A program made the translations under genes and the position numbers. From Spartinivicinus ruber (GTDB taxonomy: Bacteria > Pseudomonadota > Gammaproteobacteria > Pseudomonadales > Zooshikellaceae): a stretch of DNA of 64,000 nt. Below, piece after piece: positions 1 through 64,000 of this stretch. Below the pieces are notes generated by a model, which saw only the letters and a list, made by a program, of their open reading frames with translations, made no database searches and was not told where the DNA came from. The stretch covers positions 3,440,354 through 3,504,353 of the forward strand of contig NZ_CP048878.1 in assembly GCF_011009015.1 (NCBI RefSeq), given 5' to 3'. Positions within the stretch are counted from its first letter, which is position 1. The number at the start of each line of letters is the position of its first letter.

Positions 1-1
1 T

Positions 2-2308
2 TTCCGCAAAGCTTTTCCCCTCATGGCTAATAGACTGGGTATTGTTTACACCCCAGTTGAAGTAGTGGACTTCATTATTCATTCCGTTAATGACGTATTA
101 AAAGATGAGTTTGGGCTGACATTGGGCAGTAAAGGAGTCCATATACTTGATCCTTTTACCGGTACTGGTACTTTCATCACGCGTCTCATGCAATCCGGGC
201 TGATAACCCTTGAAGAGCTAGTTTACAAGTACACTCATGAGATACATGCCAACGAAATTGTGCTATTGGCCTATTATATTGCAGCCATTAACATTGAGGC
301 AGTCTATCACGATCTTTCAGCGGGCGAATACGTGCCTTTCAAGGGGATTTGCCTCACTGATACCTTTCACATGCATGAAAAAGAGGATTTAATATCCCAC
401 CTGATGGCTGATAACTCTGGTCGTCGTAAGCGTCAGAAGAAACTGGATATTAAGGTGATTATGAGTAATCCACCCTACTCCTCTGGTCAAAAAAGGCAGA
501 ATGATAATAATTCCAACATTCCTTATCATGAATTAGATGAAAGCATTCGATCGACTTATGCACAAAAATCAAGGTCAGGACTTCATAAATATTTATATGA
601 TAGTTACATCCGAGCAATCCGCTGGGGAAGTGACCGCTTAGGCAAGAGTGGTGTTATGGCCTATGTATCTGGTAATGCTTGGATAGAACGGTCCTTTGCA
701 GATGGAATGCGTAAATGCTTGGCTAATGAATTTACTAAGATCTACGTTTTTAATCTGCGCGGCGATATTCGAAAAAATATGTTAAGTAAGGGAAGAGCTA
801 AAGAAGGAAGTAACATCTTTGGTTCTTCAAGTATGACAGGCATAGTGATTACCTTGCTCATTAAAAACCCCAATGCGACTTCATTTGGAAACATCTTTTA
901 TTATGATATTGGGGAGGATCTAAATAGTAAAGAAAAATTAGCGCTCATAAGCAGTTTTGTCAGTATTAATGGTATTACTGAAAAAAAAGCTTGGCGAACT
1001 ATTACTCCAGATGACTATGGTGACTGGTTAAACCAGAGGGATAAAAGTTTTGACGAATTTATTTCCCTTGGAGATAAGAAAAATAAAACTACTGCTACAG
1101 TATTTGAAAACTATTCTCTAGGTGTTGTCACCAACCGTGATGCATGGTGTTATAATGCTTCAAAAAGCGAGTTATCCAGAAATATCAGTCGTATGATTAA
1201 TTATTATAACTCAGAAGTTGATCGTTACCTTGCTGAGACACTTGGTCAGAAACAGATTAAAATCGACGATTTTGTTCACAGTGATGCGAAGAAAATAAGC
1301 TGGTCCCGGTCACTAAAAGGAGATTTGAAAAAAAGAAAACTTTTAGAGTTTCAAGCAGAATGCCTAGTTCAAAGTTCCTATAGGCCTTTTAGCAAACAGT
1401 GGGTTTATTTTAACCGCCAATTAAATGAAATGGTTTGTCAAATACCTCAAATTTTTCCAAAGGCCGAGATTGATAACAGAGTGATTATTGTAACAGGAGT
1501 CGGTGCCAGATCGGGTTTTTCTGTACTGATGATAAATACGCTCCCAAATCTTCACACAATGGACACTGGTCAGTGTTTTCCCCTAAAACTCTACGAGCCT
1601 GTTAAAAAAAATGCAACTATCGATTTGGTTTCCAAAGAATCAAGTCTTCTTGATGAATACACAATGAGAGATGGTATTTCGGATGCAGGGCTTTCTCATT
1701 TCCAAATAGCTTATCCAGGCGAAAAAATTCGAAAAGAGGATATTTTTTATTACCTCTATGGACTGCTTCATTCCGAAGATTATTATAATCGTTATGCCAA
1801 CAATATTTCCAAGCAGTTACCTCGTATCCCCTGTGTGAAAAAAGCAGAAAATTTTTGGGCTTTTGCTAAAGCAGGAAAAGCTCTAGCTGAGCTACATGTT
1901 AACTATGAAACCGTTGAACCTTATCCTGTTGAATATAAAGGTGGGCGTTTGCTTTGGGATGAGTTAACTAAGGATGATTTCTGTGTGGACAAAAAATGGA
2001 AATTTGGTGGAACCTCTAGCAAGAAAGACAAATCTACGGTCATATATAATCATAAAATCACTATGACCAATATACCTGTTGAAGCCTATGACTACATTGT
2101 CAACGGCAAACCCGCTTTGGAGTGGGTCATGGAACGTCAGGTTGTGAAAAAAGATAAAAGTAGTGGTATTGTCAATGATGCTAACCGCTATGCAATTGAG
2201 ACTATGAAAGACCCCTCTTACCCCCTAAAGCTGTTTCAACGTATTATTACAGTAAGTTTACAAACACTGAGAATTGTTAAAAATCTACCGAGGTTAGATA
2301 TTAACTAG
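2..2308 (+). CDS. Type ISP restriction-modification enzyme, C-terminal part (methyltransferase and target recognition), cut by window edge
   Basis: The reading frame is open to the left edge, and the residues before the first ATG at 23 (FRKAFPL) continue the family pattern, so the gene starts outside the window. Numbering from that ATG, D43PFTGTGTF51 is the SAM-binding motif I of an N6-adenine methyltransferase and N149PPY152 is catalytic motif IV. The C-terminal half fits a target-recognition region, and the end (LFQRIITVSLQTLRIV) matches the normal C-terminus of type ISP (LlaGI-like) single-chain enzymes. In that family a nuclease and a helicase domain lie upstream. The enzyme would methylate host DNA and translocate on and cut unmodified phage DNA. 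It is the first gene of an apparent defence island. The domain call is strong; whether the missing N-terminus is intact cannot be seen. Confidence 0.88.
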   Translation, partial: FRKAFPLMANRLGIVYTPVEVVDFIIHSVNDVLKDEFGLTLGSKGVHILDPFTGTGTFITRLMQSGLITLEELVYKYTHEIHANEIVLLAYYIAAINIEAVYHDLSAGEYVPFKGICLTDTFHMHEKEDLISHLMADNSGRRKRQKKLDIKVIMSNPPYSSGQKRQNDNNSNIPYHELDESIRSTYAQKSRSGLHKYLYDSYIRAIRWGSDRLGKSGVMAYVSGNAWIERSFADGMRKCLANEFTKIYVFNLRGDIRKNMLSKGRAKEGSNIFGSSSMTGIVITLLIKNPNATSFGNIFYYDIGEDLNSKEKLALISSFVSINGITEKKAWRTITPDDYGDWLNQRDKSFDEFISLGDKKNKTTATVFENYSLGVVTNRDAWCYNASKSELSRNISRMINYYNSEVDRYLAETLGQKQIKIDDFVHSDAKKISWSRSLKGDLKKRKLLEFQAECLVQSSYRPFSKQWVYFNRQLNEMVCQIPQIFPKAEIDNRVIIVTGVGARSGFSVLMINTLPNLHTMDTGQCFPLKLYEPVKKNATIDLVSKESSLLDEYTMRDGISDAGLSHFQIAYPGEKIRKEDIFYYLYGLLHSEDYYNRYANNISKQLPRIPCVKKAENFWAFAKAGKALAELHVNYETVEPYPVEYKGGRLLWDELTKDDFCVDKKWKFGGTSSKKDKSTVIYNHKITMTNIPVEAYDYIVNGKPALEWVMERQVVKKDKSSGIVNDANRYAIETMKDPSYPLKLFQRIITVSLQTLRIVKNLPRLDIN

Positions 2309-2371
2309 TAACTCATGGGGCACAAAAGGGGGTAACACTGACTTGGTCAAAACTAACTCTTGTCGTTAGCC

Positions 2372-2664
2372 AAATAAGTATGTAACTGGCTTAGCCTGTA
2401 GCCCTTGTGCTGCCGTTTATATTAGTTCCGGTTACAAAAAATTAGTTTGTAACTAGATGAGCCTGCAAACCTGATTCTATCGTTAGTCGAGCTTAGAAAG
2501 GTGCCTCAGTCACAGCTGTCATTAAACAAATAAGTTTGTAACTAGAGCCGCCTATAACCCGCATTCTTCCGTTTACGCCAATAGCATTAACAAAAATAAG
2601 TTTGTAACCAACCAAAGATAATGACTAAAAAATACTCTGATTCATAACAAATAAGTTTGTAACT
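2372..2664 (+). repeat. Left-end cluster of five 16-bp direct repeats
   Basis: Copies of AAATAAGTTTGTAACT, with up to one mismatch, start at 2372, 2439, 2528, 2594 and 2649. Spacing is 67, 89, 66 and 55 bp. Parts of the spacers are also related, with GCCTRYAACC-like and CGTTWR-like pieces. They lie upstream of the LRR gene and could be transposase sites and/or part of its promoter. Confidence 0.85.
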
Positions 2665-2866
2665 AACAATTGCGATTTTTTCTTACAAAATCATTACTAA
2701 GGCAAAATTAGCAACTTAATGATTTCTAATGCCTTTTAGCAAAGGAAACCTTTCAATAAAAAAGACTTAATCTGTTGGGGTAATTAACATGATTGCTTAA
2801 TGGCTACACTGTAAGTGTACCCAAGTATAAGCAACTGGTAACTTACCTCAAAAAACGTATTGCATT

Positions 2867-5800
2867 ATGAACAGCAATGGACAACAAGAAGCCCTTAAAC
2901 GGATTGAAGCAGCAAGGCTCAATGAATCAACTGAGCTGGATTTATCCTCTCTAAATCTAGCAGAATTGCCACAAGCAGTTGCTGACCTGACCCAGTTAAC
3001 GGAGCTGGATTGCAGTGGTAACCAACTAAAAGACCTATCAGCCCTGGCCAACCTGACCCAATTAACTGAGCTAGTTTGCAGTGATAACCAACTAACCGAC
3101 TTGTCGGCCCTGGTCAACCTGACCCAATTAACTACGCTGGTTTGCAGTCGTAACCAACTAACCGACTTATCGGCCCTGGTCAATCTGACCCAATTAACTG
3201 AGCTGTATTGTAGTGATAACCCACTAACCGACCTATCAGGCCTGGCCAAGCTGATCCAATTAACTACGCTGGTTTGCAGTGGTAACCCACTAAACGACTT
3301 ATCGGCCCTGGTCAATCTGACCCAATTAACTGAGCTGGATTGTAGTGGTAACCAACTAACCGACCTATCAGGCCTGGCCAAGCTGATCCAATTAACTACG
3401 CTGAATTGCAGTTTTAACCAACTAACCGACTTATCGACCCTGGCCAAGCTGATCCAATTAACTACGCTGGATTGCAGTCGTAACCAACTAACCGACCTAT
3501 CAGGCCTGGCCAAGCTGATCCAATTAACTACGCTGGTTTGCAGTGGTAACCCACTAAACGACTTATCGGCCCTGGTCAATCTGACCCAATTAACTGAGCT
3601 GGATTGTAGTGGTAACCAACTAACCGACCTATCAGGCCTGGCCAAGCTGACCCAATTAACTACGCTGAATTGCAGTTTTAACCAACTAACCGACTTATCA
3701 GGCCTGGCCAAGCTGATCCAATTAACTACGCTGGGTTGCAGTGGTAACCAACTAAAAGACCTATCAGCCCTGGCCAACCTGACCCAATTAACTGAGCTAG
3801 TTTGCAGTGATAACCAACTAACCGACTTATCGGCCCTGGTCAACCTGACCCAATTAACTACGCTGGTTTGCAGTCGTAACCAACTAACCGACTTATCGGC
3901 CCTGGTCAATCTGACCCAATTAACTGAGCTGTATTGTAGTGGTAACCAACTAACCGACCTATCAGGCCTGGCCAAGCTGATCCAATTAACTACGCTGGAT
4001 TGCAGTCGTAACCAACTAACCGACCTATCAGGCCTGGCCAAGCTGATCCAATTAACTACGCTGGTTTGCAGTGGTAACCCACTAAACGACTTATCGGCCC
4101 TGGTCAATCTGACCCAATTAACTGAGCTGGATTGTAGTGGTAACCAACTAACCGACCTATCAGGCCTGGCCAAGCTGACCCAATTAACTACGCTGGATTG
4201 CAGTCATAATCAACTAACCAATTCCGTAGAAATACAAACAATTGTAGAAAATAACCCAACATTAATATCAGTCGATTTCAGATATAATCCTATTCAACGT
4301 ATTCCCAAGGAGTTTTTAGATTCGCTGAAGATTTTAAAAGGGTATTTTGCAGATCTAAAACAAGGTGCCATCGAAAACAAACAAATTAAATTATTATTAC
4401 TGGGTAATGGCCGAGTAGGTAAAACCACATTGGCTTATTGTTTAGAGCATCAGCAGGCTCCATTGGAAGGGACCGTTTTTGAGTCAACCCATGGGATTAT
4501 CGTTAAAGACATTACATTACCTTGTCATCAAGGGGGTAACCCCTGGCAATTACGGTTATGGGATTTTGCTGGCCAAGAGATTTATCACGCGACTCACCGA
4601 CTCTTTTATACCAGTAATGCGTTATATCTGGTGCTATGGGCAGAAGAAACGGATGAAATAGATACAGAACATGACCATGAGCTGATCTATTGGCTGGATT
4701 TAGTGCAACTCCATGCTGAAGATGCTGAAATTATAGTGATTAAAAATCAGCTTAATCGACGAAATGAGTTAGGCCTGCAAATTAATGAGCTTCAACAACC
4801 CCCCTATAACCACCTTCAGCATTATGGTATCAGTGCGAATGTGTATCAGGGTGTGCGAGTCGTAGAAGCCGCAATAGTCGATGCACTAGAGCAATTGGTA
4901 AACAACTTACCGACATTACCCATCACCTGGCATCAAGTAAGGGAAGCACTGGATAACACAAAGGACCACTATATTAGTTACGATGACTACTGTGCACTTT
5001 GTAAAGAGAATCAGGTAGGCCACCCTGATGTATTACTTGATTATCTTCATCAAACCGGCAGTTGCTTTTATTTCGGATCTGACTTTAACAATCATATTAT
5101 TCTCGATCAAAATTGGGCCATAAAAGCAATTTACCGTTTATTTGAAAAAGATAACAAAGGGAAAGGCCCAAGACACATCATCCACCAAAAACATGGTGAA
5201 ATTACAGGCAACGAAGCTTTAGCACTATTTAGCGGCTACAGCCAAAGTGAGGTGGAAATTTTCTTCAATTTCATGCGAGGGAGCCACCTGTGCTTTTCAC
5301 AGTCTCAATGGAGCGCATTTGGAAAGCAGCAGTTTGTCTTTCCTTCACTGTTACCCGAGTCGCACCCAGAGTTAGAGGCTTATACCTATAATGCAAAGTT
5401 TGAATATAAAATCACTTATCCTTGGTTGCACCGACTACTAGTTGAACGTTTCATTATTCATGCACGCCATTTAGCACCTAAAAAAACATGGTGGCGGAAT
5501 GGTATTGCTGTCATTGATAGAGAACTAAAAAGCGCAGCGGCATTGGTTGCAGATTCCGAAACCAAAAGCATCCATATTTATGCTTCAGGCCAGAATCCAA
5601 CAGCACTATTGAAACGCATTTTGAAGTCACTGGATGAGCTGAATCTTTGTCAGCCTATAGAACACCTAATAAAAGAGCAAGGTAGTGAATGGGTTGATAT
5701 AGAAGAAGTAAAGAAAGCACATCAGACTCGAACCCCATATGTTGTCGCTGAAACAGGAGAAAATGTGAGTGCAGTATCGTTATTCGATGCACTCGAATAT

Positions 5801-6241
5801 GAAGATGTGAAGCTTTTAAGTGAAGTACCAGAAACAACCTCAGAACAAATACAACATTTCACTTATTATTATATCAAGGAGGCAAAAAAAGTGGAAAATA
5901 CAGGAAATAAAGTAACTATAGAAAATAGTGAAAATATTAGGTTTATGATTAAAGGTGATATTAATATAGGGGCGAACAACTCAGATAAACAGGCAAAAAT
6001 CGGTAAACTTGAGGAGCTAATTAACTTGTTGCAAGCTGCTCCACCGACTACCAACTCTGAAGATGCCATACGGTATTTAAAAAATACCGTCGATGAAGTA
6101 AGTAAATCTGAGCCGAATAAAACCCTAGTTGAAACCTATCTAAATACGGCTTCAGGTTTTTTGAATATGATCGACAAAGGTTCTGAGCTATTTAAAAAAG
6201 GGAAAGAACTGTTTGAAAGTTTTGGTTTTTCCCTTGGGTAA
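2867..6241 (+). CDS. Leucine-rich-repeat Roc (Ras-of-complex) GTPase, Roco-like, possible defence or signalling protein
   Basis: A short N-terminal helix is followed by 18 near-identical 22-residue leucine-rich repeats (residues 41-436) and a degenerate nineteenth. A Roc GTPase domain comes next, with P-loop G513NGRVGKT520 and switch II D566FAGQE571. The usual NKxD base-recognition motif appears only as NQLN. A COR-like region of about 300 residues follows. The tail (about 1010-1124) has an asparagine/glycine-rich stretch and then predicted helices, as in some bacterial effector or oligomerisation tails. Bacterial Roco proteins are GTP-switched dimers whose LRRs sense a ligand. No good Shine-Dalgarno sequence precedes the ATG. 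The gene is alone between inverted end repeats and lies between restriction and SIR2 genes, so a defence role is plausible but not shown. Confidence 0.85.
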   Translation: MNSNGQQEALKRIEAARLNESTELDLSSLNLAELPQAVADLTQLTELDCSGNQLKDLSALANLTQLTELVCSDNQLTDLSALVNLTQLTTLVCSRNQLTDLSALVNLTQLTELYCSDNPLTDLSGLAKLIQLTTLVCSGNPLNDLSALVNLTQLTELDCSGNQLTDLSGLAKLIQLTTLNCSFNQLTDLSTLAKLIQLTTLDCSRNQLTDLSGLAKLIQLTTLVCSGNPLNDLSALVNLTQLTELDCSGNQLTDLSGLAKLTQLTTLNCSFNQLTDLSGLAKLIQLTTLGCSGNQLKDLSALANLTQLTELVCSDNQLTDLSALVNLTQLTTLVCSRNQLTDLSALVNLTQLTELYCSGNQLTDLSGLAKLIQLTTLDCSRNQLTDLSGLAKLIQLTTLVCSGNPLNDLSALVNLTQLTELDCSGNQLTDLSGLAKLTQLTTLDCSHNQLTNSVEIQTIVENNPTLISVDFRYNPIQRIPKEFLDSLKILKGYFADLKQGAIENKQIKLLLLGNGRVGKTTLAYCLEHQQAPLEGTVFESTHGIIVKDITLPCHQGGNPWQLRLWDFAGQEIYHATHRLFYTSNALYLVLWAEETDEIDTEHDHELIYWLDLVQLHAEDAEIIVIKNQLNRRNELGLQINELQQPPYNHLQHYGISANVYQGVRVVEAAIVDALEQLVNNLPTLPITWHQVREALDNTKDHYISYDDYCALCKENQVGHPDVLLDYLHQTGSCFYFGSDFNNHIILDQNWAIKAIYRLFEKDNKGKGPRHIIHQKHGEITGNEALALFSGYSQSEVEIFFNFMRGSHLCFSQSQWSAFGKQQFVFPSLLPESHPELEAYTYNAKFEYKITYPWLHRLLVERFIIHARHLAPKKTWWRNGIAVIDRELKSAAALVADSETKSIHIYASGQNPTALLKRILKSLDELNLCQPIEHLIKEQGSEWVDIEEVKKAHQTRTPYVVAETGENVSAVSLFDALEYEDVKLLSEVPETTSEQIQHFTYYYIKEAKKVENTGNKVTIENSENIRFMIKGDINIGANNSDKQAKIGKLEELINLLQAAPPTTNSEDAIRYLKNTVDEVSKSEPNKTLVETYLNTASGFLNMIDKGSELFKKGKELFESFGFSLG
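2987..4174 (+). repeat. 66-bp coding tandem repeat array (18 LRR units) with block duplications
   Basis: Eighteen 66-bp units encode the 22-residue LRRs. Units 12-15 closely repeat units 1-4 (offset 11 units). Units 16-18 repeat 8-10. Units 9-11 repeat 5-7. The near-identity of whole blocks shows recent expansion by unequal exchange or slippage, so copy number may differ between strains. Because 66 is a multiple of three, a long spurious reading frame also exists on the opposite strand. Confidence 0.93.
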
Positions 6242-6358
6242 TGGAATTGCCAATAGTCGGTTTGATCAGCTGCCTCCTTAATCCTGTTCCATATGAGTCA
6301 ACTTGACTGAAACAGCTGAGTTGACCACAGGGTTTTGCTGTCGCTATTTTGGCCGCTT

Positions 6359-6482
6359 AGTTACAAACATATTTGTTATGGTTACAGACTTATTTATCCA
6401 GTTACAAACTTATTTGTTTACTGACAACAGCAAATGAAGCTTTGTTAGTTACAGACTTACTTGTTTGGTTACAAACTGATTT
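6359..6482 (-). repeat. Right-end cluster of five 16-bp repeats in inverted orientation
   Basis: The reverse complement of the left-end core occurs at 6359, 6380, 6400, 6447 and 6467, with spacings of 21, 20, 47 and 20 bp. Matches are 14-16 of 16 bases. The close, mostly 20-bp phasing against the loose left array resembles the asymmetric ends of Tn7-type elements. Confidence 0.85.
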
Positions 6483-6564
6483 GTTCACCGACATTTACTG
6501 AGTAATATCGGTCTGCTTGATGGAAAGCAGTTGGTTGAGTTTGCGGCTCACACCAGATTCGTTC

Positions 6565-9500
6565 CTATTGAACCCCAGATTTCCGTAAGTATTCTCTTAA
6601 GCGTCTGTATCGGTCATCTTGCGCTAGCAGAGGTGCAGTTTGCACTATCTCATCTAAGCATTGTCCCAACTCCTGAGTTACCCATTGTTGCTGGTCTGAA
6701 ATCACAATATCTAGCAGATCTAGTGAGTCCAAAGGAAATTTTTTGCACAATTCTGATTCTTTCAGGAGGTTTAAGGTGTAATAAGGATGTTCAATTGGTT
6801 TCAGCCAGTCTTTCATAGCAGCCAAAGCGGACGGAAACTCAGAGCGAGCTGCAATGGTAAGCCTGGTTAAGGATTCGGCAATACGCGGTGTAGCTAGATC
6901 TCGGGACTTGGGCCAAACATTTTGCCAGAACGGCTTTACACGGTTTCTCCAATAATCCTCACTCTGTTCTCCAGCCCCATCTAGAGCCTGAAAGAGTGCC
7001 TGAGCTGCTTCCTCTAACCCTTCTTGAGGAAGCTCCCCAATCGCTGAACGAAAATCATCCACGGTATAACCTTCTAGCGAATCGAGCGCTGCGTAAGTAA
7101 GAAAAGCTGCGAATTGCTGACGGTGCTCGCCTAGCTCAATATAGTGTTTCACACACTCTAAAAACTCCGTTTTGAGAGCAGTCAATAAGGGCTGGTACAA
7201 ACGTGGCGACCACAAAAAACCTTCCCACACAGCTTTTGCTTCTTTCGGATTGTTCCAACTATACAAAGGCAACAGATATTGTTCAGTCCACGTTTGATCC
7301 ACACGGTAGAGTGCAATTAATCGCGAGCTTAGCAGAACCCGCCCATGACGGAACCGGTCCACATTTACATCGCAGATTTCCGTAAAGAATTGCTTAATGT
7401 CAGCGGGAAGATGATCCCCATCATTAGGGCTCTGTTTGAGCCAAAAATTGATTAATGCATGTGTGGTATGCCCAACGGGATGATTGATAGCTTCATTGAC
7501 AGGGTCAACTGGCTCACCATTGAGAAGTGCTTCTAAAGGCAGTTCAAGAACTCGACGGCACAAGTCCAGAAGTATATCTTCTTGCTGATTGACTGACTTC
7601 GAAACGATCTCAATCCAGCTCGTTACACTATGGACAATCACCTGAAGGGTGTCGTCTGGCATCCTCTTTACTAGCAAAGCAGCATGTCGCCATGATCGCA
7701 ACACCATATCTTCTTCACTCCAAACTTGCAGGGCCACACACCATCGGTCGGTTGGCCAAATGCTAGCCTTAGCTAGATCACATAGCGCTAACAAGCTGTG
7801 AAAGAAGCGGGTGCGGCAGACATCATGCCATGTGTCTTTATAGATACTTTGCTGCTCGGGTAGTTGCTTTTTAAGCCACTGAACGAGTTCATGCCGCTTT
7901 CGAGGTGCAATATCAACATCCCGACTGTCTTCATAGCCTGGATCGCCAGTTCCACTCATCCAATGGGAAAACTCGTCCCGTTCGTTAGCTGCCAGCTGCC
8001 ATTTTGGATATGCATGTGACAACTCTTGTAAGCGAACTTGGGCGGTAGGGCTTAGAGATATCCCAGAGGAATCCAGTTTGGATAAATGAAGCCATACTGA
8101 TCGATCCACCAGCTCTTGCCAACGATCTGGTTCTAGATCTTCTCGATACATCTCGCGCGGTGGTCCAGCCAAGATGACAGCCTCCAAACGTTCCTGAGTC
8201 GCCCCTGCTAATCGGCACCCTTGCAGAACGAACAACCTGAACACCTCCCGCCCCGTATCAGTGGACCATAGCCACCAAGCACCATCAGCTAACAGCCAAT
8301 CCACCCACTGATCGGGATCAATGCAATCCTCCTGGCTAGCTGCAAACAAGGCTAGACGTTTGAAGGTGAGATACGGCAACTCGAACCAAGCCTGAGCAAT
8401 CCTCGTCGCACGAACACGGTCATTGCTATAAACAGCTAGCCACGCATCACGCAGCAATTCAATTAACCTTACCCAATCGCGAAAGCTTCTGTTCTGCCAG
8501 TGTGGAGTAATGGAGGGAAGATCCCAGAAAGATCGGTCGCTGCGCTCATCAGCTCCACCCAGCTCATGCATCAGGTCCAGCGCATCACGCAGCAGTTGCT
8601 GAAAGTCCTCTAGCAGTTGTGGTAGTGCAGATGTCCAACAGTGCTCACTGGTAAGTTCATGTAGAACCGCATACACATCACCAGCTGCAAGCTTTACTTC
8701 CCAGTCCACCAGTTGACACAGGCGAGTAGCTTGAGCTGCGCTCTCTTCCTGGTCACTCCAACGAAACGGCCTTTTCAAAGCCACCTTTGGCGTGAGCAGT
8801 TCGCGCAACTCCAAACGCAGCATGATGGTCAGGCCCTCCCGCTTCAGCCGATCTTTCCAGCGATAGAGATTGAATTCACGCAACGGTGATTTTACCCGGC
8901 TGCTAAGCAGCAGACGCCAAAGTTTACGCATCAAAGGGCTAGGAATTGCATTGGGTGCCTGTGCGTGGATATCATTCAGCTCGGTGGTCTTGCCGTCATG
9001 CTCAAGTAAGGCATATTCTTTGAGCTTGTTCTCGATCAATTGCGGCCAAGGATCATGTAACTGGCCGCCACGTTTTGCTACCCAGATGATTAACTCAGGG
9101 TCATTCAGATGACGCGTTAACCAGCGGGCTAGATGGTACATAACCTTGTCCCACTGACTGCTATTGATACCATTGGAGGCCAGCAACATTAGTGGTGCAC
9201 GGTCATAGGGTGCAAACCGACGAATCAGGCTGAAGCGCAATTCAGCATCTACCTTGTCCCGTGGCGGCACGTCAAAGCGGGCCAAATCACTGTGCTGAAA
9301 GCGTTCGTCTATAAAGGCCTCTAACAACCACTCCAACGACGGGACAGGGTTGAAATCAGCAAAGCGTTTGGCCGGCAACCCAGAATTGTCCGACAAAGCC
9401 CACAACATCCGACCTACGAAATCATCTTGCTGTGTGCTCACTGATGGCTGTGCTAGTGCATGGCTTACAACGATACGTTCCTTGCCCAGTATGCCATCTC

Positions 9501-10383
9501 GGTAGATTTCCGCCCATGCCTGCAAGGTTCGGTGCAATGCCGAATGGTCATGGCTACTGGCAGGCACATCATAAAGGATGGGCGTAACTCCCTTAGCCTC
9601 CCACTCAATGGTCTTGCAGTGTTCCTGCCCCGGTGCACAATCGCCCAAAGCCCAGGCTTGCGGTGTAATTTCCCCCAGCATTCGGTCAGCAGCCAACGCA
9701 TCCATCATGTATCGCAAGACAGGATCGTTAATACTGTAGCCAACAAAGCAGACCACATAGTTGCGGAACAGCTCACTCACGAAGCGTGCTGCCCAGCGTT
9801 CAGTAAGATAAGCCAAACCGAAATCACCGCTGGTGAATACCAGACTGTTCAGATCCGTATCTTCAGCCTTTCTTGGCAAGAGACCATGCAGGTAGACCAA
9901 CCCATCCCATCGACTGTTCTTCGGGATCGGAAGCATCGGCGCGGCATAAGCCCTGAATGTTTGGCCAATGCGTTTTGCCGCCGTATGGAACACACGGTCA
10001 AAGTTGGTGGTGACCAGCCGCAGTGCACCCTCACGGCTGCGCGCTAGTCGCAACAATGCCGCATGTGTATCAGTGGCACCCTTGCGGCGCAATTTAGGTT
10101 TGAGAGCCTGCTCCAGAGCGCGGCGAACTGCCAGACGCTGCCCTGGGAGTCGTCGTTCCAGCAAGTCGAGCGTGGCATCATACTGCTCGCGGTCTAGTGC
10201 CTCTTGCTCAATATCTGAGGGTGTCGTGCCACACAACCGATAGATTTCTCTTACAAGCCCATAGAAGCCAGGTAGGCCAGCAGGATAGGAAATGCCCGCA
10301 CCGCAGAAAAACACCACGCGCCCCTCTTCATGCGCCTGCAAAAGCTCGTCGGGAATGTCAGGGCCGTGGGCTATGAATTGCAT
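6565..10383 (-). CDS. SIR2-domain NADase with very long C-terminal region, probable anti-phage defence protein
   Basis: The N-terminal 300 residues form a SIR2-like fold: G28AGISYPAG36, T125TNFD129, Y164LHG167, a GYSINDP motif at 215-221. The asparagine (N127) and histidine (H166) equivalent to the catalytic pair of defence NADases such as ThsA and DSR proteins are present. The remaining roughly 970 residues are helical, with many WxxW- and LLxxL-rich stretches, and have no domain I can name. They probably form the sensing and oligomerisation part, as in defence-associated sirtuins that deplete NAD+ on phage detection. The gene looks GC-richer than its neighbours, hinting at separate acquisition. 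No partner gene is adjacent; it ends towards the right end of the LRR element. SIR2 assignment is strong; the defence function is inferred from family and context. Confidence 0.82.
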   Translation of the reverse strand: MQFIAHGPDIPDELLQAHEEGRVVFFCGAGISYPAGLPGFYGLVREIYRLCGTTPSDIEQEALDREQYDATLDLLERRLPGQRLAVRRALEQALKPKLRRKGATDTHAALLRLARSREGALRLVTTNFDRVFHTAAKRIGQTFRAYAAPMLPIPKNSRWDGLVYLHGLLPRKAEDTDLNSLVFTSGDFGLAYLTERWAARFVSELFRNYVVCFVGYSINDPVLRYMMDALAADRMLGEITPQAWALGDCAPGQEHCKTIEWEAKGVTPILYDVPASSHDHSALHRTLQAWAEIYRDGILGKERIVVSHALAQPSVSTQQDDFVGRMLWALSDNSGLPAKRFADFNPVPSLEWLLEAFIDERFQHSDLARFDVPPRDKVDAELRFSLIRRFAPYDRAPLMLLASNGINSSQWDKVMYHLARWLTRHLNDPELIIWVAKRGGQLHDPWPQLIENKLKEYALLEHDGKTTELNDIHAQAPNAIPSPLMRKLWRLLLSSRVKSPLREFNLYRWKDRLKREGLTIMLRLELRELLTPKVALKRPFRWSDQEESAAQATRLCQLVDWEVKLAAGDVYAVLHELTSEHCWTSALPQLLEDFQQLLRDALDLMHELGGADERSDRSFWDLPSITPHWQNRSFRDWVRLIELLRDAWLAVYSNDRVRATRIAQAWFELPYLTFKRLALFAASQEDCIDPDQWVDWLLADGAWWLWSTDTGREVFRLFVLQGCRLAGATQERLEAVILAGPPREMYREDLEPDRWQELVDRSVWLHLSKLDSSGISLSPTAQVRLQELSHAYPKWQLAANERDEFSHWMSGTGDPGYEDSRDVDIAPRKRHELVQWLKKQLPEQQSIYKDTWHDVCRTRFFHSLLALCDLAKASIWPTDRWCVALQVWSEEDMVLRSWRHAALLVKRMPDDTLQVIVHSVTSWIEIVSKSVNQQEDILLDLCRRVLELPLEALLNGEPVDPVNEAINHPVGHTTHALINFWLKQSPNDGDHLPADIKQFFTEICDVNVDRFRHGRVLLSSRLIALYRVDQTWTEQYLLPLYSWNNPKEAKAVWEGFLWSPRLYQPLLTALKTEFLECVKHYIELGEHRQQFAAFLTYAALDSLEGYTVDDFRSAIGELPQEGLEEAAQALFQALDGAGEQSEDYWRNRVKPFWQNVWPKSRDLATPRIAESLTRLTIAARSEFPSALAAMKDWLKPIEHPYYTLNLLKESELCKKFPLDSLDLLDIVISDQQQWVTQELGQCLDEIVQTAPLLAQDDRYRRLREYLRKSGVQ

Positions 10384-10464
10384 TCTTTTAACTTTCTATC
10401 CTGTTAGTTCAGGGATTCGCTCTATTTACTCATCGAGTTTACCCTAATTAAAACTGTCTTATAA

Positions 10465-10782
10465 CTAGCTTTGCTGCCCACAATTTTTTGAAGCGAAATC
10501 AAAAGGCGTAAATTCGTCTAGATTCACTAATTTCTTGACTTGCCATAAGTTGTAATTGTTTTGCATTTGTAGCCAGCTTTCAGGTGACCGGCCAAGCACT
10601 TTAGACAGCTTCAAGGCCATCGCTGGGGAAACGTCAGACTTTCCATTTAATAGACGACTGATGATGCTTGAGCTGACATGAAGATGTTTGGCTAATTCAT
10701 TAGAACCAATATCAAATTCGTCTAGATACACCCTTTTAATAAATTCACCAGGGTGGATAGGATTATGTTGTTGAATAGCCAT
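10465..10782 (-). CDS. HigA-family antitoxin / XRE transcriptional regulator
   Basis: This 105-residue protein begins with the family signature HPGEFIKRVYL, followed by a helix-turn-helix (ELAKHLHVSSSIISRLLNG) and MALKLSKVLGRSPESWLQMQNNYNLW, all typical of HigA antitoxins that bind both their toxin and their own operator. It lies 3 bp downstream of a 62-codon reading frame, so the two are probably translated together. That partner does not look like a HigB ribonuclease, so this may be an orphan antitoxin or half of a different module. Recognition of the HigA/VapI family is confident; toxin-antitoxin function here is not. Confidence 0.85.
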   Translation of the reverse strand: MAIQQHNPIHPGEFIKRVYLDEFDIGSNELAKHLHVSSSIISRLLNGKSDVSPAMALKLSKVLGRSPESWLQMQNNYNLWQVKKLVNLDEFTPFDFASKNCGQQS

Positions 10783-10785
10783 ATT

Positions 10786-10974
10786 TTAACACCAATCGGT
10801 CAGTGTACCTTTGTGTTCTAGATCAGCACGAATATCACTATAGTGTGGGACAGCTATGCGCTTAATTCCTAATGACAGGTGTCCGTAGATCATTCTTGTC
10901 CTAACAAACTTCCTATCCTCAGACAGTATATGGCACCCTATGATATTTTCAGTTCTGTAAGTTCTCTCTGTCAA
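10786..10974 (-). CDS. Small hypothetical protein upstream of the HigA-like gene
   Basis: A 62-codon reading frame in the position normally held by higB, ending 3 bp before the antitoxin start. The product is basic in its centre (KFVRTRMIYGH..LGIKRIAVPHYSDIRADL) and ends HKGTLTDWC. I do not recognise it. It lacks the C-terminal features of HigB/RelE toxins. It may be a novel small toxin, a truncated gene or a chance frame; close coupling to higA is the only argument for translation. Confidence 0.4.
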   Translation of the reverse strand: MTERTYRTENIIGCHILSEDRKFVRTRMIYGHLSLGIKRIAVPHYSDIRADLEHKGTLTDWC

Positions 10975-11057
10975 CCACCCAGTTTATAATGGAATTAAAA
11001 GAGCTAAAAAATTACGCAACCGCTATAGTCTGATGGCTAAACTTCTTGAGCATTATT

Positions 11058-11414
11058 ATGGATACCCCAAAAGCATACTTTGTTATACGAAGTGATTTAG
11101 AACTTAATCCTGCCAAGCTTGCTGTGCAGATAGGGCATGGTACAGACATGATATGGCAGCACCAAATGGTAGACCAAGCTTCATTCAAAACTTGGTTAAG
11201 CCCCGAACAAGGTGATAGGCGAAAAATTGTACTAAAGGTAAATTCATTTGAAAAATTAACCAGCTTAAAAGAAAAACTAATTAGCAATGGTTTCTATTGC
11301 TTTGATATTGTTGATTCAGGCTATAACTTTGTCGAAGCCTATACTCAAACGGGTATCGTAATTTTTCCAACGGCAGTAGAAAGCAAAGTAATTAAACGAT
11401 TGAGGATATTATAA
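11058..11414 (+). CDS. Pth2-like (archaeal/eukaryotic-type) peptidyl-tRNA hydrolase family protein
   Basis: A 118-residue protein with the Pth2 core order: strand AYFVIRSDLELNPAKLAVQIGHG, then RRKIVLKVNSFEKLTSLKEKL, then a C-terminal strand GIVIFPTAVESKVIKRL. The QxGHG segment corresponds to the conserved Q-C/I-(S/G)-H-A region of Pth2. Pth2 enzymes release peptidyl groups from tRNA, but bacterial stand-alone relatives are poorly studied and the essential bacterial Pth is a different fold, so the true substrate is unknown. The ATG at 11058 is preferred over an upstream TTG at 11046 because the conserved fold begins right after it. It is a single gene in accessory DNA next to antitoxin and topoisomerase genes. 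Confidence 0.65.
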   Translation: MDTPKAYFVIRSDLELNPAKLAVQIGHGTDMIWQHQMVDQASFKTWLSPEQGDRRKIVLKVNSFEKLTSLKEKLISNGFYCFDIVDSGYNFVEAYTQTGIVIFPTAVESKVIKRLRIL

Positions 11415-11529
11415 ATTTATTTTTAAGCAAAGATACGACATACTTTATGTAGTATCTAGCACATTGATTAAGAGGATCGTTAAAATAGTATGAACAGACT
11501 AAAATACTATAGGTTGAGTACAGAGACTT

Positions 11530-11688
11530 ATGCGAGATATGTCTTATGCCTCCTCAGAAAAGTACTTGCATTTTTACAACCGTTTTATTGATTATACTTC
11601 AACCAATACCAAAAATAAGACATTCGTCCCAACCGTAATATCAGAGCCAATCCTAAAAGAATATTCAAAACGACTAAACAAAATGTGA
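11530..11688 (+). pseudogene. 52-codon frame, apparent C-terminal fragment of an unknown protein, duplicated near 19670
   Basis: The frame ends with residues FVPTVISEPILKEYSKRL. A diverged second copy at 19670-19807 reads FVSPVISEPILKEYAKRL in the same relative place before a topoisomerase fragment. Most differences between copies are conservative, which suggests a protein-coding origin. I do not recognise the family, and no longer frame extends upstream here. Confidence 0.35.
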
Positions 11689-11775
11689 AAACAGCTATTT
11701 GTATGAAAATAGCTAAATACTAAATGAAATCAAGGGTTTACATATTTTCACAAAAAAAGACTTGTAACAGTGATG
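11569..11775 (+). repeat. Duplicated segment, copy 1 (partner 19670-19875)
   Basis: About 205 bp spanning the unknown C-terminal fragment, the intergenic DNA and the first 50 bases of the truncated topB gene recur at 19670-19875 with roughly 85-90% identity by eye. Both copies share the same shortened start of topB, so topB was already truncated when the segment was duplicated. Confidence 0.85.
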
Positions 11776-13394
11776 AAGAAGGTCAGATTTTAGTTGATGA
11801 AGTCATTAACTTTATTGGTGTTTCAACAACAAAACGGGCTAGCATCCAACGCTGCCTGATTAATGATTTAAACCCGAACTCAGTACGAAAAGCACTAGCA
11901 AGCTTACGGGATAATCGTGACTTTATTCCCCTTGCCACATCAGCTTTAGCCCGTGCTAGAGCTGACTGGCTATATGGAATCAATATGAGTCGCGTCTGTT
12001 CTATTCAAGGCAGAAAAGCCGGTTATCAAGGAGTGCTCTCTGTTGGGCGTGTTCAAACTCCCTTGTTAGGCTTAGTGGTTCGACGTGATCAAGAAATCGA
12101 AAACTTTCAACCGAAGCCTTATTTTGAAGTGTTCGCCTTATTGGAAACAGAAAAAGGCGAACAATTTAGAGCCAAGTGGCAACCCAGCGAAGCCTGCCAG
12201 GCTTATCAGGATGAAGAAGGTCGAGTACTCTCCAAAAAGCTGGCTGAAACTGTCGTCAATCGTATTACCGGCCAACCTGGGCTGATTACCGCTGCTACCA
12301 AAAAACGCAAACAACAAGTGGCTCCCCTCCCCTATAATTTATCCTCTCTTCAAATTGATTCAGCCAGACATTATGGGTTAAATGCCCAACAGGTGTTGAG
12401 TACCTGCCAAGATTTATACGAAAAACATAAGCTGATTACCTACCCACGTTCCGACTGTCGTTATTTACCTAAGGAACACTTAAACCAAATAAATACTGTC
12501 ACCGCCGCCATTAATCAGGTATGTGAGCCATTACGAAAAGCAGTTGTTGAAGCTGATTTATCCTTAAAAAGCAAAGCCTGGAACGATAAAAAGGTAGAAG
12601 CACACCATGCTATTATCCCTACCGAACGAAAACTTGATCCAAGCCGTTTATCTAAAACCGAGTTACAAATCTATGAGTTAATTGCAAGACAGTACCTCGC
12701 CCAATTTTACCCTGCTTGGCAATATGATGATCGAAGAATAGAAGTAGAAATCAGTGGTGGGCTGTTTGTTGCTACTGCAAGACAAACGGTAGCTTTAGGC
12801 TGGAAAAAACTATTTAGCAAAAGTAATGGAAATAAAGGCTATGACAATAACCCCAATCAAGAAGTACAACAGAAACTACCTGATTTAAAAAAAGGCGATG
12901 TAGTCCAATGTTTAAAAGGCGAGTTAGCCGAACGAATGACCCAGCCACCCAAACCATTTTCGGATGCTACCCTATTATCCGCAATGACAGGTATCGCCCG
13001 ATTTGTCAAAGACCCTGAAATCAAAAAAATATTAAGAGAAACTGATGGCCTCGGTACTGAAGCCACCCGTGCAGGCATTATTGAGCTACTATTTAAACGC
13101 CAATTTTTAACCCGCCAAGGTAAACAAATCCGCTCGACTGAAACAGGCCGTCAACTTATCCAAAGCCTGCCAGAAGTGGCTACCACACCGGATATGACCG
13201 CCCAATGGGAGTCACAACTAACGTCTATCAGCAACAAAGAAACTAGCTATCAGCGTTTTATGGAGCCGATGACAAACACCCTTCATGACTTAATTACTCA
13301 GGTAGATGTAAGTGCCTTTAGTAAGCTAAAAGGACAAGGACAAACCTTCAAAAAGCAACCAAAGAGAAATTATAAAAAAAGAAAAAAATCCTAA
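11724..13394 (+). CDS. topB: DNA topoisomerase III lacking the N-terminal TOPRIM part (probably a decayed topB)
   Basis: From about residue 18 the protein follows bacterial TopB closely (EEGQILVDEV, QRCLINDLNP, ALARARADWLYGINMSR, YQGVLSVGRVQTPLLGLVVRRD). The catalytic tyrosine Y240 lies in ITYPRSDCRYLP. E. coli TopB has this tyrosine at 328, so about 88 residues are missing: the TOPRIM start with its metal-binding acidic residues. The DPDREGQ loop is reduced to SDEEGQ. The first 14 residues are unrelated. Without TOPRIM, strand cleavage and religation should fail, so this is probably a 5'-truncated gene, although the frame remains open for 556 codons. A rearranged partial copy lies at 19830-20196. 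The family is certain; activity is doubtful. Confidence 0.85.
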   Translation: MKSRVYIFSQKKTCNSDEEGQILVDEVINFIGVSTTKRASIQRCLINDLNPNSVRKALASLRDNRDFIPLATSALARARADWLYGINMSRVCSIQGRKAGYQGVLSVGRVQTPLLGLVVRRDQEIENFQPKPYFEVFALLETEKGEQFRAKWQPSEACQAYQDEEGRVLSKKLAETVVNRITGQPGLITAATKKRKQQVAPLPYNLSSLQIDSARHYGLNAQQVLSTCQDLYEKHKLITYPRSDCRYLPKEHLNQINTVTAAINQVCEPLRKAVVEADLSLKSKAWNDKKVEAHHAIIPTERKLDPSRLSKTELQIYELIARQYLAQFYPAWQYDDRRIEVEISGGLFVATARQTVALGWKKLFSKSNGNKGYDNNPNQEVQQKLPDLKKGDVVQCLKGELAERMTQPPKPFSDATLLSAMTGIARFVKDPEIKKILRETDGLGTEATRAGIIELLFKRQFLTRQGKQIRSTETGRQLIQSLPEVATTPDMTAQWESQLTSISNKETSYQRFMEPMTNTLHDLITQVDVSAFSKLKGQGQTFKKQPKRNYKKRKKS

Positions 13395-13431
13395 CTAACT
13401 AAGACTTTTACAACTTAACTTGTATAATTCA

Positions 13432-13467
13432 AGGGCTTTTATTTTTAAACTATAAGCCCTGTTTTTA
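13432..13467 (+). terminator. Rho-independent terminator after topB
   Basis: AGGGCTT (13432-13438) pairs with AAGCCCT (13454-13460), followed by GTTTTTAT. It lies between the convergent topB and aminotransferase genes and may act for both strands. Confidence 0.7.
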
Positions 13468-13511
13468 TAAGACTGAGTTTTCTAACTATCAATAACTAGT
13501 GAAAATAAATT

Positions 13512-14771
13512 CTAATCCATATATCTACTTTTAAGAAAATCATGTATTCCGTCGCCTATTTTTCTGAGTCCTTGATCCAAGTATGAGTGTTCAATGGTTA
13601 AAGGAGGCATTATTTTTATGACGCTATCATTTTTTCCACAGGTCTCTATTAAAAGCTTATGCTTAAATAAATATTGAGAAAGTACTTTGGCTGCTTGTGC
13701 TTTGGGTATTTCCAAGCCCCAAATCATTCCTCTTCCTCTAACAGACATCTTTAACTGAGGAAAATCTGATACAAACTGCTCAAGGCAGCTTTTTATCATA
13801 TGACCCTTTTGAAGCACTGTTTGTGATAGCTCATCATTATCCCAATAGGTCAATAATTCCGCTGCTGCAACAAATGCTAAATTATTTCCTCTAAATGTGC
13901 CTGTATGTTCACCTGGCAGCCATTGATCTAACTCTGGTTTTATTAAGGTAAAAGCAAGTGGCAAACCACCACCAATTGATTTGGAGATGCAAACAATATC
14001 AGGCTTTATTCCAGCAAACTCAAAACTAAAAAATTCACCAGATCGTCCATTACCCACTTGAATATCATCAACTATTAAAACTATACTATTCTCTCTACAC
14101 AATTTTTCAATTTCTTGAAGCCACTCTTTCGACGCAGTATTAATGCCCCCTTCTCCTTGAATCGTTTCTAAAACAATAGCAGCAGGCATTGATACACCAC
14201 TACTAGAATCTTCTATCAATTTTCTAAGATATTTTGCGGTATTAACAGTTTCACCAAAATAACCATCATAAGGCGCATGATAAACATTTGCTCGCCCTCC
14301 ATCACTTGGATTATGATAGTAGTTATTTGCTGTCAGCATCAATGCCCCCATAGTTAATCCATGATAGCCTTGGGTAAAAGCAATGACATTTCTACGCTGG
14401 GTAACACGGCGAGCTAACTTAATAGCAGCTTCTACTGCATTAGTTCCTGTAGGACCGGTAAATTGAATTTTATAATCAAGACCTCTTGGCTTAATAATAG
14501 TTTGAAAAAATTTTTCAATAAAATTTTGTTTTGCTACTGTGGCTTTATCTAAACTATGTAAAATTCCTTGGTTATTAAGATAGTCAATTAAGGCTTGATT
14601 CACTGCCTTTGGATTATGGCCATAATTAAGCGTGCCAGCCCCAGCAAAAAAATCCAAATATTCATTTCCTTGGTCGTCCCATATAACAGCCCCATCAGCT
14701 CGATCAAAAATGACAGGAAATGAACGGATATAGCTTCTCACTTCTGACTCGTAATCTGAGAATAATTTCAT
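13512..14771 (-). CDS. Class III PLP aminotransferase, diaminobutyrate--2-oxoglutarate transaminase (EctB-like)
   Basis: A 419-residue fold-type I enzyme that aligns in style with EctB/diaminobutyrate aminotransferases throughout: FFAGAGTLNYGHN (42-53), FTGPTGTNAVEAA (104-116), QGEGG (205-209), D235/D236 for the PLP pyridine nitrogen, and the Schiff-base lysine K264 in ISKSIGGG. These enzymes make L-2,4-diaminobutyrate from aspartate semialdehyde, for ectoine or as a building block of siderophores and peptide antibiotics. No ectA or ectC is nearby, but an exporter and a thioesterase are on the same strand, so supply of diaminobutyrate to a nonribosomal peptide is more likely. An IS1595-family copy now separates it from these genes. 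Confidence 0.85.
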   Translation of the reverse strand: MKLFSDYESEVRSYIRSFPVIFDRADGAVIWDDQGNEYLDFFAGAGTLNYGHNPKAVNQALIDYLNNQGILHSLDKATVAKQNFIEKFFQTIIKPRGLDYKIQFTGPTGTNAVEAAIKLARRVTQRRNVIAFTQGYHGLTMGALMLTANNYYHNPSDGGRANVYHAPYDGYFGETVNTAKYLRKLIEDSSSGVSMPAAIVLETIQGEGGINTASKEWLQEIEKLCRENSIVLIVDDIQVGNGRSGEFFSFEFAGIKPDIVCISKSIGGGLPLAFTLIKPELDQWLPGEHTGTFRGNNLAFVAAAELLTYWDNDELSQTVLQKGHMIKSCLEQFVSDFPQLKMSVRGRGMIWGLEIPKAQAAKVLSQYLFKHKLLIETCGKNDSVIKIMPPLTIEHSYLDQGLRKIGDGIHDFLKSRYMD

Positions 14772-14818
14772 TACTTTCCCTTAAAATTAATTTGCAATCT
14801 TTTTCGTATAAAATATTA

Positions 14819-15849
14819 CCTAATTATCATCATACCTAAGCTATATTTAGTAGCTTACCTGGTAGTGGAGGTGTTCTCAGTGCTACAAATGCTAGCCTAG
14901 GAATAAATTCTACTAAGCTAAATCTTCGATTAAATCGATACTGAAATTCAGCAAGATAACGTTGTGCATATTTAGCGCGAATAGCATGATAAGTACTACG
15001 TAAAGCACTTTTTAAGTTTCCAAGGATGGTGTTAACCCAATAAAATTCAGGTTCCTCTACTGATGCACGACCACCACCGCATACAATTTTATCATGAAGA
15101 CAACCTGCTTCTATGACACCATTAAAACAGGCCAGTCCATCGGAGATTACGGTACTGCCCTTGGCCAAATTCTGCCTACTCCAAGCCGTTATCTCTTCTT
15201 TATTAAACCCTTTTAAAATGCTCAGTTTAATTCGTGTCGGTTGACCTTGTTTTGTTGTTTCTACGGCTGCTACAAAAGGTATTTTCCCATCTGCTCCCCT
15301 ACCTCTTTTGCAACCTGTACGCTCACCACCAAGATAGGCATCATCAATTTCAATAAAACCCGACAATTGCTTGGTGCCTTCTCTTTCTTGCATCACTTTC
15401 ATGAGCTTATGTTTCATTCTCCAGGCAGCTTGATAGGAAATACCTAAATGGCGATGTAATTCTATGGCTGATATACCTTTTTTGTCTTGGGAGATCAAAT
15501 ACATCCCTTGGAACCAAGTCTTTAATGGTAATTTGGTTGATTCAAAGATAGTACCTGCAGTTACAGATGTTTGCTGGTGACATTTATAGCACTGCTGAAG
15601 CTTTCTAGTAGTGAGTTGACAGCATTTGTCGTATCCACAATTGGGGCACTGAAAACCTTCTGGCCATCGCAATTTGTATAAGGTATTAAAGCATTGTTCT
15701 TCTGTACCATATTGTTTGAGAAACTCGTTTAAACTCAGGCCTTTTTGAAATTGAACTTTGTTGATAGCCATTATTTATACCTTCTCAATTAAGTTTCCAT
15801 GCTGTTCAAATATACAGCAGTTAATGGCTTAGGTATAGTGATAATTAGG
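14819..15849 (-). mobile_element. IS1595-family insertion sequence, copy A (1031 bp, intact)
   Basis: Terminal inverted repeats begin CCTAATTATCAT at 14819 and, on the other strand from 15849, CCTAATTATCAC. The 8-bp target duplication AAATATTA flanks it (14811-14818 and 15850-15857), so this copy arrived by simple transposition. It lies between the aminotransferase and MFS genes. Confidence 0.96.
14836..15771 (-). CDS. IS1595-family transposase, copy A
   Basis: The 311-residue transposase has an N-terminal zinc ribbon (CPNCGYDKC...CYKCHQQ, about residues 40-65). It continues with the ISXO2-like catalytic domain, with acidic residues in GFIEIDDAYLGGER and VISDGLACF and the third-site region WVNTILGNLKSAL. 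It moves the element by cut-and-paste or copying with 8-bp duplications. Its sequence is identical to the transposases at 18413-19348 and 44741-45676, so all three copies are recent and probably active. Confidence 0.95.
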   Translation of the reverse strand: MAINKVQFQKGLSLNEFLKQYGTEEQCFNTLYKLRWPEGFQCPNCGYDKCCQLTTRKLQQCYKCHQQTSVTAGTIFESTKLPLKTWFQGMYLISQDKKGISAIELHRHLGISYQAAWRMKHKLMKVMQEREGTKQLSGFIEIDDAYLGGERTGCKRGRGADGKIPFVAAVETTKQGQPTRIKLSILKGFNKEEITAWSRQNLAKGSTVISDGLACFNGVIEAGCLHDKIVCGGGRASVEEPEFYWVNTILGNLKSALRSTYHAIRAKYAQRYLAEFQYRFNRRFSLVEFIPRLAFVALRTPPLPGKLLNIA

Positions 15850-15890
15850 AAATATTATTTGGCGTCTACTTTTAGAGGAAGAAACAATAG

Positions 15891-17240
15891 TCATATCACC
15901 CTCTTAGTATTCCCTTTACTACTTATAGTATAAAATAACAGTATACTTGCTATTATTAGTAGTCCGCAGATTCCATACAACAGGGTGATGCCTCTTCCAG
16001 GGCCAACACCTAACACTGCCACCATGCTAGAAGCTAAAGGTCCATTTATAGCCATCATCGGTTCAAAAATATAATCTGCTAAAGGTCCAGCTACTAAGAA
16101 TGCGAGTGGCAAAGCACCTTGTGAAACAATAGTTTGGATACTTAATACTCTGCCTTGTATTTCAGAAGGTACAGTAGTTTGCCAAATGACTTGATCGCAG
16201 CCGTTTACAATAACAAACGACAGTGTAATTAAAAGCGCTATTGCAGATAAAAATAGTACTGCATATACTTCTTTTATAAAAATTAAAGTTGACATCATTA
16301 ACAATATACCAATTATTAACAGTGCCATACAGATACCTTTTACTTTATCTTTTGGTCCTCCCCATATAGCTAGAAAGATACTTCCTAGTAAGGTACCCAC
16401 TCCAGCTGCTGTCAAAACCTTACCCAACTCAATAACATTTGAAAAGCTTAAGACAAGAGGAGTAAATAACACATGAACAATCCCTATTGAGAAATTAACG
16501 ACAGCCATGAATATCAGCAAATATAGCAAATTTCTGTTTTGTCTTAAATATTGAAGACTAAAAGTAACATCACTCCTGATACTTCTATTATCTTTTTTAC
16601 TATCTTTAATCCTGCCATCACAATCACTCAACTGTTTCAATACAACCAATATAAGCAAAATAGCTGCAAGAAAGCTTATGATATCAATAGCAAATATTCC
16701 CTCTATACCGATTGTAACCAGAGAAAAAGCAGCAACAGCCGGTACAGATATTTCTACAATACCCATCCCCCCCTGAATAAAACCCTGCACTCTTACCAGT
16801 TGACTTTTACTAACAATAACCGGTGTAAGTACAATAAAAGTCTGATTTATCAGTCCATTAAAAACAGAGCTAATGCTTGCTAAAAGAATAATCAGCCATA
16901 CTTCCAAGCTCTGGTTCATATATAAAAATAAAAGCAATAATGTACAAATTCCTGCGCCCGCATGGCCTATAATCATTAACAAGGCACGCGAGTGCCGATC
17001 AATTAAAGCACCAATAACAGGTGCCATTAATAATTGCGGTGCTAGTGCAGCAAAGCCAATAAGTCCATATGCTGTTGCAGACTGTGTTTCTTTATAAACC
17101 CACTGCCCCAAAGCAAAATCTGTCATCATAGTCCCTAAGACAGATATTAACGTTGCAACCAGCAATAATAAAAACCGAATAAAACCTATTGACTTATCCT
17201 GTTCATCACTACATTCAGATTCTTCAGTCAAAACATGCAT
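15891..17240 (-). CDS. MFS transporter, DHA3/EntS-like exporter
   Basis: A 449-residue protein with about 12 hydrophobic segments, starting after a short acidic cytoplasmic N-terminus. The loop motif GALIDRHSRALLM between segments 2 and 3 is the MFS signature, and the overall pattern matches the drug:H+ antiporter-3 family, which includes the enterobactin exporter EntS and many transporters encoded beside nonribosomal-peptide genes. Lying between a diaminobutyrate aminotransferase and a thioesterase on the same strand, it most likely exported the product of a siderophore- or peptide-type cluster. No obvious lesion is seen. Substrate is inferred from context only. Confidence 0.82.
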   Translation of the reverse strand: MHVLTEESECSDEQDKSIGFIRFLLLLVATLISVLGTMMTDFALGQWVYKETQSATAYGLIGFAALAPQLLMAPVIGALIDRHSRALLMIIGHAGAGICTLLLLFLYMNQSLEVWLIILLASISSVFNGLINQTFIVLTPVIVSKSQLVRVQGFIQGGMGIVEISVPAVAAFSLVTIGIEGIFAIDIISFLAAILLILVVLKQLSDCDGRIKDSKKDNRSIRSDVTFSLQYLRQNRNLLYLLIFMAVVNFSIGIVHVLFTPLVLSFSNVIELGKVLTAAGVGTLLGSIFLAIWGGPKDKVKGICMALLIIGILLMMSTLIFIKEVYAVLFLSAIALLITLSFVIVNGCDQVIWQTTVPSEIQGRVLSIQTIVSQGALPLAFLVAGPLADYIFEPMMAINGPLASSMVAVLGVGPGRGITLLYGICGLLIIASILLFYTISSKGNTKRVI

Positions 17241-17294
17241 ATTTACTCCACTTGCTAAACAGCAAATACATAAAACTATTAATTTATACTCTTC

Positions 17295-17512
17295 GCGAAT
17301 GATTTTTAGGCTTTGTTACCATCGTTCTTGACCACCATGGAAGGTGGAAATGCAGTTAATGCATGGAGCATTTAACTGTCACCCCAGGCATTTAGTTTAC
17401 TAAACTCCTGGGGGCAAGTCTGCTACTGTAAGACTTGCGGTAGCTACTTTAATTTATAGAAAAGTGCTACTGGAACTCATCTCTCGGTGGCCTCGCCTAA
17501 ATTATCCTTAGC
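17295..17512. repeat. Structured intergenic inverted-repeat element, copy 1
   Basis: The outer arms GCGAATGATTTTTAGGC (17295-17311) and GCCTAAATTATCCTTAGC (17495-17512) are imperfect inverted repeats. Inside are five hairpins, including CCACC/GGTGG, CAGTTAA/TTAACTG closing TGC-ATGGA-GCA, and CCCCAGG/CCTGGGG. The related element at 38593-38747 keeps the arms and three of the hairpins with paired base changes. It lies between the thioesterase and MFS genes. It could be a MITE-like element or a structured RNA; I do not recognise it. Confidence 0.65.
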
Positions 17513-17568
17513 TGTGAGTATATACCGTTTTATTTTTACACCTAAAAATGACTCATGACAGGTATAAA

Positions 17569-18381
17569 CTAACTAATTTTCTTTTGAATTAAACTTACTA
17601 TTGAGCCAACATTCTCATGATTCAACATGGAATGATGCTCTCCCATTACTTTATATGTATTTACTTTTGAACAGTATTGTTGATAGTCCAGTACAACCTC
17701 AGGTAAGTATGGTTTTAGTTCTTCACAATAAAGAAAATAAACATCACCATTAAATTTACCACTAGGAAGGTAGTGATCATTCATATTTTTTTGGCTTTTG
17801 TATGCTTTCCAAAAATCATCCACTGAAAATGACTGATTATTTATCAGCCCCATCTTTTGCATAGCTAGCGATATATTCTTTGAAAAAACATCAATAGCAG
17901 GACTATCTAAAGTAAGCTCAGCTTCAGTACTTATTCCTAGCCACTCACTAAGTGCTAGTATGAAGTCCATTTTTATTTTTTCTTCATTTTCCTGCTCATC
18001 AATACCAAAGACATTATTCGACAAAACCACATCTAACATAAAAAGCGTAACATTGATGCCTTCATTTTCTAACCTTCTCCCCACTTCAAAAGCAACTCTT
18101 CCTCCAAATGAATGCCCAGCTAAACTACAACTAGCAGTACTAAGATGTCGTTTTATTTCTAATGCATGATGATCAATCATATCTTCAAAGTTATTAAACA
18201 CTACAGCTTCATTAAATAACCCTTGTGCATCAAAAGCTTTGATATTTACCTTATTAAACAATGCTCTAGATAATTCTGAAAAGCCTATTGATAAACCACC
18301 TAACCCGGGGAAACAATACAACGATGGTAATTGCTCTTCATCACTAAAAATAACTAACTGTGAGGCTTCATCTTTTTTCAC
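17569..18381 (-). CDS. Alpha/beta-hydrolase thioesterase, probably the surviving terminal domain of a lost NRPS/PKS
   Basis: A 270-residue thioesterase: LYCFPGLGG at 21-29 (oxyanion region), nucleophile S91 in AGHSFGG, and histidine in GEHHSML near 249. The LPSLYCFPGLGG start and the IKRHL..SLAGHSFGGRVAFEVGRRLE pattern fit thioesterase domains fused to the end of nonribosomal peptide synthetases as well as free-standing type II enzymes. The only start is a GTG 14 bp from the end of an IS copy, and the frame runs straight into the IS. This suggests the upstream part of a larger synthetase was lost. It would have released or cyclised the peptide. Fold certain; the truncated-NRPS origin is inference. 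Confidence 0.78.
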   Translation of the reverse strand: MKKDEASQLVIFSDEEQLPSLYCFPGLGGLSIGFSELSRALFNKVNIKAFDAQGLFNEAVVFNNFEDMIDHHALEIKRHLSTASCSLAGHSFGGRVAFEVGRRLENEGINVTLFMLDVVLSNNVFGIDEQENEEKIKMDFILALSEWLGISTEAELTLDSPAIDVFSKNISLAMQKMGLINNQSFSVDDFWKAYKSQKNMNDHYLPSGKFNGDVYFLYCEELKPYLPEVVLDYQQYCSKVNTYKVMGEHHSMLNHENVGSIVSLIQKKIS

Positions 18382-18395
18382 AGTACATACTTTTT

Positions 18396-19426
18396 CCTAA
18401 TTATCATCATACCTAAGCTATATTTAGTAGCTTACCTGGTAGTGGAGGTGTTCTCAGTGCTACAAATGCTAGCCTAGGAATAAATTCTACTAAGCTAAAT
18501 CTTCGATTAAATCGATACTGAAATTCAGCAAGATAACGTTGTGCATATTTAGCGCGAATAGCATGATAAGTACTACGTAAAGCACTTTTTAAGTTTCCAA
18601 GGATGGTGTTAACCCAATAAAATTCAGGTTCCTCTACTGATGCACGACCACCACCGCATACAATTTTATCATGAAGACAACCTGCTTCTATGACACCATT
18701 AAAACAGGCCAGTCCATCGGAGATTACGGTACTGCCCTTGGCCAAATTCTGCCTACTCCAAGCCGTTATCTCTTCTTTATTAAACCCTTTTAAAATGCTC
18801 AGTTTAATTCGTGTCGGTTGACCTTGTTTTGTTGTTTCTACGGCTGCTACAAAAGGTATTTTCCCATCTGCTCCCCTACCTCTTTTGCAACCTGTACGCT
18901 CACCACCAAGATAGGCATCATCAATTTCAATAAAACCCGACAATTGCTTGGTGCCTTCTCTTTCTTGCATCACTTTCATGAGCTTATGTTTCATTCTCCA
19001 GGCAGCTTGATAGGAAATACCTAAATGGCGATGTAATTCTATGGCTGATATACCTTTTTTGTCTTGGGAGATCAAATACATCCCTTGGAACCAAGTCTTT
19101 AATGGTAATTTGGTTGATTCAAAGATAGTACCTGCAGTTACAGATGTTTGCTGGTGACATTTATAGCACTGCTGAAGCTTTCTAGTAGTGAGTTGACAGC
19201 ATTTGTCGTATCCACAATTGGGGCACTGAAAACCTTCTGGCCATCGCAATTTGTATAAGGTATTAAAGCATTGTTCTTCTGTACCATATTGTTTGAGAAA
19301 CTCGTTTAAACTCAGGCCTTTTTGAAATTGAACTTTGTTGATAGCCATTATTTATACCTTCTCAATTAAGTTTCCATGCTGTTCAAATATACAGCAGTTA
19401 ATGGCTTAGGTATAGTGATAATTAGG
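18396..19426 (-). mobile_element. IS1595-family insertion sequence, copy B (1031 bp, no target duplication)
   Basis: Same ends and length as copy A, but the flanking octamers differ (TACTTTTT before, AAAACTTT after). Lack of a duplication implies that DNA beside this copy was deleted or exchanged, for example by recombination between IS copies. One side abuts a lone thioesterase, the other an IS982 remnant. Confidence 0.95.
18413..19348 (-). CDS. IS1595-family transposase, copy B
   Basis: A 311-residue transposase identical in sequence to copies A and C, with zinc ribbon and ISXO2-like catalytic domain. The open frame is intact, so this copy could still move even though its flanks show a rearrangement. 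It reads leftward, towards the thioesterase gene. Confidence 0.95.
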   Translation of the reverse strand: MAINKVQFQKGLSLNEFLKQYGTEEQCFNTLYKLRWPEGFQCPNCGYDKCCQLTTRKLQQCYKCHQQTSVTAGTIFESTKLPLKTWFQGMYLISQDKKGISAIELHRHLGISYQAAWRMKHKLMKVMQEREGTKQLSGFIEIDDAYLGGERTGCKRGRGADGKIPFVAAVETTKQGQPTRIKLSILKGFNKEEITAWSRQNLAKGSTVISDGLACFNGVIEAGCLHDKIVCGGGRASVEEPEFYWVNTILGNLKSALRSTYHAIRAKYAQRYLAEFQYRFNRRFSLVEFIPRLAFVALRTPPLPGKLLNIA

Positions 19427-19479
19427 AAAACTTTTTTACTCCTGTGCCTTTTATGCTTAATGTGGCGAATATTTTTTAT

Positions 19480-19668
19480 TTAATAGTTAATCGACTCAAT
19501 AATAGCTCTTTTCCTAAGTAACAATTTATCAGTCATGAGCATAAATTTATTTTTCATATCCTTTTTAACTCTAGTGATTAGTAGCAGTCCTTCTTTATGT
19601 AATTCTTCGGTCAATTTCGCAGAGATATAGCCTCTGCCACCAAATACTTTTCCAGTTAAACCAGTTAG
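19480..19668 (-). pseudogene. IS982-family transposase, C-terminal remnant
   Basis: On the minus strand this stretch encodes about 63 residues ending in a stop at 19480. They include KVFGGRGYISAKL and MTDKLLLRKRAIIESIN, a clear match to the C-terminus of IS982-family transposases (GDKGYIS...LLLRKRSIIETIND). The rest of the gene is missing: at about 19669 the sequence switches to the duplicated topB-locus fragment. It marks an old insertion cut by a rearrangement. Confidence 0.8.
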
Positions 19669-19669
19669 C

Positions 19670-20196
19670 CATTTTTACAACCGCCTTATTGATCGCACTT
19701 CAATCAACACAAAAAATAAGACATTCGTCTCTCCAGTAATATCAGAGCCAATCCTAAAAGAATATGCAAAACGACTAAACAAAATACAAAATCAGCTATT
19801 TATATGAAAATAGTAAAATACTCAATGAAATTAAAGAATTACATATTTTCACAAAAAAAGACTTGTAAAAGTGATCGAGGTATAAGCTGAACGAATAACC
19901 CAGCCACCCGTGCAGAGGTTATTGAGCTGTTATTTAAACTCCAATTTCTACCCCGCCAAGGAAAACAAATCCACTCAACTGAAACAGGCTGCCAACTTAT
20001 CCAAAGCTTGCCAGAAGTGGCTACCACTCCAGATATGACAGCCCAGTGGGAATCACAACTAACGTCCATCAGTAACAAAGAAGTCAATTATAAAAGCTTT
20101 ATGGAGCCACTAATACATGCTTTACCAACATTAATTATGTCAAGTAAAGCCCGAGTTTTTTCAGGCTTAAAAGGACTGGGACAGAGTAAATACTAA
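19670..20196 (+). pseudogene. Rearranged partial copy of the topB locus
   Basis: Positions 19670-19875 repeat 11569-11775. After the topB start (FSQKKTC) there is a large internal deletion, then a short piece matching 12917-12950. A second deletion of 118 bp has its junction within AGCCACCC, which occurs at both 12943 and 13061 in the longer copy. The rest, to a stop at 20196, encodes the TopB C-terminus (QLIQSLPEVATTPDMTAQW). The 118-bp loss shifts the frame, so no functional product is expected. Confidence 0.85.
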
Positions 20197-20358
20197 AAAA
20201 TCGGTAGCAAAGGATACCGTATAGTAATATAAGTGATTCAAGAATCCTTTATTTACAGTACTTATGGCTTTTACCCACATACTGATGGTATTCATTTCAT
20301 CCGACTTTATAGTAAAAGCGCTAACTACACATAAAAATAACGAACGAAGTAATAACAT
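20167..20358 (-). CDS. Possible small secreted or membrane protein (63 codons), doubtful
   Basis: A 63-codon frame beginning 8 bp after the lipoprotein stop, with TAGGGA five bases before its ATG. The N-terminus (LLLRSLFLCVVSAFT) could be a signal peptide. I do not recognise it, and its end overlaps the topB remnant on the other strand, so it may be a chance frame. Confidence 0.25.
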   Translation of the reverse strand: MLLLRSLFLCVVSAFTIKSDEMNTISMWVKAISTVNKGFLNHLYYYTVSFATDFLVFTLSQSF

Positions 20359-20366
20359 AAACGTCC

Positions 20367-20915
20367 CTATAAAATGACTAATTCATTAATGATCGACTCT
20401 ACTTCCGCTTTTTCATCTTGGTTAAAAGTGAAGCCAATAGTAACAAACAGTCCGTCCTGCTCAAGTAATATTACCCGTTTGAACACACCTGGCACAAATT
20501 CTGGGTAAGTAAAAATAATATCAGTCGCAGTGATTTTATTATTAGCAAACTGCCTAGTTTGCTGGCCGTGAATAATTATATCCTTGTCAGTTAAAAAATC
20601 ACTTTTTGCTTTTGACAAGGTTAATATTGCCTCTGGGCCTGAATTTTTTTCAGCCGGATTCCCTTTCGATATGTAAAACAAGTGAATTGTTTTAAACTCG
20701 TTTCGTCCTATTTTTTTATGCTTATTTGTATTTTTGATATACCAAGATTTTGGAAAATTAAGTTTTAAGCCCAAACTAGCATTGATATACTGATTATTTT
20801 CAAAATAGCCCATTGATATCATGTCATAATCACTAGGACTCTCACCATTAACGCTACATGCCGCTAACATAAAGCAAAAAAACAAACTGATATAGCTTGC
20901 TACAACTTGTTTCAT
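20367..20915 (-). CDS. Predicted lipoprotein of unknown function
   Basis: A 182-residue protein with a lipoprotein signal peptide: basic start, hydrophobic core, and lipobox LAAC with the lipidated cysteine at residue 20. The mature part is a small mixed alpha/beta domain with alternating strands (LKLNFPKSWYI, TIHLFYI, ITATDIIFTYPEF, VFKRVILLEQDGLFVTIGFTF). This is reminiscent of PsbP/DUF1795-like folds, but I cannot name the family. The second ATG is chosen because AAGGA lies nine bases before it; the first ATG overlaps that site. Residue +2 after the cysteine is valine, so outer-membrane sorting is likely by the E. coli rule. Confidence 0.65.
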   Translation of the reverse strand: MKQVVASYISLFFCFMLAACSVNGESPSDYDMISMGYFENNQYINASLGLKLNFPKSWYIKNTNKHKKIGRNEFKTIHLFYISKGNPAEKNSGPEAILTLSKAKSDFLTDKDIIIHGQQTRQFANNKITATDIIFTYPEFVPGVFKRVILLEQDGLFVTIGFTFNQDEKAEVESIINELVIL

Positions 20916-21057
20916 TAATTCCATTCCTTATCCAGTATTACTCAAGCTCATAAGTATAAACAGATAAGATAAAAAATGAACCTCAACCTACAATATTAGT
21001 TAGACTGCAAATATTCCCAATAGGGGGAAAAACGCTGACCAACCGGATATAAAAATA

Positions 21058-22314
21058 ATGCATAGTCAGAATCATACAACAACAGCCACATCTATTTCAG
21101 AGCAGGTAACGGAAGTCGTACAAAAGCTTTATATTCCCCCCAATGACTGGAACCAACTGTTTACAATCTATCAAGTATTACATCAACCCCCACCACAAGC
21201 ATGGCAACTGAGTGATCATTACTATGCTGTGGCAGACTATCCAACTGTACAACATGTGTTAAAGTCAGATGATTTTTCGGCTAAACGGGTACGGGCTATT
21301 TTTAAACAAATCACCCTTAACCCAACCCCTTATGAACAACTAATTCAAGGTTTCGAAAATTGGGTACTATTCAAAGATGGCGAACCACATACTTTACTAA
21401 GACGCTGCATTAACCAGGCATTTAATCGTCAAACATTAGACAACATGCAACCTTTGATGCACGAGTGTATTGAACAATTATTACATCCATTTTTGAACCA
21501 AACAAAACCAGTTACCTTTGATTTAATCAAAGAGGTCGCTTTTCCCTTACCCATGCTAGTCATAGCCAGAGCACTTGGTGCCAAGGCTGAAGATGCCTTA
21601 TACCTGAAACAACTTTCAGACCGCTTGACTCGTGTTTTTTTCGCCAATATCACCCCTAGCATTCTTGGCGATGCTGAGCAGGCGATGTTTGCTTCACGTG
21701 ATTATTTTCTTCACTTGATTAATCAACACCGGCAACAACCTCAAGAGAACTTACTGGGTGCGTTATTAAACTTACAAAATACCCACCCTACAATAACCGA
21801 TCAGTGTATGGCGGATAATTGTTCAATGCTATTATTAGCAGGTCATGAAACAACCACTAGCACTATAGGGAACTTATTTTATTTTCTTGATGAGCAAGCG
21901 CTACTGAATCCTGTTTTACAAAACGTTACTCTATTCAGTCCAGCTATAGAAGAAACCCTTCGCTACAGCTGTCCTGTACAGTCAATACGACGTATCGCGA
22001 CTAAATCAATAACCCTGCATCAATATCAACTACAACCAGGCGATTGTATCGAAGTCCTGTTAGGTGCTGCTTGTAGAGACCCTAATATCTTTGAACACCC
22101 CGATCAATTTAAACTGGACCGTCAACATAACAAACACTTAGCTTTTGGTTATGCTCGTCATCTTTGCTCAGGCGCACAACTCTCTCGTCTTGAAATGCAA
22201 CTCGTATTAACTCACTTGAGCAGCCTTTCAATTGCCGTTGACCGAAAACAAGCAAAGTGGCGCCAACAAGACACATTGGTCGGCTTAGAAAGTTTACCCA
22301 TCACAATCCAGTAA
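21058..22314 (+). CDS. Cytochrome P450
   Basis: A soluble 418-residue bacterial class I P450. The I-helix oxygen-activation motif A261GHETT266, the K-helix E299TLR302 and the heme-thiolate cysteine C370 in FGYARHLCSG are all present. The heme loop has alanine where most P450s have glycine (FGxGxHxC), a tolerated variant. Such enzymes receive electrons from ferredoxin and hydroxylate small lipophilic or secondary-metabolite substrates. No ferredoxin or reductase gene is adjacent and the gene stands alone on the plus strand, so the substrate is unknown. A role in tailoring the product of the nearby decayed cluster is possible but unsupported. Confidence 0.92.
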   Translation: MHSQNHTTTATSISEQVTEVVQKLYIPPNDWNQLFTIYQVLHQPPPQAWQLSDHYYAVADYPTVQHVLKSDDFSAKRVRAIFKQITLNPTPYEQLIQGFENWVLFKDGEPHTLLRRCINQAFNRQTLDNMQPLMHECIEQLLHPFLNQTKPVTFDLIKEVAFPLPMLVIARALGAKAEDALYLKQLSDRLTRVFFANITPSILGDAEQAMFASRDYFLHLINQHRQQPQENLLGALLNLQNTHPTITDQCMADNCSMLLLAGHETTTSTIGNLFYFLDEQALLNPVLQNVTLFSPAIEETLRYSCPVQSIRRIATKSITLHQYQLQPGDCIEVLLGAACRDPNIFEHPDQFKLDRQHNKHLAFGYARHLCSGAQLSRLEMQLVLTHLSSLSIAVDRKQAKWRQQDTLVGLESLPITIQ

Positions 22315-22320
22315 CGAGTA

Positions 22321-22396
22321 GTCCATGCGCAAAGTTATCCAACTTTATCCATGGACTATGAGACTTGAATCTATGCCTTGCCAATAACAAGGCATA
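22321..22396. terminator. Two hairpins between convergent genes, likely bidirectional terminator
   Basis: GTCCATG (22321) pairs with CATGGAC (22350-22356), with AAAGTT/AACTTT nested inside. TATGCCTTG (22372-22380) pairs perfectly with CAAGGCATA (22388-22396). The following T-tract is weak (CATATTTTC). It lies between the P450 gene and the leftward gene at 22404. Confidence 0.55.
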
Positions 22397-22403
22397 CATA
22401 TTT

Positions 22404-22730
22404 TCAACCACAAACTGTCGTAAATACACCAAATAAATCAGGGTGGTCAAAAATATAACAAGTAGAATAATCAGGGATCTTCACCGTGATATGTTCTGCT
22501 TTAGCAGGTAAATTTTCGGGAATATCACCACCTTTTTGCCAGCCTTTAGTAATAGTACAGTTATCATTAGCAAATGCTTTTCTAACTTGCGCATCTTCAG
22601 AGCCAGCTACTGCTTTTTGCACCATATGTGTCGAAAGAGTGAAAGTCCCCTGATCAACTTTACACTCACCCAATACAGCAAAAGACATACTACAACCGAG
22701 TACTGTTAGAATTATCATGCTTGATTTCAT
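22404..22730 (-). CDS. Small secreted protein of unknown function
   Basis: A 108-residue protein with a Sec signal peptide (SMIILTVLGCSMSFAVLGE). The mature part of about 87 residues has four cysteines (ECKV, DNCTI, STCYI, TVCG), suggesting disulphides in the periplasm. It resembles, loosely, DUF3617-type small secreted proteins in its GTF..STH..V pattern, but I do not claim membership. It is a single gene on the minus strand, convergent with the P450 gene. Confidence 0.6.
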   Translation of the reverse strand: MKSSMIILTVLGCSMSFAVLGECKVDQGTFTLSTHMVQKAVAGSEDAQVRKAFANDNCTITKGWQKGGDIPENLPAKAEHITVKIPDYSTCYIFDHPDLFGVFTTVCG

Positions 22731-22985
22731 TATTACCCATCCTTTGGTTCACTATCATTGTTTATAAGTTCATTTTTCATAAACAATACAATAATAAATT
22801 TGTATTACTGTCCTTAGTTATCAGATACAGAGGTCGCTGAAAAATTATAGAACTTGGTTAAACCATATACAAAATCTATATTAAAATCCCTTAGAGAATA
22901 GATTTTTCATGCCCACTATTATCTTACCGAAAGTTTTTCGTCACTATCATGTAATATGAATAAAACATTTTTCGTTTTTAAAGAA

Positions 22986-23228
22986 CTATTGCATAGTTAA
23001 TAATGCCAAGTAAGGTACTAAAAAGAATACAATAAAAATTAGTTTATATAATCCAATAAATGCATACACAACTATATTAAATACTTCTCTTGATATTGGA
23101 AACCACTTACTTTGAACCTGATAAATCCAATTAGAAAAGAATACACACATGAGAGTAATGTAAATCAGAAACCCAGCATTTAAAATAGTGCACCACATAA
23201 AGAAATCGGTTAGTTTCTTAATATCCAT
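22986..23228 (-). CDS. DUF6868-like small membrane protein
   Basis: An 80-residue protein with two hydrophobic segments (about 10-32 and 50-75) joined by a loop containing YQVQSKWFPISREVFN. The pattern of a short N-terminal helix, W-Y-x3-W-F-x-(I/L)-S-R-E-x-F-N and a C-terminal hydrophobic helix ending VPYLAL fits the DUF6868 family of inner-membrane proteins with unknown role. It lies upstream of the periplasmic binding protein on the other side of a short gap, on the same strand. It may be co-transcribed with nothing obvious. Confidence 0.6.
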   Translation of the reverse strand: MDIKKLTDFFMWCTILNAGFLIYITLMCVFFSNWIYQVQSKWFPISREVFNIVVYAFIGLYKLIFIVFFLVPYLALLTMQ

Positions 23229-23266
23229 AAGCCCACCTTGATATATTTCTAGTTTTTCAGAGTTAT

Positions 23267-24301
23267 TTAATCAACTAACACCACCTCACCCATAAAGCTT
23301 TTATCAATAACAAAACCCCACTTAACCAACTGTTGCTTGCTAAAAATCAACTGTCCTTTTGTCAAGGTTTTATAAGGAATGCTTTTTGGAGGTTTCTGCT
23401 CACCTAGAATTTCATGGGCAATTTTAGCCGCCTCCTCCCCAAATAAGATACCATTTAAAACCATTCCGCCTACAAGCTTATTGTATCCAATCACATCTGT
23501 ATGAACAGTAAACACTGGCACAGGTGAATTAGCTGACATCCATTTCACAAACACATTAGTATTTTCCTTACTGCCATCAGGGGCTGTTAATCCCAAAAAA
23601 GTTGTTGCTAGAACCAAGTCATATCCATCACTCTTGCTGGATTTTATCCATTCTTGCCACTGCTTAACCTCACCAGATGCTTTGACATCAACCTCAAAAG
23701 AAACCAGTTTAAAACTTTGTTGATTGTTTAGTTCAATCTTTAAAAATGCTTTTCCAGTTTGGTTTGTACCTAATAGTAAGAGTGCTTTAGTTGGTTTTAA
23801 ATTTAGGGACTCTTTCATCAAAAAGAGCGTTCGTTTGATGAGTGGGCGCTCTAAAATACCTGTTACATTCGGATATTCGAGTAACCATGGATAATCCAGC
23901 CGTATATTGGCATTTACCCCCATAAAAACTACAGGTATTTTCTTGCCAATTTTAGGTACCATTAGCTTGAGCGCATTATCATCCGTAATAAAAATCAAGG
24001 CAGGATCAATCACTTTTACCTGCTCATAGACCTCTGCTGCTTTAGTTTTAAACTGATCTGCCGGTAACTTTTTGGTCCCCATTTCTAATTCATGAAAAAC
24101 ATAATCGCTATTTGCAAACCCAGACCTTATCCCCTGACTTTGCTCACTCACCCACTTGTTTGACTCAGATCTACTATAACTATGAATAATTAACAGATCC
24201 TTAACACCAGCGGAGAGCTTAATAGGAATACTTATAGTTAACACCAATGCCACTAACAGGGAAACCATCAATTGATAAGAAAATAATTTTTTCATCTTCA
24301 T
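23267..24301 (-). CDS. ABC-type substrate-binding protein (TrpX/YtrF-like, PF04392 type)
   Basis: A 344-residue exported protein with an N-terminal signal peptide (residues 1-30). It has the two-lobed periplasmic binding fold typical of the uncharacterised ABC_sub_bind family: LLIIHSYSRSESNKWVSEQSQGI, DPALIFITDDNALKLMVP, IPVVFMGVN, YPNVTGILE and GYNKLVGGMVLNGILFGEEAAKIAHEIL. Relatives bind small ligands such as amino acids, either for a transporter or as the input of a sensor. No permease or ATPase gene is adjacent, so this is an orphan receptor or an accessory to a sensor elsewhere. The ATG at 24301 is preferred over a TTG one codon upstream. Confidence 0.75.
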   Translation of the reverse strand: MKMKKLFSYQLMVSLLVALVLTISIPIKLSAGVKDLLIIHSYSRSESNKWVSEQSQGIRSGFANSDYVFHELEMGTKKLPADQFKTKAAEVYEQVKVIDPALIFITDDNALKLMVPKIGKKIPVVFMGVNANIRLDYPWLLEYPNVTGILERPLIKRTLFLMKESLNLKPTKALLLLGTNQTGKAFLKIELNNQQSFKLVSFEVDVKASGEVKQWQEWIKSSKSDGYDLVLATTFLGLTAPDGSKENTNVFVKWMSANSPVPVFTVHTDVIGYNKLVGGMVLNGILFGEEAAKIAHEILGEQKPPKSIPYKTLTKGQLIFSKQQLVKWGFVIDKSFMGEVVLVD

Positions 24302-24434
24302 CAAAACACACCAGTCGTTTTGCCTCTAGGATTCCACACCTTTCATTTTAGGTATATTGCTAACAAGTTTAGCCCAAGATGGGAGCCAAACCATTCTGTC
24401 AATTCTCTAGCTACTAAATAATGGAAAAAGCACT

Positions 24435-24466
24435 AAAAAAAACCCCAACACACAATTGTGTCAGGG
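24435..24466 (-). terminator. Rho-independent terminator of the sdaA-glyA-gcvH-gcvP operon
   Basis: Read leftward, CCCTGACACAATTGTGTG continues into TTGGGG and then eight T residues. The stem has CCC/GGG at its base and a self-complementary ACACAATTGTGT core. It lies about 60 bp past the gcvP stop. Confidence 0.85.
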
Positions 24467-24526
24467 CTAGGAAGGGAGTCGTGACATAAGGCTATTACAG
24501 CCTTTAAAAAATACTGTTAATACTAT

Positions 24527-27433
24527 TTATTCTGTACGATAGCTATCAGTTGACGGACAAGAACATACTAAATTACGGTCACCATAGACATTATCGATAC
24601 GGTTAGTAGTAGGCCATACTTTTTGTTGTTTTAACCAATTTAATGGAAAAACGGCTTCTTCACGAGAATATGGACGGCTCCACTCAGTATCAGTAATATC
24701 AGCTAATGTATGGGGTGCATTCACTAAGGGGTTACTGTCTGCTTGCCATTCACCTGTTGTGACTTTTTGAATTTCCTGACGAATGGTAATCATAGCGTCA
24801 ATAAAACGATCCAATTCTGCTTTTGACTCACTTTCCGTCGGTTCAATCATTAATGTGCCTGGCACTGGAAATGACATAGTTGGTGCATGAAAACCAAAAT
24901 CCATTAACCGCTTCGCCACATCTTCTTCTGAAATTCCGCTTTCTGCTTTAATGGGGCGTAAATCAATAATACACTCGTGGGCGACTCGGCCATTGCTCCC
25001 CCGGTACAGCACTGGATAATGCACACTGAGTTTCTCAGCAATATAGTTAGCATTCAGAATAGCTACTTCCGTCGCCTGACACATGCCTTCAGTGCCCATT
25101 AATGCGATGTAAACCCAAGAAATCGGTAAAATACTAGCACTACCAAAAGGGGCTGCTGAAACAGCACCATTACTACCTAATGACTCATCTACCGGGTTGA
25201 CGCTGTGGTTTGGTAAATAAGGTGCTAAATGGGCTTTCACACCGATAGGTCCCATACCAGGGCCACCGCCTCCATGAGGAATACAAAAGGTTTTGTGCAG
25301 GTTTAAATGAGAGACATCAGCACCAATTAAGCCGGGACTGGTTAATCCCACCTGAGCATTTAAGTTAGCACCATCCAGATAAACCTGTCCGCCATGTTGA
25401 TGAACAATACGACAGATTTCCTGAACGCCTTCTTCATACACACCATGAGTAGAAGGATAAGTAATCATTATACACGACAGATTATCTGCGTATTTTTCCG
25501 CTTTTGCCGCTAAATCAGCCAGATCCACATTTCCGTTATCATCACAGTTAACAATAACCACATCCATCCCTAACATACTAGCACTAGCAGGGTTGGTGCC
25601 ATGGGCTGAGCTGGGGATTAAACACACATTACGATGGTCATTACCATTGGCTTTATGATAAGCACTAATAGCCAACAAGCCAGCATACTCTCCTTGTGCA
25701 CCTGAGTTTGGCTGATGAGATAAAGCATCGTAACCGGTCATTTCTACTAGCCAGTCAGCCAACTGCTGCAGCATTTCTTGATAGCCTACCGTTTGATTTT
25801 TTGGTGCAAACGGGTGTATTTGCGAAAACTCAGGCCAGGAAACAGGCATCATTTCTGCTGTGGCATTCAACTTCATAGTGCAAGAGCCCAGTGGAATCAT
25901 TGAATGAGTCAGAGAAATATCTTTGTTTTCCAACTGTTTTAAGTAACGCAGCATTTCAGTTTCAGAATGATGTTGATTAAAAACTGGGTGGGTTAAAATA
26001 TTATCACTCCGTTGATAAGCAGGGGGAATTCCCACTAACCCTTTTTCTGCTAACTGTTGATCCCAATCGGCAACTTGCTGGCCATGATCAGCGCCTAAGA
26101 TAATAGACCACAACTGTTGGACATCTTGTGCCGTGGTGGTTTCATCTAAAGCAATACTGATTTTCTCGCCATCAATTAGCCTGAGATTAACTTGTTCTGC
26201 TAGGGCCCGCTGGTAAATCGCTTTTGTTTGCTCCCCTGCTTCCAAAGTCAAGGTATCAAAATATTGTTCATTGATACGCTTGACTCCTTTTGCAGACAAC
26301 CCCTCGGCCAAAATAGAGGTGAGACGATGGATACGAGTAGCAATGGTTCTTAGCCCAACAGGACCATGATAAACCGCATAAAAGCCAGCCATATTAGCTA
26401 ATAAAGCTTGTGCCGTACAAATATTGGAAGTGGCTTTTTCCCGACGAATATGTTGTTCACGGGTTTGCATCGCCATGCGTAATGCTAATTGACCACGTGT
26501 GTCTTTTGATACTCCAATAATACGCCCAGGGGTTGACCGTTTGAATTTATCACGCGTTGCAAAGAAGGCTGCATGGGGTCCACCATACCCCATAGGTACA
26601 CCAAACCGCTGAGCGCTACCAATGACTACATCAGCCCCTAATTCTCCAGGGGACTTTAGCAATACCAGACTTAGAATATCAGCAGCGACTACAGTCATCG
26701 CTTTTTGCTGCTGAGCAGCTTGAATGACCGCATTAATGTCACCAATTTCCCCTTCTGTTGTTGGATATTGCAGTAAAACACCAAACACATCGTAATTGGC
26801 TAAGTCTTGATAGGGGTTACCGATAATAATTTCAAAACCAAAATATTCTGCTCTGGTTTTAATCACATCGATGGTTTGTGGATGGACATTCTCAGCCACA
26901 AAAAAGCTATTGGATTTCTTACGATTAGACCGTTTACAAAGGGTCATTGCTTCCGCTGCAGCTGTTGCCTCATCTAATAAGGAAGCATTAGCTAAATCCA
27001 TCCCAGTTAAATCCATCACCATTTGCTGGAAATTCAGCAATCCTTCCAAACGGCCTTGGGATATTTCAGGCTGATAAGGTGTATATGCAGTATACCAACC
27101 TGGGTTTTCTAAAACATTACGTAAAATAACGTTGGGGGTAATGGTATTATGGTAGCCCATGCCAATATAAGATTTAAAAACCTTATTTTTGCTGGCCATT
27201 TTTTTTAAGGTGGCTAATGCATCCTGTTCAGTCATACTATCGCCCAGCTGCATAGGCTTTTTTAAACGAATCGACTGAGGTACCGTTTGCTCAATAAGCT
27301 GCGCTAAGGTTTCTACCCCTAACGCGGCTAACATGGATTGTTTATCCGCTTGATCAGGTCCAATGTGACGCTGAATAAAAGCATCATTCTGTTCAAGCTG
27401 CGGCAAAGGCTGTTTATCAACTGTCATCTGCAT
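24527..27433 (-). CDS. gcvP: Glycine dehydrogenase (decarboxylating), P protein of the glycine cleavage system
   Basis: A full-length 968-residue P protein of the single-chain type with homologous N- and C-terminal halves. It decarboxylates glycine with PLP and passes the methylamine group to the lipoyl arm of GcvH. The PLP lysine is K714 in HLNLHKTF, followed by the glycine-rich [13 protein letters not shown]. The N-terminal half begins with RHIGPD and [16 protein letters not shown], and the C-terminus [12 protein letters not shown] is canonical. The second ATG (27427) has better spacing from AAGGT and may be the true start. It is the last gene of the leftward operon, 122 bp after gcvH. Confidence 0.98.
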
Positions 27434-27555
27434 TAACCTTTTAATAATAAGGGATATCCACTGCTTGAATGACTTTAAGCAGTAGTTTCAGTTGCATTAT
27501 TTCATTTAAAAACAATGTCTGCACTAAATTAAAAAATCATTCATACAGGATAAAA

Positions 27556-27948
27556 TTAAACTTCAGTTTCGACTACGGCTTGATAAGCATCTGCATTCAA
27601 TAATTGAGCAAGCTCTGCTTTATCGGACAACTTAAGCTTAATTAACCAACCATCAGTAAAAGGTCCCTCATTCACTTGCTCTGGGTTATCAATCAAGGCT
27701 TCATTGACAGCAACCACTTCTCCAGAAATCGGGCTATATACATCGGATGCAGCCTTAACAGATTCCACCACTGCAAACTCATCACCTACTTCTAGATTAG
27801 AGCCCACCTCAGGCAACTCAACAAATACCAAATCACCTAGTAATTCCTGAGCATGAGCAGTAATACCGATAGTGACAGTATTATCGTCATTTTTCTGCAC
27901 CCACTCATGAGACTTACTATAATACAGCTCTGTTGGAATTTGACTCAT
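27556..27948 (-). CDS. gcvH: Glycine cleavage system H protein
   Basis: A 130-residue lipoyl-carrier protein. The lipoylated lysine is K65 in [13 protein letters not shown], and the flanking hammerhead fold strands ([30 protein letters not shown]) and the C-terminal [12 protein letters not shown] are typical. It shuttles the aminomethyl group from GcvP to GcvT and is then reoxidised by lipoamide dehydrogenase, whose gene is not in this window. It sits between glyA and gcvP on the same strand. Confidence 0.98.
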
Positions 27949-28021
27949 ATGCTTTACCCTACTGTTTAATACTGCTTACAGACTTATCTGTAGCCAAAAC
28001 GATTTATTTACTTATCAATTG

Positions 28022-29320
28022 TTAGCTATAAAGTGGAAAACGTTTGCATAGTTTTGCCACTTCAACCCGAACTACTTGTTCAGCCACTTCATTACTGTCT
28101 GGATGATTAACCAAACCGTCTAACACATCAGCAATTAAATGACCGATTTGACGAAACTCTTCATTACCAAATCCACGACTGGTGCCTGCTGGTGTGCCTA
28201 ACCGTATACCTGAGGTAATTGTGGGTTTTTCAGTATCAAATGGAATGCCATTTTTATTACACGTAATACCAGCATTTTCCAAGCTGACTTCTGCTTTATT
28301 GCCTTTTAATCCTTTGGGTCTTAAATCGACTAAAACTAAGTGGGTGTCAGTACCACCAGAAACAACGGCATAGCCTCTTTCGACAATCACTTCAGCCAGC
28401 ACTTTTGCATTACTGACAACCTGATCGATATAGGTTGTAAACACAGGGGTTAACGCTTCACCAAATGCAACGGCTTTTGCTGCAATAACATGCATTAATG
28501 GCCCACCCTGCAAACCAGGAAATACGGCTGAATTAATTTTTTTACCAAGTGTTTCGTCGTTGCTTAAAATCATTCCCCCTCGTGGGCCACGCAGGGTTTT
28601 ATGAGTAGTTGTAGTAACAATATGGGCATGGGGTAAAGGACTTGGGTGAGCACCCGTGGCAACTAACCCAGCAATATGGGCCATATCCACCATTAAGTAA
28701 GCCCCGACACTGTCTGCAATTTCACGAAACTTATTAAAATCAATTTGTCGTGGAATAGCAGAACCTCCTGCAATAATTAATTTAGGTTGATGCTTTTTCG
28801 CGAGGCGTGCGACTTCATCATAATCAATAGTTAAGGTTTCTGGATTAACACCATACTGCACTGCGTTAAACCATTTGCCGGATAAAGCCGGTTTTGCACC
28901 GTGGGTTAAATGCCCACCTGCATCTAACGACATACCTAAAATCGTATCACCAGGCTGGGTCAGCGCCAGCATCACCGCACCATTAGCTTGGGCACCAGAG
29001 TGCGGTTGAACATTCACATATTGGCAGTTAAATAATCTCTTGGCACGATCAATCGCTAATTGCTCAACGACATCAACATGCTCACAGCCACCATAATAAC
29101 GTTTTGCTGGGTAACCCTCTGCATATTTATTGGTTAACACTGAGCCCTGAGCATTTAATACGGCTTTAGAAACAATATTTTCTGATGCAATTAATTCTAT
29201 TTGTTCTTGTTGACGGTTAAATTCATGGTTGAGTGCCTGCTGCACATCATTGTCAACAACTGCTAGGTTTTCAGCAAAAAACTGCTCAAGTACTGTATTT
29301 GGATATTCAAATTGGCTCAT
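28022..29320 (-). CDS. glyA: Serine hydroxymethyltransferase
   Basis: A 432-residue PLP enzyme that interconverts serine and glycine with tetrahydrofolate. The PLP lysine is K241 in [14 protein letters not shown], and [19 protein letters not shown] and SGIRLGTPA mark the active site and folate region. Details such as [12 protein letters not shown] and [13 protein letters not shown] differ from the E. coli housekeeping form (SAYSG, TLAGPRGG). This may therefore be a dedicated paralogue that belongs to the glycine-catabolic operon, with another glyA elsewhere. It converts the methylene-THF from glycine cleavage plus glycine into serine, which SdaA upstream then deaminates. Confidence 0.97.
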
Positions 29321-29387
29321 TGTTAACCCCTAATCCACTATTTATTCAGTTATCTATTTTTTGTATTAATTAACAATTAATTGGTGA

Positions 29388-30767
29388 CTAGCAGGCCACC
29401 ACGTTAACTGCTAATCCACCTTGCGATGTTTCCTTATATTTCTCTTGCATATCAAGACCGGTTTGCCGCATGGTTTCAATAACACTATCTAATGAAACAT
29501 GATGATCACCATTGCCTCGAATCGCTAACCGAGCAGCATTAATGGCTTTTATGGCCCCCATGGTATTTCGCTCAATGCATGGTACTTGCACTAATCCAGC
29601 AATGGGGTCACAGGTTAAGCCTAAATTGTGTTCCATGCCTATTTCTGCCGCATTTTCCACTTGTTCATTAGTTCCACCCAGTACAGCAGTTAATGCACCT
29701 GCTGCCATTGAGCAGGCCACCCCAATTTCTCCCTGACAGCCAACTTCTGCAGCAGAAATTGAAGCATTTTGCTTGTATAGCATGCCAATAGCCGCAGCTG
29801 TGGCAATAAATCTGACAACTCCTTCACGGCTGGCACCATGCACAAATCGATCATAATAAGCTAATACAGCAGGAATAACGCCAGCAGCACCATTAGTGGG
29901 TGCAGTTACAACCCGACCACCTGCAGCATTTTCTTCATTGACTGCCATAGCAAACAGGTTAACCCAGTCCATTACCGTTAACTGATCTTTTAGTGCAGCC
30001 TCTGGTTGACTGGTTAACTCTTGATAAAAGTCAGCAGCACGACGTTTTATTTTTAAGCCACCGGGTAGCTCTCCCGATTGCTGACAGCCTCGCCGAATAC
30101 AGTTATCCATAACTTGCCAAATATCATAGATTTGGTCATACAACGCTGGTTGAGACAGTTCAGGTTGCAAAGCCTGTTCATTTTTTAATACCAGCTCAGC
30201 AATCGATAATTGATGCCGTTGGCAAAGTGCTAACAAATCTTTTCCTGAATTAAATAAAAAGGGGACAGTAACAGCTCCATCAATAGCAGCTTGCTCACCT
30301 TTAGTGACAACAAAACCACCCCCAACAGAAAAATAAGTGCCTTCAAAAAGTAGTAAGCCATGAGCATCATAGGCCAACATTTGCATTCCATTGGGGTGCT
30401 CAGGTAGGCTTGCTTGATAGTGGAATTTAATATCTTCAGCAGGATTAAAAACAATCAGATGTTTTCCCTCTAACCTGAGTTGATGCTGAGTATTAATAGC
30501 TTGAATATATTCTGGTATACGATCCGGATTTACTGTAGCAGGTGCTTCTCCTAATAGCCCCAGCAACACAGCTGTGTCCGTCGCATGGCCTTTACCTGTG
30601 AGCGCCAGCGAACCATATAAAGCGACTTTTACCTTAGCTACCTGATTCAGTTGTTGTCGTTCAGCTAAATCGGCTAAAAATCGATTGGCTGCCACCATTG
30701 GGCCAACAGTATGAGAACTCGATGGCCCAACTCCTATTTTAAATAGGTCAAAAATACTTAGCGCCAT
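29388..30767 (-). CDS. sdaA: L-serine ammonia-lyase, single-chain iron-sulfur type
   Basis: A 459-residue serine deaminase with both domains: an N-terminal beta domain starting [21 protein letters not shown] and a C-terminal catalytic domain. Cysteines in [13 protein letters not shown] and [14 protein letters not shown] are the ones that hold the [4Fe-4S] cluster in this family. It converts serine to pyruvate and ammonia. It is the first gene of the leftward operon sdaA-glyA-gcvH-gcvP, so glycine taken up or cleaved is finally drained to pyruvate. A palindrome at 31053 lies in its promoter region, opposite an XRE-cupin regulator gene. Confidence 0.97.
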
Positions 30768-31052
30768 GATTAGGTACTCTGTTTAATTAAATTGCTTGTT
30801 AATAAAGCGCTTTACTACCCTACACTTGTTGAATGTCTGCAGAAAATAGCGACTATCAAATAAACTCAACAACTCGTTAAACGCTTTTCAAGCTTTTCAT
30901 TGTTTCAGGCTAACTATTTGTAATAGGTGCAAATTAACAGGTGATATAACCTTGCTAGAAGCCCTTTGTTAGCAACTCGCTTAACTACTAATTGAACACA
31001 ATAGAGATGATAGGGTGAAAGACTAGCAACCTTTTCTCTTTAAATCAACTTT

Positions 31053-31068
31053 GTTTCTTATTGGAAAC
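31053..31068. promoter_or_regulatory. Palindromic operator-like site, copy 1, between sdaA and the XRE-cupin regulator
   Basis: GTTTCTTATTGGAAAC, a near-perfect palindrome, matches a second site at 31982 (GTTTCCAATAGGAAAC). Similarity continues outward (TT before, A/T-rich after). Only these two sites were noticed, on either side of the regulator gene, so it is a likely binding site of that regulator. Confidence 0.65.
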
Positions 31069-31071
31069 ATA

Positions 31072-31087
31072 ATTCGTAACGACGAAT
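31072..31087. promoter_or_regulatory. Second inverted repeat in the sdaA/regulator divergent region
   Basis: ATTCGT and ACGAAT flank a 4-bp spacer (AACG), three bases from the first palindrome. It may be part of the same regulatory complex or a promoter overlap; function unknown. Confidence 0.35.
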
Positions 31088-31189
31088 CCTTTGCTAGTTT
31101 AACAAAGAAGAAAACCCTCTGCTTTTCATTAAGTTATCCTTTCTGTACTATCCTGTGGCTTAAACAGCGGTTAGTGTTAAGGAAACTTT

Positions 31190-31807
31190 ATGGCGGATGA
31201 AACCCCCGGATTACCTAAACTGGAAACATCATTATCCAGTGAAGCTTATGTAGAGCCTTTACAATTGGGTAAACGACTAAAGGAAATCCGCCTTAGCAAC
31301 AACTGGACTTTAGAAGAAGTTAGTCAGCGGACAGGCTTAGCTCGATCGACACTATCAAAGATTGAAAACGATCAGATTTCACCCACTTTTACAGCGGTGC
31401 AAAAACTAATTCAAGGCCTGGGCATCGACCTACCTCAATTGTTTACGCAACCAAAAACTCCCCATGCCACTGGGCGGCGCGATATCACCCGAGCCAATGA
31501 AGGAAAGCCTCACCCTACTCCGACTTATGAACATGAGCTACTTGCTACCCAACTGGTTCATAAAAAGATGCTACCTTTTAAGTCATATGTTCGAGCCCGC
31601 TCATTCAGTGATTACCAGGAATGGGTTCGTCATGAAGGAGAAGAGTTTTTACTGATACTGTCTGGTTCGCTGCTATTTTACTCAGAGTTTTATGAACCTG
31701 TAGAGCTGCATGTCGGTGATAGCGTTTACTACGATGCCAATATGGGGCACGCCCTGGTGTCAACCAGTAAAGAAGATGCGCACATTCTATGGGTGACCGC
31801 CAGCTAG
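31190..31807 (+). CDS. XRE-family transcriptional regulator with C-terminal cupin domain
   Basis: A 205-residue regulator. Residues 25-80 form an XRE helix-turn-helix (LGKRLKEIRLSNNWTLEEVSQRTGLARSTLSKIEN by parts), and residues 110-200 form a cupin barrel (VRHEGEEFLLILSGSLLFYSEFYEPVELHVGDSVYYDANMGHALVS). Cupin domains in this family bind small metabolites such as amino acids or polyamines. AAGGA lies seven bases before the ATG. The gene is divergent from the serine/glycine catabolic operon and upstream of a glycine/alanine symporter and gcvT, with matching palindromes on both sides. It is most likely the local glycine or serine sensor; activator or repressor action cannot be told. Confidence 0.88.
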   Translation: MADETPGLPKLETSLSSEAYVEPLQLGKRLKEIRLSNNWTLEEVSQRTGLARSTLSKIENDQISPTFTAVQKLIQGLGIDLPQLFTQPKTPHATGRRDITRANEGKPHPTPTYEHELLATQLVHKKMLPFKSYVRARSFSDYQEWVRHEGEEFLLILSGSLLFYSEFYEPVELHVGDSVYYDANMGHALVSTSKEDAHILWVTAS

Positions 31808-32808
31808 CTAACTGGCTGGCTGTTAACACCCACCTTCCTCAACTCTCTATAGTTACTCACTTCCTACTAATCTCAGTAAGCATGAACCCTGAGCTGCAAG
31901 CAACTGTTAACGTTTTGTTACATCTATTCAAAGCATTTCTATGTTTCATTACTTGCATCGATTTAGCAAATAAGATAGGTTGTTTCCAATAGGAAACTAT
32001 TTTAACTGAGTTGGGCTTTTAATTAGATCTACTCAGTCAATGCCACTTATGCTTTTAAGTAAAGGTAAAGAATAAGAACGTAAAACCCAATATGGCTCAT
32101 AGTCACCAGAGAAAACTACTCTCTCGTGACTAGTTTAATATCAAACTGTTTGAGCTCAATAAAGCTTTTACCAGTAAAAAATAAACTATTTTGTTTTGTT
32201 AATTAATAAAACAAAAATACAACAACAATATTAGGTGGGTTTACAAAAGTACCATAAGCAGAAGCTCACTTATACTGAGTCACCAATGAACATGTAGCAA
32301 GCTATACAGCTTCAACCAAGCTAAATACTTGCTAACAATAATATTAATAACAACATAACTTAAACAAATTGCATAATGATTGTAATAAATCATTTGCTGT
32401 ATAAAATGCTTAGCGATTGATGCGATATTGTAGGACCCGCTCTAAAAGTCACTGTTCATTTAAAAGCTTTTATCTGGTCACTCCCTTTCGCTCAACCTTT
32501 GCGCCTAATAAATAGACAAAAAAGGCACCTTAAATATAACAACAGAGTAACTTAAATAAAGGTGATCAAAAGAACAGCATATGAAAATCAAACTACCACT
32601 AAACAAAAAACCAATGTAGGATTTGAGTCCTTGAATTATCTCATGCTGTGCCAGTAGCATGATTTATAACAAAAAATGGGCTGTTGTTATCTGCTCGCAA
32701 AACACACTTAAGCCTTCTATTTCACCATGCAAGTCGGCAGAAATGTGGTGTAGCTAGCTACTTGAGCAAATGTCACAGACCCTAATCAACTGCTAGAAAA
32801 AAATAGAG
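31808..32808 (+). other. 1-kb non-coding region upstream of the symporter gene
   Basis: No convincing gene. It holds the palindrome at 31982, a 9-bp inverted repeat (TTTTGTTTT at 32189 with AAAACAAAA at 32208) and a 7-bp hairpin (TCATGCT at 32641 with AGCATGA at 32656). I looked for a glycine riboswitch and saw none of its conserved segments. A long leader or a small RNA is possible. Confidence 0.6.
31982..31997. promoter_or_regulatory. Palindromic operator-like site, copy 2, upstream of the symporter-gcvT genes
   Basis: GTTTCCAATAGGAAAC is a palindrome with only two central mismatches and pairs with the site at 31053. It is 175 bp past the regulator stop and 820 bp before the symporter start. 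This suggests that the regulator controls both operons or that a promoter lies far upstream of the symporter. Confidence 0.6.
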
Positions 32809-32817
32809 ATGGTATTT

Positions 32818-34191
32818 ATGGAACTTCTTCAATCAATTAGCGGGTTTGTCTGGGGCCCCGCCATGTTATTTCTAATTCTAGGCGTTGGCTTCTTTTTAAG
32901 CTTTCGATTAGGTTTTATGCCAATCCGAAAATTGGGCTTGGCGTTTAAATTACTGTGGGGGGGCAGGAAAGAATCTAAAGAAGCCGGTGAAATATCTCCT
33001 TTTAATGCCTTAATGACTTCATTATCTGCCACTATTGGCACCGGAAATATTGCCGGGGTGGCTACTGCCATTACCTTAGGTGGTCCAGGCGCCTTGTTCT
33101 GGATGTGGTGTACCGCTCTGGTCGGGATGGCAACTAAATATGGCGAAGCCGTTTGTGCCGTTAAATTCCGTGAAAAAGATAAAAATGGTAATCACGTCGG
33201 CGGTCCCATGTATTACATAAAAAATGGCCTGCCCAAATCCTGGTTATGGCTAGGCACCACTTTCGCCGTATTAGGATCCATTACTGGATTTGGCATGGGT
33301 AACACCGTACAAGCCAACTCCGTTGCCAATGCCCTTCAAGAAAATTTCAATATTTCACCTACCATCACCGGCATTATCATGATGGTATTGGTGGGTGCGG
33401 TATTAATTGGTGGAATTAAGTCTATTGCTAAAGTCGCCGGTAAATTAGTGCCTTTTATGGCCATTGCTTACCTAGTAGCTGGGGTGATTGTATTGGCTTT
33501 AAATATTGAACAAATCCCCGCCGCATTAGAGTTAATTTTTACTAGCGCATTCTCTGGTACCGCTGCAACTGGTGGCTTTGTGGGTGCAGGTGTTGCCGCA
33601 GCAATACGTTTTGGTGTAGCCCGCGGGGTATTTTCTAACGAAGCAGGTATTGGTAGCGCACCAATTGCCCATGCTTCTGCTCAAACCAACAGCCCAGTCA
33701 GACAAGGTTTAATCGCCATGCTGGGTACTTTTATTGACACAATCATAGTCTGCTCAATTACTGGTCTGGCAATTGTTGCCTCTGGTGCCTGGCACACGAC
33801 TACCGGTGTCAAAGGCGCAGCAATGACTTCCCTCGCATTTGAAACTACCTTACCAGGCGTGGGCAGCTCTATTGTTACCATTGGTTTGGCTATTTTTGCT
33901 TTCACTACTATTTTAGGCTGGAGTGTATACGGCGAGCGTTGTGTACAATATTTGCTGGGTGAAAAAGCCATTGTACCATTCCGCTTGGTTTGGGTAATTG
34001 CTGTGCCTGTTGGGGCCATCGCCAGCCTAGACTTGGTATGGATTATTGCCGATATCTTAAATGCATTAATGGCTATTCCTAACCTGATTGCTTTAGCAGC
34101 ATTGAGTCCAGTGATTATTAAACTGACTCGGGAATATTTTGCGCAAAGTCAACAGGTCATTGAAGGTCAAGCCGTGCCATCCAACGACTAA
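32818..34191 (+). CDS. Alanine/glycine:cation symporter (AGCS family)
   Basis: A 457-residue inner-membrane protein with about 11 hydrophobic segments and the AGCS signature near residues 60-95 (SLSATIGTGNIAGVATAITLGGPGALFWMW by parts), then KYGEAVCAVKFRE, GGPMYYI and the later SNEAGIGSAPIAHA motif. Members import alanine or glycine with Na+ or H+. Placement directly before gcvT and opposite the serine/glycine catabolic operon points to glycine as substrate. Start: an ATG at 32809 is also possible, but the AGAGATGG stretch is better spaced for 32818. A hairpin separates it from gcvT, 47 bp downstream. Confidence 0.94.
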   Translation: MELLQSISGFVWGPAMLFLILGVGFFLSFRLGFMPIRKLGLAFKLLWGGRKESKEAGEISPFNALMTSLSATIGTGNIAGVATAITLGGPGALFWMWCTALVGMATKYGEAVCAVKFREKDKNGNHVGGPMYYIKNGLPKSWLWLGTTFAVLGSITGFGMGNTVQANSVANALQENFNISPTITGIIMMVLVGAVLIGGIKSIAKVAGKLVPFMAIAYLVAGVIVLALNIEQIPAALELIFTSAFSGTAATGGFVGAGVAAAIRFGVARGVFSNEAGIGSAPIAHASAQTNSPVRQGLIAMLGTFIDTIIVCSITGLAIVASGAWHTTTGVKGAAMTSLAFETTLPGVGSSIVTIGLAIFAFTTILGWSVYGERCVQYLLGEKAIVPFRLVWVIAVPVGAIASLDLVWIIADILNALMAIPNLIALAALSPVIIKLTREYFAQSQQVIEGQAVPSND

Positions 34192-34198
34192 GTAAACA

Positions 34199-34225
34199 GG
34201 GTAGCCTACGCTACCCCACTTTTTA
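34199..34225 (+). terminator. Terminator or attenuator hairpin between the symporter gene and gcvT
   Basis: GGGTAGC (34199-34205), loop CTAC, GCTACCC (34210-34216), then CCACTTTTTA. The stem is perfect, but gcvT starts only 12 bp after the T-run with its own GGGAGAA ribosome site. Partial termination to lower gcvT expression is likely. Confidence 0.65.
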
Positions 34226-34237
34226 TGGGAGAAAATT

Positions 34238-35362
34238 ATGACCACAAATGACGCATTATTGAAAACCCCACTGTATAACTTGCACCTTGAGTTAGGGGCG
34301 AAAATGGTGCCTTTTGCCGGTTATCAAATGCCAGTGCAGTACCCACTGGGAGTTAAAAATGAGCATTTACATACCCGGGCAAAAGCTGGTCTTTTTGATG
34401 TCTCCCATATGGGACAAGTGCAATTATTTGGTGATCAAGCAGCACAAGCTTTAGAAAGGCTGGTGCCAGTTGACATTATTGAATTACCTGTTGGTAAACA
34501 GCGCTATGCTCTATTTACTAATGACCAGGGTGGTATCTTAGATGACTTAATGGTCAGCAATATGGGTGACTTTTTATTTTTAGTAGTTAATGCCGCGTGC
34601 AAAGAACAGGATATTGCCCACTTACAACAGCACCTGCCCGCTGACGTAAAAATTAAAGTATTAACCGACCGCGCTTTACTTGCATTACAGGGTCCAGAAG
34701 CAGCTAATGTGCTGGCCAGGTTAGCTCCATCCGTAAATGACATGGTGTTCATGGATAGCCAGGCACTTAATATAAAAGGCATTGACTGCTTTATCAGCCG
34801 CTCAGGCTATACCGGTGAAGATGGCTTTGAAATTTCTGTTCCTGCTGATCAAACCGAAACCTTAGCTCGTTTGTTGTTAGCAGAGCCTGAAGTAGAAGCA
34901 ATTGGCTTAGGTGCTCGCGACTCACTAAGGCTAGAAGCAGGGCTTTGCTTGTATGGCCACGACTTAGATATCACTAAAACCCCACTGGAAAGCAGCTTAA
35001 TTTGGGCTATTAGCAAATCCAGAAGACCTGAAGGTAGTCGTGCAGGAGGCTTTATTGGTGAAGCCAAAGTCCTTGAACAAATCACTGAAAAAAACTGGCA
35101 AACCAAACGAGTGGGTTTACTGCCACAAGGTAAAGCCCCTATTCGTGAAGGGACTGTTCTAATCAATAGTGAAGGCAAAGAAATTGGTAAAGTGACCAGT
35201 GGTGGTTTTGGTCCTAGTTTTGGTGGCCCAATTGCCATGGGTTATGTGGAAACAGCTTACAGTACCCTGGATACTGAAATTTTTGCCCAAGTTCGAGGTA
35301 AATCACTGCCAGTTAAAGTAGCTAAAACACCTTTTGTTGAACAACGATATTACCGAGGCTAA
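34238..35362 (+). CDS. gcvT: Aminomethyltransferase, T protein of the glycine cleavage system
   Basis: A 374-residue T protein, which transfers the methylene unit from the aminomethyl-lipoyl arm of GcvH to tetrahydrofolate and frees ammonia. Canonical segments are LHLELGAKMVPFAGYQMPVQY, the aspartate-containing HTRAKAGLFDVSHMGQ near residue 50, FISRSGYTGEDGFEI, GLGARDSLRLEAGLCLYG and FVEQRYYRG at the C-terminus. It is split from gcvH-gcvP, on the opposite strand 6 kb away, but shares the presumed regulator. A strong terminator follows. Confidence 0.97.
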   Translation: MTTNDALLKTPLYNLHLELGAKMVPFAGYQMPVQYPLGVKNEHLHTRAKAGLFDVSHMGQVQLFGDQAAQALERLVPVDIIELPVGKQRYALFTNDQGGILDDLMVSNMGDFLFLVVNAACKEQDIAHLQQHLPADVKIKVLTDRALLALQGPEAANVLARLAPSVNDMVFMDSQALNIKGIDCFISRSGYTGEDGFEISVPADQTETLARLLLAEPEVEAIGLGARDSLRLEAGLCLYGHDLDITKTPLESSLIWAISKSRRPEGSRAGGFIGEAKVLEQITEKNWQTKRVGLLPQGKAPIREGTVLINSEGKEIGKVTSGGFGPSFGGPIAMGYVETAYSTLDTEIFAQVRGKSLPVKVAKTPFVEQRYYRG

Positions 35363-35417
35363 CCAGACTTTTAATATTCGATAAAATAGACGAGTTAAAA
35401 TATTTTTCTATTTCATA

Positions 35418-35446
35418 AAGCGCCAACCCAACAGGCGCTTTTTTTA
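35418..35446 (+). terminator. Rho-independent terminator after gcvT
   Basis: AAGCGCC (35418-35424) pairs with GGCGCTT (35434-35440), loop AACCCAACA, followed by TTTTTTT. Strong. Confidence 0.93.
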
Positions 35447-35707
35447 TTCCCCTTCTTTATTTATTACTTTTTTTTAATAACTCAAATAATACATTCCTAA
35501 AAAATATAAATGTTTATACATAAATAAATATTATGTTTACATTCTTTACAATTTTATAAGTTAGCCAACTTGTTCGCAAAACAAACAGCCTCACACTATT
35601 GACGAGATACTGGTCAACACGTTTTTTGAACCAAATCACACCACTCGTTCCGTTAACTCTCATAATTCGCGTCATTACTCAAACATTCAATTAATAAAGG
35701 TGTGAAA

Positions 35708-37549
35708 GTGAGAAAGCCAAATAGAGCAATCATTAAGCTGGCTGCTGTTTCTTGTGTAGCGTCAATCTTGATTACATCCCCAGTATTTGCAGCAACAGAA
35801 GCTGTTGAAAATGCTAAACACTGTCAGCTTGGAGAAACTTCCGATCCATATACAGGCCAATCAGTATCTTTTTGCGGTATCGATGGTCTCGCTCTTGTTG
35901 AGCTAGATATAGCAGCAGCATCAGTAGATAATGCTAAAAATCTGGGTATTGACACCAGACAGCTTTTACCTGTCAGCGAATCTTCTCAACGAAATCTCTC
36001 TTCTTCTAAAAACCCTAATATTGCCTTCAGTGCATGGGGTGGAGCATCAAAGTGGACCGATGGCATTGTTTATTACCAATACAGTAACCGCGAAATCAAA
36101 CTTAGTTACTACGATACCGTCTGGACTGAGTGGGTAACAAAGTCTTGTGCCAACAATGCCCAAAAAGGTGACTCAATTTGGGTAGAAAAAAAATGTATCA
36201 AGCGAGACACTAAAAATACCAAAGATAATTGGGTCCAAGTAAAAATTGCCAATGAAGGTAATGAATGGGTTCTCATTGAAATTCCCAAAACAAAAAAAGA
36301 AATTGAGCAAACAAAAGCTGAATACAAAAAAATTATTCGTCAAACCATGGCCTCTGCTATGGAAGAAATCTCTGATAATGCAGCTATTAAATTTGTCCCA
36401 CGTATCAATGAACCAAACTATATCAATATATTCATTGGGTCAGGAAACTATTCATACCTTGGCATGACAGGCACAGAACAGCCCCTTTCAATGGCTAACA
36501 TTAAAAGCAAAGGCATTGCTATCCATGAAATAATGCACGCTTTAGGTTTTGCTCACGAACAAAGCCGTCATGATCGTGACAATTATATTACCGTTAACTG
36601 GAAACAAATTGGTGGTGACTGGGGTGGCCAGTATCAAAAACTAGGTGCCTTTTCAACACAATATGGACCCTATGATTTTGATTCAATTATGCACTATGCC
36701 GCTTGGAGCCCTGCATCAACAAAACATGGCAGCACAGCTATTACCACCAAAGATCCAGCTAATCAAAAGCGAATTGGTCAACGCAAGGGACTAAGTCCTC
36801 TCGATATTAGTGCATTACAGCAAGTCTATGGCAAACCACATGCAATTACTACTGGAACAAATTCCAAGCCTTCACTCACTTTAGCTGAAAAACAACGCAC
36901 ATTGACTGCAGGAGCCAATTACGGTTTACGAGTTTCTATCAAGGACCAAGAAACAACTGGTGAGCAACTTAAAATAACAGTAACTTCAAGCAATCAGGCT
37001 GTTTTAGCCAATAGTAATATTAGCATCAAACCTGGGTCGAATGACAATGAGCGACTCATCATACTTCAAACATCCAACCAGTCTGAAGGTAAAACACAAA
37101 TTACCATTCAGGTCCGTGATAGTCATGGGTATACTGATGAAAAAGTATTTGATTTAGAAGTAATGTCCCAAAGCAACAGTCAATGTAAAAATAAAGTCAA
37201 TGATTATTATCCGGATTATTCTGCAGATCCTAGAGCGCTGGAAAACTGTATAATAAAAAGTAGTTTAGCCTCTCAGTCGGAAAAAAAATACTATTTTGTA
37301 TTTGTAACTCCAGGTACAAAGCAGTTGAAAATTACCCTCAATGGAGGCGAAGGCAATGCAGACCTTTATGCCTCTCTAGCAAAAAATGGTTGGCCTACAT
37401 TATCACAGTTTGATTATGCTTCTACTCAGCCAAACACAACAGAGGTCATAACTATCGACAACCCTGTACAAAACCAATTCTATCATGTCATGGTTAATCC
37501 CACAGCACCTTTCAGTAATGTATCGATTAAAGCAGAGCTCATTAAATAA
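35708..37549 (+). CDS. Secreted astacin-like zinc metalloprotease with pre-peptidase C-terminal domain
   Basis: Signal peptide in residues 1-30 (ending ITSPVFA). After an N-terminal region of about 170 residues comes an astacin (M12A) catalytic domain. The zinc site is H273EIMH277ALGFAH283EQSRHDR, and the Met-turn is SIMHY, about 65 residues later. Then follow a cadherin/Ig-like strand-rich domain (about 385-480) and a PPC domain at the C-terminus (YFVFVTPGTKQLKITLNGGEGNADLYASL). PPC domains are usually cut off after export. GTG at 35708 is chosen over GTG at 35702 because AAAGGTG ends five bases before it. It probably digests host or prey protein; no inhibitor or secretion gene is adjacent. 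Confidence 0.9.
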   Translation: MRKPNRAIIKLAAVSCVASILITSPVFAATEAVENAKHCQLGETSDPYTGQSVSFCGIDGLALVELDIAAASVDNAKNLGIDTRQLLPVSESSQRNLSSSKNPNIAFSAWGGASKWTDGIVYYQYSNREIKLSYYDTVWTEWVTKSCANNAQKGDSIWVEKKCIKRDTKNTKDNWVQVKIANEGNEWVLIEIPKTKKEIEQTKAEYKKIIRQTMASAMEEISDNAAIKFVPRINEPNYINIFIGSGNYSYLGMTGTEQPLSMANIKSKGIAIHEIMHALGFAHEQSRHDRDNYITVNWKQIGGDWGGQYQKLGAFSTQYGPYDFDSIMHYAAWSPASTKHGSTAITTKDPANQKRIGQRKGLSPLDISALQQVYGKPHAITTGTNSKPSLTLAEKQRTLTAGANYGLRVSIKDQETTGEQLKITVTSSNQAVLANSNISIKPGSNDNERLIILQTSNQSEGKTQITIQVRDSHGYTDEKVFDLEVMSQSNSQCKNKVNDYYPDYSADPRALENCIIKSSLASQSEKKYYFVFVTPGTKQLKITLNGGEGNADLYASLAKNGWPTLSQFDYASTQPNTTEVITIDNPVQNQFYHVMVNPTAPFSNVSIKAELIK

Positions 37550-37565
37550 TTATTAATACACCTAA

Positions 37566-37592
37566 GTCTGGAGATCACTATGTTCTCCAGAC
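37566..37592. terminator. Hairpin between convergent protease genes
   Basis: GTCTGGAGA (37566-37574) pairs perfectly with TCTCCAGAC (37584-37592). No immediate T-run follows on either strand, so it may be a weak bidirectional terminator or an RNA-stabilising hairpin. Confidence 0.5.
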
Positions 37593-37621
37593 CTTCATAC
37601 AAAAATTCACTTTTTTCCTAT

Positions 37622-38557
37622 TTAACCAAAAAGTCTTACTCGATATTTCCCTTTATGATTGGGATAAATTCGACTGATATAGTCTTTTACCGCCGCTTGT
37701 AATGACTCTTGATCACTGAATACTAACTCACCATAGTTCGGATCAAACAAACGGTACTCTGTTTTTCCCGAATCAGTAGTATTTATCGCTGCTCCTATGG
37801 CATGTCCCCCTCCACCTTCAGACAAATAAATACCAATATCGTAATAGCCTGGCTGATTTAAACATGCAGCAAGCTTGTCCAATTTTAATTGATTTTCACG
37901 CAGTAAATAGCCCTTATCGTTTATTCCATAGTCCGCTAAATAATCAGCTAATACCTTTTTGTCTGTGGCTTGCCTTGCATTCCAGCTCGCATCTGCATGA
38001 CCAGGGGCACCCCCATAAATATCGGTATAATAATGTATTGCCAACTGAAAAACTTCTTCCCGACCATCAACTGCCGTTTTTTTTAATTCAGTGTAATAGG
38101 GTCCAATATCAGAAAAAAAGTCAATATTATGAGCTAACGAACCAAACCATTTCATCACTAGTACCGCACAAATTCCCCCCTTACCAAATGGAGAATCACC
38201 TATATAAGCACCTTGAGAAAAACGATTAAAAATAGCATTATCATACTTTTTTATTAGCCGTTTAATAGTAAATATTGGGCTTAACAGTCCTTGACGACAA
38301 TAGAGAGTTTTAGCTTGTTGATTGGTAGGCACTTTTATTAAGTTACTAATTTTAATTCCTTGTTTATAAGCAGTTCGTTCCTTTGTTACTCTATAATCAT
38401 AGTTCCCAATAAGTTTCTCTGCTATTTGAGAAATAGTAAGCTGCAACCTTCTACCAGCCCAATTGTCTGAGTTCGATTCATTCGAATAAAGATTACTGGC
38501 TACTAACTGCTGGGGTTGAGAATTAACTGACGGAAATAAATTTGGTACGTTATTCAT
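37622..38557 (-). CDS. YopT-type (peptidase C58) cysteine protease, putative secreted effector
   Basis: A 311-residue protein with the full C58 catalytic triad, numbered from the ATG at 38557: C130 in GKGGICAVLV, H252 in GGGGHAIGAA and D272 in YRLFDPNYGEL. C58 proteases such as YopT and AvrPphB are delivered into eukaryotic cells, where they cleave Rho GTPases or kinases. The N-terminal 110 residues lack a Sec signal and are polar, as in substrates of type III or VI systems, but no such system is in the window. AAGGA lies seven bases before the chosen ATG. It is preceded by the structured repeat copy 2. Catalytic identity is confident; effector role inferred. Confidence 0.85.
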   Translation of the reverse strand: MNNVPNLFPSVNSQPQQLVASNLYSNESNSDNWAGRRLQLTISQIAEKLIGNYDYRVTKERTAYKQGIKISNLIKVPTNQQAKTLYCRQGLLSPIFTIKRLIKKYDNAIFNRFSQGAYIGDSPFGKGGICAVLVMKWFGSLAHNIDFFSDIGPYYTELKKTAVDGREEVFQLAIHYYTDIYGGAPGHADASWNARQATDKKVLADYLADYGINDKGYLLRENQLKLDKLAACLNQPGYYDIGIYLSEGGGGHAIGAAINTTDSGKTEYRLFDPNYGELVFSDQESLQAAVKDYISRIYPNHKGKYRVRLFG

Positions 38558-38592
38558 CAAATATCCTTATAAAATTTCAAATATCCCCTTCT

Positions 38593-38747
38593 CGAATGAT
38601 TTTTAGGGTTTGTTGTCGTCGCTAAGCACACAAGGATGGTGTGAATACAGCTTATGCAGGAGCAACAAACTGTCTTACCCCAATCATTTATAAAAACATA
38701 AACTCATGGGGCCTCATCGCTCGACGGCCTCCCCTAAAAACCATTCG
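38593..38747. repeat. Structured intergenic inverted-repeat element, copy 2
   Basis: The outer arms CGAATGATTTTTAGGG (38593-38608) and CCCTAAAAACCATTCG (38732-38747) pair at 15 of 16 positions. Internal hairpins CACAC/GTGTG, ACAG/CTGT closing TGC-AGGA-GCA, and CCCCA/TGGGG correspond to those of copy 1 at 17295 with paired changes. It lies just upstream of the C58 protease gene, as copy 1 lies upstream of the MFS gene. Confidence 0.7.
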
Positions 38748-38775
38748 CTTTGGCTATAACCACTAAAAATACAAT

Positions 38776-39198
38776 TTAGTCCTGAAGGATTTGTGCTCGC
38801 TGCTGTGCAGAAGGAATAAAGCAATATTGTCGTTTACCAAACCAACGATAACGACGACTGGCAACAAAGCAATAAAGCTTATCTCTATAACGTCGGGGAA
38901 TAAGCTTTAATACTAATAGTATTCGCCATGGCCAAGCAAAATATTGGATTATCTTTAAGAATGCTTCAAGATGGGTATAACGCTGGCCCTTTTCCAGGTA
39001 AATCATGGTATCAAATTCATCCAGTGGCATTTCCAACCAACTCAATAAGCGTTGCCCTACAGGGGATTGAACTGTCGCCATTACAAATTGATGCTGCTTA
39101 TCTCGCTTTAATACAAATTTTGACCAGCCGGTACATAATACACAAACACCATCAAAAAGAATAATTTTTGGATATTGCTGGACTTCTGGTGGTGTCAT
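38776..39198 (-). CDS. DCC-family (DUF393) thiol-disulphide oxidoreductase-like protein
   Basis: A 140-residue protein with the family signature D-G-V-C-x2-C (LFDGVCVLCTGW) near the N-terminus and RRYRWFG near the C-terminus. The DCC family adopts a thioredoxin-like fold, and its role is poorly defined. The ATG at 39198 is chosen because it overlaps the VWA gene stop as ATGA, the usual sign of translational coupling. A GTG at 39210 is possible. It is the last gene of a moxR-VWA-DCC operon. Confidence 0.87.
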   Translation of the reverse strand: MTPPEVQQYPKIILFDGVCVLCTGWSKFVLKRDKQHQFVMATVQSPVGQRLLSWLEMPLDEFDTMIYLEKGQRYTHLEAFLKIIQYFAWPWRILLVLKLIPRRYRDKLYCFVASRRYRWFGKRQYCFIPSAQQRAQILQD

Positions 39199-40373
39199 TT
39201 TACTAAGCACTGCATAGCACGCTCTAAGCCATCCATTGTCATTGGGAACATATTATTTTCAACCTGCTCACGAATCATCTGACAAGATTGATAGTACTCC
39301 CAAGTCGCTTCAGGTAACGGATTCAGCCAGGCAATATGAGTAAATTTATCTTTAAAACGTTCCATCCAAGTGGCTCCCGCGTCTTCATTCCAGTGTTCAA
39401 CACTTCCCCCAGGCATAGCAATTTCATAAGGAGACATAGCTGCATCACCAACAAAGATCACTTTATAATCCGAGCCATAGGTACGCAATAATTCCCAGCT
39501 GGAAAAACGGTTCTGATGGCGTCGAAAATTATCTTGCCAAACAGACTCGTAAATAAAGTTATGAAAATAAAAAAATTCCAAATGTTTAAATTCAGATTTT
39601 GCTGCAGCAAACAATTCTTCACACTGTTGCACATGATCATCCATAGTGCCACCAATATCCATCAAGAGCAGTACTTTGATTGTATTATGGCGTTCCGGCA
39701 CCATTTTAATATCCAGCAAACCACCTTTTTCGGCTGTGGCTCGAATGGTATCATTCAATGCTAACTCTTCCGCTGCTCCCTCTCTGGCAAACTTACGTAG
39801 CCGTCTTAATGCCATTTTAATATTTCGAGTACCAAGCTCTACCTCACCATCCAGATTTTTAAACTGGCGTTGATCCCAAACTTTAACTGCTCGGCGATGC
39901 CTGGAGCCCGGTTGACCAATCCTAATACCTTCGGGGTTATAGCCAAAAGCACCAAATGGTGAGGTGCCACCAGTGCCAATCCAACGATTCCCTCCCTGAT
40001 GCCTCTCTTGTTGTTCATGTAAGCGCTTTTTAAAAGTTTCTAGTAATTTTTCCAAACCACCTAAAGACTGTATTTGTCGTTTTTCCTCCTCAGATAAATG
40101 CCGTTCAAAGGCTTTCCGTAACCATTCATCTGGAATAAGCGTTTCTAACGCTTTAGTTAAGTCATCAAGACCATTGAAGTAATGGGCAAACGCTTGGTCA
40201 AAGCGGTCATAATAGCGTTCATCTTTAATCAAACAAGTACGCGACAAATAATAAAATTGATCAATATCAGCAAAGACTACCTGCTTTTCCAAAGCAGCCA
40301 GTAAATCTAGCCATTCCCGAATAGTCACAGGAATTTTTGCTGCTCTGATCGTTTCAAAAAATTGGATTAACAT
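39195..40373 (-). CDS. VWA-domain protein, CoxE/YehP-like, partner of MoxR ATPase
   Basis: A 392-residue cytoplasmic protein. The C-terminal half is a von Willebrand A domain with the metal-site motif as LLMDIGGTMDD, where serines of the usual DxSxS are replaced by G-G-T, and a second motif VIFVGDAAMSP. The N-terminal half is helical and charged (DEWLRKAFERHLSEEEKRQIQSLGGL by parts). It starts 6 bp after the moxR gene. MoxR-VWA pairs act as chaperone-like machines that insert cofactors or assemble protein complexes; the client here is unknown. Confidence 0.88.
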   Translation of the reverse strand: MLIQFFETIRAAKIPVTIREWLDLLAALEKQVVFADIDQFYYLSRTCLIKDERYYDRFDQAFAHYFNGLDDLTKALETLIPDEWLRKAFERHLSEEEKRQIQSLGGLEKLLETFKKRLHEQQERHQGGNRWIGTGGTSPFGAFGYNPEGIRIGQPGSRHRRAVKVWDQRQFKNLDGEVELGTRNIKMALRRLRKFAREGAAEELALNDTIRATAEKGGLLDIKMVPERHNTIKVLLLMDIGGTMDDHVQQCEELFAAAKSEFKHLEFFYFHNFIYESVWQDNFRRHQNRFSSWELLRTYGSDYKVIFVGDAAMSPYEIAMPGGSVEHWNEDAGATWMERFKDKFTHIAWLNPLPEATWEYYQSCQMIREQVENNMFPMTMDGLERAMQCLVK

Positions 40374-40379
40374 TGCTGT

Positions 40380-41222
40380 TTACCGCTTTCTACGTGCCAT
40401 AAAGGCTAGTCGCTCCAGCAGATGCACATCCTGCTCATTTTTTACCAATGCCCCATACAAGGGTGGAATAGCCTTACTGGCATCACGATCACGTAAAATA
40501 TCAACAGATATTTCATCTGCCATTAGTAATTTAATCCAATCAATCAGTTCTGACGTTGACGGTTTCTTTTTCAAGCCTGGCACTTCTCTCAGCGAGAAAA
40601 AGATTTCCATAGCTTCTGTCACCAGTTTTGCCGCAATACCAGGATAGTGAACCTCAACAATCTGGCGCATAGTGGACTGATCAGGGAAGTTAATATAGTG
40701 GAAAAAACAGCGCCTTAAAAATGCATCAGGTAACTCTTTTTCATTATTGCTGGTAATAATAATGATAGGCCGGTGTTTTGTTGTAATGCGCTGTTGAGTT
40801 TCGTAGACATAAAACTCCATTTTATCCAGCTCTAATAACAAGTCATTAGGAAACTCGATATCAGCCTTGTCAATTTCATCGATTAACAATACTGTTGGCT
40901 GATCCGAATCGAATGTCTGCCACAGCTTGCCTTTAACAATATAGTTGCCAATGTCATGAACCCGCTCATCACCCAGTTGAGAATCTCTTAACCGAGACAC
41001 CGCATCATATTCATACAGTCCTTGCTGCGCTTTGGTAGTAGATTTGATATGCCATTGAATCAGCGGTAGCTGAAGAGACTTGGCCACCTGTTCAGCCAGC
41101 ATGGTTTTACCTGTGCCAGGCTCACCTTTAATCAACAATGGACGTTGCAAAGCGATTGCCGCATTCACTGCCATGGTCAATTCATCAGCAGCAACATATT
41201 CCTTGGTACTTGAAAATTTCAT
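40380..41222 (-). CDS. MoxR-family AAA+ ATPase
   Basis: A 280-residue AAA+ protein: Walker A GEPGTGKT near residues 37-44, Walker B LLIDEIDKAD near 113-122, sensor region IIIITSNNEKELPDAFLRRCFFHY, and a C-terminal lid. MoxR ATPases remodel or activate enzyme complexes, usually with a VWA protein encoded next door, as here (6-bp gap). It is the first gene of the three-gene leftward operon; the 375 bp upstream should hold its promoter. Confidence 0.93.
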   Translation of the reverse strand: MKFSSTKEYVAADELTMAVNAAIALQRPLLIKGEPGTGKTMLAEQVAKSLQLPLIQWHIKSTTKAQQGLYEYDAVSRLRDSQLGDERVHDIGNYIVKGKLWQTFDSDQPTVLLIDEIDKADIEFPNDLLLELDKMEFYVYETQQRITTKHRPIIIITSNNEKELPDAFLRRCFFHYINFPDQSTMRQIVEVHYPGIAAKLVTEAMEIFFSLREVPGLKKKPSTSELIDWIKLLMADEISVDILRDRDASKAIPPLYGALVKNEQDVHLLERLAFMARRKR

Positions 41223-41597
41223 TATGTTTATACTAGCTATCTTTGTTATCTAAAGCCTTTGCATCAACTGCGTTGTATAAATGCAGTTTCACTACCAAGC
41301 TACTGTAGCGAATAATGATTAATAAAGGAAGCATGCCCCTATCAATATCACTCAAACAAAGTTGATACCTACAAACTTTTACATTAGAAACTACTCATTC
41401 ATAATTACTGGCGATATTCACTGCAATACTAATAGCGAGTAAAAGCTAATTATAATGCCTTATATCCTCCTGATATCTATACCTAATTACAAGTCAAAGC
41501 TTCGCTGTACAGAAAAATATCTGCTTAACTATATACTAAACAAAATATTCTGTTAAAAGATTCTAGGTGTTAGTTATTTCCCCTCAACTAAACAGAT
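41223..41597. other. 375-bp divergent intergenic region
   Basis: AT-rich, between the leftward moxR operon and the rightward HEAT-NACHT gene. No gene, repeat or clear hairpin seen; promoters for both directions are expected here. Confidence 0.5.
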
Positions 41598-44500
41598 ATG
41601 AAAAAAACTATAAGCGAAGTAAAAGCGACTATCAAATCAATAATAACAGTCAATAGGCTAGTAGTATTTGCCTTTGCAATAATAGGCAACTACGCTCTAT
41701 GCTCAACAAACAAACAGGTAGAAGATGTCGACTTATATATTAATAAATTGCAAAATAAAAGTTCTATAACCGCTATAAGAGAACTTGGTTTTCTAGGAGA
41801 AAAAGCAAGTAAAGCTGTTCCCTACTTAGCCAATTTTATAAATGATGAATGTCCTAATACATACGATAGAAACTACAGCTCAAGTTACCATAAATGTTAT
41901 GAGGCGATAAATGCTCTAGGAAGAATTGGAGCTGCATCAGTTAAAGTACTTATAAGCAAATTGAATACCAACAATACTAGGGTCGTAAAATCTATTATCC
42001 AAACAATTGGTAATATTGGCACACCAGCAAGCCATTCTATTTCTTACTTAGCCGATTTTATTCAAGGTGAATGTGATGATATATGTGACGAGGCAATTAC
42101 TGCACTTAGTAAAATTGGTCAACCAGCTGTTAATATATTAATAAGTAAACTCTCCAATGAAAAAGTAACTGATGACATTATTATTGCCATTGGTGCTATA
42201 GGACCTAATGCATATACTGCCATCCCTTTTTTAGAAAATTTTATAAATGATGAATGTAATAGCAGCTGTTTTGCAGCTATAGACTCCCTCGAAAAAATAG
42301 GTGAAAAATCAATTGACACTTTACTTGAATATATCAATTCTAAAAATCAACTATTGCAAGAATATATACTCAATGCTATTGGTGAAATAGGAAATTCAAC
42401 TGATAAGGTAATAATTCCATTATCTGGTTTAATAAATGACGACTGTAATGATATTTGTTTTACAGCAGTTGAAGCACTGGGAAAGCTTGGCAAGCCTGCA
42501 GTCAAAATTTTAAAAAACAAACTAGAAAGTAATAATGAAGTGTTATTAGAACGTATAATTTATGCAATAGGAGTTATTGGAAAATCAGCAAGCAACACTA
42601 TACCTCATTTAAAATCCAAACTAACCTCTACAAACAACATAGATATTAAAAACTCTATAATTCTTACCCTTGGCAAAATTGGTCAAAAATCAAAATCCGC
42701 AGTACCTGAATTAATCAATTTATTAGATACACCAATAAATGATTCTCTTACATTTTATAACAATAATTACAATACAGTAATCAATACAATAAATACTCTA
42801 GGGAAAATTGGTATGGCAGCGAGCCCCAGCCTACCTAAATTAGCCAAACTATTTTATAAACATAGAAAAAATGAAGAACTATGCCACATAATAATTAAAA
42901 ATACTAACGACATCTTAAAAGACAGCTTAATTAATGCAAACAACACATCCATTTCCGAAATAGAAAAGATAACAACAAATATAGAATCTTCATTTAAAGA
43001 CTTAACTAATAATCCTACACTAAAAGATATAAAAATCGCAAATACATCACTATCCAATCATATAAAACTAGAAAAGAAAAGTCTTAAATACGAAATAATA
43101 TACTGGATCAATCAAAACATTTTTATTTTCTGGATATCCATCTATATATCATCCCTCATATTAATATGGTTAATTATATTTTTAGCAAAACCATTATGGA
43201 TTTTAAACGTTAACGAAAGTATAAAATCATATACAGAATTTCAACTGCCATCTTGGTTAGGAGGAATGAAGTTACCTTTTAATTTAGTACTTATTGTTGG
43301 TTTTTTTCATTACCGACCTAGGGTTCTTGATGCTTGGGTTAAATCACATATATATTCAGCCCGTGAGCGTTTCTCCCAAAAAAGCACTGTATATGATAGA
43401 AAGGTTTATATCCCTGTACCTGTGGAAATAGATGGCGAGTTACTAGACTCATTAACCCTTACAGCATTAGAGAAAAGAACTAGAAAAAAAAAGTTCTGCT
43501 TACTTATTTCAGGAGAAGGGGGCTCAGGTAAGACAAGTCTTGCTTGCCAAATCGCAAAGTTAGTAATGGAAGAAGAAAAAAATAATAGGCCTTCTTACCA
43601 TATTATGCTACCAATATTATTAGAACATGAACTGGACGTAAATCTATCAGAAGACAGTGATACTTTACTGACAGTAATTGGAAGACAGCTACAAGACTTA
43701 ATTGAATCCCCAGCACCTATTCCTGAAAGGCTATTACAATACTTACTCCAATATCAACGCCTTTTAGTTATAGTTGATCACTTTTCTGAAATGACCACGG
43801 AGTCATGCAAGCAATTTCATCCAGAAATACATACTTTTTCAATTAATGCTTTAATAATAACTTCTCGAAATGAAGAAAATCTTGGTGGTTGCATTAAATC
43901 AGTAATTAAACCACTAAGAGTTTCTGGTAATCATTTATCATCATTTATGGAAGCCTACTTGGTTAAACGGCAGAAAAGAAATTTATTTGATGATTCAACT
44001 TTCTTCAAATACTGTAGTAAACTTTCTTCAATAATCAGTAATAGAGAAATTACTGTTATGCTAGTAAAGCTGTATGCTGAACTAATTATTTCAAAAGTGG
44101 AAAGCAATTGTGAAGCCCAACTACCAGAAAGCATACCAGATTTAATGTTAAGTTACCTGAATAACCTTAATAAAAACATTCATAAAAAAAAGTTAGATGA
44201 CCTAACAGTCCATCGCGATATGAAAACTATCGCCTGGGTATCTCTCAAAACAAATTTCCAGCCATCATCACCTCTTATTGCTGAGGTACTTTCTGAAATG
44301 GAAGGAGAAAACAAACAAGAGCGACTTAAATACCTTGCAAATCAACTAAGAATAATTCATTTTATTCAACCTGCACAAGAGCGTATACGCATAGCACTTG
44401 ACCCCCTTGCAGAGTACCTTGCAGGTATAAAAATAGTGGAATCATTTGCTGAACAAACACATTTTTGGCATACTTTTTTCCATGAAATCGATGACAAAAT

Positions 44501-44645
44501 CATCTCACGTAAGCATATTCATGGATTTTTACTTGCTATATGGGATTGCTGTCTTGCCAATCAAAGTCATATTGCTATCCCCCTCTTTATTTACGATGAG
44601 CTCAGCCTAAAAGTTGAGAGATCTGCAGCAATGGAGCAAGAGTAG
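41598..44645 (+). CDS. Membrane-spanning HEAT-repeat NACHT/STAND-type NTPase
   Basis: A 1,015-residue protein in three parts. Residues 20-38 are a hydrophobic anchor or signal. Residues 45-450 are HEAT repeats (IGxxAxxAIPxL-type units) in which cysteine pairs recur: C85/C100, C159/C163, C220/C224, C283/C287. Residues 500-535 are a transmembrane segment, and after a second hydrophobic patch the C-terminal half is a NACHT-like NTPase. The P-loop is G639EGGSGKTS, with K645; the Walker B region is VIVD727HF and the sensor region ALIITSRNE. The layout suggests that the HEAT repeats sit outside the cytoplasm and the NTPase inside. NACHT proteins often act in signalling or phage defence. Very AT-rich coding DNA suggests horizontal origin. 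Confidence 0.75.
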   Translation: MKKTISEVKATIKSIITVNRLVVFAFAIIGNYALCSTNKQVEDVDLYINKLQNKSSITAIRELGFLGEKASKAVPYLANFINDECPNTYDRNYSSSYHKCYEAINALGRIGAASVKVLISKLNTNNTRVVKSIIQTIGNIGTPASHSISYLADFIQGECDDICDEAITALSKIGQPAVNILISKLSNEKVTDDIIIAIGAIGPNAYTAIPFLENFINDECNSSCFAAIDSLEKIGEKSIDTLLEYINSKNQLLQEYILNAIGEIGNSTDKVIIPLSGLINDDCNDICFTAVEALGKLGKPAVKILKNKLESNNEVLLERIIYAIGVIGKSASNTIPHLKSKLTSTNNIDIKNSIILTLGKIGQKSKSAVPELINLLDTPINDSLTFYNNNYNTVINTINTLGKIGMAASPSLPKLAKLFYKHRKNEELCHIIIKNTNDILKDSLINANNTSISEIEKITTNIESSFKDLTNNPTLKDIKIANTSLSNHIKLEKKSLKYEIIYWINQNIFIFWISIYISSLILIWLIIFLAKPLWILNVNESIKSYTEFQLPSWLGGMKLPFNLVLIVGFFHYRPRVLDAWVKSHIYSARERFSQKSTVYDRKVYIPVPVEIDGELLDSLTLTALEKRTRKKKFCLLISGEGGSGKTSLACQIAKLVMEEEKNNRPSYHIMLPILLEHELDVNLSEDSDTLLTVIGRQLQDLIESPAPIPERLLQYLLQYQRLLVIVDHFSEMTTESCKQFHPEIHTFSINALIITSRNEENLGGCIKSVIKPLRVSGNHLSSFMEAYLVKRQKRNLFDDSTFFKYCSKLSSIISNREITVMLVKLYAELIISKVESNCEAQLPESIPDLMLSYLNNLNKNIHKKKLDDLTVHRDMKTIAWVSLKTNFQPSSPLIAEVLSEMEGENKQERLKYLANQLRIIHFIQPAQERIRIALDPLAEYLAGIKIVESFAEQTHFWHTFFHEIDDKIISRKHIHGFLLAIWDCCLANQSHIAIPLFIYDELSLKVERSAAMEQE

Positions 44646-44662
44646 CAGCTTGCTTAACTTTT

Positions 44663-45693
44663 CCTAATTATCACTATACCTAAGCCATTAACTGCTGTAT
44701 ATTTGAACAGCATGGAAACTTAATTGAGAAGGTATAAATAATGGCTATCAACAAAGTTCAATTTCAAAAAGGCCTGAGTTTAAACGAGTTTCTCAAACAA
44801 TATGGTACAGAAGAACAATGCTTTAATACCTTATACAAATTGCGATGGCCAGAAGGTTTTCAGTGCCCCAATTGTGGATACGACAAATGCTGTCAACTCA
44901 CTACTAGAAAGCTTCAGCAGTGCTATAAATGTCACCAGCAAACATCTGTAACTGCAGGTACTATCTTTGAATCAACCAAATTACCATTAAAGACTTGGTT
45001 CCAAGGGATGTATTTGATCTCCCAAGACAAAAAAGGTATATCAGCCATAGAATTACATCGCCATTTAGGTATTTCCTATCAAGCTGCCTGGAGAATGAAA
45101 CATAAGCTCATGAAAGTGATGCAAGAAAGAGAAGGCACCAAGCAATTGTCGGGTTTTATTGAAATTGATGATGCCTATCTTGGTGGTGAGCGTACAGGTT
45201 GCAAAAGAGGTAGGGGAGCAGATGGGAAAATACCTTTTGTAGCAGCCGTAGAAACAACAAAACAAGGTCAACCGACACGAATTAAACTGAGCATTTTAAA
45301 AGGGTTTAATAAAGAAGAGATAACGGCTTGGAGTAGGCAGAATTTGGCCAAGGGCAGTACCGTAATCTCCGATGGACTGGCCTGTTTTAATGGTGTCATA
45401 GAAGCAGGTTGTCTTCATGATAAAATTGTATGCGGTGGTGGTCGTGCATCAGTAGAGGAACCTGAATTTTATTGGGTTAACACCATCCTTGGAAACTTAA
45501 AAAGTGCTTTACGTAGTACTTATCATGCTATTCGCGCTAAATATGCACAACGTTATCTTGCTGAATTTCAGTATCGATTTAATCGAAGATTTAGCTTAGT
45601 AGAATTTATTCCTAGGCTAGCATTTGTAGCACTGAGAACACCTCCACTACCAGGTAAGCTACTAAATATAGCTTAGGTATGATGATAATTAGG
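44663..45693 (+). mobile_element. IS1595-family insertion sequence, copy C (1031 bp, intact)
   Basis: Ends as in copies A and B but in the opposite orientation. The 8-bp target duplication TAACTTTT (44655-44662 and 45694-45701) is perfect. It is inserted 17 bp past the HEAT-NACHT stop, so no gene is broken, though it may separate that gene from its terminator. Confidence 0.96.
44741..45676 (+). CDS. IS1595-family transposase, copy C
   Basis: A 311-residue transposase identical to those of copies A and B: zinc ribbon near residues 40-65, ISXO2-like DDE-type domain with GFIEIDDAYLGGER and VISDGLACF. An intact frame with perfect flanking duplication indicates a recent insertion. Confidence 0.95.
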   Translation: MAINKVQFQKGLSLNEFLKQYGTEEQCFNTLYKLRWPEGFQCPNCGYDKCCQLTTRKLQQCYKCHQQTSVTAGTIFESTKLPLKTWFQGMYLISQDKKGISAIELHRHLGISYQAAWRMKHKLMKVMQEREGTKQLSGFIEIDDAYLGGERTGCKRGRGADGKIPFVAAVETTKQGQPTRIKLSILKGFNKEEITAWSRQNLAKGSTVISDGLACFNGVIEAGCLHDKIVCGGGRASVEEPEFYWVNTILGNLKSALRSTYHAIRAKYAQRYLAEFQYRFNRRFSLVEFIPRLAFVALRTPPLPGKLLNIA

Positions 45694-45799
45694 TAACTTT
45701 TTAACTATGAATTAATTTTTCATTTGTTTGCATTATATCTATAAACTAATCTAGTGATAACTAAACTTTTAATTATTCGAGAATAATTTTGAGGGTCCT

Positions 45800-47188
45800 A
45801 TGTCACATATCAATTTTATTAATAATATATCCTTTATTATTTCAGCTATTTCTATCTTCACGATCAAAATAACTCTGGCAGAGATATCCCCTCAAGAAGT
45901 TGAATTATTAGAAACTAATTTAACTCCAATAGGAGCAGAAAAAAAAGGAAATAGCACAGGTAAAATCCCTGAGTGGACTGGAGGTATCAAAAAAACTGAT
46001 ATACCAGTAACTTTTACCAAGCCAGGACAACACTATCCTGACCCTTATCCTCAAGACAAGCCTTTATTTACGATTACTGTAAATAACTTCAAACGATATT
46101 CAAAAAACCTAACCAAAGGCCAAATGGCATTATTCTATTCTTACCCAAAAACCTTCAATATGCCTATTTACAAATCTCGTCGCTCTGGATCACTCCCCTC
46201 TTTTATTTATAAAAATACTTATAAAAATTCAACTACTGCAAAGCTAATTAACAATGGCAATGGATTCACTGGAGCCTATGCTGGTTTTCCATTTCCTATA
46301 CCAAAAAATGGACTAGAAGTCCTATGGAATCATATTGTTCGTTATCGTGGAATATACATAAAACGTAAACAGGTTATTGCTTCCGTTCACCGCAATGGTA
46401 ATTATACACCGATTACTCTCTTACAAGAGGCATATTTCCACTATTATAATCCACATGGTAACGAATCGACATTAGGAAATGTTTATATCTATTATTTATC
46501 CGAAACTCTTGCTCCAGCTAGGTTAGCAGGGAGCCTTTTATTAACATTTGAAACTCTCGATCAAGTAAAACAACCTAGATTATCTTGGGCCTATGATGTG
46601 GGCCAACGCCGAATTCGACGGGCCCCAAATGCCTCTTATGATACTCCTATTGATTTAGCTGATGGGTTAGTTACTATTGATGATGTTGATATGTTCAGTG
46701 GTTCCCCCAACCGATTCGATTGGAAACTAAAAGGTAAGCAAGAGATTTTCATACCCTATAATAACTATAAGCTAGTTAGCCCTAGTTTAAAAAATAATGA
46801 TATCTTAAAAGTTGGACACATTAACCCTGATTACACCCGTTATGAACTACATCGAGTTTGGGTTGTGGAAGGTACTCTCAAAAAGGGAAAACGTCATATT
46901 TACTTTCAACGAACCTTATATCTAGATGAAGATAGCTGGGGAATAGCTATTGCTGATCTTTATGATATCCGAGGAAAATTATGGCGGGTCAATATGGCTT
47001 ATTTACTGAATTACTATGATCAGCCGACAACATGGACAAGCCTAGATGTATACCATGACCTTCAGGCTCGACGCTATTTTGTAGGGGGTATAGCTAACGA
47101 GATGAAAAATTATATAACATTTTCTAATATCCCACCAAACAAAAGTTATTTCAGACCAGCTGCACTTAGACAAAAAGGTAGAAGATAA
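45800..47188 (+). CDS. DUF1329-family exported protein
   Basis: A 462-residue protein with an N-terminal signal sequence (about 1-32). Typical DUF1329 segments follow: LTPIGAEKKGNSTGKIPEWTGG by parts at the mature start, NGLEVLWNHIVRYRG, RLSWAYDVGQRRIRRAPNASYDTP, and YELHRVWVVEGTLKKGKRHIYFQRTLYLDEDSWGI by parts. DUF1329 proteins have a LolA/LolB-like beta-sheet fold and are usually encoded with DUF1302 outer-membrane proteins and sometimes RND transporters. A role in handling lipids or hydrophobic compounds in the periplasm is suspected. Here its DUF1302 partner is on the opposite strand, convergent. GAGGG lies six bases before the ATG. Confidence 0.88.
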   Translation: MSHINFINNISFIISAISIFTIKITLAEISPQEVELLETNLTPIGAEKKGNSTGKIPEWTGGIKKTDIPVTFTKPGQHYPDPYPQDKPLFTITVNNFKRYSKNLTKGQMALFYSYPKTFNMPIYKSRRSGSLPSFIYKNTYKNSTTAKLINNGNGFTGAYAGFPFPIPKNGLEVLWNHIVRYRGIYIKRKQVIASVHRNGNYTPITLLQEAYFHYYNPHGNESTLGNVYIYYLSETLAPARLAGSLLLTFETLDQVKQPRLSWAYDVGQRRIRRAPNASYDTPIDLADGLVTIDDVDMFSGSPNRFDWKLKGKQEIFIPYNNYKLVSPSLKNNDILKVGHINPDYTRYELHRVWVVEGTLKKGKRHIYFQRTLYLDEDSWGIAIADLYDIRGKLWRVNMAYLLNYYDQPTTWTSLDVYHDLQARRYFVGGIANEMKNYITFSNIPPNKSYFRPAALRQKGRR

Positions 47189-47257
47189 GCCATCATTAGT
47201 TATATAATCTATCCATAGTTATAAAAAATTTATTCTCTCAGGAGAAGTCAATTACTT

Positions 47258-49294
47258 TCAAAAATCATACTTGATTATCAATGCTATATTATCCCTATCA
47301 TTAAGTTTATTCCGTCGCTCAGCACCAAAAAAATTCGAATAACTAATACCAGCCGATACTGTGTTTAAATAGTTTAGACTCAATGAAATAGTCGCGGCTT
47401 TACGATCTTCCATAAAGCTGCCTGTCCTTCTTGAATTACCATCTACATCATGTTTAAAGCGAAAAACTGGATTTAAATTAATACCTGCAAATACATCATT
47501 CCATACTCCCGATAATACTAAGGTATACCCCCAACTAAAGCGATCTAACCTTTCATGAGCTGGAGTATAGTCACTAGCAAAAATTATTTTATTGTAAGGA
47601 TTTGAACCGTTTGATATAAACTTATCATAATCATCAGTACCTAAGCCAGAAATCATTTCAAAGTGAGGCTCAAATAACCCTATAAAGCTATCAAAACCTA
47701 GAGAGGGGCCAAAATTATGCATAAATACTAATGAGCCAGTCCATAATTCAACTCGCTCAAAGTTACTATACCAACTTCCTAAACATGCCTTATTATTAAC
47801 TCTCGCTTGAGATACATTAAATGTATCTCCAGAACAAACAGCAGAGTAACCTGCTGCAACTTGATTAGCAAGAGATGTTGCATTCAGGGATATTCCGGCA
47901 GCCAAATCCTCTGGGTGATCAATCCACATAGGCATATTCGGTCGATAAGCTAACTCACCAGCAATAGATGTTCTTCCAATCGCGGTATTGAAGCTCACCC
48001 CATAGATACGAATATCTTCAGGAAAAACTCTCCTTACAAATAAATCGTTTGATAGAATGTGATTCGATGATAAACCCGCAATACATGTGCTAGCTTCATC
48101 AAAGGCTAAGCCTAATCTGGGATCCAAACATAGATTTTTTATTATAATACTTTCTATTGAGTTAAAGTTTTCTACTCTGCCATTATTAGGTATTATGGCT
48201 TCTATAAAGGGTACTTGAGCATGGTAATTAATATAATACAATCCAAACTCTGTTCCATTGAGATCTTCAGCAAAATACTTAACATTAACTCCCCACTGAC
48301 CTCCATCAGACGCACTCTTTTTCTGTCTAACATCTGCAGCAACTATATATTCTTGTGACGAGTTTGTATTGATATTTAAATCACTATACAAATTTGAACC
48401 TGGATTCAATAACGTTTGATAAGCTGTTGCAATAGCCATTACATCAACACTTACTGGCTTATATCCCTTGTCAGCCCCTTCAGCAAATGTATCATTATTG
48501 TTAAAATAGGAACCTCTAGGGGGTACTATTGCCTCATCCCATTCCAACATATAGTACGCCGCTATAGATGTATTATCAGTTAGCCCTAATGTGAATGACA
48601 AAGCCATTTGAGGTATCAATATGTCTTTTATCTTAGATCCAGGTAATGCGATTTGAACAGCATCTATTGGATTAATTGTATTAATACCTCCTCTATAAAA
48701 CAAGCCTTCTCCCCAATTTAATACTTGTTGGCCAATGCGTATATCGACTGGTTTTTCATCTATATGGAAATCAATAAAAAGAAAAGCATCTAATACTGAA
48801 GCATCTTTACCAATTAAACGATCAACTCTATTATTAAAACCATCTCCATAAGGGTAAGTGTTTATTTGATTTGGAAAACCTTGACGTGTAAGGCGATTAT
48901 TAGCGTCAATCCAATTCGTAGGTTGGCCTATTACGACACTATCATAAAAAGCCCTTCCTCGAATAAAAATACCAATATTTTCAACTCTGCTTTCAGCATT
49001 TGAGTAATTAGCTTCTAATTCAAAAGTAAGCTTATAAAGACTAGAAACCAGCCCTGTATCATAGTTACGATTACCATCATTAGAATTTACATCATCATGG
49101 GTAGGCTCAGTATCATTCCCATATTTTCGAGTATCTCGTCCCTCCACTCGCCACATTGCCCCATAAGATAAGCTAGTATCCAGTGAACTAGTTATCTCTC
49201 CCCCATGAATTTTTAGTGTTATAAAAACACTTAGTAGCATAAAGCTTTTTCTAGAATAAATAAGCACTACCGACAAAAAAATATTATTGATCAC
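47258..49294 (-). CDS. DUF1302-family outer-membrane protein
   Basis: A 678-residue protein of alternating amphipathic strands ending in phenylalanine (IALIIKYDF), as expected for an outer-membrane beta-barrel. Family features are the N-terminal SSLDTSLSYGAMWRVEGRD, the DVRIGQQVLNWGEGLFYRGGINTINPID-type stretch near 180 (by parts), and the C-terminal repeats of YTLVLSG and ISLSLNYLNT. It starts with GTG; a later ATG (LLSVFITLK) could be the real start of the signal peptide. It is normally paired with DUF1329, and both would act on or export hydrophobic molecules. Transcribed towards the DUF1329 gene. Confidence 0.87.
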   Translation of the reverse strand: MINNIFLSVVLIYSRKSFMLLSVFITLKIHGGEITSSLDTSLSYGAMWRVEGRDTRKYGNDTEPTHDDVNSNDGNRNYDTGLVSSLYKLTFELEANYSNAESRVENIGIFIRGRAFYDSVVIGQPTNWIDANNRLTRQGFPNQINTYPYGDGFNNRVDRLIGKDASVLDAFLFIDFHIDEKPVDIRIGQQVLNWGEGLFYRGGINTINPIDAVQIALPGSKIKDILIPQMALSFTLGLTDNTSIAAYYMLEWDEAIVPPRGSYFNNNDTFAEGADKGYKPVSVDVMAIATAYQTLLNPGSNLYSDLNINTNSSQEYIVAADVRQKKSASDGGQWGVNVKYFAEDLNGTEFGLYYINYHAQVPFIEAIIPNNGRVENFNSIESIIIKNLCLDPRLGLAFDEASTCIAGLSSNHILSNDLFVRRVFPEDIRIYGVSFNTAIGRTSIAGELAYRPNMPMWIDHPEDLAAGISLNATSLANQVAAGYSAVCSGDTFNVSQARVNNKACLGSWYSNFERVELWTGSLVFMHNFGPSLGFDSFIGLFEPHFEMISGLGTDDYDKFISNGSNPYNKIIFASDYTPAHERLDRFSWGYTLVLSGVWNDVFAGINLNPVFRFKHDVDGNSRRTGSFMEDRKAATISLSLNYLNTVSAGISYSNFFGAERRNKLNDRDNIALIIKYDF

Positions 49295-49679
49295 GTTACT
49301 ATTTCAATGATTGGGATTAGAAAATTATTGGTTTATTTATATATTTCGGCACACTTTTCCATGTATTAAGTAATATCTACTTTAGATATTCAAGTACTTT
49401 TACGGCTGCATAAATAACTTGAACACCTCCTTTTGCTTATAAGATAGACTATACAGTTAACTATATTGTAAAAAGCATATAAAAAAATCGCATTAACAAA
49501 TTAATTATATGCCAAAAATTTGCAACCTATTTAACCAATGAACCGAAAGCAGATCCTTTTTTACAACTATGATTGGGCCGGAAAAGATTAGCCGGCTAGT
49601 ATACCCTCTCACCTAGATATTGCTTAGTTGCACTTGTTAGTTGAATCCACGCTTCATACTGAGTGAAAGAGTACAATAG
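49295..49679. other. 385-bp intergenic region
   Basis: AT-rich, upstream of the DUF1302 gene and downstream of the amidotransferase gene. It contains a small hairpin (GCCGG at about 49578 pairing with CCGGC) but no T-run and no gene. Confidence 0.5.
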
Positions 49680-50459
49680 TTATTCTATTTTGGACACTAA
49701 CTCCCCTAGCCGAAATACCGCCAGTTGTCCTGGCTCTAAGGTATTCCAAGCTTCATTAGTGGTTAAAGGTTCTGTTGCAATCACAGTGACCACATCATTA
49801 GGGGTAGTTTCTTTTTGAAAATCAATGCTTAATTCTGCATCCTTCAAAACCGCTTCCGCAAATGGAGCTCGCCGGGTTAACCAGGACAGTTTTGTTGAGC
49901 AAAAGGCATAGAGGTAATTCGCTTCACTCAAAAGCAAATTAAAAACCCCATATTCATTTAGATGACAACACAGCTGATGGATGGTTTGCCATAACAATTC
50001 AGACTGTTCAGGCATGGTAGGAAACTGCTGCCTTATTTGGGCTAACATCCAGCAAAAAGCATGTTCACTGTCGGTAGTACCTACTGGCAAATAAAACGAT
50101 AAAGGCAGATCTTGCTTGGCTTTTTTTAGTTGGCCGTTATGGGCAAAGGTCCACTTTCGCCCCCATAACTCCCGAATAAAAGGATGGGTATTTTCCAAAC
50201 AAACACGACCAGAATTTGCCTGACGAATATGGCTAATGACAATGCAGCTTTTAATAGGGTATTGCTTTACCAGCTCTGCCACCGCCGATTGATAGCTCGG
50301 TTGGCTATCACGGAACTCCCGAATAGCTTTCCCTTCATATAAGACAATCCCCCAGCCATCTTTATGAGGCCCAGTACGCCCACCACGTTGCATCAACCCG
50401 GTAAAACTAAAACAAATATCCGTTGGGACATTGGCACTCATGCCTAATAATTCACACAT
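49680..50459 (-). CDS. Class II glutamine amidotransferase (YafJ/GAT type II)
   Basis: A 259-residue Ntn-hydrolase. The start is set at ATG 50459 so that the catalytic cysteine is residue 2 ([10 protein letters not shown]); a TTG 15 bp upstream would bury it. Further signatures are [26 protein letters not shown] by parts, the arginine in [31 protein letters not shown] and the DSEH pair at about residue 125. It releases ammonia from glutamine; YafJ-like proteins have no attached synthase domain and an unknown acceptor. A single gene transcribed leftward. Confidence 0.92.
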
Positions 50460-50594
50460 AACAACAGTAGCCAAGTTAACCTAAATATAACTCATTTGCC
50501 TACTATACCACGATATAGCCTTTAATTTGGGTATAATCATCTGGAAAAAATATTAGAGCATCTCTAAAAATAGACAGCTACTGATTTATTCAGG

Positions 50595-52880
50595 TTAATC
50601 TTTTTTGTCATCAGACTCATCTCCACCGGATAAGTCAAAGTCTTCATCGAGTAAGTCTTCAGGGTCTTCTGGGGGGATATCATCTTCATCCAACTGATCC
50701 TTGGTTTTAGGCTGTTCCTCTTCAGTAGATTCAGGCGCTGCAGGTGGGGGTTCTTTTTCTGCGATTGATGAGTCAGAGGCCGTTAAATCTTCAAGATCGT
50801 CAGCAGGCAGCTCAATCTCCATATCATCTTCCTCCACAAGGTCTTCTTCTAGTTCTTCAGGAACTTCCTCTACCTCTGCTGGCTTTTCATCTACTGTTTC
50901 AGTTGATGGCTCTTCTTTCTTTTCCGTTTCCTCTGTTCCTGCTTCTTCCTCTTCAAATTTTTCATCACTGCCTTTTATCAGCTTTTTATAGACAAAAAAC
51001 AACCCGCCTAACACCAGGATATTGCCTAAAGCAATACCTACATATGTAATCCAGCCCAACTCATCTTCTGTTGTTTCCTCTGTTTCCTCAGGCTCTACTT
51101 CTGGTTGTTCTTCTATGACAGGTGGTTCTTCCTCCTTGGTTTCACCTTCAACAGTTTCATCTTCTGACTCTCCCACCTGTTCAGTTGTATCTGTTTCAGG
51201 CTCAGGTGTAACACCTGCTTCTAGAGTCGCTGATTGGGTTTCCGGGTAATTTAATACAATAGGTGCGGTTTCTATTTTTAGGGTCTTCCCATCTTTTGCC
51301 TGGGCATCAATATTAAAAAATACTTTATGTTGACCTTGCTGCAAACGCTCAATAGCAAAGCGCCAACTACGACCATCTTTATAAAGGGGAACCGGGCGAA
51401 GCTGTTTGGTGCCATCTGGATATCGCACTTGTGCAACCACTTTGGAAGACTTACGGTCAATCGACTGACTACGGGGTTTCACTACAATTAAATACTTATC
51501 TTGTCCTTCTTCAGCAAACAACTCACTTTCAATCTGAAATGGTTGACGAACTGAAACCAACTTGGCATAACGTCGATTGAAAGTATTTGCATCAACAACC
51601 AGCTCTATTCGATAATCACCTATATCTGAAAAGGGTTTAAGCTGGTCGGTAAAGTGGCCGTCGTTAAGCGAACTCTCATCTTTTATTTGCTGTTCGCTGA
51701 TAAGCTTAGCTGACTGATAAACCTGCCAACTGCCTTGAATAATGTTCAAAAAATCCTGTTTTAGGATGATTTTTCCTTGTTCCTCAAACCAAAAATCAAG
51801 CTCCACTTCTTGCCCTAAGAACAAATTACTGGGTATATCTTTTACCTTTAATTTCAAGTCACTGACGATGGTAACCCGATTATCAGGATCAGGTTCTGCT
51901 TGTAATAACCACTCTCCTTCATAAGGCTTTTGTACAGTCACTAAATCATATTGATCTGTGCTGTGCCACTTAATATCATCTGTCGTATTGGCTTTGGAAT
52001 AGGTTGACTGATCAGGCGACAGTAGTTGGGTAACTGCTTCTGGCCGTGGTTTAAACACTAATAGGGTAAATTCTTCAACGCTAGAATCAACCAGAAACTT
52101 ATTATCTTGTAGGGGAACTTGCTCACTGGGTGCAGTCTGTTCTAATGCCTTTAAAAATAATTTGGTTAGTTCTTCAGCATTATTAGCTTCTGAAGATAAT
52201 CCGCCTGTTTCAATGGCTAAGGTGTCCATCAATGCCCGATCAGAATTGCTGGATAAAGCAATGGTATGAATGGTATAACCTGCGTCACTGAGCACAGGAA
52301 TTTGCTCAGTTAAAATTCGCTCGCGTTCTGTCTGGTTTTTATCTGAGTCTTTTGAAATATCCACCATCCCATCGGTTAATAGGATAATATGCCGGGATTG
52401 CTTGGCTTGTGCATTACGATCAAATGCCCCGGCATTCAGTGCTTCACCAATATTGGTAAATAAACCAGTTGAATTAATTTTTTCGACTTGCGGCTTTGCT
52501 TGTTGCCGCCACTGACTATCTACCTCAGCATAGGGAACCAGCGACTTGATATGCTGGCCAAATATCCACACTCCTGCTTTACTGCCTTTTGGTAATAGCT
52601 CAACCATTAATTCAATTGCTGGTACTCGTAAGTTTTGTGGATCATTGATTTTCATGCTACCAGAAATATCCACTAACATTCGTACATCAGCTGCGGAAAC
52701 TTGGCTATTCGATGACTGGTCAGATTCTTCAGCAAATACGATAAAAGAGCACAACATCAAAAAAACCAGGCTAAACTTCCCGCCAGCCTGTTTCATCGTA
52801 TTAATAATTGGCTTAATAGCCACTACTGGACGTCGATAAAATATGCTTGCCAGGCTCATATACCCAGCCTTATAAGTCAT
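50595..52880 (-). CDS. TIGR03503-like VWA-domain membrane protein
   Basis: A 761-residue protein: signal or anchor within residues 30-50 (FSLVFLMLCSFIVFA), VWA domain about 65-250 with metal site D71ISGSM and IILLTDGMVD, then beta-rich Ig-like regions. A transmembrane segment near 608-630 (WITYVGIALGNILVLGGLFFVYKKL by parts) follows, with a strongly acidic, proline-rich cytoplasmic tail (DEDDIPPEDPEDLLDEDFDL). The first ATG is kept because AAGGAG lies seven bases before it. TIGR03503 proteins are conserved in marine gammaproteobacteria, with unknown function; the periplasmic VWA domain probably binds a protein partner. Confidence 0.8.
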   Translation of the reverse strand: MTYKAGYMSLASIFYRRPVVAIKPIINTMKQAGGKFSLVFLMLCSFIVFAEESDQSSNSQVSAADVRMLVDISGSMKINDPQNLRVPAIELMVELLPKGSKAGVWIFGQHIKSLVPYAEVDSQWRQQAKPQVEKINSTGLFTNIGEALNAGAFDRNAQAKQSRHIILLTDGMVDISKDSDKNQTERERILTEQIPVLSDAGYTIHTIALSSNSDRALMDTLAIETGGLSSEANNAEELTKLFLKALEQTAPSEQVPLQDNKFLVDSSVEEFTLLVFKPRPEAVTQLLSPDQSTYSKANTTDDIKWHSTDQYDLVTVQKPYEGEWLLQAEPDPDNRVTIVSDLKLKVKDIPSNLFLGQEVELDFWFEEQGKIILKQDFLNIIQGSWQVYQSAKLISEQQIKDESSLNDGHFTDQLKPFSDIGDYRIELVVDANTFNRRYAKLVSVRQPFQIESELFAEEGQDKYLIVVKPRSQSIDRKSSKVVAQVRYPDGTKQLRPVPLYKDGRSWRFAIERLQQGQHKVFFNIDAQAKDGKTLKIETAPIVLNYPETQSATLEAGVTPEPETDTTEQVGESEDETVEGETKEEEPPVIEEQPEVEPEETEETTEDELGWITYVGIALGNILVLGGLFFVYKKLIKGSDEKFEEEEAGTEETEKKEEPSTETVDEKPAEVEEVPEELEEDLVEEDDMEIELPADDLEDLTASDSSIAEKEPPPAAPESTEEEQPKTKDQLDEDDIPPEDPEDLLDEDFDLSGGDESDDKKD

Positions 52881-53116
52881 TGCCAGCTCCTTGCAATAGT
52901 GACTAATGACCAGCCCCTGTGGCAGAACTGCTGTGTCTGTGTATATAACAGATCAGCACAGGAAAATATCTGGTATCATCATTAAGTTATAGCAGCTTTA
53001 TTGCAAATGGCACTATTCATAAGGTCTAGCCCGAGTCATACCTCAATGATTCGGACTAGCTTCTGCGCAGGGCATAAGTGGTAAGATAAAGGTATTACCA
53101 TAAAGTAATGCCTTTT

Positions 53117-53575
53117 TTAAATGGTTGGGGTAATTCGCTCTTTGGCTGGCTGGGGTACTTTTCTTGTCCGCTTTTTCTGCTGTGGCTTTTGATTGCGAGC
53201 CGAAGATTGTGACTTTGCTTGCTCATCAGGTTTACCCTTAGCACGCTTCGGCTTAGGGGATGGCAATACTATGAAAAGTGCCAATAACAAGACAAACATT
53301 AGTAACTCTGCCACAGCCACCACATGTCCAGCTCGGTAGGCCGCCTCAGCACCTTTGGTTAAAGCATCATACAAGGTGATCAGCCCAGCAGGGGCTAAAT
53401 ATTCATGATTGCTATCAACATACCAAGGGGTAAATAAGGCAACTGCCACAAAACCCCGCAACAGACCTTTCAAAAACCGGCTCAATGACCTTGTCATCCG
53501 CACCCAGACTAAAAAGCAACCGAAGGCGCTAGCTAAATAAATCATCCAACCGTAAAAGTAATGATTTGGATCCAT
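53117..53575 (-). CDS. Small inner-membrane protein with basic C-terminal tail, unknown function
   Basis: About 152 residues from the ATG at 53575, with three likely hydrophobic segments (YFYGWMIYLASAFGCFLVWV, LLRGFVAVALFTPWYV, VAVAELLMFVLLLALFIVLP). The cytoplasmic tail of 45 residues is rich in lysine, arginine, proline and glutamine. A TTG six codons upstream is the only longer start. It lies upstream of the TIGR03503-like gene on the same strand, 236 bp apart. Homologues beside VWA proteins are my recollection only; I cannot name the family. Confidence 0.6.
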   Translation of the reverse strand: MDPNHYFYGWMIYLASAFGCFLVWVRMTRSLSRFLKGLLRGFVAVALFTPWYVDSNHEYLAPAGLITLYDALTKGAEAAYRAGHVVAVAELLMFVLLLALFIVLPSPKPKRAKGKPDEQAKSQSSARNQKPQQKKRTRKVPQPAKERITPTI

Positions 53576-53685
53576 ACCGACAATAATATACAACTTAGTT
53601 TAGAAAAATTTTACTCATCATAATCAAAGAGCATCGTCAGGTCATTATAAACAAGTTAAATAATATTTTAGGGGATTAGTTTGGA

Positions 53686-54705
53686 TTACTGTCGCTTTGT
53701 ATTGTTACAGACTACTTCCGGACACTGGTTAAACTGATCTTTGACAGTGAGAGCCTGAATTTCTTGCTGAGTAGCCAGTAACTGCTGATTATCCGGTTGA
53801 ACTGCCAGTCCACATGCTAGAGCTTGTTGTGCAGCCTGCACACAACCACCTGTTGCCAGTGCATAACCCAGATTATTCCAGCCCACGATATGATGAGGAT
53901 GATTCGCCACCAACTCCATTAATGCATCCACTGATTGTTGCCACTGTTGCTTCGCATAATAGGCATTGCCCAGTCCCAGTAACGCAATAGGATGATGCTG
54001 CCAGGTTTTTAATGCAGTTTGATAGGCCATAATCGCTACCTGGCGCTGGTTCACTTGCTCCAAAGCCTGTGCAGCTTTGAGATAGGACAACGGATTAGCT
54101 GTTGCAGGCAAGCGATCAGGGGGCAATGGCACCAACCCCCAATACTGGGCCCTCTCCCAAGTTTTACCAAAGAGTGCCAAGGGCATTTTATAACGTTTGT
54201 GTTGCTCTGATCTCAGCACCACTTGCTTAGTTGACCACTCAAAGCCTACCACAACTGCATAATGCCATTGTGGATACCAGCTGTAGCCTAAATTCAGCAT
54301 CACCAATACCGGATGCCCAGCGGTAATTTCAGCCATCAACTGTTGTAGAGAGCCTTTCATTTCATAGGCCAATAGACCTCGCTGACGTGTAGCCGCCACC
54401 AGCTCAACTTGAAAACTACCCTGCTTGGCCGGTGTGTAGACTTCATCCACCAGATCATCAGGTTCTATAGGCACCTGCCAATAACTCAATACAGTCGCTA
54501 GTGCAGCAGGACCACAGTGATATTCTGTTTGAGGAAAAAAAGGTACCTGCTCCAGCTCAACTTGATAGAAACTATCCGCTGGAAGTGCATCCATTTGCTT
54601 AATAAAAGCATTACTAGTACAGCCAGTTATCCCCAACAAAATAAAAATGCCCAGCACATGCCGGGCATTTTGAAAGGGTAGTAATAGTTGTAAAAAGTTT
54701 GTCAC
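53686..54705 (-). CDS. PA2778-family lipoprotein, C39-like cysteine peptidase with TPR repeats
   Basis: A 339-residue lipoprotein: lipobox GITGC with C29. It has a peptidase C39-like domain with C64 in YHCGPAALATVL and H148 in WHYAVVVGF, and the conserved P-Q-T-E-Y before the cysteine. From about 205 to 320 come TPR-type helices (ALLGLGNAYYAKQQWQQSVDALMEL, IVGWNNLGYALATGG by parts). It matches the Pseudomonas PA2778 family and is followed upstream by a PA2779-type gene, the standard pairing. The start codon is GTG. It may cleave or bind an envelope peptide; the substrate is unknown. Confidence 0.88.
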   Translation of the reverse strand: MTNFLQLLLPFQNARHVLGIFILLGITGCTSNAFIKQMDALPADSFYQVELEQVPFFPQTEYHCGPAALATVLSYWQVPIEPDDLVDEVYTPAKQGSFQVELVAATRQRGLLAYEMKGSLQQLMAEITAGHPVLVMLNLGYSWYPQWHYAVVVGFEWSTKQVVLRSEQHKRYKMPLALFGKTWERAQYWGLVPLPPDRLPATANPLSYLKAAQALEQVNQRQVAIMAYQTALKTWQHHPIALLGLGNAYYAKQQWQQSVDALMELVANHPHHIVGWNNLGYALATGGCVQAAQQALACGLAVQPDNQQLLATQQEIQALTVKDQFNQCPEVVCNNTKRQ

Positions 54706-54730
54706 TACAATCTTTTATGGGTTACTTAGC

Positions 54731-55132
54731 TTAATTAATACAGCGTACAAAGGTAAATATATCCGTCGCACAGAGCATATCAGTAACAATAAAGACAACC
54801 AGAAATAGTACGATCACCCCAGCAACCCCACTACCAGCAGGCAACTCAGTTAACTTTTCATTAAATTGAGCCAGTTCTTCCGGTGTCATTGCATCAATCC
54901 TGGATTTTACCTGTTCTTCAGGCACCCCCAGGGCTTGCAGCTTGTCTTTAACCTCCTGCTCTTCCAGCATACTTAGCAGGGTTTCTTTATCAACTTGATG
55001 CTGCTCTTCAGCAATCACTTGATCTGTACCGACCATACCCGCCCGCACTACTGAAGCCTGGATTGAAAGTAGTGCTATACAACAAGTTAACATAAGCGCC
55101 ACAAGACGACGCCCACCGATTGTCAGTGCCAT
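54731..55132 (-). CDS. PA2779-family membrane protein
   Basis: A 133-residue protein with an N-terminal signal or anchor (LVALMLTCCIALLSIQASVVRAG). It continues with a helical charged centre (TLLSMLEEQEVKDKLQALGVPEEQVKSRIDAMTPEELA by parts) and a C-terminal transmembrane helix (GVAGVIVLFLVVFIVTDMLCATD) followed by a short CIN tail. This is the PA2779 layout. It is encoded 25 bp before the PA2778-type gene, so both are probably one operon and one envelope complex. Confidence 0.88.
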   Translation of the reverse strand: MALTIGGRRLVALMLTCCIALLSIQASVVRAGMVGTDQVIAEEQHQVDKETLLSMLEEQEVKDKLQALGVPEEQVKSRIDAMTPEELAQFNEKLTELPAGSGVAGVIVLFLVVFIVTDMLCATDIFTFVRCIN

Positions 55133-55344
55133 TATTTTGTCCTACTTAAGAAATTTAGTTCAGTTCAAGTCTAGAAGTAATACTTCTGTAGGGTCAAACA
55201 GGCTTTTTTAATCCGTGCGTGCTTTCATTACTGAAGTGAGGATTGGTATACAACAACTTGTTTACAAATCAATATCTTTTATTATTGAATAAATGTTTAT
55301 TATTTAATCTGTTTTATTTATTCGATTAATCAATCTACAAAAAC

Positions 55345-55377
55345 ATGACATAAGATAGAGTATGCTACTTATGTCAT
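55345..55377 (-). terminator. Rho-independent terminator of the dnaX-ycgN operon
   Basis: ATGACATAAG (55345-55354) and CTTATGTCAT (55368-55377) form a perfect 10-bp stem with a 13-base loop. Read leftward it is followed by GTTTTTG. It lies 40 bp past the ycgN stop. Confidence 0.8.
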
Positions 55378-55415
55378 AATTAACTTATTTAGTTATTTTT
55401 TGTAGCCGAAAATAT

Positions 55416-55862
55416 TCAACTGATAGCAATAATATATTCAGGCCAATCATCTTCACTAACCTGATGCTCTGCGACCATTTGCCCTTGTAATGAAACACCT
55501 GCATGATGTACCGAATCTGGATCGCCACTCACCAATGGATGCCAGTCGGGCAAAGACTCTCCTTCTGCTAACAACCGATAAGCACAACTGGGAGGCAACC
55601 AATCGTATACTTCCGGCTGGCTTGCTCGGATATCCAGGCAACCAGGCACTAACTGTCGTCTTTGCTGATAATCCTTGCAACGACAACTTTGCTGGTCCAG
55701 CCAGCGGCAACTGATTTGAGTATAATAAATTGCCCCGTCTTCCTCATCTTCGAGTTTATGTAAACAACATAAACCACATCCATCACATAGTGACTCCCAT
55801 TCTTCCTGGCTCATTGCCGACAACGGCTTAGCTTGCCAAAAAGGTAATAGCTTTGTAGCCAT
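55416..55862 (-). CDS. ycgN: YcgN-family cysteine-cluster protein
   Basis: A 148-residue protein with the cysteine pattern of the UPF0260/YcgN family: CDGCGLCCLHK at residues 26-36, then SCRWLDQQSCRCKDYQQR and VPGCLDI, and the conserved WLPPSCAYRLLAEG. The cysteines probably hold zinc or an iron-sulfur cluster; the function is unknown. Its ATG overlaps the stop of the upstream rnd-ycgL gene by one base (TAATG), so translation is coupled. Order rnd, ycgL, ycgN is also known in pseudomonads. Confidence 0.93.
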   Translation of the reverse strand: MATKLLPFWQAKPLSAMSQEEWESLCDGCGLCCLHKLEDEEDGAIYYTQISCRWLDQQSCRCKDYQQRRQLVPGCLDIRASQPEVYDWLPPSCAYRLLAEGESLPDWHPLVSGDPDSVHHAGVSLQGQMVAEHQVSEDDWPEYIIAIS

Positions 55863-57313
55863 TACACAGGGTCTCCTTTGGATAAAAACTCTTCCGGTAA
55901 TTCAATAAGGTAATCCTCTTTAGCGGGTGGCATTTGTAGAAAAAAGCCTTTGCTATCAATTTCCTTCATCACCTGAACAGCATTGGCCCTCGCCAGTTTT
56001 TTTTCTGGTGTCAGTAACATATCCATCACATGTTTAGGTTTACCAAATAACTGTAATAGCGCATCGGGCACTTCAGACAATTGAGCCTGTTTCGCCACAT
56101 ACAGATACATTTCATTTTTGTTAGGGCTTTTATAAATAGAAACTAACTGCTTATTCATAACCGTACTACATTGTTGCTCTTGGGCCAGTTGGGTTAACTC
56201 TGTCAATAAAGGCTCCCCCAACAATTCACGACGCCAGGTTTGTAAATTTTCTGGCCAATTAAATTGGCCATCCGCTAAACCGCTTCTAATCAGTGCATCT
56301 AGTTGTTTTTTTCGAATCACCAACTCAGGGGGTAAAGAAAGTGTTTCAGCTACCTTCGCTGCGTGTTTTTTTACCTTAGAAATAAGTGGTTTGCTCGATT
56401 TTGGTAAAGGCTTGGGTAACCGCTCAGGCCAGTTATTGGCCGATTCAGTTAATGCTTTGGCAATAATTCCACAAATCGCACGCCCTTCACGAGCCACTTG
56501 CTCTTTCCGAATCCCTCGTACCTTATCCAGTTGTATCAATTTGCGGGGTTTAATCCTGGCCAGCCACCATAATTGATCATCAGAAAATAAACGATGGCGC
56601 GGAATATCCCGCTTCCTCACTTCTTTTTCTCGCCAAGCTGCCAGCTTACGTAAAATCACTAGTTCACTGCGACGCAGCTTCCAAGCCAATTTAACCTGCT
56701 GATAAACCTGATCCAGTGGTGTCGGGTTAGCTGCTTGCTCAACCAGTTGTTGACACTCTTGGTGTAACCAATCGAGCCGTTCCAAATCTTTCAGTCGGTT
56801 AACTAATGGCTGGTACAACTGCAACAAGTAATGTACATCTAATGCCGCATAGTTTATTTGCGTTGCTGATAACGGCCGCTGTAACCAGTCCGATCGAGTT
56901 TCATCTTTAGCAAGCTTAACCCCCAGTAGCTCAGTCACGAGGCGTTGATAGCCTATCGATGCCCCTAACCCAATAAAAGCTGCTGCCAGTTGCGTATCAA
57001 TCAGTGGTGCAGGTAATGCACCTGTTAATTGTTGAAAAATCTCCAGGTCTTCACTGCAAGCATGTAACATTTTGACCACTTGTGGTGCTCTGAAAACAGC
57101 TGCCAAAGGGGTAAAGTCTGTTACCAGTAAAGGGTCAATAAAAAATACTTGCTTAGGTGTAGCCAGCTGAATCAGGCCTGGTTTTGCATAAAAGGTCTGA
57201 CAACGATAAAACTCTGTATCCAATGCCAATTGGGGCTCTGCCAGCCAGTCAGTGGCATACTGAGCTAATGCTTGATTAGTGGTTATCCACTGTGGCCGCA
57301 AGTCTTCAACCAT
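55862..57313 (-). CDS. rnd: Ribonuclease D fused to a C-terminal YcgL domain
   Basis: The 483-residue protein starts at ATG 57313 (MVEDLRPQ), overlapping the recR stop by 8 bp. Residues 1-190 are the DEDD exonuclease with [25 protein letters not shown] and [15 protein letters not shown]. Residues about 205-300 are an HRDC domain ([22 protein letters not shown] by parts), and about 300-380 a second HRDC-like part. The last 98 residues ([15 protein letters not shown]...[12 protein letters not shown]) are a complete YcgL (UPF0745) domain, normally a separate neighbouring gene. No stop lies between them. RNase D trims tRNA and other RNA 3' ends; YcgL is unknown. An internal ATG at 56158 might also give free YcgL. 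Confidence 0.9.
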
Positions 57314-57914
57314 TGACCATCCATGGCTTGCGCCCAGCCAGCGCATGGGCCAGCGTACCACCATCAACATATTCCAACTCACCACCAAGCGGAATACCAT
57401 GAGCAATTCTTGATAGACGGATAGGCAGCCCCTGAAGTTGATCAGCAATATAGTGAGCCGTGGTCTCACCTTCAACAGTAGGGTTGGTGGCTAAAATGAG
57501 TTCTTCAATCTGCTCTTGTTTTACGCGCTCAATCAGCTGATTCAAACCAAGCTGCTCCGGGCCAATTCCCTCAAGTGGCGACAAGTGCCCCATTAGCACA
57601 AAATACATACCATTAAAGCCACCGGCTTGCTCAATAGCTAATACATCAGCCGGTGTTTCAACCACACAAATGGTTTCCAACTGCCGACGGCTACTACTAC
57701 AAATTGGGCACAATGAGGTTTCGCATAAAGTTCGGCATCGCTGGCAGTTACCAACATGATTGGCTGCCTGCTGTAAACTATGGGCAAGCTGCAACGCACC
57801 TTGCCGGTCCCGTTCCAACAAGTGCAAAGCCATCCGCTGTGCTGACTTTGGACCCACCCCAGGCAAACAACGAAAGGCTGTTATTAATTCAGAAATTAAA
57901 GGGCTAAAAGACAT
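57306..57914 (-). CDS. recR: Recombination mediator RecR
   Basis: A full-length 202-residue RecR. It has an N-terminal helix-hairpin-helix ([20 protein letters not shown]), a four-cysteine zinc finger ([16 protein letters not shown]), a TOPRIM domain ([42 protein letters not shown] by parts) and a C-terminal segment with [16 protein letters not shown]. With RecF and RecO it loads RecA on SSB-coated gaps. The order dnaX-ybaB-recR is conserved widely in bacteria. It overlaps the start of rnd. Confidence 0.98.
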
Positions 57915-57988
57915 AGAATGCTGTATTGGTCTACTAACATATGGATGGAGGCGCAGCTGAAACCAATGCGCCTCTACCCATCAGCGAC

Positions 57989-58315
57989 TTAAAAAGGAAA
58001 TTTAAAACCTTCAGGTAAATTCATACCACCTGTTAGGCCGGCCATTTTTTCTTGATTGTTTTTTTCAACTTTACGAACGGCATCATTAACCGCAGCGGCG
58101 ATTAAATCTTCAAGCATTTCTTTATCTTCTTGTAGCAAGCTAGGATCAATGTTCACTCGCTTAACATCATGGCGGCCTGTCATCACAATACTCACTAAGC
58201 CAGCACCAGATTCACCTGTCACCTCAGCGTTGGCCAGTTCTTCTTGCACTTTTTGCATTTGCTCTTGCATCTGCTGGGCTTGTTTCATGAGGTTGCCCAT
58301 ACCACCTTTAAACAT
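57989..58315 (-). CDS. ybaB: YbaB/EbfC nucleoid-associated protein
   Basis: A 108-residue protein with the family pattern: glycine/methionine-rich start ([19 protein letters not shown]), central [30 protein letters not shown] by parts, [15 protein letters not shown], and the C-terminal [16 protein letters not shown]. YbaB dimers bind DNA and shape the nucleoid. It lies 40 bp after dnaX and 74 bp before recR in the standard cluster. Confidence 0.97.
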
Positions 58316-58355
58316 ATAAAAACCTCGTTTTGCTTTGACTAAAGACCAGTAATAC

Positions 58356-60449
58356 TCAAAAATCGACTGGCATTACTGAGTTTTCGACGATTGTAGCAGA
58401 AAAGTGCTGCATTAATGCCTGCACATTGGGGTCAGCAATAATACTTTGTTCTGCTGCTGCTTGTCGCTCCTGTTGTTTTCGGGCTCGGTAAGCCGCTGGG
58501 GTTTCAGCCTTCGTTGCAGCAACCTGATCCAGCGACACTTGAATTTCTGTTGCAAAGTAATGGGATAAAGCCTGACTGACCCGCTGCAGCTGGCTATCAT
58601 TTAGTAGCGTGGTATGCTCTTTCGCGATGCGAAAATACCAGCGCCCAGCCGTAATTTCGACTAGCTCCATTTGCTGGGCAATCGCATTAGCCGCACCACT
58701 GATTGACAGCTGGGAATATAATTGTGGCCAGTCTGCTGGCTTTACCATTGCCAGGGTAAACGCTGGCTTGACCTCTTCTTTAAGCATAGCCTGCGTTGCA
58801 GCAGGTTTAACCTCTTTTATCGCTTCACCAGACTTCACTTTACCATCAACAGGAGGTTGAGCAACAGCAGCCTCTCTGTTAACTGCTGGTTCACTTACCA
58901 CCCTTTTCGCTGGTGCCTGCCTGGCCTTCACAGCAACCGCTGTTGGGTTGTAATCTACAGCAGGTTGTTCTGTCACTGGTGATGAAGGCTGCTGATAGAC
59001 ACTTGAGACTGCATAATCTTCATAGTCAGGTGTCATCACTTCTGCATATTGTTGATAGGCCGCTAATTCAGCAGCATTGACATCTGCACTCTGCCCTTTA
59101 TCAATAGAGTCTTGTCCTGCTGGCTGTGAAGTTATGGGTTCTTTAGATAGCTGTTGCAGCTGAGCATTCTCAACCAATTGTTTTGGTTGGGATGAAGCTG
59201 AATCACCCTTGTTTTCTTCAGTGCTATTAGTAGGGGGAGGATCACTTTTATTTACAGCACTATTGCCTGGCAAACTCGAATGGCTGTCGGCATTACTGGT
59301 GTTGTCTGCTGTGCTAGAGCCCTCAGATCCTGGTAAAGGTTGACTAGGTGGAATGACCGGGCCTTGCTGTGGACGAAAAGCCAGCATCCGTAACAACACC
59401 ATTTCAAACCCTGAGCGTGGATCCGGTGCAATAGCTAAGTCTTGCCTGCCTTGCAAGCCAATCTGATAAAACAGTTGCACATCTTCAGCCGTCATGCTCG
59501 TGGCCAAAGCCAATACTTGCTGCTGATCACCCTCGCTATTATCAACTACATCCGGCACCATTTGGGCCAGTGCAATGCGGTGAAAGACAGAGAGCATATC
59601 TGCCAGTACACTGGTGTAATCCGGTGCAAATTCTGCCAAATGGGCAACGGCACCTAATACTGATCCAGGCTGTTGGCTGGCTAAAGCTTCTACCACCCGA
59701 TAAACCTGCCTCTGATCAATGGTACCCAGCATGGCCGCCACTTTATCCTCAGTCACTTGACCATTGCCAAAAGCAATTGCTTGATCTGTCAGACTTAACG
59801 CATCCCGCATACTGCCATCAGCCGCTCGGCCAATTTGCCAAAGAGCGGTTTGCTCAAACCCCACCTTTTCAGCCTCAAGTACCTGGATTAAATACTCAAC
59901 AATACGCTCCGGTGACATATTTTTCAGGCCAAACTGTAAACACCGGGACAAAATGGTGATAGGTAATTTTTGCGGATCAGTTGTGGCCAACAGAAACTTC
60001 ACATGAGGAGGCGGTTCTTCAAGGGTTTTTAGCAGCGCATTAAAACTGTGGGCTGACAACATATGTACCTCGTCAATCAGGTACACTTTAAATCGACCAC
60101 GGGTCGGTGCATACTGAACGTTATCCAACAGTTCGCGGGTATCCTCTACCTTGGTTCGAGACGCCGCGTCTACCTCGAGCAAATCAACAAAACGGCCCTG
60201 ATCGATTTCCTGGCAAGCTGAACATTGCCCACAGGGCTCTGAGCTAATACCTGTTTCGCAGTTTAAACACTTGGCTAAAATACGTGCAATAGTAGTTTTT
60301 CCTACCCCACGCGTGCCAGTAAACAAATAGGCATGGTGTAAGCGACCATGATCCAAGGCATTAATTAATGCCTGCAACACATGGTTTTGCCCAACCATTG
60401 CTTTAAATGTTTTTGGCCGCCATTTTCTGGCCAATACCTGATAGCTCAT
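58356..60449 (-). CDS. dnaX: DNA polymerase III subunit tau/gamma
   Basis: A 697-residue clamp-loader ATPase. Walker A G45TRGVGKT52, the zinc-binding cysteines C64, C73, C76 and C79, Walker [11 protein letters not shown], and the sensor and arginine-finger region [15 protein letters not shown] are all present. Residues about 370-540 form a low-complexity S/T/P/Q-rich linker. The final 150 residues are the tau-specific domains that contact DnaB and polymerase alpha. I saw no A-AAA-AAG slippery site, so a gamma form by frameshifting is not evident. First gene of the dnaX-ybaB-recR-rnd-ycgN operon. Confidence 0.97.
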
Positions 60450-60644
60450 TTAGCTGCCTGAAATCGCTGTTTGATTGGATGTTGCCTACTTTCTATGACT
60501 GACTACAACTTATTACTATTGCAGCAGCGTGCTTTTGTAAGACAGTTACTAAAAACGACTCAGTATATCAAACTTTGTGTTTACTCCTAAGTATTTAGAG
60601 AATGTCACAAAAGTGCTAGAGAGTAAGGGGCAAGTTAGACTAAC

Positions 60645-60660
60645 GTTTACTTGAGTAAAC
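60645..60660. promoter_or_regulatory. Palindrome upstream of dnaX
   Basis: GTTTACTTGAGTAAAC has 7-bp perfect arms around TG. It is 196 bp upstream of the dnaX start and 485 bp upstream of the 61150 gene. It could be an operator; the regulator is unknown. Confidence 0.4.
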
Positions 60661-60829
60661 TGTGAGTTACTGTTTTAATAAGCTCACAATATTGGCTACT
60701 GGCGCTATTTTTATACACCAAGTTTGACTATATTGATTGAGCGAATGTCATTATTGATAAAGAGTCATTTAGCGATTGCTTAGACAGTGATTAAGAAAAT
60801 ATATGCGACAACATCACTGTAAACTAATG

Positions 60830-60887
60830 AGTTAACCTAAGTTTTTAGTAAACATAAGCTTTTAGTTAATATGAACTCTTAGTTAAC
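60830..60887 (+). repeat. 17-bp imperfect tandem repeat, 3.4 units
   Basis: Units AGTTAACCTAAGTTTTT, AGTAAACATAAGCTTTT and AGTTAATATGAACTCTT are followed by AGTTAAC. The 17-bp period would place sites on rotating faces of the helix. It lies 100 bp before the structured leader and may hold protein-binding sites. Confidence 0.65.
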
Positions 60888-60985
60888 AGTAGTAGCCATC
60901 AAGACATAAGCGGTATTAAATTGCTCGTAACAGAAAAATTAAGACGTTAATTTATTATTTAACCAATACGGTATACATCAAGAAT

Positions 60986-61145
60986 AGGACTGACGTCCTT
61001 GCCAACCTGCTAACCTAAGCAAGGTGGATTCCGGTGACGGAGATGTGGCCAAGCCTAGACTGCAACATTATGATGCATCCAGGCCGGGCAACTAAATAGG
61101 CTCTCTCAAACCATACGTCAGTTCTCTGTTTAAGTAGCAGGAGAA
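60986..61145 (+). promoter_or_regulatory. Structured 5' leader, riboswitch-like candidate
   Basis: Closing helix: AGGACTGACGT (60986-60996) pairs with ACGTCAGTTCT (61115-61125), 11 bp with one G-U. Inside: CCTTGC/GCAAGG (60997-61002 and 61019-61024), TCCG-GTGA-CGGA with a GNRA-type loop (61030-61041), and a third arm with GCCT/AGGC (61053-61056 and 61081-61084) around TGCA/TGCA. The 3' strand of the closing helix overlaps GTTCTC (61121-61126), which can instead pair with GAGAAC (61141-61146), the ribosome-binding site of the gene at 61150. The two pairings exclude each other, as in translational riboswitches. It matches no class I know. Confidence 0.5.
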
Positions 61146-61149
61146 CACG

Positions 61150-61518
61150 ATGATCAACCAACACCTTTTTCAACTCACTAATATTAACGCCTTTGCCCCA
61201 TTACCCAAGGCGGCAGATATTACATCTCCTCAAGAGCTCGCTGACTTTGCAGGTCATATTGAACATCAACACTATCAATGCCTGCTCTATTATTGGGCAA
61301 GCCAACTATGGGTTAAACAGTCTAAACATCATAGTAAGCCTCTTTGGGTGGTGTATGTTGAATACCGGGATCATACACGTAGCTGTTGCTATCAGCCGTT
61401 TTACTTTACTAGCCTACCGTTAGCACGCCAGTTTATCCTTCAATCAATCGCTCACTGCCAGTTACCAAGCATATCGCCAAAGGCCACTCGAGAAGCTCCC
61501 ATCAAACGCGCACATTAG
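61150..61518 (+). CDS. Small protein of unknown function downstream of the structured leader
   Basis: A 122-residue soluble protein with a strong ribosome site (CAGGAGAA) before its ATG. The centre is aromatic-rich (HYQCLLYYWASQLWVKQSKHH, PLWVVYVEYRDHTRSCCYQPFYF by parts) and the C-terminus is basic. I do not recognise a family. No signal peptide or membrane segment is seen. It stands alone, followed by 303 bp before the LysM-GH19 gene. Its likely control by the preceding RNA structure is the most informative thing about it. Confidence 0.6.
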   Translation: MINQHLFQLTNINAFAPLPKAADITSPQELADFAGHIEHQHYQCLLYYWASQLWVKQSKHHSKPLWVVYVEYRDHTRSCCYQPFYFTSLPLARQFILQSIAHCQLPSISPKATREAPIKRAH

Positions 61519-61821
61519 TGTCGTCCTATACAAGTAAGGATTCTAGCTGGTCGGAACTATGCTGGTTTATTGCTCCCTGCTAATTCCTGCTATCAGCTTG
61601 GCAAGGTATTTTACCAGTCCGTTCAGCTAACCAGATTCCAAAATAAGGTCTATGCTTAACATTAAATTCAACGCGGTTAATTCCAATTTGAGTTGATCAA
61701 TTGATGACTCAATCGCATCAACGGACTGCAAACAAATAAATACAACAACAGTGGATAAAGATGTTTCTTCTCCATAGGAGCATCACCAGAGTGTTGTTAT
61801 AAAACCAGGGAGGACAACTTC
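61519..61821 (+). other. 303-bp intergenic region before the GH19 gene
   Basis: No gene or clear terminator seen. A short inverted repeat TTGATCAA occurs near 61694. The GH19 gene has its own strong ribosome site (GGGAGGA), so a promoter probably lies in this stretch. Confidence 0.45.
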
Positions 61822-62667
61822 ATGTTAACGCACACGGTAGTCGCGGGTGATACCTTAGGGCGCATTGCTAAGCAATATTATGGTGATGCGATGCGCTACC
61901 CTGAAATTGCCAAAGCCAACCACTTAGAAGACATTAATCGTCTAGAAATAGGTCAGCAGCTGGTTATACCAGGCATAGACAAAGCACAACCAGCAGCTAA
62001 ACAACAAACAACCATCAGCGAGCCTGAAGGTGAAACCGCTGATAGTCTCATCAGCTTGTCACAACTAGAACAAATCCTTCCCAAAACCAAAACAGAAACA
62101 TTGTCACATTACTGTTCAGCAGTTAATCGATGTCTTCATAAATACGAAATTAATACACCACTGAGAATTGCGCATTTTATTGCCCAAGTTGCCCATGAAA
62201 GTGGTGGTTTTCGGTATGTCAGTGAAAATCTCAACTACAGCAAAGAAGCCTTGCTGCAAGTATTTGGTAAATATTTTCCAAATGAGAACCTAGCTGACCA
62301 ATACGCCCGCAATCCGGAAAAAATAGCCAACCGAGTGTATGCCAACCGCATGGGTAATGGCAGTGAAAGTAGTGGCGATGGCTGGCAGTACCGTGGCCGA
62401 GGCTTTATTCAGTTAACAGGAAAGTCTAATTATCAAGCCTATAAAAAAGACAGTGGTATTGATGTGGTAAGCACGCCGGATGAAGTTGCCCAAAATCCGA
62501 CAGTTGTAGTCGATGCCGCCGGCTGGTATTGGAATAAAAACAACTTAAATCGTTATGCTGACCAAGACGATATTCGAACCATTACCCGCCGCATCAATGG
62601 TGGTTTGAATGGTTTGGATGACCGCCAACATTATCTTACCCAAGCAAAACAAGCATTGAATTATTAA
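61822..62667 (+). CDS. LysM-domain glycoside hydrolase family 19 (chitinase/lysozyme-like) protein
   Basis: A 281-residue protein. Residues 2-51 are a LysM peptidoglycan/chitin-binding module (HTVVAGDTLGRIAKQYYGD...LEIGQQLVIPG). After a short linker, residues about 85-280 are a GH19 catalytic domain with the glutamate in AHFIAQVAHESGGFRY and the second region YRGRGFIQLTGKSNYQAY, then GWYWNKNNLNRYAD and ITRRINGGLNG. This type resembles phage endolysins and bacterial toxins that cut peptidoglycan or chitin. It has no Sec signal, so release would be by lysis or a dedicated system, and no immunity gene is seen. GGGAGGA precedes the ATG. Confidence 0.9.
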   Translation: MLTHTVVAGDTLGRIAKQYYGDAMRYPEIAKANHLEDINRLEIGQQLVIPGIDKAQPAAKQQTTISEPEGETADSLISLSQLEQILPKTKTETLSHYCSAVNRCLHKYEINTPLRIAHFIAQVAHESGGFRYVSENLNYSKEALLQVFGKYFPNENLADQYARNPEKIANRVYANRMGNGSESSGDGWQYRGRGFIQLTGKSNYQAYKKDSGIDVVSTPDEVAQNPTVVVDAAGWYWNKNNLNRYADQDDIRTITRRINGGLNGLDDRQHYLTQAKQALNY

Positions 62668-63004
62668 TATATACTTACCATTAAGCTTTCTCATCTCTTC
62701 AATCTCATGCAGCAACTTGTAGCTGCATGGGAATACATGAACCAAATTCTGCTTGCCTAACCCATCAAATCTACTTAGGATAACCATTCTCTTCTCTACT
62801 TATCCTAAATCTAGCCATAAATTAGTTAAAACCAAGCACAATATAAGCCCAACCACGATTAAAGCTTAGAGGCTATTGAGGATAAGTAGCATTTCTGTTT
62901 GTTTTTTTATTCACCATAGGGTCGCAAGGCACTACGGCTTGTAGTTCAGCATGTCGAAACGATTTTCGTCGCTTCTGGCATCTTCAGTAAATGAGGTTGT
63001 ATTT
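62668..63004 (+). other. Intergenic region between GH19 gene and rarD
   Basis: About 340 bp, AT-rich, without a recognisable gene. A hairpin-like pair AGCAACTTGTAGCTGC near 62711 is short. The rarD promoter is expected here. Confidence 0.45.
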
Positions 63005-63907
63005 GTGACTGCCATTGATAACCAGCGGACAGGTATTATTTCAGCCATTACCGCTTTCTTCATTTGGGGAACAGCCCCTTTGTATTTTAAGTGGGTAGCG
63101 GATGTTCCTGCTCCGGAAGTGTTAGTCCACCGCATTATTTGGTCAGTAGTTTTACTGCTACCATTACTCTGTTTCACCCGACAGCTACGTAGCACCTTCA
63201 AGTTGCTCAAAAATAGGCGACTATTTAGTGGTTTATTGCTTTCTTCTGCTTTGGCTGCTTTAAACTGGCTGACATTTATTTGGGCCATTGCCAATGAAAA
63301 AGTGTTGGAAACCAGTTTAGGCTACTTTATTAATCCTTTAACCACACTGTTACTAGGCTATTTATTTTTGGCCGAACGCCTGTCTAAACGGCAATATTTT
63401 GCTGTTTGTTTAGCTATCGCAGGTGTCGCCATAGAGCTGCTAAGCCTGGGCAAACTGCCTCTTGTAGCGTTAATACTTTCCTCCAGTTTTAGTGTTTATA
63501 CTCTGGTTCGCAAAAAGCTACAGGTACCCGCTATGCCAGGGCTTTTTATTGAAACATTACTGATGCTACCTATTGCAGCCAGTTATTTTCTGTACCTGAC
63601 GTATACCGATACTAATTATTTTCACTGGCAACAGTTTGAACATTATAAATTAGTGCTGGCAGGTGCTGTTACCACCATTCCATTATTATTTTTTGCTGTT
63701 GCAGCAACACGACTCCCTTTATCCACCATTGGTTTTATTCAATACATTAGTCCAACCATGACATTTTTAATGGCTATCTGGTTATTCAATGAACCCTTTA
63801 GCCTGCCAAGACTGATTTGTTTTTGCTTTATTTGGTTAGGTCTGATTATTTATAGCTTGGATATAAAGTGGCATCATTCACCTGCAAAGTATACAGAAAA
63901 GGCATAA
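63005..63907 (+). CDS. rarD: EamA-family permease RarD
   Basis: A 300-residue protein with ten hydrophobic segments in two EamA halves and the RarD-type start RTGIISAITAFFIWGTAPLYFKWV. Further signatures are EVLVHRIIWSVVLLL, NWLTFIWAIANEKVLETSLGYFINPL by parts, and the C-terminal IGFIQYISPTMTFLMAIWLFNEPF. GTG at 63005 is preferred because TGAGG lies about nine bases before it and the product then matches the usual length of about 296; an ATG at 62951 adds 18 non-conserved residues. Originally linked to chloramphenicol sensitivity; the substrate is unknown. Confidence 0.9.
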   Translation: MTAIDNQRTGIISAITAFFIWGTAPLYFKWVADVPAPEVLVHRIIWSVVLLLPLLCFTRQLRSTFKLLKNRRLFSGLLLSSALAALNWLTFIWAIANEKVLETSLGYFINPLTTLLLGYLFLAERLSKRQYFAVCLAIAGVAIELLSLGKLPLVALILSSSFSVYTLVRKKLQVPAMPGLFIETLLMLPIAASYFLYLTYTDTNYFHWQQFEHYKLVLAGAVTTIPLLFFAVAATRLPLSTIGFIQYISPTMTFLMAIWLFNEPFSLPRLICFCFIWLGLIIYSLDIKWHHSPAKYTEKA

Positions 63908-64000
63908 CCTTTAGCTAAATGCGCCATGAGGCAGTCGGTTGGCAACTAACTATTGATTCTTGTTAGACTCGCTTATAGAGTTGCGTAAGAACTTACGTAA

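Follow-up and report, generated by a model that had tools for sequence, protein, structure and literature searches.

A Roco gene between Tn7-type ends, lying within an older gene-less element in Spartinivicinus ruber

Tn7, as carried by plasmid R721 (NC_002525), encodes TnsA-E and is bounded by TGT...ACA tips and 18-bp TnsB sites of the form ACAAnnnAGTnnnnAACT, some of which differ by a base. The sites begin 9 bp from the tip, three lying loosely on the left (offsets 9/73/129) and four tightly on the right (9/29/50/70), and the element is flanked by a 5-bp duplication, GTGCG. Tn7-like transposons are a main carrier of defence genes, and in those described by Benler et al. (2021, PMC8649781) defence and other genes lie between arrays of TnsB sites. 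According to that paper's passages on border detection, borders were sought only at up to 125 kb from a tnsB gene; since the borders were anchored on tnsB, elements lacking the gene were not sought as such. Prokaryotic MITEs, mobile insertion cassettes and the Tn3-derived TIMEs (PMC4133298, described as such in its title) lack a transposase, like the element reported here, and are moved in trans by a related enzyme. The relevant parts of a MITE review (PMC10969869) treat such units as mobilised in trans and mention Tn7 only for target choice and in a reference, while those of a paper on Paracoccus (PMC3281130) concern IS-driven transposase-less units. Among the PMC titles and abstract openings listed, a scope outside which subscription journals fall, no description of a natural gene-less or single-gene Tn7-type element was found.

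The locus analysed here lies in a window of 64,000 nucleotides from S. ruber (contig NZ_CP048878.1). An initial annotation had proposed that five inward-facing copies of a short repeat stand at each end of a single gene, and all ten were recovered where it had placed them, five forward at 2372-2664 and five reverse at 6359-6482. A scan allowing up to 3 mismatches gave 11 matches in the window against 2.2 expected, a count reached in 0 of 100 shuffles; the eleventh, at 54691, was set aside as a stray with 3 mismatches. The copies are loosely spaced on the left and 20-21 bp apart on the right, much as had been described, except that the second and third right copies are separated by a step of 47 bp, which is absent from the annotation. 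The outermost copy at either end is preceded by TGTCG, again in agreement with the annotation, and the third copy at either end by TGTCA at the same 9-bp offset. TGTC thus occupies the -9 position at four of the ten sites, each the outermost site of one of the nested ends described below. TGT at -9 is also seen at the inner copies 6464 and 6397 of the right arrays, where it is the TGTAAC of the adjoining site. A 15-mer allowed up to 2 mismatches matched 47 times in the whole 6.69-Mb genome, ten of these being the window array, the others scattered singles with no second cluster, while the reversed 15-mer matched 62 times. Since the matches elsewhere are only scattered singles and the control count is higher, the repeat is not a genome-wide regulator site, a pattern that the annotation had named as telling against a transposon.

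When a matrix was derived solely from Tn7's seven TnsB sites (R721), 8 of the 10 copies ranked in the window's top 25 among about 128,000 positions, and 9 of the 10 did so when three sites of the resident Tn7-like element described below were added. The match ranked fifth, at 2756, lies within the inner element and outside the ten copies. By sequence likeness and by offsets within 0-2 bp of those of Tn7 R721, the repeats are Tn7-type (TnsB-like) transposase sites, in keeping with the earlier comparison to Tn7. By themselves the 27-bp tips are no distinctive mark: other 27-mers in the window share as many as 17 or 18 of 27 bases with a Tn7-type tip. In the Tn5053/Tn402 family the terminal repeats measure 25 bp, the TniA sites within them 19 bp, and a tniA gene is present; a Tn5053-type end was set aside on geometry alone.

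The ten sites belong to two pairs of ends, one inside the other. The inner element (2517-6426, 3,910 bp, no strand assigned) has the tips TGTCATTAA/TGTCAGTAA and contains one gene. Its left end (2517-2664, plus strand) has the tip TGTCATTAA and bears three loose TnsB-like sites, 18-mers from 2526, 2592 and 2647, at offsets of 9/75/130 bp; its right end (6359-6426, minus strand) has the tip TGTCAGTAA and bears three tight sites with 5' ends at 6417, 6397 and 6376, at offsets of 9/29/50 bp, compared with four right sites in Tn7. The pair is flanked by a perfect 5-bp duplication, ACAGC, at 2512-2516 and 6427-6431 (unstranded), and thus has the TGT/ACA tips, the first site at 9 bp, the sites of about 20 bp that are loose on the left and tiled on the right, and the duplication that characterise Tn7-like ends. 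Unlike Tn7, it has one gene for a Roco protein and no tns gene, and it lies away from glmS: rather than at attTn7 downstream of that gene, it sits inside a gene-less element with a type IIG restriction-modification gene on one side and a Dsr1 gene on the other. Ten TnsA-E proteins, from Tn7 and the resident element, found no similarity at E 0.1 in the whole window, so that the tnsB gene with tnsA/tnsC and a tnsD/TniQ selector that an autonomous Tn7-like element has between its ends is missing here. The view of the locus as transposase-less, with one gene as cargo, accordingly held up. The genome contains a single copy of the inner element.

The outer element (2361-6493) is the older of the two, and the inner element nests within it. 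Its left part (2361-2516, plus strand) has the tip TGTCGTTAG and sites at 2370 and 2437 (offsets 9 and 76), and its right part (6432-6493, minus strand) the tip TGTCGGTGA and sites with 5' ends at 6484 and 6464 (offsets 9 and 29). With the insert removed and a single ACAGC kept, the two parts join into 218 bp without a gene. The outer tips lack a 5-bp duplication, their flanks being ACTCT and TTTAC, so the earlier statement that none is present applies to this pair and fails for the inner one. MITEs are short and gene-less, with inverted ends and a target duplication; the outer element has inverted ends and a homologue in a sister species (G100), but its borders lack a duplication. The likeness of the inner and outer left ends extends to the stretch that separates their first and second sites, where 26 of 49 alignment columns agree; of 500 shuffles, 1 attained this score.

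The sister species carries a homologue of the outer element without the inner part. Window 2400-2508 aligns with G100:C42:15547-15653 at 81% alignment identity, and over 67 bases the copy spans the insertion point ungapped, with 54 bases identical against at most 36 in 200 shuffles. When 90 bases across the junction were compared, one copy of the duplication gave 56 identities, and two copies or none gave 46 each. The left tip of the sister copy is decayed and a duplication is not visible. As judged from this alignment, the G100:C42 copy is in effect the empty site of the inner element, which answers the annotation's call for such a site. The annotation had also held that repeats at the same locus in relatives without the LRR gene would speak against its reading; for the outer element, repeats without the LRR gene do occur in this sister species, but the copy concerned is in effect that empty site.

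Further relatives of these ends were found in another genus of the same order, where two genomes (G193 and G098) contain a 193-bp gene-less element with ACTGT on either side. It shares with the window the site family, left offsets of 9/75 and a 5-bp duplication, and window 6445-6493 matches it at 86% alignment identity. Unlike the inner element it has no gene and interrupts a ynfA-family gene, uninterrupted versions of which occur in a Photobacterium and a Psychrobacter plasmid. The tip pattern with 3 mismatches matched in 5 of 390 genomes, and its reversed control matched once each in three genomes; single matches such as G034:C1:2526141 can therefore be chance, and that one has no partner end within about 600 bp. 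An exact array pattern found only the genome itself in the order (1/293) and in the class (1/369), a test that is insensitive: G100, G193 and G098 are among the 293, yet it took the looser tip pattern to reveal their members of the family. As it missed these known members, absence by exact pattern from genomes, contigs or viral sequences says little. In genome contigs the array pattern gave six stretches. One (L044), in a type VI secretion locus, is a tandem repeat of 20 bp next to a gene judged by eye to be tssK-like, and the other five consist of the matched pair and at most a few scattered singles with 4 mismatches. Matches in two viral contigs (L063 and L064) proved to be iteron-like GTTACAAACT repeats, and further pattern searches of viral contigs gave 0 matches. 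With the window ends as query, blastn of plasmids returned nothing in one search and three matches at E 0.4 in another, and blastn of phages one match at E 0.4; the 193-bp element gave no match in plasmids.

If the inner element was moved in trans, a helper would be expected. The genome itself has one TnsB-like (PF09299) and one TniQ-like match, both in a glmS-linked element about 2.9 Mb away. This resident Tn7-like element (with its companion, G000:C1:6290944-6317570) holds the only tnsABCDE set seen in the genome. It shares with the inner element the left offsets (9/75/130), a 5-bp duplication (ATAGT) and the occurrence of a miniature form in the same genome, and differs from it in site sequence (ACAATAAAGTATCATACT; 6 of 18 bases differ), in tips (TGTAGATTG/TGTAGAAAG as against TGTCATTAA/TGTCAGTAA) and in having the full tns set. 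The miniature form is a gene-less companion of 349 bp that adjoins it and has sites of the resident type at left offsets of 9/77/132, for which reason the resident element probably acted in trans. A facing pair of resident-type sites at C1:5783294/5783473 lacks TGT tips and was not counted as an element. Elsewhere, TnsB gave no match in the sister genomes G100 and G034, and TnsB relatives occurred in 8 of 369 genomes of the class, this one included; the seven other loci showed no Tn7-form array at 1 mismatch. PF09299 was present in 6 of 10 chosen genomes, at nine loci; at none of these nine TnsB loci, from genomes of genus g55, was the window array seen, and resident-type sites were present at two of the four checked for direct repeats. 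A TnsB or TniA gene with ends like those of the window, which the annotation had suggested looking for, did not turn up in these searches of limited sensitivity.

Given the above, the anatomy is very probably that of a nested Tn7-type insertion now without tns genes, and other accounts of the locus fare less well. That the repeats are ordinary regulator-binding sites around a gene, with no transposon, would suit their intergenic position flanking one gene; it is hardly conceivable in view of their inward orientation on both sides, the lack of another cluster in the genome, the Tn7 geometry, the duplication, the empty site and the gene-less relatives in another genus. The annotation had read 2361-6493 as one element, which in this form would have moved whole with five sites per end. 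TGTCG at both outer tips, at the correct 9-bp offset, speaks for it. However, the perfect duplication is at the inner tips and not at the outer ones, the 47-bp right step is the border between two stacked ends, and the empty-site alignment, with a relative whose outer element lacks the inner part, contradicts such a move. A single element is accordingly very improbable, and the gene-bearing element is 2517-6426, nested in an older gene-less one.

The remaining alternatives concern how the inner element came to move. The resident element could have moved it despite the differing sites, as the sole tnsABCDE set in sight and with a gene-less neighbour that it probably moved in trans, but the disparity of sites and tips and the distance of the inner element from glmS make this improbable. 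It is also possible, if rather doubtful, that the inner element arrived as a full Tn7-like transposon and lost its tns genes later in place. This would give the same anatomy by another history, in which nothing ever moved transposase-less, and it agrees with the single copy in the genome and with the failure to find a helper with these sites. Against it stand the want of any tns remnant in the element or the window, the compact fit of the gene (about 200 bp and 117 bp from the site arrays), and the existence, at other places, of compact gene-less members of this end family that inserted with a duplication. The reading we favour is that of a Tn7-like element which carries cargo, is not autonomous and was moved in trans, and we think it probable that the inner element already lacked tns genes when it moved. 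Since it is single-copy, movement after their loss is not seen directly. Tn7 target immunity disfavours insertion into the same family. Nesting within one family was counted against the trans-moved reading, as were the helper not being found and the outer pair having no duplication.

The locus very probably arose in two steps. A gene-less miniature element first sat between the type IIG restriction-modification and Dsr1 genes, and another member of its end family, with full ends around the LRR-Roc-COR gene, later entered it in a Tn7-type reaction, with duplication of ACAGC. TnsA/TnsB/TnsC-like proteins with matching site specificity most likely acted in trans, encoded by an element that would itself bear AACAAATAAGTTTGTAACT sites. 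The TnsB-like protein would bind three sites at each end, loose on the left and tight on the right, and pair the ends, the DNA would be cut beside TGT/ACA, and the element would be joined across a 5-bp stagger. With such a helper, the inner element may still be mobile.

This suggests that LRR-GTPase-type genes can travel by borrowed Tn7-like machinery, and the element, taken with its gene-less relative from another genus, suggests that small units without a transposase are likewise spread by Tn7-type machinery. More tentatively, there may be a wider class of transposase-less Tn7-end cassettes with single defence-type genes, served by diverged TnsABC helpers and using older miniatures in defence islands as landing places, so that nesting grows islands. 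Surveys anchored on tnsB would miss such cassettes, which would offer single defence-type genes a simple route into islands. The 9-bp tip, the site arrays and the 5-bp duplication provide a search rule with no need for a transposase gene.

The cargo may serve in defence. The gene (2867-6241, plus strand) encodes 1124 residues with LRR repeats (LRR_4, 5e-93), a Roc GTPase (8e-17), COR-A (1e-24) and COR-B (2e-10); Roc, COR-A and COR-B exceed the Pfam cut-offs in the order Roc GTPase then COR that defines bacterial Roco proteins. PADLOC contains no described defence family covering most of the protein, the only match being a weak C-terminal one to the candidate PDC-M14B (residues 1029-1119, 4e-6). 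Internalin and XopAC as names were dropped, as they reflected LRR similarity far under their cut-offs. Both neighbours are defence-type genes, and the locus lies in a defence island. On the left is a type IIG restriction-modification gene that begins before the window, its frame running on into the DNA to the left; its C-terminal part occupies 1-2308 (plus strand), where residues 1-760 align with positions 876-1640 of the 1646 in the PADLOC model REase_MTase_IIG (E 0). On the right is a full-length SIR2 gene of the Dsr1 type (6565-10383, minus strand; PADLOC Dsr1, E 0, protein 1-1271 on model 1-1275). At 12 loci of other Roco relatives, scanned over 2.7-4.5 kb with one site form, there was no site array and one single match. 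Roco relatives were found in 1 of 56 genomes (its own) and in 8 of 369 of the class, its own included, the others at 26-42% identity, and distant Roco genes occurred in 12 plasmid records.

The ten copies of a 16-bp repeat that the initial annotation had placed around an LRR-GTPase gene, five inward-facing on each side, were confirmed in position. Allowing up to 3 mismatches, the repeat has 11 matches in the window against 2.2 expected, a count reached by none of 100 shuffles, and the search for such arrays that had been proposed for the whole 6.69-Mb Spartinivicinus ruber genome found the cluster once. As a 15-mer with at most 2 mismatches it has 47 matches there, namely the ten of the array plus scattered singles, with 62 for the reversed control. 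When all sites were tabulated with the 9 bases preceding each, TGTC was found at the -9 position in 4 of the 10, giving an outer pair of tips (TGTCGTTAG at 2361 and TGTCGGTGA ending at 6493) and an inner pair (TGTCATTAA at 2517 and TGTCAGTAA ending at 6426). TGT also precedes two tiled right copies (6464 and 6397), where it is part of the adjoining site. The inner pair has ACAGC on both flanks, a perfect 5-bp duplication; a match of this kind has a random probability of 1 in 1024 for a single pair chosen in advance and of about 1 in 128 across any of eight pairings (two left, four right). The flanks of the outer pair (ACTCT and TTTAC) show no duplication, so the missing target duplication reported earlier holds for the outer pair and fails for the inner one. 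The single element spanning 2361-6493 of the initial annotation is likewise not supported, since the inner pair has its own tips and duplication and a gene-less copy of the outer element in a sister species, G100, spans the insertion point. The 47-bp step in the right array is the border of two stacked ends. The two elements are judged to be members of one family because the stretches separating the first and second sites of their left ends agree in 26 of 49 alignment columns, a score that 1 of 500 shuffles attained.

The Tn7 copy on plasmid R721 served as yardstick for both site geometry and a site matrix. Its 18-bp sites have offsets of 9/73/129 bp from the left tip and 9/29/50/70 bp from the right tip, and its duplication is GTGCG; Tn7 ends are described as having four partly overlapping TnsB sites on the right and three well-separated ones on the left (PMC13370975). 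The offsets are 9/75/130 and 9/29/50 in the inner element and 9/76 and 9/29 in the outer. With a matrix from only the seven Tn7 sites, 8 of the 10 copies fell in the top 25 of about 128,000 window positions (ranks 1, 2, 3, 6, 7, 8, 16 and 25); the position ranked fourth (23706) is unrelated, and the fifth, at 2756, lies within the inner element yet is none of the ten. Adding three sites of a Tn7-like element resident at glmS in the same genome brought 9 of 10 into the top 25. The outer right tip matches the Tn7 left tip at 19 of 27 bases, the best 27-mer in the window, though bare tips are weaker evidence, as other window 27-mers match one of the two Tn7 tips at 17 or 18 bases.

Without the inner element and one ACAGC, the outer element measures 218 bp. 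The initial annotation had called for a comparison with relatives lacking the insert, and the gene-less homologous copy in G100 (C42, about 15513-15701) provides the empty site of the inner element. Window 2400-2508 matches this copy at 81% over 109 bp, and the alignment runs gap-free across the insertion point with 54 of 67 positions identical, versus at most 36 in 200 shuffles. When 90 bases at the junction are compared, 56 are identical with one duplication copy retained and 46 with either two or none; the alignment thus supports both inner borders. The left tip of the G100 copy is decayed, and inspection of its borders revealed no visible duplication. As the same contig carries DNA like window 10486-11416 (85% over 937 bp), this region is probably a variable spot that the two species share.

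Among 390 genomes from the order, five match the tip pattern at 3 mismatches, the reversed control giving one match in each of three genomes. Clean tip pairs were found in S. ruber and in G193 and G098, which belong to another genus; a sister genome, G034, has a single tip without partner, and in G100 two tips lie 9.1 kb from each other, one being the right tip of its gene-less copy. The other (C42:6594-6669, L097) forms a small inverted repeat, lies roughly 300 bp away from the genes resembling window 10486-11416 and shows no visible duplication; the 9 kb that separate it from the copy whose end is at 15701 hold other genes, judged by eye to be kinase-, ATPase- and SIS-like. A gene-less 193-bp element with left sites at 9 and 75 and ACTGT on both sides is identical in G193 (C23:640-832, L100) and G098 (C23:32796-32988, L101), and since its flanks match as well, it is one inherited insertion. 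It interrupts a ynfA-family gene. Similarity was found in 31 plasmid records, and in the two aligned from the matches listed, Photobacterium (an unannotated stretch) and Psychrobacter (annotated ynfA), the region is unbroken and collinear once the element and one 5-bp copy are removed. Given this collinearity and the repeated ACTGT, gene-less units with ends of the window family do integrate, duplicating 5 bp in the process.

The inner element therefore has complete Tn7-type ends, a 5-bp duplication, an older relative in which it is nested and an empty site, and it has no transposase; no tns similarity was found within the window. Tn7-like transposons with cargo are already known in thousands, 6,549 having been delineated by looking around tnsB (Benler et al., PMC8649781). 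No natural transposase-less Tn7-type element was found in the titles and abstract openings of the literature searched or in the portions consulted of a review of prokaryotic MITEs (PMC10969869). In Tn7, TnsA cuts the 5' ends (PMC13370975). By analogy with Tn7 and from general knowledge, a TnsB-like protein would bind and pair the ends and, together with TnsA, cut beside the tips, which would be joined 5 bp apart with TnsC in control, the TnsA-, TnsB- and TnsC-like proteins being supplied in trans. With a single copy to judge from, the compact layout and the existence of gene-less relatives speak for loss of the tns genes before insertion at the window locus, which we consider rather more probable than loss afterwards. 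Insertion into a relative goes against Tn7 target immunity; the conflict would be resolved if the end sites had diverged or another helper had acted.

One candidate helper is the resident element. Searches of the genome gave a single TnsB-like and a single TniQ-like match, both within a five-gene set beside glmS, recognised by eye, whose products are 43, 38, 39, 32 and 23% identical to Tn7 TnsA-E. The resident (tnsABCDE) is 26,273 bp long, is bordered by ATAGT, and on its glmS side adjoins a 349-bp companion that has both ends, the same site type and no frame above 34 codons (together C1:6290944-6317570; L035, L037). ATAGT stands at all three borders of the two, and the resident's own right end has only one clear site. 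Thus, this genome also harbours a gene-less Tn7-type unit with a different type of site. As the resident and companion sites read ACAATAAAGTATCATACT and differ from the window sites at 6 of 18 bases, the resident is unlikely to be the helper. Inspection of TnsB (PF09299) loci in the examined relatives found no element combining tns genes with window-type sites. Pattern searches for the window array are weak evidence of absence, because the exact pattern failed to detect the family members of G100, G193 and G098. Its matches in two viral contigs (L063:887-921 and L064:3215-3249) are iteron-like GTTACAAACT repeats, which we regard as having no relation to transposon ends. Elsewhere in S. ruber, a facing pair of resident-type sites that lacks TGT tips (C1:5783294-5783473, L072) is perhaps a decayed miniature element.

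The gene between the repeat clusters encodes a 1124-aa LRR-Roc-COR (Roco) protein. Its locus is a defence island, as the gene is flanked by a type IIG restriction-modification gene on the left and a full-length Dsr1 gene on the right. A role in defence is suggested for the Roco gene by these neighbours, by its type of domains and by a weak C-terminal match to a defence candidate. LRR-bearing STAND NTPases are regarded as cell-death and immunity proteins in a study of bacterial death-like domains, in whose consulted portions Roco is named in a reference only (PMC8195603). The LRR-coding region (2987-4219) consists of a 66-bp unit repeated 18.7 times with 85% matches, and the repeat number is likely prone to change. 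Elsewhere, the window has three identical 311-aa transposase-like reading frames (14836-15771, 18413-19348 and 44741-45676), which we take to be IS1595-like.
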